A stretch of DNA of 64,000 nucleotides from Bolinopsis microptera. Its lineage: Eukaryota; Ctenophora; Tentaculata; Lobata; Bolinopsidae. The notes under the pieces are model-generated. The model was not told the DNA's origin, ran no database searches, and was given only the letters and a program-made list of their open reading frames with translations. A program made the translations under genes and the position numbers. Where the stretch lies: assembly GCF_026151205.1 (NCBI RefSeq), contig NC_087084.1, positions 5,325,538 through 5,389,537 on the forward strand, read 5' to 3'. This document shows positions 1-64,000 of this stretch, piece by piece (the first letter of the stretch is position 1; each line of letters starts with the position of its first letter).

Positions 1-200
1 TAGACCCCTCACAATAATACCCAGCCTCACACTGGTGGGTGGTGGACTCTGTCTGTCCGGACTCACAATAATAACCCTTCTCACAGGGCTTACACGAGGT
101 CTGTCCGGCGAGGTCCTGGTACTAGCTTTTCCTGCCTCGCAGCTGGACAGGGCTTACATTGGTCTGGCGACTTGGCTCCTGGTGGGGGAAGAGGTGGTGT
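1..200 (-). CDS. Cys-rich repeat protein fragment (partial)
   Basis: On the minus strand the first ~110 bases read as an EGF/GCC2-GCC3-like Cys-rich repeat, with segments CKPCEKGYYCESG and CEAGYYCEG, typical of extracellular proteins with tandem C-x-x-C...GYYC repeats. A second CKPC segment lies upstream at about 150-170, but in another frame, with a TAG between them, so either a small intron or a frameshift separates them. A plausible acceptor (pyrimidine-rich, ending CAG) sits near 182-195. The gene runs off the left edge of the window. The repeat type is seen directly; which gene it is, and whether it is intact, cannot be decided here. Confidence 0.35.
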
Positions 201-230
201 TAGCTAGAACCGAACACAAGGAAATGTTTT

Positions 231-2599
231 GAAATATGATATATAAATGTATAACATTGTACGAAACAATTAAGAATTGGTGCCCCTAAACAACAAATAC
301 TGAAAACAGGAAATTCTGTTGTCAGACATTTCAGTTAAATTTGTTTCCTTAATCTTGAACGCATGTAAAACGTAAGTTGGTGTAGAAGAGTTCAGTTAAT
401 TGATTGCCTAATTTAACTGACCAGTAAGAGAAGGTTCCATGTAAGTAGCGATACCACACGGTGAGGAAAGGTACTTCCCGCCTCACAGTAGTGCCACTTG
501 GGACATTTTCTGTTCTTTCCGTCCGTAACAGGATTACGGGATGCGGCGCCGCTCCGATCCTGCAGTAGTCACCTGAGGTTTAGTGTGGAGAACATTTTGT
601 AGGGGATAATTAGATGAAAAGTTGTTTTCTTCTTGACTCGATAACGGACAGGTCTTTTTTCAGCAGTGTCCGTTTTTTTAATACAGGTGATGCCCAAATA
701 AAATAATATCCATAATACACGTGATGCCCAAATAAAGTAATATCCATAAAACACGACCCCCAGGTAAGTCGTTTGTACAATGTACGTGAGAAACGGAACA
801 AGTATCAACATTACCATCTCACTCAAGCTCAGTATGCAGCATATATTTCATCCGATATGAACATTTGATTAGGTTAAACAGTTTAATAGTTAATTAAGTT
901 ATTGATATAACGCCAGTCGTTTGTACGTGAGACAAAGACCCGGCTACATTTACCTGAGGTATCAGGTTTAAAGGGTTAACGCTTATTAAGACGGATCAAC
1001 GTCCCACGAAACCTAATGACTATGGTCTGAAGATTTGATTTATATTAAATATACAAAGGCCTCCGCCGTATTACTTTTCAACTTTCTTCTCGATAATTTA
1101 AAAGTGTTGTTGTTTACGTGATCAAATCAACTCTTTAATACCTGCAACCTTTAGCAGAAAATAGGAAGTGGATGTGGTTCATGCTAGCTCCGTGGCCCGT
1201 GCACAAAGGACTTTATTTTGTGCAATTATTCCAAATTTCATTCGGCTAGATCCCTGCGATTTTTGCATCGTCAGTGAGCCAAGGAAATTTTGTTTTGTTA
1301 TAATCTTAATGTCACGCACGAAACGATATTTGGGGGATTTCCAACGCGTTTTGTTTAACAGACTTTGGTTTACTTGCTGTCAGAAGCGATTGTATTTGTA
1401 TTTTTTGATCCCTTAATCTTATGTTTACGCTTATCATCCCAATATAGCACTCTCATAGTCTCATAGCTGGCTCTGGAGTTTGCGGTTTCTCAACCCCCTG
1501 TAAAATGTAGTTGCCGTTGTGGTATCATCTGAGAGGCCTTCTGTATTTCAAGCGTTGAATGGCCTAACACAATTTATTACAATTTGGCTCGATCCGATCA
1601 TTCGAAATATCTATAAAATACAAAATGAACCTTCGATTGAAAACAATTAAACATAAATATAATCGTCATAATTTTAATCGACGGATACCTCGAATGAGTG
1701 GTGAACGCAAGTTATATCAGAAAGATTTATTTTAATCGGGCACTCAGGGACTGCAGAGGAATAAGCATAATTAGTAGAATGAATCTGCCAATGACGAAGC
1801 CAGCTTAGCTAGCGATTAATTCCCCATTTAAATATATTGTATAACTGCGTCTAACAGAAACCCCTGGCTTCAAATATAGTAGGGGGACTGAGCAATCATT
1901 GTTAACGTAGGGGGACTGAGCAGAACCGGATTACCCTGTTAAACGCAACTAAAAACCTTTTATTTTTTAACGACCACTTTCACCGTTCTAGTGAACAATT
2001 TTTGAGACCAGCTCTTGCAAAATGGTCATTTATATTTATTAGCATAAAATCAGAATAGAATAACAAGGTTTAGGACTATCTTTATGATTAAGTTAACTTT
2101 AAATACGAAATAAACCTCCGAGTTCTAAAAAGCGGAAAAATAAATAACAAGACTCTTGCTTCTTTGATTCTGATACAGATGACAAATGTCAGGTACAGTT
2201 TTATCTCTCATCTCTTATTATTATCTAGTACAGTATTGTCCATTATTTTCAGCTATTATTTATTATTATCAAGTTAGTGCCGTCAAAATCAAATTTGTCC
2301 TCAAAGTTAAACAATCGATTATTTTTCTATCGTCACCGCACTCTATAAAACGTTTATAAAAATATTTGTTGTGGATATTAGATTTTTTTGTCGGTAAATT
2401 TATTAATTTATTAGTAACAAGTGGTGTACTGGCGAAGGATCCGTAAATATTTAATATTTATATTGTTTAATCCCTCTGCTCTAGTCTAATACCTACACTT
2501 TTTTGCCTCTTTTTCTTGTGAAAGTGTCTCATCTGATGAACGCCTAAAAATAAAGTTATTCTGTTTATTGATCGTGATTCATTCAGTTGCAGCCAGGCC
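231..2599. other. No recognisable gene; AT-rich intergenic DNA
   Basis: No ORF here has a recognisable domain or splice-consistent exons. A short imperfect direct repeat (about 32 bases, around 690-755) and a few ATG-poor open stretches are present. It probably contains the promoter and 5' UTR of the mosaic gene starting at 2600, but no core promoter element could be called with confidence. Confidence 0.4.
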
Positions 2600-5500
2600 A
2601 TGACGCAAGTAGTGTTCCACGTCCTTTTATTCCTCCCTGCATTTGCCTGTGAGTATATAACTAAAATTAGTCACAAATTTCGCAAATTTTTAGTCTACAC
2701 AATTTAAGTCACATTTTTTGACTTTTCGAGATCATTTTCCGTTCTATTCCAATTATTTGATTATTTAGCTAGTTTTATTTTTCGATTTCGCACATAAAGA
2801 AATACTTTAAAGTTTAATGTCAAGCATTTTGATTAAATGATTTTTCGCAATTTGTCTCACGGGAAAAGGAAGTAGGTAACTTGTATGAGAACGTAAAAGC
2901 AGAAAAACAATGGATTATTAAAGGTGTAATAGTCAAAGTACAGCAGTAAGAACAGTGATCCCATTATATTAATTATAAGTAATGTAAGCTCAATAATATT
3001 CATGTCACTATGCTTGGTGTAGCTTGTTGGGATAGTATTATATAGTACTAGAAACCCGCTAGTCGAAAGATTTGTTCGAGGAAATTTTAAAAATCAGTTA
3101 TGTTTTAATTTCTCTTCATCATACAGCTCTGTTATACAGTAGACATAATGGAATTTATTTAACAATGGCGACAGCGTTGTTATTATTCGGATTCCCAAAA
3201 CGATACTTTTTACCGCATCAAAAAATACCAATCACAACCAAAGTTATGAATATAAGTCATAGCGTGAGCGTAAATGTGAGCTAGTTTTGAAGTTATGACG
3301 TAGCATACAGCATAACAACGCGCGTAGTTAAGATGTCCTTGCTCGCGCACGTGCATTTTAACGTTGCTACGCAACAGCGCAGTAAACCTTTGCTAAAATA
3401 ACGACATTATTCTAACGGTTATTTTACCTCACTTCCGACGTTAATTATAAAAAATCTAAAGCCTAAATCAAAATTCTAAGAATGCTATAGCCTATTCCTA
3501 TCCTTTTTCTACAACCCTGCTAAAAATGGCAAGGTTTCAACTCCATTTGCGAGCTGGGTTTGATTTCACCAGAGGGTCATTTTGAGGTCGATTTTCGGTG
3601 TTTTTACTTCTATGTCCCCGTTGCCGAGGAAATTTCGTCAAGTTAAAATTATAGTATAGACTAGAAACCCACTAGTCGAATGCTTTGTTCGAGGAAATTT
3701 TAAAAATCAGTTATGTTTTAATTTCTCTTCATCATATAGCTCTGTTATACTGTAGACATAATGGAATTTATCTAACAATGGCGACAGCGTTGTTAGTATT
3801 CGGATTCCCAAAACGATACTTTTTACCGCATCAAAAAATACCAATAACAACCAAAGTTATGAATATAAGTCATAGCGTGAGCGTAAATGTGAGCTAGTTT
3901 TGAAATTATGACGTAGCATACAGAGATACAGCATAACAACGCGCGTAGTTAAGATGTTCTTGCTCGCGCACGTGCATTTTAACGTTGCTACGCAACAGCG
4001 CAGTAAACCTTTGCTAAAATAACGACATTATTCTAACGGTTATTTTACCTCACTTCCGAAGTTAATTATAAAAAATCTAAAGCCTAAATCAAAATTCTAA
4101 GAATGCTATAGCCTATTCCTATCCTTTTTCTACAACCCTGCTAAAAATGGCGAGGTTTCAACTCCATTTGCGAGCTGGGTTTGATTTCACCAGAGGGTCA
4201 TTTTGAGGTCGATTTTCGGTGTTTTTTCTTCTATGTCCCCGTTGCCGGGGAAATTTCGTCAAGTTTAAATTATAGTATAGATATAGGAATTTTAGTTCCT
4301 ATAGTTGGGAATGAGGTAGTTGTCTGTTCACAGATCGCCCTATAAAACTTACAAGGAAATATTTCCTGTAAATCCTTGGTATATAAGCAACATTTGACAG
4401 AGCATTGTGTGGATTGAGCTATGTGCCCATCCTTGGAGAACCCGGCGAATGTCCTTGCTGTACGGCAGTGTTAAACAAGGAACTGAAACCGAGGGGTTCC
4501 GTTTAGGCCCTTCACACTTTGTTTCTGTCTAGTTCTAATGTACCGTCACAATAGTGACTTTAAATATATACTTTACTGAAATTTTGGTCTGCTTTTAAAT
4601 TAGTCGCCGAAAAATTCAATCTCAATAAATTTGGTTTACAACAATTTTAGTCAAAATGACTAAATTTATGGTATAGTACACTAAATTTGTCGTTCTTAAA
4701 GTTAAGGTAGATTGCAATAGAATGATAATAATAATAATAATAAGTAGAAATTTATACATCGCTTTATAGCCATAAAGAACTCAAAACCCAAAGATTCAGT
4801 TCAAACCAACAATGTTTAAATGCATGTGCAGTTTAAAAGTAATTTAAGTTTGTTGCGTCTGTTCTCTAAGGGAATGTTAAACCTGTAAATGCTCTCTAAT
4901 TCTTTATCATTATAAGCTAGAGCTTCAGTTCTAGCTACATATAATTGATCATGTGAGACAACAGGCAAAGGTAAAAAAATTCCTATTTTATCAATCCTTG
5001 ACCCTGGCTTTTATTGATAGTTAAAGTTGAACAATATGCTAATTTTATTTTTTATTTTTTATTTACACAATTTGCATGTGGGCGGTCGTACAGACAGACA
5101 GAAATAATCTTTCTAATTATATTATAGACTAGAAAGCCCGTGGTAACAGGGACGAAGCTAGTAGTATTCTTTGAAAGAAAGTTTTAATCCTTTAATCGCA
5201 TCAAAAAATATTCATCTCAACCGAAGATACAGCCGATTTAAATATAAAACACTTTAAACACAACGTAATTACCACAAAACCGATCAAAATGACGTTAAAA
5301 CAGTCTTTGCACGTGCATGTGTGCATTAAAACACTGTTGCTATGGAACCTTTTGGTTGTTACCTAAATTCCTATTTTTCATCTAATTTTCACGTGGGCGG
5401 TCGTACAGACATACATTCTACAGAAATGATTCTCTGAATTATAGTTGAGATAAACAATTTATTCAAATAAAACCGTGGGTTTTTAGAATATATAATTTCA

Positions 5501-8500
5501 GCTGGATTGGGATACCCCCTAAGAGACTACAGCGACGAGAAATGTCCAATCTGCTACAACCCCAGGGTCATGAACCTTCCTGCTGAATGCACGCGAGATG
5601 AAGCCGATGAAACTCGAACTAAAGGTAGAGTGTGTGATCAAGTTTATAAGCGATTTATATGTTACATACCATAAACAATTAACAAATGGGACATAAAATT
5701 ACGTTAAAGAAAAGGAAAAATGAATCGATAATGATAGAACTATATATAAGATAATTAAAATGAAAATAAAAACGACTATGATCTAATTATCAAGAACGTA
5801 ATATGGATATTTCTGGGTAGTAATCTAATCTAAATCTTAGTGGATATTATCTAAAATAAACTTAATGTTGTTCGTTACACTTACAGGTATATACAGTTTA
5901 TTAGTTTATTGTATATAATTACTGCAGATGTTTATTTACAATTAATATTTTATTTTATCCTAGCGTGCGATGAGGATGAACATTGCTACGTGGTCAAACT
6001 TGGAGATGATTATGACTTAATCAATTATTACAGCCATGGCAACTACCATAAAGGCTATAATGCCGTATTCCTCTGTGCCGACCACAATGGTAAGCATCAT
6101 TAAATGTTTATGAATTATATGATATCCTTTCCACTTTTCCAGTGCTTCATGATACTGATAGTAGGTATGTTTTAGAATTCTGAAACTTTAAACATATCTA
6201 ACATAATCATTATTCATTATGATATAATACATATTATATGTACCTGTACCAGGTACCTATACTTGTAAGTTGTATTGTCTAATATCTAATAAACTAATAA
6301 TATTTAGTAATCGGAATAAATTAAAAAAACAATTATTTTATCCTTTATGTTATAGGAAGGGCTAATTTACATCGACAAGGAGTTTCGATTAGAGAGGTGG
6401 CATTTACGACTGCTCCACCCACGGGCTCAACTAGTAAGTAATCAGCGGGGATTGCATGGTTGCACAGGATTACACAGGAAATTATACAGGATTACATAGG
6501 AAATTACACAGGATCACACAAGATTATACAAGATTGCACAGGATTATATACAGGATTACACAGGAGTATCTATACAGGATTACACAGCATACAAATTAAA
6601 TTGTAGGCCCACAATTTACACTTCCTCTGAGGTTAAGTGTATTGATTTCTCTTGGAGAATTTCTCTTTACACTCTTAACTTGCGAACAAATTGAAGCAGC
6701 AGACTTCAGGCTATAAACTAAATAGTTTTTACACATGAATTGTGAATTCTGAACAACCAGTTTTACGTTTACTAATTTAAATTAGTATAGTATCATGAGT
6801 AGTACAGAATTTAGTTGTATTAGCTTACATTTCTTCTTGTCGTATTTTTTGTTGTTTTGAATTTTTTGCAATTACATTTTTGGGTCATATTTCGTAAATT
6901 TTATTTCTCTGTTTTTGTTTTAATGTTATTTTAAATTTCTTTCCGTCGTTAATTTTACACATGTTTAACAATTTTATTACAGAACTGAAGAAGACGTAGT
7001 TACGTGGAATGATTATTTCAATTCAATAAAGTTTATAGCCTAAAGTCTGCTGCTTCAATTTGTTCGCAAGTTAAGAGTCTAAAGAGAAATTCTCCAAGAG
7101 AAATCAAGTTCAAATGCGACTCATAAATATAGCCCCCTTGAACTAATTAAGTGTATTGAATTTTAATTTTCTTAACCTCCCAGCTCCGGTACCTATGACA
7201 TTGGCCGATTTCAAAGAATGGGTGACAGACATGATAGAAACAAAACCGGAAATGGTTTCGCTAACCGTGATCCCATCAATGGCTGATGGACCCATCATCT
7301 GGAAACAGACTGTTACCATCTCTTGCAACTGGACACCCGGAATTCGAATGTATGGAGATATAGTGGTGGGAGAAACATTAGAATCCATTTGGGGCGATGA
7401 ACAGTACGGAGAAATTGTTGACCTCGAAGGTAAAATACAGTTTTTAGTTCGTCTTACCTGTAACATGCCCTGTTTAAATAGATATATCAATGTTCGTCTT
7501 GGTAAGATAACACACGTACTGCTTAGATCAGTTAGATGTATGAGCAACTTTTACTAATAAAGAAGCAATAATGCCTATCTTGATTAATAATTAATAATTA
7601 ATAAATACTATGAAATATTTTTGAGCCGTTAAAACAGCTTCCTAAATTTTCAGATCCGGATCAAAGAATTTACTTCGTTTCTGATGACGATATAGGTGAA
7701 GCTATCCTCATCATAAAAGATGTTACTAGCGCTGATACAAGGCAATTCGGATGTGAGGTCTCTCGCAAAGGAAATTCTAACAACATCACTCTTGACATCA
7801 TTGGTAACTAGAATTTGCTTTTGTCCGTTTTTTATTTGGTCCCGGCCTTTATTTGAAACCTTAATTATTACACATCAATATTTTCGAGCATTGACAAATG
7901 CTTTCAGACCTTATATCTGTCAAATTATCACTGCATCTTGAGGGCACAAATAACTCTTGACTTGTAATCAATAGTCATGTAAATCTGCTTTAACCAAGAA
8001 ACTCTGCAGAACCCCCCATGGCTGGAGTAGTCAACTTCGTTGCTGTCCCTGAATCTACCACGGTTGATCTTACTTGGGATCATGTCGAAGGAGCCTCTAG
8101 CTACAATGTAGGATGGCGAGCAGTTGGTGCTCCCGACTGGAACACGGTTAGTTAGTTCTTATTTCTCGACGAAATTCCTGAGTCTTGGATATAAAGTAAA
8201 GCTGTAAACGTCGAATCAGTCTTTCAGTCGGTTTATTTCCATGAACATATGGCAAATTGTATAATGTATAAAGAGATCTAAATCTTTAATGTTGAATTGA
8301 ACTTTCCTCGAGACTGAACGCAGTGCAGCAATCTGACTAAGGATATTACAGGTCGATGTTACAACCAACTCTCACCAATTTGTAGGTCTATCTGTTGCCT
8401 CCAACTTTGTGGCCAAGGTAGATGCTTCCAACGCTGCCGGAATTAGAGAGGGAATTGAGCCTGCTGAGACTTCCTTTACCACAAAGGATAACCGTAAGCG

Positions 8501-11500
8501 TAAATCGTTTATTTTTTTGATAAAAACTTGTATCTTGTGAAAAAAAAGGAAATATAAACTTGTAAGAGAACGTGAAAGCATAAAAGCAGTGGATTATTAC
8601 ACGTGTAATAGTCAAAGTACAGCAGTATGAACAGTGATGTCATTATATTTATATTAACTATAAACAATGTAAGCTCAATAATATCCATGTCATGTATGCT
8701 CTACTGAAATTTTGGTCAGCTTTTAAATTAGTCACCGAAAAATTCAGTCTTGATAAATTTGGTTTACAACAATTTTAGTCAAAATGACTAAATTTATGGT
8801 ACACTAAATTTGTCGTTCTTAAGGTAGATTGCAATAGAATGATATGCACAATGTTTAAATTAAAATGCATGCGCAGTTTAAAAGTTATTTAAGTTTGTTG
8901 CGTCTGTTCTCTAACGTCTTAACGTAATGATAGGAAGTTAAACCTGTCAATGCTCTTTGACTCTTTTATCTTTATGAGCTAGAGCTTCAGTTCTAGCTAC
9001 ATATAATTGATCATGTGAGACAACAGGCAAAGGTCAAAAAATTCCTATTTTATCTTAATCCTTTACCCTGGCTTTTATTGATAGTTAAAGTTAAACAATA
9101 TGCTAATTTACATATTTGCATGTGGGCGGTTGTACAGACAGATAGAAATAATCTTTCGAATTATATTATAGATAAACAATTTATTCCTATAAAACCATGG
9201 GTTTTTAGGATATATCTTACTTATAATTCAGAGAATATACGACCGCCCACGTGCAAATTAGATGAAAATAAGAAGTTGCATAGTAACCATAGTAACGAGG
9301 GTTATTACACGCACGTGCACGTGCATTGTATCGTTTTTATCGTTTTTGTTGTTATTACGTTGTGTTCAGCGCGAGCTACATCTTAATCGGTTGTATCTTC
9401 GGTTGTGATGGATATTTTTGATTTGATAAAAACTGACTGAAAAAAATATAAAAATACTAGCTTCTTCCCTGTTACCACGGGCTTCATAGTTCTTAATAAA
9501 ATAGTTCTAAATAAAAGGATTGTACACAGATATCATTTGGTTAGCTGGACTTTCGTAAACTCAAGAAAGAGATCACGTCGATTAATATTTTATAAGGGTA
9601 GTACACGATACAAATTTGAAATTTTGAAGTACATTTTTATGTATTTTATATGTTGTGATAGAATGTTTGATATTTACCCACTATATTTCACAGGGTGGAT
9701 TAGCCCACAATTACAACAGAGCTACAGCCTAGAATTAAGTCAAACCCTGGAACTAAAGACCACCATGAATCAGGTTGAAGCCCCCATAACCGTTTATTTT
9801 ATTTTCCCCGAAGACGAAACTCAGTTCATCAACTTCAAATGCACGGATCTTAACTCAAGCAGATGGATCCTCATGATCAAACAATGCATGACTGACTCGT
9901 GGGATGCGGCCCAGCCCCTGAATGGAGTTTCAAGTGACCAGATAAAAGTGTGGCGAATCACCCGAACAGAGACCAGCTTGCTAGTGGAGTGCAATGGTGT
10001 GACTGTCCTTATCTTCAACTTCGCGAGTGACTACAAGGACGGTTTCTCAAGCTGTCATAGCTTCTGGACTAGGCATTCCAAAGCGATCAAGTTTAACTGG
10101 AGTGGCGGATTGTATAAAAACAACGGGCATTTGTCCATGAGAACAGCTGTAAATAAGGGTATATATTTTGTTAACATTCATTAACTAATTTTGGTCTACA
10201 GCATTTTGGTTTGATATTATAATAAACCACGTGCAAATTAGGTAAAAAAGAAAAAGGTTGCAAAGTAACCATAGTAACGAGGGTTATTACATTTACACGC
10301 ACGTGCACATGAAATGATTTTTCAACGTCATTTTGATCGGTTTTGTTGATGTTAAGTGTTACGCTGTGTTTAGTACGAGCAACATTTTAATTGGCTGTAT
10401 CTTCGGTTGTGTAGGATATTTTTTGAACTTACTAAAGTACTAACAAAAAATACTATTAGAGTATTAGCTTCCTCCCTGTGACCATGGGTTTTCAATTATA
10501 GTCTTACTTATAATTCAGAGAATTCCCTTTGTATGTACGACCGCCCACGTGCAAATTAGATGAAAAATAAGAAGGTGCATAATAACCATGGTAACGGTGT
10601 TCAAAAGCTCACGTGCACGTCATGCAAAGATTTGCGACCGGCATTTTGATCGGTTTAGTCGAATTACGTTGTGTTCAGTGCGAGCTACATTTTAATCGGC
10701 TGTATCTTCGGTTGGGATGAATATTTTTTTTATGCGATAAAAACTGTCTACCAAAGAATACTATTAGTTTCCTCCCTGTGAGTGTGACCACGGGCTTTCT
10801 AGTCATATATAATTTCAGCTGGATTAGGATACCCCCTAAGAGACTACAGCGACGAGAAATGTCCAATCTGCTACAACTTGTTCGGGGGCAACCTTCCCGC
10901 TGAATGCACGCGAGATCAAGCCGATGAAACTCGAACTAAAGGTAGAGTGTGTGATCAAATTTATGAGCGATTTATATGTTACATACCATAAGGCATAAAC
11001 AATTAACAAATGGGACATAAAATTACGTTTAAGAAAAGGAAAAATGAATCGATAATGATAGAACTATATATAAAATAAAGATAATTAAAATGAAAATAAA
11101 AACGACTATGATCTAATTATCAGGAACGTAATATGGATATTTCTGGGTAGTAATCTAATCTAAATCTTAGTGGGTATTATCTAAAATAAACTTTATGTTG
11201 TTCGTTACACTTACAGGTATTTACAGTTTATTTAATTAGTTTATTTAATTAGTTTATTGTAGATAATTGACATACGTTGCATGCCACTTTTCGCGCGCGA
11301 AGCGCGCGCCGCCGAAGGCAGATGTTTATTTACAAATATTCTATTTTATCCTAGCGTGCGATGAGGATGAACATTGCTACGTGGTCAAACTTGGAGATGA
11401 TTATAACTTAAACCATCGCAGCAATGGCAACTACCATGAAGGCTATAATGCTGTATTCTTCTGTGCCGACCACAATGGTAAGCATCATTAAATGTTTATG

Positions 11501-14208
11501 AATTATATGATATCCTTTCCAGTGCTTCATGATACTGATAGTATGTTTTAGAATTCTGCAACTTTAAACATATCTAACATAATCATTATGATATCTATAT
11601 TAATATTATATGTACCTGTACCAGGTACCTATACTTGTAACTTTGTAAGTTGTATTGTCTAATATTTAATAAACTAATAATATTTAGTAATCGGAATAAA
11701 TTAAAAACTATAAAACAATTATTTTATCCTTTATGTTATAGGAATAGCTTATTTACGTGGAAAAGGAGTTTCGATCAGAGAGGTGGCATTTACGACTGCT
11801 CCACCCACGGGCTCAACTAGTAAGTAATCAGCGGGGATTGCCATGCAGTTGCACAGGATAATTACACAGGAAATTACACAGGAAATTATGCAGGAAGTTA
11901 CACAGGATTACACTAGATTATACAGGATTACACAGGATAACACAGGAAATTACACAGGAAATTACACAGGACATTACACAGGATTACACAAGATTATACA
12001 GGATTACACAGGATTACACAGGAAATTACGCAGGATTACACAGGATTACACAGGATTGTATGCAGGGTTACACAGGATCATATGCAGGATTATATACAGG
12101 ATTACACAGGACATTACACAGGATTAAAACAGAGGATTACACAGGAGTATATACAGGATTACACAGGATTATATGCAGTATTACACAGCATACAAATTAA
12201 ATTGTAGGCCCAAAATTTACACTTACCTCTGAGGTTAATAGAGTTTTGACTTTTAATTTTCTTAACCTCCCAGCTCCTATGACTACATTGGCCGGTACCA
12301 AAGAATTGGTGACAGACACGATAGAAACAAAACCGGAAACGGAAGAGAGCGAATACGAATTACATCCGTCAGATGCAACTCACGAAGGGGATCAAGTTCT
12401 AGAAAAATGTATATTTGAAATTGAAGCAGCGATCCGCCATCCAACACAACAATATGGTTACGTCTTTTCTCGTGGTATATACGTCAGACTCGAGGCTGAT
12501 GACATGTACGAACAAATCTTACTACACTATTAGTATAGACAATAATAAACATGATTTATCATGATTGAGCAGTCGCAGAGTTACGCACACTCTTCTAAAA
12601 AAGATAGCATGACTCGGTGTACTCGACTGAAGCTACATTCCATTTCAACATTCTTATATAACTCGGAAGTTGTAGCTACATACTAAACCAATCAATCATA
12701 ACAAATGTCAAATGTCAATATACCAGGAACATGCCGGTAGTATCGGAAGGTTTTCCAAAGTACGTTGATAGCATATTGCCGGAACTGAGCGGGAAGATAG
12801 AAGCAGCTTTTACTGACTACGATAACGCTAGAACTTTCTTCTTTGTTAATTACGACGAGAAATCGTAAGTTCGTCATTTATTTTGTTTTTAAGCATTAAG
12901 GTTTTTAAAAGAACGGCCCCGGCCTCTCTGTCATCTGCAGTTTAAGCTTATTGTGTTTAATTAAGTCACGTGATAGTCGAGTGTAATGTGATTAATATGG
13001 TATTCATAGCTCCGTACGACAAACTGCAAACAAATTCGAACGAAGCTGACGATTGACAAATTTAAAATCTCCGAAACAACAATCTCGATCTGTCGTATCA
13101 ATCATATTTCGTTTGAACATTCCGGAACCCAGTTCATGTTCGTATTCATATTTTCACAACATGACATACAATATAATCATAATTATAAGTCCCTGTAATA
13201 CAATTGTGTATTACTATCATCATCGTCTATGTTGATATTTCAGGACAAGGCAAGTGTACAGATGGGACTGGCTCTACTCTGAAATGAAAAGGGAGGATGA
13301 GAGGACATTTGCCGCTCTTCCTCAAAATGATATCAAGGGGATCGCCAGGTTAGTTTGAGCCGCGCAACACTAACAACACGTGCAGCACTAACATTAACAA
13401 CACGGGGGTTGTGCAAAAAGGGGGAGGAGGATTTCTACAAAATGACGTGAATGAATATTTCTCACTGTCTAAATTCATTCCATGATTATGAACATGAGTT
13501 CTCATTTCTAATATGCTGGTCCCTCAGTTACCGTAGCAGTGTTGCGTTCCTGTTTGCAAACGAGTACTATGAGTGGACACCAAAGTTAGGGCTGAACAAG
13601 GAGGGTAGAAAATATAACAAACACGATGAACCAACGAATGAAAGTGGAGCTTTTGATGCTTTCTTACAAGGCTACCACCACAATGGCAGAAACAACGTAC
13701 CGGAGGTAAAATAACTTAAATAAAGCAGTCCTGATTTAATACTAACAGTCAGGGCCGGATCGTTAACATATTACAAATACATGAAGGGAGGGCCGTTAAT
13801 TGGAGAAGTTAGTTTAAAATATGGCTTACGCGTACGCAATATTATTGAATATGTGAACGACGTCTTCCACTGCACTGCAAAAATTACTCATGCGGGGATC
13901 CCAGGCTTCATCATCATGTTCATAAACACATTGACATTGTGATTGAAACCGATTGAAGATATGATGGAATGACAGGCTGATCAACGCCTCCCAGTAAGTT
14001 ACGTGTTGATGATGCTCAGACAATTAATACATGAATAATACGTATTTTAAAAACACTAATAAAATACGTATTTCAGAAATACGTGCTGCTCAGATCAGAC
14101 GTAATGCATGGCGGCAAGATTCTACACACCTACTCATATCTTCGCTTTGAAGAGGAAATGAATCTCCACGTGTGCGTTGACCATAACGATCATAACGCAC
14201 GTACATAA
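2600..14208 (+). CDS. Secreted mosaic protein: Cys module, Ig, FN3, FAMeT-like, Cys module, hemopexin
   Basis: Hand-built 17-exon model, about 874 aa: 2600-2648, 5502-5624, 5964-6089, 6356-6433, 7184-7429, 7654-7803, 8010-8146, 8352-8493, 9694-10158, 10819-10941, 11355-11477, 11742-11819, 12274-12505, 12727-12864, 13244-13348, 13528-13705, 14077-14208. Every junction is GT...AG and in frame, and most are phase 1, the signature of shuffled extracellular modules. Order: signal peptide MTQVVFHVLLFLPAFA; Cys module (CPIC, CDEDEHC, aa 17-125); an Ig-like domain (ISCNW ... FGCEV, 126-257); FN3 (258-350); one 465-base exon resembling the farnesoic-acid methyltransferase-like (Methyltransf_FA) domain (VWRITRTETSLLVECNGV); a second copy of the Cys module (506-613); hemopexin-like repeats (IEAAIRHP, KIEAAFTDYDNARTFFF, VAFLFANEYYEW). 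Likely a matrix or cell-surface adhesion protein; function is inferred from domains only. It could instead be two genes fused by this model. Confidence 0.72.
3048..4280. repeat. Tandem pair of ~612-bp near-identical repeats
   Basis: Two units (3048-3659 and 3660-4280) lie head to tail in intron 1 of the mosaic gene and differ at only a few bases and a small insertion near 3920. Each begins ACTAGAAACCC and ends near AATTATAGTATAG. The ends resemble those of the ~300-bp dispersed repeats at 5125 and beyond, so they may be related non-autonomous elements. A 70-codon open frame occurs in both copies but shows no domain. Confidence 0.8.
4545..5125. repeat. Intronic repeat, copy 1 (partner at 8697-9175)
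   Basis: This stretch and 8697-9175 share long near-identical runs (AAATTAGTC-CCGAAAAATTC, CAAAATGACTAAATTTATGG, GCTAGAGCTTCAGTTCTAGC). Short stretches further out (2875-2960 with 8555-8645; 5445-5492 with 9168-9230) are also shared, so larger intron blocks were copied within the gene. The copies differ by indels, including an (ATA)n run at 4724-4741 present only here. Confidence 0.7.
5125..5452 (+). mobile_element. ~300-bp dispersed non-autonomous element, copy 1
   Basis: Starts ATTATAGACTAGAAAGCCCG and ends ...GTGGGCGGTCGTACAGAC...GAATTATAG. Copies in the opposite orientation lie at about 9215-9495, 10225-10500 and 10505-10808 in the same gene. The length, repeated ends and lack of coding potential fit a MITE- or SINE-like element; the class is not settled. 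Confidence 0.55.
6466..6590. repeat. Minisatellite, ~10-bp GGATTACACA unit (short copy)
   Basis: Degenerate tandem array of CAGGATTACA / CAGGAAATTACA units in the intron after the third Cys-module exon. The equivalent intron of the duplicated module has a much longer version (11850-12185). Confidence 0.8.
8697..9175. repeat. Intronic repeat, copy 2 (partner at 4545-5125)
   Basis: Second copy of the block at 4545-5125, in the intron between the FN3 exon and the FAMeT-like exon. It lacks the (ATA)n expansion and has small deletions. Confidence 0.7.
9215..9495 (-). mobile_element. ~300-bp dispersed element, copy 2
   Basis: Reverse-orientation copy of the element at 5125: GACCGCCCACGTGCAAATTAG at one end and TTACCACGGGCTTCATAG at the other. 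Lies in the intron before the FAMeT-like exon. Confidence 0.5.
10225..10500 (-). mobile_element. ~300-bp dispersed element, copy 3 (partial)
   Basis: Begins at the internal CACGTGCAAATTAG motif and ends CTTCCTCCCTGTGACCATGGG, so its outer end is missing. It sits directly next to copy 4 in the same intron. Confidence 0.5.
10505..10808 (-). mobile_element. ~300-bp dispersed element, copy 4
   Basis: Begins TATAATTCAGAGAAT, contains GACCGCCCACGTGCAAATTAG and ends ACCACGGGCTTTCTAGTC. Its end lies only about 10 bases before the splice acceptor of the second Cys-module exon (10819). Confidence 0.55.
11267..11322. other. Inserted hairpin with GAA triloop (paralogous empty site known)
   Basis: A block containing CATACGTTGCATG followed by the stem GCGCGC-GAA-GCGCGC and a short GCC-GAA-GGC is present here. 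In the paralogous intron around 5925 the flanks are joined directly (ATAATTACTGCAGATG), so this is an insertion of about 50 bases since the duplication. A related arrangement is at 52411-52481. Confidence 0.6.
11850..12185. repeat. Minisatellite, ~10-bp GGATTACACA unit (expanded copy)
   Basis: Same array type and same relative intron position as 6466-6590, but about 330 bases long. It produces a spurious open frame rich in TQE/TGN repeats on the plus strand, which is not a gene. Confidence 0.85.
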
Positions 14209-15147
14209 GTTAACCATTGTCTGTAATCAAGCGTACATAGTTCAAAACGTTAAAGTTAGACCACGAGACTTTTAAATGTTGTGCTACTTATACTTATAGC
14301 TGTTCAAATATTTTACTTGAAAATATAGTTTAATCATTGTTTTTTTTTAATTGTATGGAGCTTCTGGTATAGACTATAGATCGAGTAGATATATGTAGTA
14401 ATATAGTGCGTATATTTTAGCTTTACTTTATAATTTATATTAATTAGTTAATTTAAGATCAATAGAAACCTAAAACCAGTTATGAGCATAGTAAATCTAA
14501 GATGTATCTTAATGAATTGATTACTCTGCTAAGTGCATGCATAGTTGTTTAATAGTTGATAGTTCAAAAGTTTGTAATTTGTAAACCAAGATTTTTCATT
14601 TTGTTCGTCGAAAAAGAATAAAATCAATTGAGTGACAATACAAAACTTAAAATAAGTTAGACTTTATAAGGATATGCATAAATTAGAAAACCGACAATAA
14701 ACAGGGATTTACTAGAAAACTGATACATTTCTCCCATCTTATCCTCTCAAAAATTGTATTTAAGCGGTATTTGGCAAGCGGTATTTAATGAAAAAATCTA
14801 ACGATTATTCAAAGGAAACTAAAAATGAAGTTCAAAAAATTGATATTTCCTATTTTAAAGACCTTGGCTATTGACAAAGCCAATTCAATAAAATATCTTG
14901 TCGATTGTGGCTTCTCGAAAAAACGTGATAGTATTTCTCTTAAGCATCTACAATATCAATTTATTGAAAACCTCCTCAGGGTGATTCATATGTACTACCA
15001 CAGCTACAGTGACCATCAAAGTTCATCAGACCTATCAATTAACAGATTAACTTATAGTCCAATTAACCATTAATTGTACTATCAAAGTCCGTCCAATCAT
15101 CTCATCACACAGTGTATTCTTTTCCCGTGATCATGTAGTAGTGAGCG
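14209..15147. other. Intergenic; probable 3' UTR of the mosaic gene
   Basis: AT-rich. Contains possible poly(A) signals (for example AATAAA near 14620 in GAATAAAATC). An 82-codon open frame at 14825-15073 has no recognisable domain and no supporting context, so it is not called as a gene. Confidence 0.35.
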
Positions 15148-16730
15148 TCACCGTGTATATACTGCGACTGTGTGTCCCTCATAACGAGAGGTATTCGGTA
15201 ACTTTCCAAGTATCCGTCGTAAATTATACCTGAAAAGTAGGGTATATTAATTAATTGATATAATCAACAGTATATAATTTATTTAAATATAGTGAAGAAG
15301 ATGTTTTATGCTGCTTCTTTTTCTTTTGATTGGTCGGCGTCGACAGTAAGCCTTCCTTACGGTGGCTTTCACAACGCGTCCCCATTCTCCAACTCCTGCT
15401 GCCGGAGAGAGAGACTCCCAAATTATATAATATATACCATAAATATATTAAACATAGATATCGACAACAGACTCCGAGAGTCTTGAAGTTCTGTTACCAC
15501 CGCCCCTGGTGCAACCCCGCCGGGTTAACGACGGAGAGACAGGGACTTCCAGGGGAGGTCATGGCCTGCTACGTGCAACTCGTAGGAGTATGCAATGTTC
15601 CTGTAACGTCACTCTGTCACTGTAGACCGCTCCTCTATCGTTGTTTTGAGTGTCCGATCCAAAACCAAATCCTAGGGTACACGAGACGCGGAAGCCTGTG
15701 AGCGTGTTAGAGTCTTTTAAGTGTTAGAGTCCTAGGGTTACACGAGACGTGGTAGCCTGTGAGCGTGTTAAATCCTGGGGTTACACGAGACGTGGTAGTC
15801 TGTGAGCGTGTAGACCGCTCTTCTATCGTTGTTTTGAGTGTCCGGAAGGTGTTATTTGCCTGTGGGAAAAGCGGTTATGCTGCAGTTCTAAGGTTAGTAA
15901 AGGCTATTAGAGCCTTTCCTTTGTTGTAGAGATGGCTAGTCCCTTCCTTTGCATAGGTTAGAAACACCCATGCACCTCCCGTTCGAGCCACCCACCCCAC
16001 ACCGCGTGGAGGTTCGGTGAGGTTTTTCGTGGGGCATGTTGCATTGCAGTGGCGAAAATCGTCGTCATTTTCATCATGATGAAATGTGACATTTTTGCCA
16101 ACGAGCTGCAATGTTGCAATAGCGGAATTAAATAGGGCCATCAATATTTATCAATAATCTAAAATGGGCAGAACTCCAAATATTTAATTGAGAACTTACT
16201 CATAAGTTTACTATATAAACTAGGGTCCGTTAACTTGTGAATGTAAATCCGAGCTTCCTTCCTCATTCTATAATCCTCACATGATGCTATCACTGTTTCA
16301 TCTCTTATCCTGCAAATTGGTAACATTTAGATATTACAGTCTCAAATTTTCTAACTCAATGAATGGGAATTGCGAACTTGAACACAACATGCTTTAAAAC
16401 AAATAACCTTATCAAATAGACTCAAGGATCGCATAAGCTACCCAGTACCTAAAGCCGTAGTACATACATATTACATTATAGTTTATACTGGAGCTTACAC
16501 AGTGTAATTTTCTCCAGTCTGCGCCGCGTACGTTTATATAGGCGCGCGGCGCAGACTGGAGGAAATTACACTGTGTAAGCTCGATTCGGTGTAATGTAAT
16601 ATGTATGTACTACAGCTTAATTAAGAATAACAAATTAATCCCGCATATCTAACCTTTGGAACATTTCGATGGCTTTCTCTTTGTTACGGAGTCTCAAGTG
16701 TGCTTTGGCAATGTGCATCGTGTTTTGGAC
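15148..16730 (-). CDS. TPR-like protein, C-terminal exons (partial)
   Basis: Three phase-compatible minus-strand exons: 16654-16730, 16235-16309 and 15148-15229. The first encodes a helix-rich segment typical of a tetratricopeptide repeat (HIAKAHLRLRNKEKAIEMF); the second continues IRDETVIASCEDYRMRKEAR. The last junction is ambiguous. The stronger donor (GTTAAC) gives a tail ending VAVYTR at 15148. A weaker donor four codons later would instead put the last exon in the frame reading IIYDGYLESYRIPLV, ending at about 15110. Upstream exons were not found between 16740 and the Penelope-like element. TPR assignment is by pattern only; the family is not recognised. Confidence 0.4.
15690..15835. repeat. 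Short direct repeats, ~50-bp unit
   Basis: Three imperfect copies of a unit containing TTACACGAGACGTGGTAG and CCTGTGAGCGTGTTA. A second repeated phrase (GACCGCTC-TCTATCGTTGTTTTGAGTGTCCG) flanks the array at about 15625 and 15810. Confidence 0.7.
16457..16613. mobile_element. Near-perfect 157-bp palindrome (foldback/MITE-like)
   Basis: Outer arms of 22 bases (GTAGTACATACATATTACAT...) are perfect inverted repeats. Inner arms of about 38 bases (GAGCTTACACAGTGTAATTT..., from 16491) pair with 16543-16582 with one or two mismatches. Between the arm pairs is a short non-pairing bulge, and the loop is about 12 bases. It lies in an intron of the TPR-like gene. Confidence 0.8.
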
Positions 16731-16739
16731 CTGAAATGA

Positions 16740-17880
16740 AGATTTACTTTTATAACCTATTACTGATAAAACGTGTAAGTCAATTTGAAGTATGTAAATC
16801 TAATGATGGTTCGAAATATCTATAATTGAATAAAAACAGTGTGGAGAATATCTGCAGGCTCATTTTGTTGAAACACGCAATTTAAAAATAGAAAACTACA
16901 AAACTGCAAACTATACAGGGGGGGGGGGGCTAAAGTCACATACGTTGAGTCTTATACCACCGCCGTGTTTCATATTTGAGACTTGTAACTTTGCAGACGG
17001 TATATAATACTGTAACTGATTCCGTCGCAAAAATTTGAAAATTTGATTTTTAGGGGCCACGCCCAATCAACATTGATTTGCGTATACTCGTGTTTCTGAA
17101 CATGTTCGAAACTCTACTGTAACATATTGCTATAGGACGTGAAATCAGGAATATGATCTGAAAAGATGGAACAAAACTGATGTGAAATCCGGAGGGGGAT
17201 ATTTAAAACATATAAGTGATACGAAAGATTTTATTAGCAGGAGCTTTCAAAATGCTTGTGTAAATCGTCTTCATCTGTGAAAATGAAAAAGTTATCAAGC
17301 AATTAGTTTCTGTCGTTAGCTAAATTGATTGGGTAATAATCAATGATTACCCTATCACTAATAGACAGTTTTTGGGTTTTCCAAATAGTTTCTGGTTATT
17401 CTGATTTGCGACAAATGATATTGCACTGTTAGGATAAACGACGTTTCAAAGTAACAACTTCTTATTCATGCTGACAAAATTGGTAAATATGTGAGAAAAC
17501 TGTCTCATTAAATTTATTAATCAAAAATGGCTAAACGACAACAAATTGTTCAAATACTCGACTAAAATTAGAATCAAAATCTATATATATACACCACTAC
17601 TCGATCTGCTATTCAATAAACTTAAAACATCCACTAAACCGCAAGTACGTGATTGTGATCGTGTGATGGAATGACATGTACAGTGATAACAGATGATAAG
17701 ATGTAAGTGATAACAGATGATAAGGTAAAAGATACAATACATGTGAGATGGTGTATACACAATGTGAGTGAAATTATAGTGAGTGGTTACTGATTGTGAG
17801 CGAGATGTGAAAAAACATTAAAAATTACTACTGCTAGAAAACTGAAACTGTAGGCAATAAAAAGGGAATGAAACTAAAAT
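16740..17880. other. No recognisable gene
   Basis: AT-rich DNA with one G tract (16918-16929). No domain-bearing frame was seen. The right part is probably the 3' untranslated part of the Penelope-like element whose coding region ends at 17883. Confidence 0.35.
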
Positions 17881-17882
17881 AT

Positions 17883-19530
17883 CTAAAATTCTTCAGTACT
17901 AGCTATGATAAAACGTTTAATAGTATCCAGTTCTTCTCTCTTGTTAATTGTAGGGTTCAGATTAATAATAAACATCGCTTCGAAAATCTTTCTTCTGACA
18001 GTATTGGGCTCAATTCTTAAAATATCTACTTCTAAACTGGGATTTAACTCCTCATGACAGCTCGAATAATGTATGGCAAAAGCTTGACTAACATTAGAAG
18101 GGGTAGCAGGGTAGGTAGCGTAACGTAAGTGTTCTCCTACACGAGCATGTACTTTCCTACTGGTTTCTCCAACGTACAGCTGGTCACATAATTTACACTT
18201 AATCTTATATACAACATTCTTCACTTCACAATCTTTATTACAAACTATCAAAGGACAAATTTTACATGAATTAATACTGCACACACGTTTATCATACGGT
18301 CTGTTACTACATAAAATATTTCTCAATTTCGAAGTAGGTTTAAAGTTTACTTTAATAGGTAAATTGTTCTGCTTTACATAATTTCTAATCTTATTGCTAG
18401 TACTGTCCGAAATAAAATCTAAATTAAGAACTGTCCTGGAATCATCCTCAACACTCTGACGCCTGTTAGAATTACTACTGTTACAATAACGTCTTGGGTT
18501 CTGGTACCCGTTTTTCTGTAATAGATCATCAAGGAGTCTGAGAGAGTGCTCCTTTTCCGCTGGGCCAGATGAGATACGGCAAGCCTCGCTATATAGGTTC
18601 TTCACTGTATTAATCTTAACAGACTCAGGATGGCAAGAGTTGTTGTGCAGGGTAATATCCTTTTGTTGCGGCTTGCGGTACAATCTGCTGGTTGATTTAC
18701 CGTTTGGCTCGATCCGGACCTCAGTGTTCAGGAAGGGGATAAAATCGTCCTGTTGTTCTGGAAAGTCGACCTCCCACTTCAACTTTTTGTCCGGATCTTG
18801 GTCTGCAATCTGTTGAACCAGAGCAAGGGCTTCTTCTTTCGTCTCTGCAGTACTGGCAGCATCATCTATGTAGCGTTTGTAGAAGTTCGATAAGTATACC
18901 GATAGGTAGTGTCGATCGGTGTAGATAGAGTTCTTCTCGAACTTGTACACTCTAATGATGGCACAGAAGGGCCCTGGCCTCAAACCCATGAACAGACCAT
19001 CCTGCTGTAGCCAGAGAGTCCTGTTATACACAAAGAAAGAGTTGGTAAGGATGTGTAGTAGGATCTCATGAATGTCTGTCAGGCTGAGTCCCATCAGGTC
19101 CAAGCTGTCTCGGTGCTCTGTAGCTAGCTCAATGACATCGTCTATACAGCCCTGTACGTTTATGTGAGTGTATAAAGCTGAAATATCCGCGGCAAAGAAC
19201 TTTCTCCTGGCAAGCTGTTCCTGAGAGATCTGGCGGAGCATCTCTATGTGCTGGATTAAATTACTCAGGTGACTAGGCACCTCATTAAGGAGAGGTTTAA
19301 GAATGGTCGTCACTAGCCAACTGAGTCTCTCTGTAGGTGAGTCCACGCAGCTGATGATGGGTCTAACCTTAACCTGCTCAAGAGGGATCGTCGAGCGGAA
19401 GCTCTCCGGAGGGTTCTTGTGGGTCTTGATTTGGACGTACATGACTGGGAGGCTGACATGGTCAGGAACTCTGATCCGTCGTTTGTAGTCGTCGTCAAGG
19501 TTCCGCTGTGATGAGATCTTCTTCCACAGG
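17883..19530 (-). mobile_element. Penelope-like element: RT + GIY-YIG endonuclease
   Basis: Intact frame of 519 codons from the first Met at 19442, open upstream to about 19530. RT motifs: VKVRPIISCVDSPTERLSW, the A-box FFAADISALYTHI, GLRPGPFCAI and the catalytic YIDD box. The C-terminal third has a Cys cluster (CSINSCKICP) followed by a GIY-YIG nuclease: VVYKIKC, LYVGETSRKVHARVGEH and a distal Glu in KIFEAMFIINLNP. RT followed by GIY-YIG is the diagnostic order of Penelope-like elements, which move by target-primed reverse transcription. The 5' part is missing or in other frames, so the copy is 5'-truncated, but its coding frame has no stop over 1.6 kb, suggesting a recent insertion. Confidence 0.88.
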
Positions 19531-19559
19531 TTATTCGACTCCTATCACTAATCATGTGA

Positions 19560-20400
19560 TAGCTTGCTACGAAACCGTAATTAGGATCTCTGTCACAGAG
19601 ATTCTCTGTGCACGATTCCCATAATGCGGATCTAGTATCAACCAAATCACCTGATCACACGTAATGAACAAACTCGTTATGCTCCATATCTCGGTCGTCT
19701 GAGAAGCTAGAACTCGCAATTTTTCAGGGTATCAATGTAATTTGAATGGCCAAACACAATCCAATACAATTTGGCTCGATCCAATTATTCAATCTATCAA
19801 ATGAACATTCATTCGAAAAAGTGGTAATAGTGGTAATAGCAAGTCATACCAGAAAAAATTAACTCAGTCAGGCACTCACTGATTGAGCTATTAAGGCCAA
19901 AGTATGTGCACTGACTTTTTGGTGCACTGACAAACAAAAATATTTGATTTCCACGATAAATGTTGGGGGGGGGGGGGGGGGGAGCGTCAAATAAATAAAT
20001 ATACATAAATACCTATACCTATTTTGAAATCGGAGGGAATAATAGGTATTTATGAGGTTGATGCCCCCCCCCCCCGGCCCCCCTTCGTACTGATTATGGA
20101 GAATGTAAATCTATCGGTTCCCCCTCAAACATTTAACATTAAAATTACATTAAAATACGGAATTACGCACATTATTTCAAAGAATATTGAATATTGTTTC
20201 GGATAATAGAATTACATTGAATCACAGACTTTACTCTTTAGGTACCCATGAAGAAAAAAAAACACCACGAGTCACTAGTCAGTGAGTGATATGTGAAGCT
20301 CAATGATATAACTTTCCATCACATACATATTTCTCTACCTTTAGCTCGCTCTCTTCAGTCTTCTAGTATTTCCTCTCCTAGTTTCTTAACGTTACAGGAT
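19560..20400. other. Intergenic with inverted G/C-tract segment
   Basis: No gene seen. At 19965-20075 an 18-base G run and a 12-base C run face each other across a segment whose flanks are also inverted (AAATACCTAT / ATAGGTATTT), so the whole could fold. Otherwise AT-rich. Confidence 0.4.
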
Positions 20401-20401
20401 A

Positions 20402-23323
20402 ATGTTGGGCATTTTGTTTCAATGTTCAAATTCTGTGAAAATAAAGGAATTCATCCTAAAACACTTCTTAATCATCACTGAGGTATGAGTACGATTGTTT
20501 ATTATTGTTTTGTTTTGTGCGGTTTCGATATCTTTGTGGGTGATAGATATTAATAATCTCTCCCCAGTAATAATCGCTTATTGTAATCGTTAACATCCCT
20601 TCATTTGATCAGGTTATAGCTGTAGTATTAGCGTTTGCTTGGCCGCTTCCCGGATCCAAACTGTCCAACTCAACTGTCTCTCTTTACATTGTGGCTGTCA
20701 TATTTTTCTTTACTGGTAAATTATTCTTAAAGCTAGTAAACAGTACATTTTTGCATAACTATTCAGTTGAAGTGCTTCACGGCTTACCTTGAATCAACAA
20801 TCGTGTACATGACGATATCTGCATTACAGCTTTATAGAATGAAATTGAAAACATTTTCACATATTTCAGGACTAAAGCTGAATACAGATGAACTAAAATC
20901 AGTCTACAGGGCAGTTGATGTTGTCATCATTTGTTGTGTTACTTCACTGGTTATTACAACACTCATTCCAGGATACATCGTTCATCAGGTATGTGTTTAC
21001 ATTAGGAATTTATTGCCCCAAAATATCTGATAGTAAACCGATTCGAATTAATGTTAAAACTAAAATTTAATTTCATTTAAGTGTATTAGAATCCTTAAAA
21101 TACACGTTGCTCCAGTTGCCATTTGATAAGAAAGATGGTTCAAGCAACGGAACCTTTACATTTGGTCCAGATGAACTGAAACTTGGGATAATTCTATTTA
21201 ACTGTACTCCCGCCACTATCGCTACTGGTATGTATGTTGGACTAATAATTCGTAACCGAATAATTATGATTGACCATATTTTCTTCATATCAAACATTAT
21301 CAGTTTAATACCAGCTGTTCTTTTTCCGAATGCCAAAATCGGTCGAGGAACACATTTACATTTTTCATTCGAATCTAATATACGATAATAATATTCGAAT
21401 CTAATAGAAACGCGAACATAACTTTCTAACATCTACATCTACTCGTGCTGACCTTGTACCTTACTTTTAGGTATAATAATGGTAACGGGAGCTGAAGGTG
21501 ACGTGGCTGTAGCAGTGGCTGTCTCCACTATCACAAACCTTGCTGGCTGTTTCCTTAATCCTCTTATCTTCTCACTCTTCGTAGACGCAGGTTGGAATAC
21601 AACCTTTTCAACAGTAGTTATATAGACTAATAGAACATTAGGGCGGAAGTGAGTGTTACTCAAAACGTAGCGGAGAGTTTGTTAATGTGTATTATAAAAT
21701 AGTCGAGTATATTAGACAATAGTATAGACAAGAAGTATAGCTTTAAAATGAGGTGTTAACTTTCAGAGGCCATGAAAGCAGACAGTACGAAACTGGTGAT
21801 GAAACTGGGATTGTCACTGATACTACCACTTTTTGTCGGTTAACAATTTCTCTTTTGTTAAAAAAACTTTAGAAAACATTCCTTATGTTATTTATCCATG
21901 GAAACTGTTTGTAAAGCTCGTAGTGAATTAAGAAAATAATTATTTTCTCAGTACTTCATTATAATGTCTAAAAATAAGACTTGACAATTGACATCTCAGG
22001 TAAGCTAGTGTCCGTGGTGTTCGCTCGTGTGAGAGAGGTCGTTAAAGTCCACAAAAGGAAAGTAGGTTTAGTTCAAAGTACGGGGGTCGTTATCATATTG
22101 TGGATTAAACTTAGCACCAGCATTAAGAAAGGAACTTTTGAGTTGATAGCGAGAGTTTTTAGTTTGATAAAAATTTGCTTTTGCCAAAACACAAAAGATC
22201 AGGGAATTTATTGTTTGTTTTCTATCTGTATTTAGTAGGCAATCATTTTCTATTTATCGTTAATAGTACTGTTATCGGTATTAGATAAAAACGATTTATT
22301 ATACATCATTATTATATTATTTATTTATGTGATTCGCTTTTTACAGGTTGACTGACATCCTTATACTCATTGGAATAATCATAGCATGTCATCTTCTTCT
22401 CTTGCTCCTCAATTTCCTTGTCTCGGTTTCCTTCTGTTTTAAGAGGTTAGAAATTTAAAAAATTCAATTTACAATTAATTATTGATTACCGAGGACGAGA
22501 TGAGAGTCTTGCTATGAAACAAAGTATATTTAAACACGCATAACTGATGTATTTTGTTTAATAGCAAATGGAGATTCCCTGACTCCCATTTTGTCCTCAG
22601 TAATTAACCATGATCGTCCCACTCAAGACTCAATAAAAGATCTCAGTGAATAATTTAAAGTAGTTTAATCTTGTCGTGATGTCGATGTACCCTATTGCTA
22701 CAATGTCACTAATAACCCACATGTTACTCTCAGAATACACCTGTCAGTAATGCTATTGCTCTGCTCACAAAAGACTTTAGTGCTCACAGCTGCTATAGCG
22801 TCAGCGCTTCCCGACAAAATAGGTCAGTCAACTCAGGTTCCTAAGTCGTATTTGTGAAATTTTATTGGTTGCAATTGCTAATTTTCTGATATATGAAGGT
22901 TATGAAGATCGCGGAAGGTTTTATTTCAAGCCTGGGTGAGTGTCCCTTAGACGGGAAACAGCTTTGTCATGAAAGATTGAATTGTCATGTGAATAGTTTA
23001 TTAATATTCTATTAATTATTTATTAATTTATTAAATTAATAGTTTATTAATTATCAGGAGACCCAGCCCTGATACTGCTGCCCTGTTTTATTGCTCATCC
23101 TCTACAAATGTTGATAGACTCCTTCCTAATTCACCCTGTTAAAAAATCTCCCCATTTCCCTCTCTGTGTACCTGGATTTTGTGCGAAATGTCGCAGTTCT
23201 GAAGGAGATGAAACGGACAAGACAGAGAACGATCAAACTAACGGAGCAACTACCGCTAATAATAGCGGAAAATCCCTCAGCCTCAGTATAAATGTAGGAC
23301 TTGAAGCAAAGACACTGCTATAA
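20402..23323 (+). CDS. SLC10A7-like: SLC10A7-like (bile-acid:sodium symporter family) carrier
   Basis: Ten exons, all in frame: 20402-20482, 20613-20715, 20870-20988, 21116-21227, 21471-21590, 21767-21838, 22000-22141, 22347-22445, 22734-22822, 23058-23323; 400 aa. Family marks: the second helix ending FFFTGLKLNTDEL (SLC10A7 members have NSGLSLKTEEL); the core helix-break region LFNCTPATIATGIIMVTGAE followed by AVSTITNLAGCFLNPLIFSLF; the late segment LCSQKTLVLTAAIASALP, matching the conserved SQKT box; and a final helix with IAHPLQMLIDS. It has nine to ten predicted membrane helices. Human SLC10A7 is a ~340-aa protein of the secretory pathway that affects calcium handling and glycosaminoglycan synthesis; that role is family knowledge, not shown here. 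The tail after the last helix is hydrophilic and longer than usual. Confidence 0.85.
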
Positions 23324-24238
23324 TACTGCAGCTGAGAAGTAGGATTTTCGTACGCCTTTATCAGACAAGGAGCATATTCACTTTGCTCAGAATGATGCAA
23401 ATTAATTATTAAGACAGTGGTATTGCATTACACACATTATTTTCCTCGACAGTCTATACTCTACTTTATCATGTTTATGTTTATGAGATCATCGTTCTTA
23501 TTATATTGCGTTCCTGTCTTTACTTGCTGCACGTTGTATACCTCTCGTTACAGCGTGTGTCAAGTGTTTACTTTGAATACTCAATGGCAAGTAAGTCGGC
23601 ATTTCAAACATTTGTTAATTTAATACATCCGGTGAACCGTCGACAATAGCCTTTCTAACTCGGCATTTTTAGCGAGAATAATTATTAATTCCGTATTGGG
23701 GATTACAGAGTTTTAAATTGTGTAATCATCATGAGTCCCACGTGACACGCACGTGACGGTCTTAATTTCCATTATTACATTCATTTTACACGGGCACTCT
23801 TTTTCTCAAATTATTATGCTCTCGTTTTGAATTTTAGTGTTCAATTTTGTGACCGTTTTGTCGGTTATTTAGGTTATTTGTGGATCTGACACCTTCCGTT
23901 CACGAATTTTCATCTTACTGATTACAATCTTTCTAACATGCGGTCTGGCAAATGAAGAAGGGTGGGGGAGGGGTTATTTTGCCGGAAAAAAAGTAGGGAT
24001 ATGAGATGCGCAAACAAGTATGTTGACTGAGAACAAACTCATGTACTACTACATCTCTTAGAAACGAACATGGAAAGCCAGGCCCATCAACTTCAGGATC
24101 TAAAAAACAAAGCAACATGTTTGGCAGAGGTAATAATATTAATACTATCGTAAGATTCAACTCTTTCCACTCAATTTTTAAAACACTATACGATTTATGA
24201 CAATTAAGACAGTAAAAGTACTATATAATCTTATAATA
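23324..24238. other. Intergenic, no recognisable gene
   Basis: 3' flank of the SLC10A7-like gene. No frame with a recognisable domain. A poly(A) signal could not be assigned with certainty. Confidence 0.35.
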
Positions 24239-27037
24239 GATGAAATGAAATGAAATGAGGTATTTATATCCCGCTCATATGATTAACCAACAACACAAGG
24301 AAGAGGTTAACCATGTCAGAGCGGCTGACTGTGAGTAATGTGAGCAAATGTGTAAAATGAACAAAAGTATAACTCAAAAAGGCTTAAGACAAAATTAAAA
24401 CATCTTTTATTGTAAACACCACACTAAATTAAAAAGAAGCAGAAACCATACAATACGTGTGTCGTGTAGGTATTATAAATGATAATACAGTGACATGATC
24501 AACAAAAAAGAGAGACAGATCCTAGAAAGGTAGAGATCAAGACATAAAATGGAGTACAGTAAAAAATAAAAGCCAATGTGTCTTGCAAAGTGAAGACAAA
24601 TGGGAAGAAAAAACATCAAAACTGATTATATAAATGGTTCTTTAACATTCGCTTGAAGCAGTTGGTATCAGTAATACATCTCAACATCATTGGAAGAGAG
24701 TTCCATGCAATCGGTGCATGGCTTGAGAAACGTCTGTCATCAACTTTGGACCTTTTATTCTTTGGTACCTTTAACATGAGATGGTCACCAGATCTTTTCG
24801 ACCTGGTCATGGTGTTTGAAAGTTCTGTATCCACTACAGCCACATCTAGTAATGCTTTTAGGTAATCAGGTGCAGTACCGTGAACTGATTTGTGGGTTAA
24901 AAGACAAACCTTAAAGAAGATTCGCTGGTCTATAGGGAGTATGTGGGCCTTCTTATAGAAGGGAACCAAGTCCGTGGTTCTGTCTTCTATGTTATAGATG
25001 AAACGAACTGCCCCATTAAGGGTGGATCTAAGTTTGTTTAATCTGGTATTGGGTAGATTCATGTACAGAGAATTACAGTAATCTAATTTAGATATAACCA
25101 GTTGTTTCACCAACATCAATTTAATGCCTTCATCCAGGTAACGACCAATAGTTCTTAAGTTCATCATTGTCCAGCTACATTTCCTTTTCACATTATTTAT
25201 TTGTCTTTCCATGTTTAAAGTTTCATCAAATTTGACACCTAGACTCTTCCAGCTGTCTCCTTTGCACTCCGTAGGTAGAATTTCAGTGCTTCCGAATTGT
25301 AGTCTGACACTGAGTTCACACTTTTTTAGAACATGGCTCTTTCCTAACACCAGTAGTTCTGTCTTTGTTTCATTCAGTTTCATGTAATTGTTCACCATCC
25401 ATGTTTTGATCTCTGCAAGACATTTGTTTGTCCTGTCTTGGACATCAGTGAACTGTACCACACGGTTTGGTTGAAACGAGATGTACAGTTGGGAATCATC
25501 TGCATATAGCTGTATATCAAGACCATATTTGGCAGCAATTTTTTGGAGAGCTTTGATATAGAGGATGAAAAGAATAGGCCCCAAGAGTGATCCCTGGGGA
25601 ACTCCAAACAAAAGCTCCAAGAAAGTAGAAAGAGTATCGTCAATCTTCACACAGAAGTGTCTCTTCTCAAGGTAGGACTTTATCCATTGCAGTGCACTTC
25701 CAGTAATTCCATAGTCTTTCATAAGCTTTTCCAATAAGACTGTGTGGTCAATGGTATCAAACGCTGCACTTAAGTCGAGAAGTACAACAATAACAACATT
25801 CCCAGCTTCAATTTCTTTGTTAAGATCATCACACATTCTTACAAGTAATGTTTCACAGCTGTGGTTAGGGCGGTATCCAGATTGGACGTCCGAGTAAAGG
25901 CTATGTGTCGTGAGATGGACATTGAGCTGGTTAAGTACAGTTCTCTCTAGGATCTTGGAGAAGGCAGAGAGGTTAGAGACTGGTCGATAGTTACTGAGAA
26001 TATCAACATCAGCATTTTCCTTCTTCAAAGTCGGCTTGATGACTGCTTTCTTCATATCTGAGGGAAAGATTCCAGTCTTTAAGGATGAGTTCAAGACGTG
26101 GAGTAAAATAGGTGTCAGTTCAGCGACACAGTTTTTTAAGAGAAATGCTGGGATCGGATCCAAGCAGCAGAACTTGTTGGACATCTTTGATACCAGGTCT
26201 TTGAGTTCATCAGCTGTTATCTCAGAGAAATTACCAAAGATGAAGTCTTTATCAAGAACAGGATCTTTGTCTTTGTCTTTGTCTTTGTCTTTGTCTTTGT
26301 CTTTGTCTTTGTCTTTGTCTTTGTCTTTGTCTCTGTTTATATCTTTGTCTTTGTATATCTTTGTCTTTGTCTTTGTCTTTGTCTTTGTCTTTGTCTTTGT
26401 CTTTGTCTTTGTCTTTGTCTTTGTCTTTGTATTTGTCTTTGTCTTTGTCTTTGTCTTTGTCTTTGTCTTTGTCTTTAACAGAATCTTTTCCTTCCTTCTC
26501 AATGGCTCGTCTGATGGTAGCAACCTTTTCAGCGAAAAAATCTTTAAAATCTTCTAGTTTAACAGGATCCTTGTAGTTTGGAAGGTTTTGGGTGTCATTT
26601 CCTAAAAGTCTGTTGACTTTTTTGTACAATGCTTTAGTATCCCCTGAAGAGGACCTAAGAGAGGTTTTGTGGTGAGCACATCTTTTAACAAACTCCACTC
26701 GGGAAAACTCATCTCTTAGCTTAACATAATCAGATCTCAAGTACTCAGATCTTTCACTGTCTATATAATCTACGTTATCTTTTCTCCAGGCACGTTCCGC
26801 AGTTCTTCTTTTTCGCCTGAGAATACGAAGTTCTAGATCTAACCATGGCATTGGCTTCTTAGTAATCTTCTTTTTTATGTAGGGACAATGTTTATCCATT
26901 AACTGAGTGAGTACGGTGTTGTAAAGGACAACAGCATCATTCGGAGACATATCTTTGGGGAAGTTTGTCAGTTTTGAAATTAGAATATCTTCTTTAAACT
27001 GTTCTGTATCAATTAAATTAAAGTTTCTGTAGTTCAT
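24239..27037 (-). mobile_element. 5'-truncated L2/CR1-like LINE, RT interrupted by hexamer array
   Basis: Minus-strand non-LTR RT: ORF 24616-26250 carries NYRPVSNLSAFSKILE, DLSAAFDTIDHTVLLEKL, GVPQGSLLGPILF and the catalytic LYADDSQLY, and ends with the CR1/L2-type tail HAPIAWNSLP. The upstream linker (26480-27037) is in a different frame of the same array. Between them a (GACAAA)n array (26262-26475) shifts the frame, so the protein cannot be read through. The endonuclease and 5' end are absent. The 3' end is probably at 24239-24257, a short tandem of TGAAA/TTTCA units as expected for this clade. Confidence 0.85.
26262..26475. repeat. (GACAAA)n hexanucleotide array inside a LINE ORF
   Basis: About 35 units (CTTTGT on the plus strand) with a few variants (TATATCTTTGT, CTCTGTTTAT). 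The six-base period keeps each frame open, giving Lys-Asp, Lys-Thr or Arg-Gln dipeptide runs, but the variant units change the phase between the two halves of the LINE. Spurious long frames on both strands (repeats of Phe-Val and Ser-Leu) come from this array. Confidence 0.9.
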
Positions 27038-27749
27038 AAATTTAACAATCTCCGTAAAACTACATCATTAGAGCCTGTAAAACTAAAACATTTAAGATAA
27101 GCACTCTATCAAGTAAAATTCATATCATCATAGTTTATTTAAGTTTAACTCAAACGTACAACTACAAATTGTAAAAAAGGCAAAATTTAATCAAAGGGCA
27201 AAATTCATAGCATGTTAGAATTCTTATTTAAGTATATTATATCCTCTACAGCTTCTTCTACAGCTTTATTTGTAAATACGACCGATTCTATCAAATAACC
27301 CAGGTTGCAAGTAAAGATTACAGATTACAAAATTGTTAAGATGCACTGAGTGAAATAAATAAAAAGTCTAAACATAAACAAATTACTGTTTTATCTCCAT
27401 TGTATTAAGTCCTCAAACGTTAGTTTTAAAATTTGAACAAAATCTTGCTTCTTCCTGATCAAACAAATTGGTTTTGTTGATCACTTTTTGGACAATTTTT
27501 AACCCCCCCCCCCCCCCCCCCCCCTATATAATACGTATAATAATACAAATACGTATAGGGACGTATAGCTATAATTCTGTCAAAAGTACACAAGCGTAAT
27601 CATTTGGAAACCCCCCTTCCCCCTCGGCTGATTACGTAATATGTGAACGACACCATATGAATGTGGCACTTTTAAAATTAGAGTAAGACATTTGTGGCAT
27701 TAATGATTGATTGGGGGACTGGTCCGTAGTACCAGCCAATGTTTACTCA

Positions 27750-28348
27750 AAAGTAATATGGGTGGAAATTCAAGTTCCCCTATAGCTGATCTCACTGTTG
27801 GCAAAAAGGAATTTAATTATATGAAACGTTTACTTCAGGAAAAGAAAATGGGATTAGCAAAGATATTATCCAATAATAAACGATATGTTGACGATTTATC
27901 TATTATTAACTACCTTTACTTTCATAAATTGATTAAAGATATTTATCCTAATTCATTGGAGATGGAGCGAGCTGGTTCCAATAATAAAATCATTAACTAC
28001 CTTGATTTAAATATTAATATTTCCACAGAAGGACTAGAAATATCAGTGTATAACAAAACTGATGATTTTAATTTTCATGTTGTATCCCTTACATTTCCTC
28101 ACAGTAACATCCCAACCGAGGTTGGCTACAACGTTTTTTCAAGTCAAGTTCTTAGATATGGTAATGTTTGCACTAGATTGGATATCTTTACCTCCCATCT
28201 TCACAAAATATTCAAAATTCTAATTGATAGAGGATATAGCCGTGATAGACTGATTAAAGGCATTAAACGTTGTCTGAGGAAATATGATAACGTTTTCAGG
28301 AAGTTCGGTATTCTAGATGACCGTAACATTATTAAAGAACTCCCCTGA
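27750..28348 (+). mobile_element. Reverse-transcriptase fragment (Penelope-like type)
   Basis: Open frame with MGGNSSSPIADLTVGKKEF, the catalytic box RYVDDL, INYLDLNINIS and a C-terminal LIKGIKRCLRKY helix. This is the C-terminal half of an RT of the kind found in numerous invertebrate retroelements, distinct from the YIDD element at 17883. The 5' fingers region and any endonuclease are missing, and the frame upstream of 27740 has no RT similarity. A 22-base C tract (27503-27524) lies just upstream. Confidence 0.65.
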
Positions 28349-28580
28349 TATCTTTTGATTTATTGAAACACGGGTACTAACTCTGCTAAACTGAACAAAT
28401 TCTGAAACTTAGGTGAATAAGTGTACAACGTGCTAAACCGAAGTTCAGACTGACCAGTGAAAATGGGCGAGCGTACCAAGTGTCATTTTAATTAGAAGTT
28501 TTAGTGAGTGATTTATTATTGAAGCTTGTAATTACAATATCTAATGCTCCTATAAATACTTTAATTAATTGTTTGTCCCG

Positions 28581-28709
28581 TTATTCTTTTTCCTTCCTCT
28601 TTTCCTTGTCATCCCCTTTAGTTTTAAGATTCTTGCTATAAATGGCTACAGCTAACACTATTAATGCTAAGTACCAAACAACAAGTGGGAGGTGGATCGT
28701 TGGTACCAT
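28581..28709 (-). CDS. Candidate 42-aa single-pass membrane microprotein
   Basis: ATG at 28709, TAA at 28581-28583. Short N-terminus, one strongly hydrophobic helix (LPLVVWYLALIVLAVAIYS), then a highly charged tail rich in Lys, Glu and Asp (KTKGDDKEKRKEKE). This is the layout of small ER or mitochondrial tail-anchored proteins. A 69-codon frame starting MGKKKK (28845-28636) overlaps it in another frame, so the true product may be that frame or a spliced combination. No family recognised and no transcript evidence. Confidence 0.35.
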   Translation of the reverse strand: MVPTIHLPLVVWYLALIVLAVAIYSKNLKTKGDDKEKRKEKE

Positions 28710-29221
28710 TAAATCGATTTAACACCGCAATTCCAGTCGCAAGCCTGGGACCACTACTAGCATAGTCACAACATCTACAAAGCTGCCATATAGCCTGACT
28801 GACAATTTTCTCGACTGACTGACAATGTTTCTTCTTTTTCCCCATTTAGAATACAAAGATTAGTACATTTTAGCTTATGATTAATATTATATTTTTACCT
28901 ATAGTTTACTTAGATATAATTGAAATAAGTTAAATATTCATCCCCGAGGGGCACGCAGATTATAATTGTGATGTTATCTATTAAAACTATTCGATTAAAA
29001 TGTTATTGGTCGAGTCGACTGGCCCTGATCTGCAAACATATTTGATATTGGTAACTTTATGATGCTGCCTCACCGCAATTAGGTGTGTTATCAGTGTAGA
29101 TATGCGCTATGTGGCAGTGAAATAAGGAATGTGCTGTTAGAATGGCAGGTGGTTAGAAATGTTGTCCTGATTCAGATTGTTTAATTTGAGCTGTATGAGT
29201 TTGGTTTTGAGTGATTATTGA

Positions 29222-32200
29222 CTATGTTCTTTGTGATTTACGTAATCCAGGTAGGTTGTGGAGTAAAAATGGTGGCCATTCGTCGTTGCAGCCAGCACTT
29301 TGCAAGTCTAGTAGTACTTTTTTTGACGAATTCTTATATATGTTGATAGAAAATATACTGGATGGGCATGTAATGCGAGTGTTATGCTCTGAAATAGCGA
29401 GCATTGGGCCTTTATAAAAGATGCTAGATCTCAGGTCAGTCTGTGAGTAAATTGATAACCAGTCTAAGTTTTGTTCGTGTGTCGTTCCTTGTTTGGGTGT
29501 GTTAGGAGGGAAAAGTTCTGAAATCGATTTAGGTAACAAACTAGACATATTTCGAACTTTGTGCAGTAAAATAAGTGCGTTTTTAACGATAACCCCTTGA
29601 ACGGTTAAGACCTCGTGTTCTTTAAATGCTAGTTTTGTGTGCTCTGGCAGTTTTCCGTCCTTGTAGTAGTAGTTCACATTTCCGGCCATAACTGCCCTCA
29701 TACCTTGTTTTTGTTTAGCAAAAAGAGATTCTATAAGAGATTTTGAAGCAAATCCCCAGACAAGTGAGCAGAAGTTTAAATGGGACTGAACAAAACTTTG
29801 GAAAATCTGTAAACGGGCCTTCATTGGAAATTTATGTTTTATCCTGTACATCACCCCAATAAATCTTGACATCTTGCTCCTCAGTGCTTTTATGTGGCTA
29901 CTCCAGTTAAGCTTTTCATCTACAATTACACCAAGAAACCGGGCTTCAGTTTTACGTTCTAATACTGTATTTTCTATTTGTACTTTAATCAATGATGGTT
30001 CTATGCGCTTTTTCGAGAAAATCATATAACACGTCTTTTTTAGATTTAGTGCTAATCCGTTGCTATTAACCCACCGTGATAATGTTTCCGTTAGTTGGTT
30101 GACCCTTAGCATTAGTTCTTGGACATTGGAACCGTTAATAATGATATTTGCATCGTCTGCATAAAGTATGAATTTTACCATCATGTTAGAAATACCGGGA
30201 AGATCGTTGATGTATATGACGAAAAGTAAGGGACCTAGTATGCTCCCTTGTGGAACACCATGCACAATAGGCTTGTGGGACGAATGTGAATTGTTTATTG
30301 CTACATATTGGCTTCTATCACTTAGGTATGACTCAAACCACTTTAGAGCTATTCCCCGGATGCCGTAGTGCTGTAATTTATTTAGCAGTGTAGCATGATC
30401 CAGGACGTCAAACGCTTTACTGTAATCTAATAATAGCAGTAGTGAAATTTGGTTTTTGCTAAGAGAGTGTAAAATTGTACTTTGTGCATTAAGAAGAGCA
30501 TGTTCACAGGACCTTCCTGGACGGAACCCATACTGATTTTCGAATAAAGAACTATTTTTGTTGAGAAATTCTAAGACACGTCGGTGCATCAGTTTTTCGT
30601 AGATTTTTGAGAAGGAACCTAAGAGAGAGATGGGTCTATAATTTTCAACGTCAAGTTTAGAGCCTCCTTTATGGATGGGAGTTACTTTGGCAATTTTAAG
30701 GGCCTGTGGAAATATGCCTGTACTTAAGGATTCGTTGATAACTTTTGCTAATATAGCAAGGAAACTATCGCTGGAACTGGCTACTTTTAGTGGTTCAATT
30801 TTTGTGTCAAGGGTCGCTTTGTTCTTCAAACCAATAATAATTCTTTGAATTTCGATCGTTTCAGCAGGCTGGAGATGGATTGATTGAGAACAGGATGTGG
30901 GCAGATATTCCTGGAACCCCCCAGGGTCAAAGGTCTGACGGGCACTTATCTGAGTTTTGATGTTCGTAGCAATGTTCGAGAAATAGTCATTAAACCTTTC
31001 AGCCACGGTATCTTCAGAACTCAAAATCGACCCGTCCGAACCTTTAAGTCTTAACTGCTCTGTTTTCCTGCTTCTACCAAGTAAACCGTTGATTATTTGC
31101 CATTGTTTTTTGGAGCAGTCCTGGTATTTTTCGAATTGTTTTTTATAGTATCGTTGTTTGGCAATGTTGACATGTTTTTTACAGAAAAGTTTTAGCTTTT
31201 TATAGGCCTCTATATTATTCATTGTAGGTTCAAGTACTTTACTATGATAACTTTCTTGTTTCCGCGCACATGCTTCTTCAAGCCAGGGTAATATCCAGGG
31301 TTTAGTATTAGAACGCTCATGTTCACGGCGAATATGATTGATTTTTAGTGGATAGGCAGTGTTATAGTGCTTGGTGTATATATCTGCAAGTTTTCCGTAT
31401 TGCAGACTAGCGTCGTCTGTACTTAATATCTCGTCCCACGTTTCCCCATCGATGAGTTCCCTAAAAGCAGCATTGTTGGCTTCATTTATGACACGTGTTT
31501 CATAACTAAGTTTAGGTTGTGTGTTAGTACGTCTTCTTTGGTCTTTGTCTTGATGTCTGCATCGAAGAGGACAAGGAAATGGTCAGATTTGGTTCTTGAG
31601 GGACGGATTTCAAATGAAGTCAGTTTTTCCTTGAAGGATCTATTAGTAACTACAAGATCTAGAGTTCCACCTTGGTCATGGGTTGGCTCAAGAGGAACAT
31701 GTTGATAAAGGTCATACTCCTCCAGGAGTTGGTAGAGCTTCTTTGGGTAGTGTTCTTCAGGCTTTTCCATGTGAAAGTTGAAATCTCCAGCGATAATAGG
31801 AAAACCAGGTTTGACTGTGAGGTCTTTAAGGTAGTCTTCAAATTCTTCTAGAAAGGCAGACTCCGTGTACCGAGCCTTCTTGGTATAAGGAGGCCGATAC
31901 AAGTTCACAAGTCTCACAATATCTTGTTGAGATTGTAGCAGTGATTCCATCACTTGGAAGGATTTGTACTTCGTGACCTTACTATTACATTTTAACTGGA
32001 GGACATCACGAAATAGCATAGCTATACCTCCTCCTCCTCTATGTTTTCGTGGGTCCGAGAGTATATTCCAACCAAGGTCTTTGATCTCCATTATCTTAGC
32101 TGTGTTTCCATCACGAAAGAAAGTTTCTTGTACAAAACAGATGTCACAGTCAACTTCTTGAAGATGCTCTAAGACTCCGACTGTTTTGTTCACTAAGGAT

Positions 32201-33365
32201 CTTACATTGAACGTTCCAATCCTTAAACTCTTCCTAGGCGTAGTTTGGTCTCCTTTGTCTTCTGTACGTACCAGTTTTTTGAATTCTCACATCCTGCTGT
32301 CCTATTCATGATTCCAATCCGTTCTCTTACATACGAGGGACATAGGTTGTCAGAGGCTTTATGGGTCTTTGCTGAGTTCTTCTCCGAGTGTTCACTACTT
32401 TTGGCGCAGTTAGAGCACTTTATCTTTGTGACAATATTTTCACTTTTGCTTCTACAGTCTTTTGACTTGTGGTTTCCTGCACAGAAGAAACATGTTGGGT
32501 CTTTATCTTTGGCTTTACAGTACATGGAGTTAGCCATGTGACCAAATTCCTGGCAATGATAACATTGGATGACATGAATTCGGTCTGTAACATGGTGTTC
32601 CCTAAGGTCAATATGAACATAGTCTCTGTTTTGTCTGATTGACTCACGTACTGCTGCATTGACACGGATGACAGCCGTTTTCTCTTTATCATCGAAGAAA
32701 ACCACTTTAACCGCATCGTCTTTTTCAGATGAGGACTTCAGTATTTCATTCTTTTCCAAAAGTTTCTCTAGCAGTGCCTCCTTGTTTGTGATATCAGAAG
32801 GAATATTCCGAATAGACAGTTTAGGGTCCAATTTCTTTCCTGGTTCGGACTTTGACGATACCTTGTATTTCTCTTGACTTTTAAATACTGTTTCAGCTTT
32901 CTTAAGTTGATCCTTGGTAACAAGCTTGAAGGTTGCAGTATTTCCGGACACTGTATAGTTCTTCACTGGGTTGACTTTAAGGGAACCTTTCATTTCCTTT
33001 TCATCATCAATTGTGATAGGTTCTGCGTCTTCAGAGTCTGTGGTCTTTTTCTCAACTGTGAGTGTGTGTTTTTCTGCAAGCATAGTTTCTTCTTTTGCTT
33101 TCTTTTCTTTGGGTAGTGTTGCTACCACTGTATTCAATAAATCTGGTAGTATTGTGGGTAGTACTTCTGCTAGTACCTCTTTGAGCTGTGTCTTTATAAT
33201 TTCCTTGAAATCTGGTGATTCCTGTACTGTATGAGTTGTGGCTTGTTTTGTTCCTAAAACAGTTTGTGTTAGTTGAAGAGCATTTTTGGAGAAAGTGTCC
33301 AACTTCATCTTTTCCATGTCAAAAACCCTGCTAGAAAGATCAAGGACCGAAGGGACAAGTGACAA
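29222..33365 (-). mobile_element. Nearly full-length Jockey/CR1-like LINE (ORF1 + EN + RT)
   Basis: ORF1 at 32223 to about 33365 is a gag-like protein with Cys-His knuckles (CYHCQEFGHMANSMYC, CFFCAGNHKSKDC). ORF2 begins in an overlapping frame (IGTFNVRSL near 32200) with an APE endonuclease (ICFVQETFF, IIAGDFNFH, TLDLVVTN, TKSDHFLVLF), then RT at 29222-31490 (YRPISLLGSFSKIYEKL, LLLDYSKAFDVLDH, GVPQGSILGPLLF, ILYADDANI). The two halves of ORF2 are in different frames, joined near 31500-31530, where a small indel has broken one continuous frame. No other stop was seen in about 4 kb, so the copy looks young. Its 5' end lies just before the NERD-like gene. Confidence 0.88.
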
Positions 33366-33507
33366 ATTGTCAGTTCTTAAAAAAACTAAACAACTGTTTT
33401 GTAATAATTCGATACCTCAAATTATTTGTTATATAGTAGTGTTGAAAGTATTAAAACACTACTTAGATAGAATAGTAAAATATTGAAAATATTTAACTTT
33501 TCAGAAA

Positions 33508-35227
33508 TAAAAACTATCAAGCAGTACCAGCAAAAAGGAAATGAAATCATTATGAATTACTGTGAGATCGACAGAGACTCCCCTTTAATGTTCCCTCCTG
33601 CCCCTAAACAAACTTATATTGATGTATATATAGACGAAGAACCTTCCAGTAACACCTTCGAGAAAGAAAAACGCTTACAAGCAAATTACGAGACAGAGGT
33701 TCTGGTATATCGGGCTTTGGAGATGATGAATGAGTTAAGCTTTGTTTTGCATGGGTTTGAATATACTCATCACCAATATCGGATGTGTGACACCAGTCAC
33801 GTCAAACAAAACTGCGGTAAATGTAAGAATGCAGCTAATATTGAGGGAGAATGTGACTTCCTAGTCATCGGAAAGAACTATATTGTAATAATTGAGGTGA
33901 AGAACATTCCTTATGATAAAAACGAAGAATTGACTAAACTGATGGCGAAAGAATTGACAGGATCACTTGCAAAATCACAGAAACAGGGAGAAAAGGTGAA
34001 AAGCCTAATAACTGGTCTACTGAAACAAGTGTTCTGTAAAATAGATGCAGATATGATCCCAGTATATCAGTTCTCTGCTTTTCCCAACACCCACCGAACC
34101 CTGTTTGAGAATGTAGATGTGGAAATGGAGCATATTATATGTGAGGAGGACTTAAGTGATTTTAGCAGCTGGTGGAGCAAAAATGTAACTGCACCGATAT
34201 CTAGTAATATTAACTTAATATACTGTGTAAAAATATTGACAGCTATATGGTGTACAGAGAAGAACCAGTGTGATGAACGAAAGTGCAGTCTGGGCCAGTG
34301 TATAATGGACATAGACGAGGAATTGAAAAAAGGGAAGATAACATTTCTTAGCAAAAACCGTCCCTCAAATTCTAATGTGATTAGTGTCAGTGATTTTGAA
34401 GGTGCGACTATTAACAACAAATGGAATTGTCTGCAACTAATCGGATATGGATTGCTTGTGATTTTACTCAGATTGCTTTGTTTTTTTCTGGATACCACGC
34501 TCACGGAGAAATAAGGACCATAATTAGATCAGAATTATTCATCCCTGAAAATTGTGTTACTTTTACTTTGAACTTGAGAAATTCTTGTGATATGGCAGGC
34601 ATTTTGTCTAAGTTACGAGAACGCACGACTCTATATTTCACTCTATATTTCACTCCAAAAACAGTAAATATGATGGACGTTGCTTTTCCAGCGCTTCGAC
34701 CAGGTCATTTCATACACGGTCCTCGATCTATCATATACATCCTAGAGACTAAATTTGAGGACGATGTTGTCGGTAATGCTATTTTCGGTATTATAATAAA
34801 AGATATTTTGATTGAACAACTCGGCAAATTATGTGACACATCTGATTCATGTGGGTTAAATATTGGAATAATTGAGAATATTGGAATTTTTACTTCAGAT
34901 ATTAAAAAAGCAATAGAATCTATAGAATCGCTTGCATCCCGCAATAAGGTAGAATTGTGTGACTCATATTCGTGCTATTCGGCAGAGTTCCCCGCAGTAA
35001 TTGTTATAACTAACATGGGTATGCAGTCTCTCTACCTGCAAATGTCCCGAGCCAGAGTATACTGCTGTGTGATATTATATCGAAATCTTGCCGATAGTTC
35101 TGGTCCGAGGATAAATGAATTAGTGGATGATCTTAAGGGTTCTGTGAAAGTTATACGATGTTTCCCTGAGACCATATTGAGTTTTTCGAGTGAAGAAGAT
35201 TCTGAAAGAATATCCTTAATAACGTAA
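33508..35227 (+). pseudogene. Broken NERD nuclease / SF1 helicase-like gene
   Basis: The first frame (about 33508-34514) has a nuclease-related domain: GECDFLVIGKNYIVIIEVKN carries the Asp...Glu-x-Lys pattern of PD-(D/E)xK nucleases. The second frame (about 34424-35227) has late superfamily-1 helicase motifs: WIACDFTQIALF (motif III-like), CYSAEFPAVIVITNMG (motif V-like) and LYLQMSRARVYCCVI (motif VI-like). The two frames meet at 34400-34425, and Walker A and B regions are missing between them, so a deletion with frame change is likely. A good acceptor (TTTAACTTTTCAG) ends at 33507; otherwise the first Met is at 33552. NERD plus helicase proteins are known; their animal function is not. No poly(A) or intron remains were seen. 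Confidence 0.6.
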
Positions 35228-35691
35228 GACAATTTGTAGACAATTTGTAAATTTTTAAAATATTATTTTACTAACTAAAATCATTTAATGTCTTACTTTA
35301 AATTGATGTGTGATATTTTCATTACATGATCCTTAACTAAGCGCTTTTGTATTAATGTAAAATTTGTTTCAAGTTTTTTACTATCACTCAATTTGATTTA
35401 AAGTTGTCGAGAAAATACTTCCACCAATAAAATTTTGCCAAACCGAAATGTCAATAATTCTAACAGATTATTACTACTACTACTTCTTTTTAACTTTTAG
35501 TCTGTAAATTAAATGTACTGAATACGTCCTTTAAAACTCCTAGTTCCTACTACTTATAGTTTCTACTTGAGGGGGGGGGGGGGGTGGGCGCCTACATGAT
35601 CTCCCCAGATATCCCTCTCCATTTATGTCCTGCACCAAGACCTAAATCTCCTCTTGTTCCAAACAAACTAAAACTTAAAGCTGGAACTAAC

Positions 35692-38670
35692 CCAAGGCTC
35701 GATGGAGTCTGACTTTACAAAGCAGGCCAGAGCCTTTTTATAACTCCCCGCTGGTGGGTCCACTTTAGCAAACATCCGACTCCAACGTCGCTGCAGTCGT
35801 GTCATGTCTGCCAGCTGAAGAAAAGGTTTTTAGACGTATTTTTTGGCTTTGCTTTTTATTATGAATTAATTTAATACGTGTTGAGTTCTTTGCTCCATCA
35901 TATGAAGCTGTAAAACAATTCCAATATCTCTACAGGGGGGTCATGAGCCCCCCCCCCCCCCCCCCCCTCCTCTAGAGGCTACTAACCTCCATATACCAGT
36001 GTCCCAATAGGGTCCACGCAATGTTGTCATCGGGATTACATTCAATTGCTCGGTCAAGATGGTACTTCATTGCTGAAATAAATTAAATCTGTCCAGAAAT
36101 GTTCAACAATGATCAGAACAAATAATAAAGAAAAATCGTGTTTTATGACCAAAATAACATACAATTTTTCGCACCGAATAAGACCTGTGTACTGTGTATA
36201 TGAAGTTATAAGTGAGTCTTGACGGTAATTTTAAAAACAGAACTAAGAAAACAAACAAGTGATACAACCCTAACCTTCCATGTTAAGAACACCCGCTTTG
36301 ATCCCCTCTTTTTCAGCCCTGAAATGTCCGAGTACTGCGATCCAGCGATGAGCGTTACCGTTGTCGGGGTTTATCTCTGCGGCTTCACATGCCATAGCGT
36401 GGGCCACGTGGAATACCTGGTCACGTGAGGAGATTAAATAAGAAGGGGAGATAATGGGCAAGTGAGCTCGTTTTGAGTTTACAATAATTTGCTAGGTATA
36501 AAGTTGCACCAGAACCTATTCGGACATGGCACCCTCTATTTAATATTACGCTATCAAACTTCTTCCAATATGCAACCATAGCGTGTTTGAAAAAATGGTT
36601 AATATCTGTCAATATTCAATACTACTCTAGCCTCAAAATACAAAACCCCTGGATACTAAAACACAATGTTGGTGATTGACCAAAAACACAATACCCTGTG
36701 TTGGTGATTGGACTAAAACACAATACCTTGTGTTGGTGATTGGACTAAAACACAATACCTTGTGTTGGTGATTGGACTAAAACACAATACTTTGTGTTAA
36801 TGATTGACCTAAAACACAATACCTTGTGTTGGTGATTGGAATAAAACATAATACCTTGTGTTGGTGGTTGGACTAAAACACAATACCTTGTGTTGGCGAT
36901 TGGACTAAAACACAATACCTTGTGTTGGTGATTGGACTGGTATCCTTTACCGTAAATCCACTTAATTCTGGCAAGTCTCCAGAGAACCTCATCATTACCC
37001 GGACTGACAGTGTTTAACTCAACAAGCTTGTCCTCACAGTCTGTCAGTTTACCAGCGTCGTAGAGACTGTCACATTCTGCTAGCTGAGATGGGTTTACTG
37101 GTTACGATGAAAATGAGAGCGTATTATTAATTAGTTATACTAATTAATCTCATTAATCGCGTACTGGTTATGGCCATTAAGTCAAAAGTGAACAATAATT
37201 CAAAGTCTAAATACATACGTACCTCATGGAATAACAACGATATATTCAACACTTGCATTGATGTGTTAGTTTCTAATATGTGTGGATTAAGTCAATTCAC
37301 AAAAATCACACAAAAAAGTCACCTCTTCCGCAGTAACGTCTCTCAAATCAATAGCAGCTCGTTTTGCTTCACTCAGCAAAAGGTATCTCTGTTGTGCAGC
37401 TGCCCACTGGGAAAATATGCAAACCTTAAATATTTTGCACATCGTAACAATGAAAAGAAGGGAAAGCTGACGCTGGAAAATATCATTTGATTTCAAAAAC
37501 TTAAATTATGTACAAATTATGTAAGAATTAGAATACCTTTTCATATTTGCCATCTGCAGTTGGTAACTCAAGAGCTTCAGAAAGGGAAGCTTCTATCATT
37601 GCGCTCATTTCCTCCTCCTCTTCGTCGTACTCTTCCTCTTCTTCGTCCTCTTCATCATCTTCTTCTTCGTCATCTTCATCTTCTATCTCCTGCACAGCGG
37701 TACAAAATGTCATATTTTCAGGTTTCATGAATAAAAAACGCAACTTAGGTACATGGTAATTAAGACTTTAGTGGACTGACTAAAAAACTTCCCTATGATG
37801 GTAATTAAGAAAATCACTATGCCCGTCTCGACTGTAAACAGACTTAAATACATAAGTCTCATTATTGAATTTTTGAAGAGCAGGAATGAACGTCCAGTGG
37901 TAAATAGATAACCGAGATGTAGGCCATAGTGATTTTAAACGAATATTAATCGATAAGAGTCTGAACTCTGAAAGTCTAGCTAAACGGACATTTGACTGTT
38001 GAAAAACGCAGAAGCCAGAGCGTGCGTTCGCGTTTTGTGTATGAATTTACTAATAAGTTACGCTCACGCCGCGCACCTATTGCTAGTTTCTAATGCGTAT
38101 TGATTAAAAATATTTTGTTCGGCGATCGCGCCACCAGTAACCCAGTGACTACTGTTGTAGACTATTTACCAACCATTTCAGAAGAGATGTTGTTAAACCT
38201 ATTATTTGTCTGGTTATCATAATAATGCCTGTATTCAAAAGCCGTGTAATATTGCCGCGGAGGGTAGTCCACAACAATCTGATGATTTAATAGATGTGCA
38301 AGGGTATAGTAAGGGACATTGCCATTGGTTAAACTTAAATAGTTAACTTTGGTAGTTGATGTTCATAGATGGATGGCGATATACCAAATGTTCAGCTACA
38401 ATTACAAGTTTGTCGTTTTGTGCTACAAGACGAAAGCGAAAGATTGGTTTTTACAGCACTTTCAATATGCCACAAGAACTCATCTAAGTTGTACAACTGC
38501 GGCAGTAGATCGGGGACATACCTTAGCAAAAGCACTGATCCCGAACAAACAGGCTGTCCCGAAAGCAGCTGCTGTCCCGAACAAATACTTTGAATTCCCT
38601 GCATTCTCAGCCTGTTCAGCAGTGGTGTTAACATGTGACGATGTGGAGGTGTATCTGGGTATCAGCCGAC
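35692..38670 (-). CDS. RMDN-like: RMDN family (regulator of microtubule dynamics) protein, partial
   Basis: Minus-strand exons: 38522-38670, 37537-37689, 37323-37406, 36951-37083, 36275-36416, 35987-36072, 35692-35814. The first carries a hydrophobic segment (YLFGTAAAFGTACLFGISAF), a likely membrane/mitochondrial anchor; the second is a long Asp/Glu run. The TPR-like core matches the family: DEVLWRLARIKWIYG, NAHRWIAVLGHFRAEKEGIKA, KYHLDRAIECNPDDNIAW, HWYMELADMTRLQRRW, SYKKALACFVKSDSIEPW. Junctions are in frame except between 36951 and 36416, where phases disagree and about ten residues expected from the family are absent, so a tiny exon is missing from the model. The first exon, with the Met, and the last ~60 residues were not found. 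Confidence 0.78.
36660..36940. repeat. ~31-bp tandem repeat in RMDN intron
   Basis: About nine copies of a unit reading ATTGGACTAAAACACAATAC followed by CTTGTGTTGGTG. The array abuts the donor of exon 36951-37083. The unit has an internal inverted pair (AACACAA / TTGTGTT), so each copy could fold. Confidence 0.88.
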
Positions 38671-39904
38671 CTGAAACGGACAAAGTTTTAACTCTGTTCA
38701 AAATAATTTAATATAATGGAAAGTAGGCATGCAGTCAAGTAGAAGTATTAACTCAACAAAGTTAGCAATAGCATAAAGGTAATTAGGTAGAAGAAAATTA
38801 ATATTAAAATTTAGAGTTTCTCACATGCATTTGGTAGGAGTCTAGAACACTTTATCACTTGTGACATGACCTTGAAAAAGAGTTGATTTAAAGGGTAATG
38901 ATTTAAACAGAATTATCGTTTATTTGAAATAAAATCTGTTTAAAATTATTTAGGAAATAAACAAAATCTTTCGTTTAGCTTTTATCATCTACTTGAACTT
39001 ATGATCGATTGATCGCTAAAAATAGACGCTATGATTAAATATACGTAACTATGACTGTTACTTTGAACTTCTAAATCAAAGGGAAATATTCTGTTGTTGA
39101 AAGTTGAGATGCAATTTTACAAGAAGTGAAAATAGATTCAACAATTTGTCCAATAGGATATCACATAATTTAAAACTCTACAAGATTTACATAAGTTATT
39201 TTCAATAGCAAACTTTACCGCTTATCATGCCAACGCTGTTAATTTTCTGATTACCCTATCAAAATTTAAAAATTTCAGCCCAGAAAGTCTTATCTCTTTA
39301 GTAATGTTTTTAATTTGGATTCAAGATAATCTAAGCAAATAAACTGGTCTGAAGTATGTGCAAAAACGAACAACTAAGTTTTTGTTAGACTGATTAATGA
39401 GGAAGTCACATTATTGTACAAAATTATGTTTAAAGTTGCATGGTCATATATCTGGAATTAATAAATCTTATGCTGCTGTTTCACTCAAGAATCTCACTAC
39501 ATTTACATATCATATTATATACTGTAACTCATGTATGGAGAAATAAGGAATTCCTTAACAAATAACAAAAAATCACATTCTAACTACTACCGTATGACTT
39601 ATGAGTAAATACACATTTTGTGAAAACACGTGCATCTTAAATCTACAAACTGAAGGAATGCTAAGATCTTAACACAACGAGCTAATCACAACGTTACAAG
39701 TAAACAAATCCCAAATCTAAACAGTCACGTGGGTCTTTGTTCTTAACTCGTAAATATCAGGTTTCAATAACATTACAACTCCTTTTGTAGTCTTTTCAGA
39801 AGATTCAAACTTAAATTTGTTAACCCTCATTTCAGTAGGAAAAGTAACGAATTTAAGTGGCTAAAAAACAGTAATTATCTCTCAATTAGCATGTAATTAT
39901 CTCC

Positions 39905-42900
39905 TTAATTAGCGTAACCCTTATACATGTTGTGTCGTACACAGTTCATTATCTTTTCCCGGGTAGTAGCGTTGGGCACGTGCAGCGCATTTGAAGAGAG
40001 CGCATTACGGGACTTAATACTGTCCTTCATTACCTGGTGATTAATTCGAAATTAACCAATTAATTTATTAAACCTGTATTGTTGAGTTTATAAGTTTGGT
40101 AATTAATTTACACTTAAAACCGATTTAATATTGACTTAATATTGGTTTTATCGTTGCTCATCTATATCTGAGCAACGATAAAATCAACATTAAATCAACA
40201 TCTGTGAACTTATTTGGATTTCCCAGACCCAAGGAGATACCTCAATAAACTCATCATGACCAAGTTTGTTATCGTGATCTTCATCAAACACATCAAAAAT
40301 AACATCCACCAGATCTTCATCAAACTCTGAACCAGTACTTGCTTTCACTGCCCGCTGGAAATCTTTCTTTGTCAGCGCCTTCTTCGTTATTGCGTACATT
40401 CTTATTGCTACCTGTAAAATATATCCCAGAGCTTAGAACAGTTTCATACAAATTAGCATTGTTAATTAGGGTTAGTAATGCTTAATTAGTAGGACTCCTC
40501 CGGGTTTGAAATTTAGAATCAGCAATGATGTGGTCCCATAATTTACATAATTTACATAATTTACATACCTCAAAATCAGGAAAGTCGTTAAGTAGGTTCA
40601 TGAACTGACTAAATTGACTGAAGACTATTTTGTGTCTTTCCTCTTCTGGTCTCGCTTCCAACCTGTCTATGTACCTGTGACAAGAAGATAAAACAGCATT
40701 TTTCAGCCAGTACAATAAAGCCCCAATTTAAGGCGCCCCAATTTACCGCAAACATTTCCTTTCACAAAATTAGGAATAAATATGAAAATGTAAACAATCG
40801 AAACCCCCCATAACAGCATAAAGTGACAAACATCGTTATCAGTTAATTAATTAATTTATCAATTATCCTAACCTAGCTTTTTTGGTATCAGGTATACAGG
40901 TTCTTCTCAAAAGCAATCTCATGAACTCATCATCTGTGATAAAGTCCAGTCCGTCAGAATAAGCATCAAACTCAGCCTTTAAACATTGTCTCTGTACACA
41001 GTGTAGGAACTTGGAAAACTTTTCAAAGTCAACCTGGGTGATTTGAAGTTGTAATAGGATTGTTTAAGAGGTCATTAGGGCAGTAGGTGCTGATGGATTT
41101 TGTGATAATTATGAGCGATGGAGCATACTAATTACTAGAGGGGGGGGGGGGTGACATGTCCGCCAATGTCCGACTATGTCCTGTCCTTTTTGGATTCTAT
41201 GAGACAACGGACGTTTTTTTGGGACATTAGCGGACATTGACGGACATTGGCGGACTCGGACGGAAAATTTCTGTCAATGTCCGCCAATATCCGCCTATGT
41301 CCTTTCTTGTCCTTTTTGGATTCTATGAGACAGGCTGAAATAGACGGACGTGTCACCCCCTCCCCCACTAGAGCAGATTAATTACCTTATCTAGCTTTGG
41401 AACATTATTATGTACCATTAAAGCTGTACTAAGATTAAATAACTGAAAACAGCCCTTATATTCAAGGCTTATAAACAATAGACATTATGTAATATGCTTA
41501 TAAATCACTATAATATCCGATGTTCATAACATAATGTTTATAAACTATTAACAGCACAAACCTCCTGCTCCTGATCACTACCGAACAAGATGATCTGCAT
41601 ACTAGTAGTAGCGTTAACACAAGGGTCCACAACCCCGCCTCCAGACATCAAATTTTCCATACTCACGAACTCTTCTTTTGAGAGGGTGTTTGAGTTTGCT
41701 CTGTCAAGGATTCTGAAGTGTCGGTAGAACTGATCTATAGGCTTATCCAGTGCACCTGTACGAATTAGATAAATAATAAATAATGATAATAAGTAGAGGT
41801 GGAATTGAAACTGTTCGAGATCAAAAAGAGGATACATAGAAATTAGAAGCTCAACTCACAAGCGGGGACAACTTTATATTATCATGTCCTGGGTTAAGTC
41901 AAGGCTAGATATCTAGCCCACCCCCCACCCCCCCCCCCCCCCTGATGTGTGTTAAGTGAAGTTCTTGAGATTAAGTAGCTGATTGGAAGACTGCTCTAGA
42001 AAAACCAAAACGATTAAATTACTGTTTTTGTCTAGATCCAATACTATACTTTAATAGCACTCACTGAGTAGAAACAAGAATTCTGAATATGAGATTATAT
42101 AATCTGATCTCCCCAAAAAGTATTCACTATCCAAATCCAACTGAAGAGCTTTTGAGAGAACGTTCTGGTATTCTTCTTCAGATAGGTTCCTCATTACGCT
42201 GTCAGGTTCCTCATTACGCTGTTCAATGCCCGAAACTGCTTTGACAAAGTCCTCTCCTGAAGTAAATATAAGTAAATAATGAAACTGAAATTGTACCGCT
42301 ATTTGTTATTATTCATGTTGTTATGTTTTGCTCTTTTTCATGCCTGGGATTATTTAAAGTTACTCATAGTTGAAAAGCAATTTAATGTTAAAACACAAAT
42401 AATAATGTAATATTGTATTTTTTATGCCAACATTTTTATAATACTTTGTTTAGCTTTATATGCTTTAATTTAAAAAAATCCAGTATAGACAGGTTCAAAT
42501 GATCCCAATCCCCAGTATCTGTAGCCTCTCAAATAACCTGTCAAGAGTCTCACACACCCCATTGGCCATTACTAATTAGGGCCTTATAATTATATGTACG
42601 TATGATGAAATAGTTACTAGAATCACCAACAAATGTGATATGACCTACAATAAGTCACATTTGTTGCATGAAACGAAGTCACTAACTCAAATTTTGGGGG
42701 AAAAGAAGATGTTCAATATATCAAGGTACCCAGTATAGAGACCCGGTATTATAGAGGCCTGGTATAGAGAGACCCGGTATAGAGACCCGGTATTATAGAG
42801 ACCCGGTATAGAGACCCAGTATTATAGAGGCCTGGTATAGAGAGACCTGGTATAAAGAGGTTTAACTGAAGTGTTAATTTTTTTAATTGACCACCTGTCA

Positions 42901-43496
42901 TAAAAGGTTCATCATTGTAACACAGCGATGCATAAGACCTAAACTGTCTCCTTAACGCAGTGTTTTTGTAGAAATCTGAAATTAGGGTGATTAGTATCGG
43001 ATAAAAATGTAATCATGACAGACTTACGCCTGAATTTTGAACAATGTAGTATTACCATGATTGCTGTGACAAACAAAACATTGCAAAGATGCTGCAAACC
43101 ATCAAATTTTGAGCCATTTTACAGATCAACTGAGAGCTATAGAATTAAATGTCTTATTCTTTTCAATTGTATTCACTTTTATTCACTTGTATTGCCCTTT
43201 GGGCAAATACTACTGATGAAGATTGAAGATCAAGCTTAGTAATCTATACATTAAAATCAAACTTTACTGAAAATTGAAAATCATTGTACTGACTCACTGT
43301 CTTGTTTATCTTGTTTCTCTGGGATAGATTTTGCAGCAGCAGTGTAAAACAGCACACCTACAACAGATCCAGTACCAAGTTTTCTCAGTGAAATTCCCCT
43401 CGATACGGCTGCTGCTTTCCAATATTGAGATGAATGCCGTAAGAGGGCTAAGAAACGATGCCTGTACATCCCATCAAACAGACATTTCAGCTGCAT
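39905..43496 (-). CDS. MICU-like: MICU2/3-like mitochondrial calcium uptake regulator
   Basis: Eight exons in frame: 43298-43496, 42895-42975, 42065-42256, 41562-41755, 40873-41033, 40569-40674, 40241-40411, 39905-40033; 410 aa, near MICU2 length (434). The N-terminus (MQLKCLFDGMYRHRFLALL) is basic and amphipathic with a hydrophobic stretch GTGSVVGVLFYTAAA, fitting mitochondrial import. Conserved landmarks: RRQFRSYAS, IISYSEFLFLL, a first EF hand around DRANSNTLSKEE, VNATTSMQIILFG (MICU2/3 type), and a canonical second EF hand DEDHDNKLGHDE followed by FIEVMKDSIKSR. MICU proteins sit in the intermembrane space and gate the mitochondrial calcium uniporter. The first EF loop lacks the usual acidic residue at position 3, so it may bind calcium poorly. 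The C-terminus is short (MYKGYAN). Confidence 0.88.
41134..41373. mobile_element. MITE-like element with 7-bp target duplication in MICU intron
   Basis: The element 41141-41366 is flanked by ACTAGAG on both sides (41134-41140 and 41367-41373). Its ends are inverted: G-tract then GTGACATGTCCG at the left, CGGACGTGTCACCCCC at the right. The inside holds direct and inverted copies of CCTTTTTGGATTCTATGAGACA and GGACATTGGCGGAC-type phrases. No coding capacity. Confidence 0.75.
42725..42860. repeat. Short tandem repeat, GAGACCCGGTAT-type unit
   Basis: Seven or so degenerate copies of AGAGACCCGGTAT(TAT) between the second and third exons of the MICU-like gene, ending about 35 bases before the donor of exon 42895-42975. 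Confidence 0.8.
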
Positions 43497-43499
43497 TGC

Positions 43500-46430
43500 A
43501 TCATAAATTGTTATTATCAATTAAAAGTTTTCATACTTATTAACCAGATTGGCCAGTTTGAGAGAATCTCTTCCACAGGAAAACTTAAAAGCTATTCCGC
43601 ACACTGCACATATTGAAAAGATATTCTTGGCTCGTTCGTTATCTTAATTAAAACTTCAGCATATATGATGCATGTTTGTGAGACAATTAAAATTGAAGTG
43701 ACCACTCAACTTTCAAGGATTCAAGATAAAAGCGTAGATCCAAGTATATTGAATGAACAAAAGATTGGATTTTGCAAAAAGCAAAGTCAACAAATTTGAA
43801 CTCGTTGAGCATTTGAAAACATAGTTAAAAAGGGACTGTACTAGAACCTTCTGCCACAACCCATTTCAATGTGAGGAGTGACTTCTTTGTGTGATCAAAA
43901 TTTGACCACAAGTGCAAGTGGTCCTTCACACTCCTCCAAAGAAAGGCAACCTTGTTTTACTAAAAGTTTTGTGATACTGTAGTCAGTTAAGCAAAAATTC
44001 AGTTAAACAAAAAATTTCAATTTTATGCCATTTATTACAGTGCAGTGGTATTTGGAATAAACCCTGTAGGGTTTGACATAATATCGTGGACTGTGGGTAG
44101 CTTCTCTGTAGTAGCTCCTAAGATGTACGATCAATTTTTCTCACTCTCTGGAATCTTTTAAAGCTCTTCTAAAAACTTTCCTATTTAGACTGTTCCTTCA
44201 TGAACTTGTGAAACTTTACCGAAAAACTATTTAGGTCATATTTGGTGTAAGATCTTCAATTTTTTAACTATAACCTCCTTGAATATTTCGGAATGGCCAC
44301 AACCCATTTCAATATTTGAGTTTCTCTAATTCCGTCACATCTTACAATACATTTCTAACAATGTGATCGTAAAGGATCAATTAAACCAATTCAGTACCAA
44401 CATACCACGATGAACTATGTAGAAGATAAAAAGTATGTCACAAATAGATCCTACTTTTGAGGATAAAGAATAGAAACGATAGGAAATAGTATGAATGGGT
44501 ACTCCACATGAGAATACATGAAAACATAGTTAGTAATCAAATTACACATCAAAAAGATAACCAAATAGAGTGAAAACGAGTTTTGAAATGCAACAATAAC
44601 TTTAAAAAACTACTAAAGAATTCTTGTGAAAATAAGACAGTATTTGCTTTAGCGCTCGATTTTCATATAATACTACAGTGTAAATTTTCGAAAATATGCG
44701 CGGCGCGACTTAAATTTTGGTTCCATTTAAAATTAATTTTTTGGTCAGAATTATATTCGATATATTTTAATTAGTTGTTATTACAATATATATATGGAAA
44801 AAATTTCAAAATATAGTAATTAGCACCTAAGTACAAAAAATTAAATGCGCGCAAAAAGCTTAAATTTTGACAATTTGTTTGGATTTTTACCCAAAGAAAT
44901 TTTGATATAATAGCTAATAGGCGGTGCGCCATCGACAGTAAGACGCGCGCGCTGACCATTGAATGGTTTTTTAGCTCTTATTTCGGCCAGCACATTATTT
45001 TGGAAACAATCGAAAAGTTATAATACTTCCCATATAACAAATTTGTTGAAATTTGGTCAGCTTACGTAAACACTTATGTTCTACTGAACCTAATTTAGTT
45101 TGAGCGATTTCGATGGTCAGAATTTGAGTTATCAACGAATTTATACCTATTTTGTCATTTTTAGACCTCTTAATCAAGGCCAATCTCTCCCAACTAAATT
45201 AGGTTCGGTAGTTAAGTATGATTGGAAGGTTCTGACAAATTTTCAGCATGATTCATATTCAGGAACCTGAGATATTTTGCACTGAATGCTTGCAAGCAAA
45301 AGAAGTTCAAAGCGTTAGTATTTTCATGGCGCGCGGGTGATTGTGCTTTTAACTGGCAACTTTTACTGCTCGCAAATATCGCTACAGCATAGTTGTGGGC
45401 CAATTCAACAATAGGTTTAACTGCTATTTTAAAATGCCCTAGCCTAAAATCATATCGTAGTAATGGTTTTGGACAGCTATAGGGTTTTAATTTCATGTTA
45501 TCATACACGGCTTGAAGTTGAATTTCTTCCAGTACAGTTGTTAAATGTGTGAATGTGATTATAATACAAAAACTTAAAGTTAAAGGGACTAATACAATTG
45601 ACAATGCATCGATTCGAAGCTGCAAATGAATTGTTAGTTGCTGTTATGCGTTGGACTCCTCTCGCATTTGCATTTTACTATTTACCATAATATTAACAGC
45701 CAGAGTTACTTATGTAAGGGGCCATCTCATTATTAATATTGATGCCGATGACGTCCGCCAAAATTGCAGATTTTAAGACTACCTACTGTCCGAATTTTGC
45801 ATTTTGAAAGCCACTCCATTCCCGGGACGTCCAGCTACTTAATTTCATTTCGCGACATGATATGAAATATTTAGGAGGCAGTGCCAGTACCCAGTAAGAA
45901 AAGTTGTGAGTCTAGATTCTTGTGAGCAGCTGTGGGAGTCGACTTTACGTTCCAATGCAAGATACAGGGGTCTAATCTTAGAAATAGAGGGGGGTTGCTG
46001 CAAAAGGGTTGATAAAGGAAACCTTCGTTGGTTCCGGCAAAATTTCCGTGACTACTAGTACCAAGTTTCTCGCAGATACTATCCATGCCAGGTTTAGATC
46101 TCAGAACTATCACATTTGCCACGAGACACTGTAGTAAGTAATTCTACCGTTAATAACTCATCGTCATAGATTCTGTAAGCAGCTTAGAGATATCTCAGAT
46201 TGGCCGACTCGACAAGTTTGTGACAATTTTAACACCGCCCGCGCGGCGTCAAAATTTGTTTGAAAAGATGTTAGCAATTTACTCTCTATGACGAATGACA
46301 AATTTATGTAGACCCTTTTCAAAGTGCGCTGATATTTTGCGCCAATTTTCAACGGGCGAGACCAGAGTCGAAACGAAATAATACAGAAATATACATTTAT
46401 AAGTATTAGAAATTATAAAATATCAATCTC
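43500..46430. other. No clear gene; possible left part of a large DNA element
   Basis: No domain-bearing frame. A 137-codon frame (45212-45625, minus) has no recognisable family. TAGCTAATAGGCGGTGCGC (44911) is inverted relative to GCGCACCACCTATAGCTA near 52269-52286, and TAGCGCTCGATTT is repeated at 44650 and 52059, which could mark element ends. Two short inverted segments (TGAACCTAATTTAGTT / AACTAAATTAGGTTC) lie at 45085-45210. Confidence 0.3.
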
Positions 46431-46433
46431 AGA

Positions 46434-47129
46434 TCATTTGGACTGCTTCAGAAACACTCCGTACTTAGGAATTTCTATGCGGCATTCTACTTCAAATGTT
46501 TCGTTTGTGAAGGCCTCTGCAAGTTTCGTCTCTCTTTCGTCTCTCTTAGCGTCTCTCTTATTGTGAGTCCGGGTGGAGACAGGAGGAACCAGTTGGACAG
46601 GATATCTAAAATGGTTAAAGTTTAAGGTTATTGAATTAAATCTAAGGTTATACTTAAAATATCACCAACTTTAATTAGAAGTATTGGTAACATAAATAAC
46701 ACTGTCGAAGGGTAAGTAAAATGAACTGTCCAATATACAAAATCGCTTTTATTGTAAGAAAAACTAACCTTTTACCAGTGCAGAAGTATAGTAACACTGG
46801 GACTAGCTCATGTAAACTGGTTCTGAAATATAAAGATAATCAGTGTCATTTGTCTACAAATCGGTTCATTCACTGAATTACAATATTTAGTAGACTGGTT
46901 TATAATTATATGGGTGTATTTCAAACATTGAGTAAGACTTAGAAATATTAATAAAGCCCGTGTGAAGATGAGTTCTAATGAACAACATTTCTAAATTAAA
47001 ACTATACTTCCTTTTTTTTGACTGAGTGATCTTGGTCTTTGGAGAGATTTCTCCAGACTGGCACTTGGATAGCCAAGACACATGAGCTTTGTTGACATGT
47101 CGGTTGTGGTTTTTTCTTTGAACAGACAT
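46434..47129 (-). CDS. 115-aa basic protein of unknown function, three exons
   Basis: Exons 47008-47129, 46769-46822 and 46434-46605, with good donors (GTATAG, GTTAGT) and acceptors (TTTCAG, TTTTAG) and matching phases (2, 2), giving an uninterrupted 115-aa protein. The N-terminal ~45 residues are very basic (HNRHVNKAHVSWLSKC, ITQSKKRK), followed by a hydrophobic segment (HELVPVLLYFCTGKRYPVQL), a charged run (NKRDAKRDERETKLAEAF) and a C-terminus ending GVFLKQSK. The charge pattern suggests a nuclear or nucleolar protein. I do not recognise the family. It lies next to, or within, the repeat-rich region, so it could belong to a mobile element. Confidence 0.45.
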
Positions 47130-47175
47130 TATACTAGGGGGGGGAATAGAGATTTTAAATAAACTAAATAATATT

Positions 47176-48015
47176 AAAACATGAAACTGTGGGCATGAAG
47201 GTAACCAATAAGTGTTGCGAAAATTACATAGATGCCCACTTTGACATATAGTTGTCAGAATTATGTACAGTTATTTACAGATTAAAAAGTGGTATCCGAA
47301 ACAAAAGGGATGAATCTGACCAGAAAAAACATTTCTGAGCAAACTCTTAGAACATTTCAAGAACAAACTTTTAAAACAACATTTCCAACTGAAAATGTTT
47401 AAAACAACAATTCCAACTGAAAAATGGTAGTTGGATAAGGTAAATCAAAACATGAAACTGTGGGCATGAAGGTAACCGATAGAAAGTGTTGCGAAAATTA
47501 CATAGATGCCCACTTTGACATATAGTTGTCAGAATTGTGTACAGTTATTTACAGATTAAAAAGTGGTATCCGAAACAAAAGGGATGAATCTGACCAGAAA
47601 AAACATTTCTGAGCAAACTCTTAGAACATTTTAAGAACAAACTTTTAAAACAACATTTCCAACTGAAAATGTTTAAAACAACAATTCCAACTGAAAAATG
47701 GTAGTTGGATAAGGTAAATCAAAACATGAAACTGTGGGCATGAAGGTAACCGATAGAAAGTGTTGCGAAAATTACATAGATGCCCACTTTGACATATAGT
47801 TGTCAGAATTGTGTACAGTTATTTACAGATTAAAAAGTGGTATCCGAAACAAAAGGGATGAATCTGACCAGAAAAAACATTTCTGAGCAAACTCTTAGAA
47901 CATTTTAAGAACAAACTTTTAAAACAACATTTCCAACTGAAAATGTTTAAAACAACAATTCCAACTGAAAAATGGTAGTTGGATAAGGTAAATCAAAACA
48001 TGAAACTGTGGGCAT
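47176..48015. repeat. Three tandem copies of a ~274-bp repeat plus partial fourth
   Basis: Unit starts AAAACATGAAACTGTGGGC at 47176, 47447, 47721 and (partial) 47995, a period of 271-274. Copies 2 and 3 are almost identical; copy 1 lacks four bases and has a few changes. The array lies just downstream of the 1235-aa ORF. Confidence 0.92.
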
Positions 48016-48231
48016 GAACTGTTACCATAAGCTTAAGAAACAGAAACGAAGCAGGAATCACAATTCCCCTTTTATCAAATTCTATTTCTGAAAGACAAGG
48101 ATATCTATTAAGAGACTGCATATTCTGCTCAGTATTTTTTTGGCACACTCAGGCTGCTATTACCACAAATTCTTGATGCTGGCATATTCTTGAATTTATT
48201 CACACATTAAAACATAAAGGAGGCATTCATT

Positions 48232-51200
48232 TTAGAGAACATTCCAATTATAAGCATAGAGGATGTTTTTTTCAAGTGCTGATAAAATACTCTGGGTGTT
48301 ACTGATTGTAAAGTTGATTTTGCTACCTCTGGCCTTACCTGCTTTTATGACAATTTCTGGAATGCATGGTATAATTTGAGCAGCAGGAACATGGTATTGG
48401 GGAGATTCTAGGTGAAAAGTATTGTTTGTATTCACTACCTTGGCCATAAATCGAACCTGAAAACAATGTGGATAGTCTCCATGAAAGACAGCTAATAGGG
48501 AGCAATCAGGGCAGTTTTTATTTTGATCAACAGATAGAATTTTTGCAGGGTACCATATTTCATCTTCATTTATGCAATATACTGCAACAAAACTTTGAGA
48601 ATGGAGGGTATTAAAGAATGGATCATCAAATGATAGTTTTATGTGATCTGTTGAATCAATACTCCTGTGGGGATATTTTTTCATTTCATTATGTTTTGCA
48701 GTAGCCTTTTCTATGAAAATGGCAGGATCAATGATATTAAATCCTGTTGATTCACCAATTGGGTTGACCAATGTTTTCAAATTTTCAATACGTTCTTCAA
48801 CTGGTAAATTATCATATTTCCTTGTTATTTTGTTCATTCTCTTTACATTGAAACGCGTTTGAGGAACTGAGTGATGGCCTATCACATGTTGTTGATACTT
48901 CAGTTCTAAATCAACTATTTTTTTAAGCACATCTAGGTTAGAATTTTGACTACACATCTTGTCAACTTCTTCAGGTGAAGTAAATGGACCACCATGGTCT
49001 TTGACAGCGTCTATTATATCAAGTTTTTTCTTAAGAACCTTATTTCGCAGCTCTGTTAAATGAGTTAGGTGCAATGATTTTTCAGACTTATGGACTAGCG
49101 CATCATTTGCAGTCAACAACTTTTTAAATTTTTGAGCTCCAGATTTTCTAGTTTCTTTCATTATTTCTCCCAATTCTTTAGCTGGTATTTTACCTTTAAT
49201 ACAATCACTGCCTAAAGGACTAGATTTAAAAGTTTGGCCTATTGATAAAGTTGCCATTGATGCCATAGGTGCACGTCTACTGTCTTGTCTTGTGATTCCA
49301 ACACTATGTTCAGGAGGGAGAGATGTCGTTGCAGCTAAATCAATTATATATGGGTTTCTAGCTAACTCTTTTGCAACAACTGAGTCTTCCCCTATGTAGA
49401 ATTCTTTGGCCTGTCTATCTATGACTATTAAATACTCTTCAGTTAACAGCTTAAGGGTCATTTTAACAATTTCAAAGTTTATGTCACATTCTGGGGAACT
49501 TATTTCCTCAAAGATGGAGATGAACATTTCACGATATTTCTTCTTTGAAATTATACAGAGTTGCTCAAATTCTTTTAGAAACTGCAGTCTATCTGGTTTT
49601 AAGTATGGGCTAGGATCTTCAGTAAGTGATTGTAAACTTTCAACGAACTTGGGAAAAAATCTAAGCAGCTCTGAGTGGCACAAATTTGAATGTCCATACT
49701 GAGTTTCAGAACCAACAGCAACTAAAAAGGGTGCTGTAACATGATAGAACAGTAATGTTATTGAACAAATACATTCTTTAAAAAACGGACACTGTATGTA
49801 CAAGGAACAAGCCTTGTACATGTTGTTTCCAGCATAAACTCTCGTAATAAACTCCTTAACATTGCTAAAGCTGTATAAAAGAATAAAACACATTTCTTGA
49901 GAGAGACCAAATTTAGAACTGTCGGGGTTTTTAAAGAAATTCTTCTCACCATCTTCAGCTACAATTTCCAAAAAAGTTTGAAAATCATTAGTCATGGCCC
50001 AAGAATTATTTTTGGCACTATCACCTACAAATTTAAAAATTGCTCTGAGCATTGTTTCAATAGTGGAATTACTTACTTTATGAAATGATTGATTAAATGG
50101 ACGAACCATTTGGTCACTAATTTGAAGAAACTTTTCAACATCAATCAGTACTTTAGTTACCCCAGTGTCCAGTGCTGGAACTATGTGCGCATTGCAGTGC
50201 AAGAAAATCATTGACCCATCTATTCCAAGCAGATGTATAAGTTCATTAATTTTCTCATTAACCGGTCTCATTTGTGATGCATCGTCAGTGACTTGAAATT
50301 TAAGCTTAGTTAGAAGATGCTTAAATGATTTTTGTATATCTTCTGCAGAGGCACTGTCAGCTGAGGCAGCAGCTGCCAATCTAAGAATTTCAATAACGCT
50401 GCGGAACGTTCCGGGTGCAGTTGTATCTACAACTTGCTTTACACCCAAGGTCATGTGCTTGAAACTTTTTTCCTTACTTACTGGATCCATTGATCCAGTC
50501 ATAACACCGACAGTTATGGCTTTCCCCCTCTTTATTGAGAGGTGGTCGAATATTAGGGACGCTGCGTCACAATTTTTTATAGCAACAGCACTAGATTTTA
50601 TAGCAGCTGGCCCCAGTACATTTTTTTCAAAACTTCTGGTGAAGCTCTTAGCAGGAAGAGTAAAATTGGAAATAGGTTTCTTGGCAGGCTTCTCAGACTT
50701 ATTTTTGGTAGGTGGAAGAGCTTGTCTTAGTCTATTCTGGGGAGTAAAATTTCCAATATCCCACTTTTGACCAAAAACCGAGTTGGCTAATGCAAGGAAC
50801 AAAGGCATGGTGTTTTCCAAAGATACACGTCCTATTTGACGGAGTAGTATAATACCCAAATGAATAGCTGGGTTAATATTTTTGATGGAATGTCGGACTT
50901 CAATTTGAGGAAACTGATGTTGATCAAAATTCTCATTAGTTTTTCTAATAACTGAGTCGAAGTTTGGGTCCTCAATTTGATTCTCGATTACTTCTAAATC
51001 ATTCTGAATATCTTCTAATGACAACAATTTGTTCGTAAGATAGTCAATATTTTCATTGGAAGATTTCAATTTCCCAGTTAGATCCTTGTTATCTTTAACA
51101 ACAGTATTTTGCATGACTACATGTTCTTGAAATTTCTCCTGCAATTCAAAATGACTTGCTTGCAAATTCTTTAAATCGTTGGCCAAAACCAAATTTTCGT

Positions 51201-51939
51201 TCTCTTTTTGTGTATATTTAATTAGCAGTAGACGATTTTGAAGTTTCAGAGACTTAATACGAGAGTTTTGTCTAATTACAGTAGACCTATGTGCCAGAGT
51301 ATAGTTTTTAGAAGGCCTCAAAGTCAGAGCCGAGTTACCAATACAAAGAGGTTGAGTAAGTTTAGCTACCTTAGGGGGGCTGATACATTGAATACCTGGG
51401 GACAGAGATCGTTTTTTCACAACCCTAGTTCTAAGAATAATACGATGAACATTTTGCCCTGGCCGGATTGGAACTGGATTAGAGACTATGGCTTTTAAAT
51501 CAAATGGAGTGTCACCAATAAATCGTCTGGATTCTTCAGACAAACATAATTGAAAGCTTTGACGTAGATGGTCCCAAATCAACTTAACATCCTTTCCTAG
51601 AATAGCTTGGCCAGTAATCAGTTCGCAAATGGAGGTGACATGAACAAGACTGAAATAAATACCAGGCTCACTTTTTTTCGAACAACCTGAATATCCCCCG
51701 AACTTAACACCAGTTCTACGATTCGAACAAGCCTTTCTACTGAAGTGGATCGACAATAAAGAATGCATGTGCAGATATGTAACTTCTGACGGTTTCAATA
51801 AACTTAGCTTGGAGTTAGGCTGAAAAAAATCTACAAGTTCTAGATCAGGCAAAATATTTCTAAATAGTTCGTACATTTCAAGGAACTTAGCATCTTCGGC
51901 ACACAATGAAAGTGTAGGGGTGAGGGAACTACAGCTCAT
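48232..51939 (-). CDS. 1235-aa intronless ORF, putative RNase H-like transposase or element protein
   Basis: One unbroken frame from ATG at 51939 to 48232, unlike the intron-rich host genes. The N-terminal 200 residues have Cys/His pairs (CSNRRTGVKFGGYSGC); about 225-330 is a coiled coil (LVLANDLKNLQASHFELQEK); the middle has KAITVGVMTGSMDPVSKEK, TDDASQMRPVNEKINELI and MIFLHCNAHIVPALDTG, a layout like the RNase H-fold core of unclassified transposase-like proteins of invertebrates and fish (Asp in the DDAS motif, then a conserved CNAH motif). The C-terminus has another Cys pair (CPDCSLLAVFHGDYPHC) resembling a small chromatin-type reader. I cannot assign a superfamily. Absence of introns, length and flanking tandem repeats point to a mobile element; a domesticated gene is the alternative. 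Confidence 0.6.
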   Translation of the reverse strand: MSCSSLTPTLSLCAEDAKFLEMYELFRNILPDLELVDFFQPNSKLSLLKPSEVTYLHMHSLLSIHFSRKACSNRRTGVKFGGYSGCSKKSEPGIYFSLVHVTSICELITGQAILGKDVKLIWDHLRQSFQLCLSEESRRFIGDTPFDLKAIVSNPVPIRPGQNVHRIILRTRVVKKRSLSPGIQCISPPKVAKLTQPLCIGNSALTLRPSKNYTLAHRSTVIRQNSRIKSLKLQNRLLLIKYTQKENENLVLANDLKNLQASHFELQEKFQEHVVMQNTVVKDNKDLTGKLKSSNENIDYLTNKLLSLEDIQNDLEVIENQIEDPNFDSVIRKTNENFDQHQFPQIEVRHSIKNINPAIHLGIILLRQIGRVSLENTMPLFLALANSVFGQKWDIGNFTPQNRLRQALPPTKNKSEKPAKKPISNFTLPAKSFTRSFEKNVLGPAAIKSSAVAIKNCDAASLIFDHLSIKRGKAITVGVMTGSMDPVSKEKSFKHMTLGVKQVVDTTAPGTFRSVIEILRLAAAASADSASAEDIQKSFKHLLTKLKFQVTDDASQMRPVNEKINELIHLLGIDGSMIFLHCNAHIVPALDTGVTKVLIDVEKFLQISDQMVRPFNQSFHKVSNSTIETMLRAIFKFVGDSAKNNSWAMTNDFQTFLEIVAEDGEKNFFKNPDSSKFGLSQEMCFILLYSFSNVKEFITRVYAGNNMYKACSLYIQCPFFKECICSITLLFYHVTAPFLVAVGSETQYGHSNLCHSELLRFFPKFVESLQSLTEDPSPYLKPDRLQFLKEFEQLCIISKKKYREMFISIFEEISSPECDINFEIVKMTLKLLTEEYLIVIDRQAKEFYIGEDSVVAKELARNPYIIDLAATTSLPPEHSVGITRQDSRRAPMASMATLSIGQTFKSSPLGSDCIKGKIPAKELGEIMKETRKSGAQKFKKLLTANDALVHKSEKSLHLTHLTELRNKVLKKKLDIIDAVKDHGGPFTSPEEVDKMCSQNSNLDVLKKIVDLELKYQQHVIGHHSVPQTRFNVKRMNKITRKYDNLPVEERIENLKTLVNPIGESTGFNIIDPAIFIEKATAKHNEMKKYPHRSIDSTDHIKLSFDDPFFNTLHSQSFVAVYCINEDEIWYPAKILSVDQNKNCPDCSLLAVFHGDYPHCFQVRFMAKVVNTNNTFHLESPQYHVPAAQIIPCIPEIVIKAGKARGSKINFTISNTQSILSALEKNILYAYNWNVL

Positions 51940-51945
51940 TATCAC

Positions 51946-54510
51946 AGAGAAAAATCAGGCAACATTAAAATTAGGAACTAGGCTATGACCGTACAAATTA
52001 TAATTAAACGTTGAAGGAAATGGAATTTTAGGAAACAAATTTTAAACGTCTGATATGATAGCGCTCGATTTGCGTCTCATAAAATTTTTTCAATTGGTCG
52101 GTTTAAATATTGCCTCCTAAAGCCGCGCGCTATAAAATGTGAGACCTAAATTATGTCCATTAATTATTTTAAAATATATATTGCAAATTTGGTACTGAAA
52201 AATTTGTCACAGTCTCACTAAAAAGATGGTGTAAAAATTTTTGAGATCCGAGCAAGTTTAATTTTAACGCGCACCACCTATAGCTAAATTTGAATGCCAT
52301 CATGTGCGGCTGTGTTTAAGCTATATTTATTATTTATGCAAATTTTGCCGCGACATATCAACAAAGTTAACTTGCTCAAAATATCAACAAAAAAACATGG
52401 TATTTTGTTGTCATACGTTGTATGACCCGCCGCGCACGAAGTGCGCGGCTCCCCCTGTAGCGTCGAAGACGCTACAGTATAGTGAAGCGACCGTGGGGGT
52501 CACCACGTGATACAAGTATTTTGGCCTATTTTTGGCCCAAAAATCAGAAAATGCCTGTAAAAGCGTTTACTACTTAACTAGCGACCCCGGGTTATTTATA
52601 TTTGTTCATAAACAGATTCGGCAGAATGACAGGGTGATCGCGCCGCCGGGTCGCGCCGGCCCAGTAAAATGTACTGCAAAGCAAAACACAATTAAAAGCA
52701 AACTCAGTTGTCAGTGGACAGTAAACGGAACGTAATTTCAATTCCGAAATATAAAATATGTCTGACTAATATAAAATTTGTCTGCGGACAGACGAAGGTC
52801 ACAGTCGATTGCGTTGAAGATCATTTGCGAACTGCGAAGACTTTGCAGTGAACGGAAGGTAATTTACGAAAAATTTGTAGCGCGATGCATGCACTACTGA
52901 CTACTGGGCCGCGTCGCGCATCAAATAATTCTTCTCGCAACCACAGTTCCGTAGATCGGCGAGATGCACTGCACTGGGCCTATTGCCTAACCGAGCTGGG
53001 AAGGATTGACATCGTGAATCAAACGAAAAATATGCATCATGTCTGACTGTGTCCAACAGCTGACGAAGTTCGAAGATCATTTGAAGAATGTCGATCAATC
53101 TCAAATTAACACTGATAACACATAACACATAGCATGACAAAAATTAAACTAAAAGTTCATTCATTTGCATTGATAAAATGTTGGAGTAATGTGTAATAAG
53201 CGTCGATAATTGATAATTCAATATGTGGACTCTACATTGTAAATTATGTGTTTTAGGTTCCAATGGTTTAAGACGATTGGGCTAAATAAAATATCTGCTT
53301 GCTTTCGCTCAGATCTTATATTATCTCATATTATGTCTGACATTACCTTTATCCTGCACTACTAGTACTACGTGAACAAATGAAACTGCAGATTTCAAAT
53401 AAATAAACAAACATTTAGTAAACAGCGTATAATCCTACCATCCTATTCAAATAAAACACTCGACCACCAATTAGGTGAACACATATGTTCCCATTTTTAA
53501 TACCCGAATAGTCGAGTTGAACTGAACTGTTAACGAAATACAATATCCGTTAATAATAAAGAAATGAAACCTATTGAACCCATCTGATAAGCGACGTGCT
53601 TCACCAAGCTGCCTCGTATCGCGGCAGCACGTGTAAAATAGTGGCCGCGCGACGCGCACTTTTGTGTGGCAGGCCCCGTGGAGGAACTTAATATAATGTA
53701 TTGCGTTCTTATGTGGCTAGCTGTGAATGTTATAGAACACATAAGACAGGTTCAATCAGTTCCATATCACTCTTATATTAACAAATTACCATTAAACAGT
53801 ATAAACGTACAAGCGTTGCATGTATGTATAATAGTTTATTATATTGAGCGGAGCTAGAGTTATAAACACATTTATAAACATTGATCATAAAATTATACCA
53901 GGCGATGGGAATATATCATATGAAATCATCATATATTTTATAAACATCTAGGCATAAAAGCATAATTGTATAAAGCTAATCCAGGATAGAGCTGATACAA
54001 TATATAAGTTATTTTCTTTTGTAATCAATTACTTATAGTACTTCTATTAAAATCGATATATAATCATACCATTAAATTTCCTGTAACATAAAAAGTTAAG
54101 TTATTTGGATCCTCTGACTGATATCCCATTTTGATCACGATTAAGCATGGTCGGATGAATAATAAAGAATTTTGCGTTTAGTAATGATAAGAGAATTTAT
54201 TTTAAATCTTACGATTGATCGCAAAAATTTAAAAAGATTTAATTTAATGGGCTGACAGTTAAAACCTTGGCCTTCTAACTCGAATTCCAGCGGGAAAGCA
54301 TTTTTCGCTTACATTATTCAAACTGAAACAGCATACAAAGGTTCACTTCATATTGTTCGGTTACATATTCTATTTATAACATAAAAGCAGCAAAATCTCA
54401 TCATGGCGAGCAGCCAAAAATTACAACTAACGAGAACTAGAGACACGTGACTCCGGAGACAGCACGTGATCTGGCACGTGACCCCGGAAAGACACGTGGT
54501 CTCCCTGGCA
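51946..54510. other. No recognisable gene; hairpin-bearing right flank of element
   Basis: Upstream region of the 1235-aa ORF and intergenic DNA. The notable part is the hairpin pair at 52411-52481 (separate entry). GC-rich islands at 52630-52680 and 53600-53660 are embedded in AT-rich sequence. No splice-consistent exons were found. Confidence 0.35.
52411..52481. other. Two adjacent perfect hairpins with GAA triloops
   Basis: CATACGTTGTATGACC is followed by CCGCGCAC-GAA-GTGCGCGG and then GTAGCGTC-GAA-GACGCTAC. Both are 8-bp perfect stems with the same GAA loop, only ~8 bases apart. The same leading motif (CATACGTTGYATG) and GAA-looped GC stems occur at 11267-11322. Confidence 0.8.
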
Positions 54511-54516
54511 GTGTCT

Positions 54517-57500
54517 CTATATTTTGTCTTTACTTGTGATCCAGCAGGCTGGTTGCGAATGAAGTTTGATTATCTCCTTCATTTCTCCGTAGATGTTGTC
54601 GTAAGGTCTCCCTGGCTCAATGCTCACGCATGCTGAAAAGTTTTAGAAAAAGGTTAGGATTCTTTAAATACGCTACATCATACATACATAATAAATTTAC
54701 ATATAAAGATAGTATCTCATGACTTTAAATTGATTTATTTAGATTGACATGAAATAAAATGTCTGAAAGTTTGTATCTGGATTAGTGGACGGTAAGACCA
54801 ATTCAGCTTCCCCGAGGAGGATGTTTAATTTGACTACTGAAACCAGAACTAGTAGTGAAATCAATCGGGCGGATTAATTATATCAATCTATTGGCCATAT
54901 CTTAACTTGACAACGACAGGAATGAACAAATAAACACAGCTAACTCCTCATTAATTAGTTAACTACCTGTGAAGTAATGTTTGAACTCGTGTTCAAGTCT
55001 CATCGCACGTTCGTAGTTCTTCTTAGCCTGCTCCTCACTCATGCGACTGTTCCTGCAGCTGAGCAGTCAACATTTAATAGGTTTATTAATTAAATAAATA
55101 AACTAAATAGATTAAATCAATAATTTTTCAGCACAGTTTACATGGAGTTTGAAATATTAATTGATAATATTTTGATAATAGCTTCAAGAGAACGGATTAG
55201 TCTCTTCATAGCTATTTTTCGTAATTCTGTTCTTACACATTAAAAAACTAAGAATAAACCTTACCCCGATTCTGCATACCACAATAAATTACAATGTTTG
55301 AGGTAAATACCTGATGGCCTCAGGAGAAGTCGGTCGCAGGAATATTACAATTGGGAAGAGTTGAGCTTGTCTGAGTCGTTTTATAGCGTACCCGCTGACA
55401 TCGAGTATGCACATCTTACCCTTAGATTGGTATATTGTAAGATACATGTTTTATTATTGACACTCTTCTAACAGAGTAAAAATCAATACCACAAAGAATG
55501 AGACTGGTAAGACGCATGGCGAAAGTCAAACTGAATTGCCTGTGAAATAAATATTAACGTGTGTGTTTCCCTTCGTGTCCAACAGCATTATAAATATTAA
55601 CAGTTTTTCAGCCTCTTCAATCGGATCAGAAGGCCTAAAAAAGTAAAATCTGTAATTTTTTTTCAACTCACTAAGTCTGATACATCCCTCACACTGGCTA
55701 TACTGGTACCATACAGATTATCATTAAACTGCCCAGCTTCAATGAAAAGATGGTTTTGTATGTCACGTTCCATTTCAGCTCGAGATGAAACGAAAAAGTA
55801 ATCTCTACCGTGGACTTCGTGCTCTCTCTTTTCTCTTGTTGTATCTGGAAGGAGTAGAGGTTAAATTGGAAAAGTCGGATTTTCTACAGAAGTCATGTAT
55901 TTGTACGTATACTTGGTATTTTGTATATCGTTTGTGATTCTACTCCGCCGAAGCCATTTTTGGAATGAAATATTGTATTGGACGTGCAGATTGCTGAAAT
56001 AATATTGCATAATCTTTACATAATGTTTAATGCCAGGTGATTTAAGTTATAGGTTAATATTGGTCCATTCATATTATTTGTTGAGAACCTCTTCATTATT
56101 GTGAGTCTGGACGAAATTTATAAATCGATCGATGCAAGCTGCGCTAATTTAAGCAAGCAACGTACGCGCGCGCGTGAGTACAGTGTATGCATGACGCGCG
56201 CAAAACAGTGAGTTTTAAAGCTAGCGTGTTTCCAACATTTTGCTCAAAGTATTGCTAGTCGCAAAAGCTAAGTTTCCAAAATGGTCCCACATGGATCAAT
56301 AATTGCAAGAACTAGACCCGCAATAGCATCAAGCGCGCTCTTGGCCACATTCCTAGGTGTGCCCAATTAAAATTAATTGCTTGCTGGTGAGGGATCTCAT
56401 AATAACACCAATTAATTGGATGGTTGGATAACAGTTTTTGATTGGAATATGTTTTTAATATCGCATACGAGTGAAAATATTTGAATCCCCTGGGAGTAAC
56501 ATTCCAGATTAACGACTCCAAATGCCTACATTCCTACAAGCTACCTCTTTGCAATTTTATACTTAAAACTATTAAGAATTTCGAGTTTTACAACTCGTAT
56601 TGGCTTTAAAATCCGAAGAATTTAAGATCGTTGTGACCCAAATTTTAATGAAATTAGAAACTTGATCTCCAGATTGAGGTGGTGGTGGAATGTCACAAAT
56701 ATGTGACGACATATTAAATGATTACAGCGGTTGTTTGTGATGGTATGCGCGTGGTATTGTATTACAAACCTACAATTTATGTCACGTGATATTCTCACAG
56801 TCTCACGCGGAAAGACGTTACTGTTTACATATTGAAACAATAAACATTGGCCTGTCTCGAACAGTGGACTTAAATTGTCGACATTCCTTTCATAACAAGT
56901 TATTTGTTTATATTGTGGTCATTTCAGCGATTGATAAATTTTGATACTGGTGATGGAAAGATGAATTTGTTTTGACACGTGATATTTGTTTTGACACGTG
57001 ATAATGATTCGAAGATTTGATTGGATAACCACTGTCATGTGTCAATAAAAATGCAATACATTACCATATCACTGTCTTGGTCTATCAACAATTAATAATA
57101 ATTAATTGAATAAATAGAAACTGAATAATTTAAAAGTAACTAATTTAAACTAAACTTAGTAACTCATTTAAAGTAAACAGTAACTAATATTTACTAATAG
57201 TTACTAAAAGTAACTAATAATAACTAACTACGTGATGGTAGCTAAAAGTAACTAAAAGAGTAACTAATAGTAACTACAAGTAACTAACGTGGAACACAGC
57301 TGCCGAACTTATCAGGAAATTCCGCCATAAGATCGTCGTTTACTCTGTCTTTTAACGGTCCGAGGATTATCACGGGCCTCATGTACTTTACTGAAATAAA
57401 TTTATATGTTAGTTTTTACAAACAAACAACAAACAAACAAGAAACAAGAAACAAGTAACAAACAAGTAACAAACAAGTAACAAACAAGTAACAAACAAAC

Positions 57501-60500
57501 AAACAAACAAACAAACAAACAAACAAACAAACAAACAAACAAACAAACAAACAAACAAACAAACAAACAAACAAACAAACAAACAAACAAACAAACAAAC
57601 AAACTTACTCCAGGTTTGAACTACAGGTTCGTAAGTATACACGGCGTCAGTAGAACTCTCAGAAGTACTGCCCATCATCATAGCTTCCTCTGAACTTGAA
57701 CTGAACTTAACTGATCTGTTCCTAGACCTCTCTTTCTTCTCCACCCTGTTAAATAGATTAAATAAATAAAGGTTTCATTTTACATTTCACATTCTGCACA
57801 TCATACCGCACCGTACATCGCACTTTTTACAAGTAAACAAGTTTTTTTCTAAATTATTTTGTTATTAATTAAGACTATTAGCTGCACTACACTTTGTCAA
57901 GCCGAGAAGCAAGGTCTCTGGTAAACCATACAATTCCACTTAGAATTCCAACTTTCCAATAAACTGGTGGGGCTTCTTGGCCAAAAATAGAAGGTACATT
58001 GGCAACAGGAATATAATATTTTAATTGCTTCAAGTCCTAGTTTTTAAAATACAGTGTTCCACGTCACATGTAGTGTTTCTCTGGAAGCTGTTACATGTCG
58101 TGTTTGTACTGATATTGCTATGTAAAGCCTAGAAAACTAAAAACTTCCCACTTGAGTACTTGTAATTTGGGCCATGTTTTTAAGCCCTATAACAGTGGAG
58201 TAATCTAAAACTAAAAAGTAGACATTTATCAACAATCGGGGTTTTGCTGTAATACGATTGTTTTATTTTGAGAAAGCATAGATAGTCAGAAAGTTGCCTT
58301 GTGTTTTACACTATCTGTTAGCAAGAAATACAATTTATATGGTATGTATCATATTATTGCTTTGTTATATTTTTACGTATTTATACGTTTTACACTTTTT
58401 TGATAATAAGTTACGTTGCGCTTTTTGAGATCGCTGGTTCTATCTTTGTGTAATTGTGTATAAATATATTGCTAAGTGTAGATTTATAGGAAATAATAAT
58501 TATTTATAGTTTTGTCGAATGTAGGCCTTTTAACAAAGTCAAGCTTGAATAACAATATTTTAACAATAAAGTGTAATCTATAAAATCTATTCATATAATT
58601 ATTTACTGATAACTAAGCAAATCCTATAATTTATGTCTTCATTTACAAATAAATCTCATTATTTTGGCACGGAACCAACAGTTAATTGCATGCTTAGCTT
58701 AGTTAACAAACCAAGTATGATAAATGAAACTAGGCTTGTAACTGGCAGATGACGAAGATTTGTCAACAAATTAGCAACTAATTAGCAACATTTGCTGCAG
58801 TGTTGCACTCGTTGATTTGTTGAAGTCGGTGTGAGTGCAGTGACAAGGAGTGTCAGAAAAACTGATGAAAACTAACTGCAATTTCAAAATGTAAAAACTT
58901 ATTACGAAGAATATGGTAAGTGGCGGGGAGTATCTCTAATCGAAATATATCTCTGAAATCTTATCAGAGAACTATGCAGTTTGAAGTATCAAGTGTCAGA
59001 TTGTTTCGCCAACCTTAAGAATCGAGGCGTTTCTTTCCACGAAATACAGAAATATATTAAATAGAATTTTGCAAAAACTTCTATAATCTTTTATAATCCC
59101 CCTCCCTCAGCTCCAGTGGTAGTTGTTAATTTGCTGACATGAACTAATCAGTTAGGTCAGTGTCACGTGTTACTGTGTCCGTGTTACTGTTTCACGTGTT
59201 ACTGTGTCACGTGTTACACTGATTATAGAAATGTTTACACCAATTGGAAGAAATTTTACTCAACATGTAAAAACTTATATCTTGAGGAGGAAAACATTGT
59301 GCAATTTTTATGTTGTGGTTATAATCAATATATTATCGGGGAACTAAAGTCTCCATTCGCCACAACTACACAATATTATGCTTGCTAATAAGCTAATACA
59401 GTAACATGATGTTTAGTGTGGAAATGAAAAAGATCAAAAATAAGTTTAGTACCATGTTTCTATTATAGGGGGCAGCATTTTTGTTTCTTCATAGCAAGGC
59501 GATTCAGATGGATGCCTTATCCAACGACCCACTTTCCTATACCACTTCCTTCCCAACTTTTATTACCCACATTTTCTCACATTAACAAAGAAAATGTGGG
59601 TAATAAATGTAGGTAATAAAGTCATTATTACCCATCTCTTTTACCCACATTTTCTCACTTTATTACCCACATTTATTACTCACATTTTCTCACTTTATTA
59701 CCCACATTTTCTCACTTTATTACCCACCTCTTCTTGCTGGGAATAACTCCGCGTCCCTCCTCCGTACCGTCAGCTGTAACCCTTCTAGCCTGCCACCACT
59801 CATCATCACTTGCGTTTATCTGGAGACATCATAATATCAAATAGACAAATACTGACAAACTTACTGACAAACTTACTGACAAACTTACTGACAAACTAAC
59901 TGACAAACTTACTGACAAACTTACTGACAAACTTACTGACAAACTTACTGACAAACTTACTGGCAAACTTACTGACAAACTTACTGGCAAACTTACTGGC
60001 AAACTTACAAACAAAAGCATTACTACCAATATTTTGGATAAATGGGCCCAGTACTGGGAGTTATCAGAGAAAAACAGATAAGATAGTTTTGATACTGGTG
60101 GGGAGGTGCAGTGTGAATTTATTGTTCATGACACGTGTTAGTTAATTTGAGTTTTGATTGGTCAATGCTGGAAGCTGATTGAATATTCACTGTCACGTGT
60201 GACAGCTCCTCACTAGCATCCAGATAAATTGTTTTAAACACGCACTAGGTCAACATCAATCATCATATTAAAAAATTTATTATATTTCTAATTATTAATT
60301 TTATAATTAATTATTAATTAAATCTCCTTACCACGTGTAGAATGTCACCGTGTCTAAAACTGAGACCCGGTCCCGGTAAATCAGGGTCTTTTGATTTGTC
60401 GTAGTCAAACAAAGCTCTTACGTACAGACTCTTTTTCATATTCGTTTTCAATGTCCCTGAGAAACCGATCATTAATTGTTAAAACAAATGAATTAATGTA

Positions 60501-60810
60501 ACTATCAAATAAGTAATTTAACTACTAAATTAATGTCACCACTGTATTAAATACTAATGAACCTATTATTACTACTACAATTAACAGTCTACAAAAATAT
60601 TCACGTCATAATGTAAAATTATTATAATGTAAAATTATGATAATGTAAAATTATGATAATGTAAAATTATGATAATGTAAAATTATGATAATGTAAAATT
60701 ATTATAATGTAAAATAACGTAAGATTGATGATTACCGGATCCAATACTGGCGGGGGAGGAAGCTGAGTCGTTCTGTATCGTACCAAGCTGCTTCTCAAAC
60801 CTTGCAAAAC
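54517..60810 (-). CDS. DLG: Discs-large (DLG) MAGUK: SH3-HOOK-guanylate kinase end (partial)
   Basis: Nine minus-strand exons in frame: 60736-60810, 60332-60456, 59728-59819, 57609-57745, 57289-57390, 55672-55844, 55311-55420, 54967-55052, 54517-54632 (stop TAG at 54517). Domains: linker [18 protein letters not shown]3 with [39 protein letters not shown] and [24 protein letters not shown] region ending TYEPVVQTW; then guanylate kinase with [74 protein letters not shown] and [20 protein letters not shown]. Identity to DLG1-4 is unmistakable. The GK fold of MAGUKs is a peptide-binding module, not an active kinase. DLG scaffolds cell junctions and polarity complexes. L27 and PDZ exons lie beyond the window or in the unexplored flank. 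Introns are loaded with tandem repeats. Confidence 0.95.
57420..57604. repeat. (AAAC)n microsatellite abutting a DLG splice donor
   Basis: About 31 perfect AAAC units (57484-57604) followed toward the left by variant AACAAGT units. On the gene strand the array is (GTTT)n starting immediately after the donor GTAAGTTTG of exon 57609-57745. It yields spurious frames of repeating Phe-Val-Cys-Leu. Confidence 0.95.
59556..59727. repeat. ~22-bp tandem repeat copying a splice donor in DLG intron
   Basis: On the gene (minus) strand the unit is GTGGGTAATAAAGTGAGAAAA; the first copy starts exactly at the donor of exon 59728-59819. Four or more copies keep the GTGGGTAA core, and one segment (59575-59640) is inverted. 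Confidence 0.85.
59850..60012. repeat. 12-bp tandem repeat with GTAAGT in every unit
   Basis: About 13 units of ACTGACAAACTT (gene strand AAGTTTGTCAGT), so each junction reads TCAGTAAGTTTG and contains a GTAAGT hexamer. It lies about 30 bases upstream of the acceptor of exon 59728-59819. Confidence 0.93.
60604..60716. repeat. ~16-bp tandem repeat, ATAATGTAAAATTATG unit
   Basis: Seven copies of TATAATGTAAAATTATG-type units (60604-60716) in the intron just after the donor of exon 60736-60810. Confidence 0.9.
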
Positions 60811-62277
60811 CTGCAAAGATAATTAAATTATTCGTTGTACAGAAATTAATTTAATCTAATGTAAATACAGAAATTAATATAATTTAATTTACACGGAAAT
60901 TTATTAATTAATTACATTACATTTTCTCACTGATCCATCATAGGACATCAATCGGATTATACAAGTTGTTGTTTGTGCATGTTAACTTTTGGACAAGGCC
61001 AACAGCCCAACACTCAACAGTCTATCTGTCTAGTGTCTATGCTATGGATATATTTTATTATGGAAGTAACTATACACATTACTTTTGAATGGAAGTTATG
61101 TAAAATTTCGTCAATCTTGGAAGATGATTTACGTCGCCGCCCCAAATTTAGCAGCAAATAATTCCGTATAGTAGTGATTTAGCCTTCCATGGAAGGATAT
61201 TGTTGAAGTGGGAATCTATTGGCATGTCAGGAATTTTTGTTTAAAAAAAATTAAAATTTTTGTAAAACTGCACTGTCCATAAATTCCTCAGGTCTCTTTT
61301 TGATCTGCAATTATTCAACAAGGGCAAGTAGAAACAATAGAGATTGCCAATAAATCTACAGTTTGTCGATGTTCAGTTCACTCATGGTCCAAATAATATC
61401 GATTGGACCTCTTAAACTAATGGGGAAAACATTTTTAAGAATTGCTAGAGAGATTTTAACCATGCACCCACAATCGTGGACCAGAATGGATAGGACGAAT
61501 CTCTGACAGGCATACATATCGGGATTTCAAAATCATAATTCTCTTGTGATAAAAAAGCAGACGAGTCTATCATTTTCTATTTAAGAAGAGCTTACCTGAA
61601 ACCTAATGCTTGGCATTTCGTTATTTTATTAAGTGTTTGTGTAATCTAAAGTCGGAATTGAACAAGTTTACCTGGACAAAAATACCTTTTTGTAAATTGA
61701 AGGTGAGCTAAAACCTAGAACCATTTCCATTAAAAATAACATTCATTTTATTTGGGCTCCCTTTTAATTGAGGTTATGTAAAGCATTCAAGTATTGCTAT
61801 ACGAGGGCGGGGGTTAGAAATTAATTAGTTCAACCATGGAGTTCACATTTAACCATTGAATGATCTTTTCAGCATTAAAGGCCCCGACACGGCTTCAAAT
61901 ATATTTAGCGACCCGTTTATTACCAAAACCATGTTTCCAGACAGCCGTCTCTCAGCTGGTGTCACCGTGTCTTTGTCACGTGACCTTGTTAAATTCAAGG
62001 AGATTAGACGAGTATTTCAATTGTTCTAGTTCCGAAATGAAATGAAAGAAATGAATTGTTTGTTTCAAGTTTCAACAAAACAATCTCAGAGATGTTACAA
62101 AATGTTCACAATTCCTCGAGGTAACAGATTTAGCACATGCAAATTGAATTGGAGTATCACACCTGATTTTACATGTGACCAATCTATAAGCCTCCTACTG
62201 AGTCTCAAGTCTGGTTATTCAATATTAAACTTCGTTTGTCTGATATCCATAAAACTATGGATACTATTCAGTCTCAG
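60811..62277. other. No coding exon identified
   Basis: Upstream flank or intron of the DLG gene and the 5' side of the secreted coiled-coil gene, which run in opposite directions. A donor-like TTTCAG|GTAAGCT is present on the minus strand near 61595, but the preceding sequence does not encode PDZ residues. The first exon of the gene at 62278 should be here but was not identified. Confidence 0.35.
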
Positions 62278-63167
62278 TGATCATTCTAGCATCTTTAACC
62301 TTCTTGGTATCATGTCACTCGCTGGAGGAAACAACCAACTTGGATGAGAGTCTTGACGATACTTTGATTCAGATGGCAATCTTGCACAAATCCATCATTA
62401 CAAACCAAAATTCCACGATTAGGCAATACGTGAAGGATCTCAGGACGGAGCTGGTATCAAAGATCAAGATACAGGCCGAGAAACTTGCACAGTACGAGAA
62501 AAAGATAGAGACACTAGAAAAGAAGTTATCATCTCTGGAACAGAAGCAAGATAAAACTGACGCCATCCTAGTAAGCCTCTCCAACGATATCAAATCATCA
62601 CTAAACAGCTTAACCACCAAGATCAATTCAGTAAACTCCACCTTAACCACCAAATCCAAACATCTGAAAACAACAGTGGAGGAAGTGGAAGGGGACCTGA
62701 ACTCGGTTCAGTCTGATGTAACCACATTGAAGGAGGACGGAGTAAAGAAAGGTCCTGATGGTAGGATAGACAGGGCTCTACTTCCGGGTTCTTACGCTGA
62801 CTTCTCTCTGGAGGACGTGGCTTGGGGGAGTCTGCATGTGGCAGCTGCTGCCGCTTGTAGGGGGGCTGCGCCAACTGGTGGGACAGGTCACTATGCAAAT
62901 CAGGTAATTCCGGTGATTGTCGGCTCCACGTGCCATGCAACATGTAATGCGTATACACCGGACTCAAAAACGTACTTTTACTGTGCCTCTACTGTGACCT
63001 TGGTCGGTTTTGTAAAACATGCCACCAATAATCTGGCAAGTGTTGGTGAATACTATAACTACGGATGTGCAGCACCTCATACGGCTACTTCGGAGCTGAG
63101 CAAATCTGATCATGCCTCTTTAGAAAGACCCGGTTACATGACTTACTGTTGTTGTAGATCTCCTTAA
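62278..63167 (+). CDS. Secreted coiled-coil protein with Cys-rich C-terminal domain
   Basis: Open frame with stop TAA at 63165-63167. It has no in-frame ATG at the start: an acceptor (GTCTCAG) ends at 62277 and the next bases TG ATC ATT complete a split A|TG codon, giving the signal peptide MIILASLTFLVSC. Then follow N-glycosylation sites, a coiled coil of about 100 residues (KIKIQAEKLAQYEKKIETLE, KKLSSLEQKQDKTDAI), a short linker with KKGPDGRIDRALLPG, and a C-terminal domain with about ten Cys (CHATCNAY, TYFYCAS, YYNYGCAAP, ending YCCCRSP). The layout is that of oligomeric secreted or matrix proteins; the C-terminal domain is not one I can name. The upstream exon with the 5' UTR was not found. 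Confidence 0.65.
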
Positions 63168-64000
63168 CTCTCATTTCATAATACGTCATAGTTCATACTC
63201 ATATTCTCTAATTATTTGCTACATATATAGTAGTGTTGTAAAATGTATTGAAAAATTGTTTTTGTAGAGGTTAACACGTGATTTATTTGACTTTTTTTCA
63301 GTTTGTCCGTTGCAGAGCATTTTCGTCGGATTTTATGACAATCTCTATTGTATTAGGTAACTTGCCAGTCAACCCCTATAACTGCAAAGTACACTCAGCA
63401 AAAAGTGAATCACGCACTAGATTATATCCTGTCATCTGTAGTGTATTTATACAGTAGTTTTAGTAGGACAAAATTTAGTTTACACGCTACTAAAAGTTGT
63501 TACTGTGTAGTGTGTAGTACGGTAGTTTTTATATTCCATTAGTCACTTGTCCACACATGAGTTTTAGTACAAATTACAATATCTCGGGATATAGTACATA
63601 TTGCATGTCTTGAGAAATAGTAAAAGTGTTTGATTGTAGTACAAAATTTAAGACGCTTGCACATTTTCAGACTTGAACACGAATAAAAATAACACGAAGA
63701 AAAACTTTGTGCTTGACTATTTTCTGCGGTATAATTGGTTTGGATATATGCATTCAAACACAAATTTAGGTTTGAGAAGCTATTATTATGCAGTATTATA
63801 TTACGCAGTATGACTGAATAGTTAGAAATGCCTGCTTTTCACATATAAATAAATATTAAATATGCTATTATTTTATGTAACCGATCAAAGTTTACTATTT
63901 GACATTACTTATCATAAATCAGTGTTAAATTCTTATCAGTAAATATTTATTAATTGATTTAACATAAATAAATAATAATAAATTCTTGTGTGATTTGACT
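63168..64000. other. 3' flank, no gene seen
   Basis: AT-rich DNA downstream of the secreted coiled-coil gene. Several AATAAA-like sequences are present (for example 63845-63855 and 63966-63975), but none can be singled out as the used poly(A) signal. Confidence 0.35.

Follow-up and report, generated by a model that had tools for sequence, protein, structure and literature searches.

The window analysed here, a 64,000-nucleotide stretch of contig C13 with 36% GC (C13:5325538-5389537) in a genome searched over 264.65 Mb and 232 contigs, contains a 17-exon gene model at 2600-14208 whose parts and neighbouring features are listed in Table 1. The exons, rebuilt from the genome sequence, gave a single open frame of 874 codons closed by a stop codon at 14206-14208, with GT..AG borders at all introns, which confirmed the proposal of the first-pass annotation that all 17 exons join without a frame break. 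From base composition, the chance that a random read of 874 codons stays open is about 4e-28, a figure that ignores the freedom in exon choice. The same annotation had described most borders as phase 1, and this also held: phase 1 was found for 11 of the 16 introns (introns 1-6 and 8-12), phase 0 for introns 7 and 16, and phase 2 for introns 13-15. The modules are symmetric, and the borders between them are of phase 1.

Table 1. Features of the mosaic gene model and its surroundings (positions in the window)
Feature	Position	Strand	Remarks
5′ leader, exon 1 and start of intron 1	2482-2655	+	common to the C9 gene
Exon 1, signal-peptide-like MTQVVFHVLLFLPAFA	2600-2648	+	
Cys module copy A	5502-6433	+	exons 2 (5502-5624), 3 (5964-6089) and 4 (6356-6433)
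Chimeric exon 5	7184-7429	+	first ~66 nt a linker resembling the beginning of exon 13; remainder Ig
Ig-FN3 part with introns	7260-8545	+	rest of exon 5, exons 6 (7654-7803), 7 (8010-8146) and 8 (8352-8493)
Intron 8 stretch similar to parts of intron 1	8562-9172	+	
Insert of ~1.58 kb	9216-10804	+	one repeat unit, then the galectin-like exon core, then two further units
Exon 9, galectin-like domain (predicted)	9694-10158	+	earlier called FAMeT-like
Cys module copy B	10819-11819	+	exons 10 (10819-10941), 11 (11355-11477) and 12 (11742-11819)
Linker and hemopexin-type tail	12274-14208	+	exons 13 (12274-12505), 14 (12727-12864), 15 (13244-13348), 16 (13528-13705) and 17 (14077-14208)

The exon borders of the model agreed with the ends of matches in same-genome relatives of the Cys, Ig-FN3, exon 9 and tail parts: those of the Cys exons were supported at three loci and those of the Ig-FN3 exons on contigs C9 and C10, and the splice sites of exon 9 were present in four copies on C5, C8 and C92. 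The weak point of the model is the donor of exon 13 (ACAT/gtacga), which scored 1.5, the model donors having a minimum of 4.2, a median of 8.4 and a leave-one-out minimum of 0.36; its position equals that of the donor AAAG/gtgggt in a matrix metalloproteinase (MMP) gene. Two repeat structures were observed in the introns, namely a tandem pair of ~615-bp repeats (97-99% alike, 3047-4225) in intron 1, and an inverted repeat (6642-7107; 78-nt arms that are 97% alike and separated by 310 nt) in the intron that precedes exon 5; the same repeat scan listed no inverted repeat in the corresponding intron ahead of exon 13.

Searches of the genome revealed counterparts of the signal exon and the Ig-FN3 part at other loci. 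The leader and signal exon showed 85.7% nucleotide identity over 182 columns to a locus on C9 (L087), and the Ig-FN3 part showed 88.6% over 1286 columns to the same locus; its segment 7615-8545 was 85.5% identical to a locus on C10 (L088). In the C9 gene, the signal exon is followed by an intron of ~120 bp and then by the Ig and FN3 exons, whereas in the window gene the same parts are held apart by 4.6 kb carrying the Cys module. As the Cys linker meets the Ig sequence inside exon 5, the join was no simple intron-to-intron event. The Ig-FN3 query gave 28 genome matches, four of which belong to this gene and the others lie on C2, C4 (weak), C5, C9 and C10. The reading of the locus as a mosaic gene with an Ig/FN3 pair and a hemopexin-type tail was supported, and the Pfam check of the 874-aa model found both domains of the pair below the cut-offs (fn3 21.2 bits against 25; I-set 12.4 bits against 23.7) and gave no hit in the tail. 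The Ig domain of the C9 relative also scored under its cut-off (Ig_3, 15.5 bits against 30). On C2, a 1493-aa open frame (4044845-4048585, minus strand) was observed to contain a tandem array of six Ig-FN3 units that resemble exons 5-8 and are uninterrupted by introns.

The three-exon Cys module described by the first-pass annotation is indeed duplicated: exons 2-4 recur as exons 10-12, and each copy consists of its three exons, their intervening introns and the opening 66 aligned nt of the exon that follows (5 or 13). Introns 2 and 3 differed from introns 10 and 11 at 26 of 586 aligned sites (4.4%, with 110 gap columns set aside), and the exonic parts, counted with the opening of exons 5 and 13, differed at 39 of 390 sites, so the exons have diverged about twice as much as the intervening introns; the Fisher test gave p 0.0009, and since the changes are clustered, its assumption is broken. 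The copies had dN 0.093 and dS 0.125, of which dS is high too, and gene conversion could be a cause of the excess exon divergence. Paralogous modules were found at C12:13.44 Mb, C13:0.87 Mb and C13:0.91 Mb, and six cysteines were conserved in all five sequences, both window copies included. At these three loci, the module lies near the start of its frame; it is followed by Ephrin_rec_like repeats at both C13 loci (the Pfam match was checked for one) and, as we read it, by a Thr-rich stretch and a possible PAN-like piece at the C12 locus. No convincing match to the module was obtained in Pfam or PDB searches, and its cysteine spacing recalls the six-Cys Ly6/uPAR unit.

The hemopexin-type tail has a relative at C13:7.36 Mb, in an MMP gene with the matrixin motif HEFGHVLGIRH and a Peptidase_M10 match (E 7.5e-15) in the exon upstream of the tail. 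The borders of exons 13-16 are found again in the tail of this gene, where exons 14, 15 and 16 start at the same places, and the two tails are homologous. The Pfam search of the 874-aa model returned no match to a catalytic zinc-binding domain. A hemopexin-type paralogue reached Pfam E 0.074, below the cut-off, and a collagenase-3 match had E 0.35; the fold model of this paralogue was poor (pLDDT 45.8). The tail also matched three copies on C12 (647277, 680470 and 852330, minus strand) that are 98-99% alike and intronless across the match, and the one that was read lies downstream of an uncharacterised stretch; a retro-origin of these copies would be a guess. Another observation at the MMP gene (C13:7363700-7369350, minus strand) was a ~53-bp minisatellite, in which about two dozen copies repeat the end of a hemopexin-type exon.

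The 17 exons could also be split into two adjacent genes, a signal-Cys-Ig-FN3 gene formed by exons 1-8 and perhaps exon 9, and a Cys-hemopexin gene formed by exons 10-17 that has its own start. This arrangement finds support in the C9 relative, which has Ig-FN3 exons with neither Cys nor hemopexin-type parts within 6 kb, and in two of the three Cys paralogs, where a hydrophobic stretch precedes the Cys exon in the same open frame. A candidate start exon for the second gene was found at 8627-8693, the only signal-like one in 8494-10818, with a hydrophobicity of 2.73 against 2.93 for exon 1; three of nine control stretches held a candidate of at least 2.0, the best being 2.70, slightly below 8627-8693. 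However, this candidate sits in a dispersed repeat (8562-8826), and with a stricter donor threshold it was dropped, leaving two candidates in 8494-10818, both hydrophilic (0.92). Moreover, intron 8 still resembles the intron of the C9 gene at 8825-9010, and the last part of intron 8 is similar to that of intron 1. The donor that closes exon 8 is normal and should be spliced to an acceptor of phase 1, and a start is required for exons 10-17; one gene would satisfy both demands. These observations favour one gene without proving it, and we regard two genes as the less likely case. The similarity between introns 8 and 1 at 8562-8826 was rejected as proof of a tandem duplication, because this segment is a dispersed repeat; the stretch 8860-9172 was similar to intron 1 only, among the matches scored.

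Exon 9 had been labelled FAMeT-like. This label was rejected, since Pfam PF12248 had no match at E<=1 among 27 exon 9 family members and the predicted fold was galectin-like instead. A genome search with PF12248 gave no matches at E<=0.001, but neither did the control genomes, and this search alone shows little; the absence of a FAMeT structure among the VIA-align rows listed is uninformative, and a limited literature search on FAMeT and Mnemiopsis found no paper. The AlphaFold2 model of the domain reached a pLDDT of 90.1, and galectin-type structures made up all of the 50 best rows listed by Foldseek and 49 of the 50 best from VIA-align, so that the confident predicted model has a galectin-like beta-sandwich fold. 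Pfam PF00337 (galectin) did not match the family, its best E being 0.06 in one of the 27 members. Galectins bind sugar through an H-N-R, W-E-R residue signature. Exon 9 differs from galectins in that identity was 5-18% among the matches listed; a weak alignment (E 0.77) places other residues at HFNPRF and leaves the His-Asn-Arg signature unmatched. The exon 9 family comprised 146 genome matches at E<=1, exon 9 included, the weakest of which are doubtful. As a side observation, this galectin-like exon family is large, partly clustered (C11:15.7-17.1 Mb and elsewhere) and without a Pfam name.

Analysis of the surroundings of exon 9 suggested how it may have reached its place. The insert that carries it adjoins exon 10, its right end lying 14 bp upstream, and the outer parts of the block are units of a ~275-300-bp repeat that occurs genome-wide and often in tandem; at least 91 matches to the unit, many of them tandem, came from the 40 scored of 1112 first-look candidates. 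Two copies on C5 contain the exon together with the repeats. Window 9221-10741 was 92% identical to one of them (L036), and the other (L037) was 95% identical over 9442-10803 and 98% over 9221-9386, with ~740 bp of other sequence between the two pieces. The left end of the block is identical in both copies and the right end in L037, L036 stopping at 234 of the 296 bases of the last unit. In contrast, the C8 and C92 copies have only the exon core in common with the window (about 9490-10227). Units 1 and 3 of the block matched their C5 counterparts at 94-98%, compared with 72-75% between different units within the window, and the units thus matched their counterparts better than each other, which argues that the block travelled as a whole.

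The likely unfilled counterpart of the insertion site was found in the same gene at 5474-5501, before exon 2. On the right of the block, 14 bp are identical to the 14 bp before exon 2, and on the left 60 of 72 sites match copy A, which is poorer than the match of the copies elsewhere; part of the left-flank-like stretch in copy A adjoins a reversed copy of the repeat. The insert is flanked on both sides by ATATAT, a possible target-site duplication, which lies within an AT-rich stretch. Repeat units within 1.5 kb were seen at just two of the 29 family loci examined (out of 145 further matches), both on C5, and because these share their upstream flank they were counted as one, giving two independent insertion sites (the window and C5). 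The locus thereby resembles transposon-captured exons, since one and the same block with repeat ends occurs at two sites and an unfilled site exists as well; the block appears to be mobile only in a modest sense. As for its relationships, 16 sites of the exon core join the window and C5 against C8/C92 and five join the window and C8/C92 against C5; outgroup-rooted trees left the closeness of window and C5 undecided (support 46 and 0.32).

No source transposon was identified for the block, and its ends may be Helitron-like. Transposition of the block would account for the arrival of exon 9, and exon 9 might instead have come in through recombination or template switching between repeat copies, a route for which we see somewhat less than even odds and which is compatible with either number of genes. 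In its favour, the repeat occurs commonly and in tandem, and its reversed copy in intron 1 (5128-5411) lies ~70-90 bp from the unfilled site; on the other hand, the block begins and ends where repeat units do, and the AT-rich flanks meet in the unfilled site. More tentatively, and with the odds clearly against it in our judgement, a tandem-repeat mobile element may serve as a plug-in cassette that holds an entire galectin-like exon of phase 1-1 together with functional splice sites, the window gene being one product that stands beside its own unfilled site. If so, insertion into any phase-1 intron would add a lectin-fold domain to a secreted protein. Further frames of the kind found in mobile DNA were observed downstream in the window: a 552-aa reverse-transcriptase-like frame at 17883-19541 (minus strand) with a possible GIY-YIG part, which we take to be Penelope-like, and frames at 24616-27064 and 29222-33416 (minus strand) that read as LINE-like reverse transcriptase, endonuclease and zinc knuckle.

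Taken together, these results are best read as a single mosaic gene of recent assembly that encodes a secreted protein, a reading to which we assign a probability of about 0.55. Its signal and Ig-FN3 exons resemble a C9 gene that has both as neighbours; a Cys-linker block stands between them, joined inside exon 5, with a second copy downstream; the repeat-flanked block, which contains the galectin-like phase 1-1 exon and its splice sites, ends 14 bp before exon 10; and the gene closes with an MMP-related tail that has no protease part. Presumably, transposition of the block brought exon 9 in; all 17 exons would be spliced into one mRNA and the product exported. As no enzyme is found among its Ig, FN3, lectin-fold and hemopexin-type parts, it would most likely be a secreted binding or adhesion protein, or perhaps a decoy. 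The repeat-flanked insertion of exon 9, the join inside exon 5 and the relatives of the parts elsewhere in the genome had all been overlooked in the first-pass annotation.

Selection tests were mixed. Between the window and C9, the Ig-FN3 part differed at 46 of 594 exon sites and 53 of 639 intron sites (8.3%), with dN 0.073 and dS 0.115, and exon 9 compared with C5 (dN 0.019, dS 0.033) likewise diverged about as much in the exon as in the introns, leaving constraint without support for these exons. Such similar divergence, along with the weak donor of exon 13, would be expected of a functionless product of shuffling, transcribed or not, that is under no selection and still open because it is young. 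However, 874 codons are open, the 3-nt length difference between exons 3 and 11 keeps the frame, and all six cysteines are kept, and we consider a functionless product improbable. A recent and weakly constrained origin of the mosaic gene is possible.

Most cases of exon shuffling are deduced from ancient proteins. In this case, a single genome shows relatives of the donor genes, the joins, the carrier repeat block and the unfilled site, and the steps are therefore datable and testable. If exon 9 is spliced, the gene gained a domain through mobile DNA with its frame unbroken, and it illustrates how new extracellular proteins can arise. Among the matches to the Cys, tail, exon 9 and Ig-FN3 queries, no other locus of the genome combines these modules. 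To our knowledge, no named protein has this domain order, and the parts of the literature covered by a limited search held no counterpart.

In its phase-1 module borders, the window gene resembles the mosaic extracellular proteins that arose by phase-1 exon shuffling. It is like the matrixin (MMP) gene in its tail exons, which share borders and show 60% identity over the part compared, and unlike matrixin genes in having no protease domain. Pack-TIR blocks in animals are reported to be often transcribed together with their neighbours (Nat Commun 2021, PMC8277862). The block in the window gene is like Pack-TIRs and other transposon-captured exons in that host exon sequence was copied inside a repeat-bounded block, and unlike them in that the captured piece is an entire symmetric domain exon including its splice sites, and that tandem-repeat units form the boundaries.
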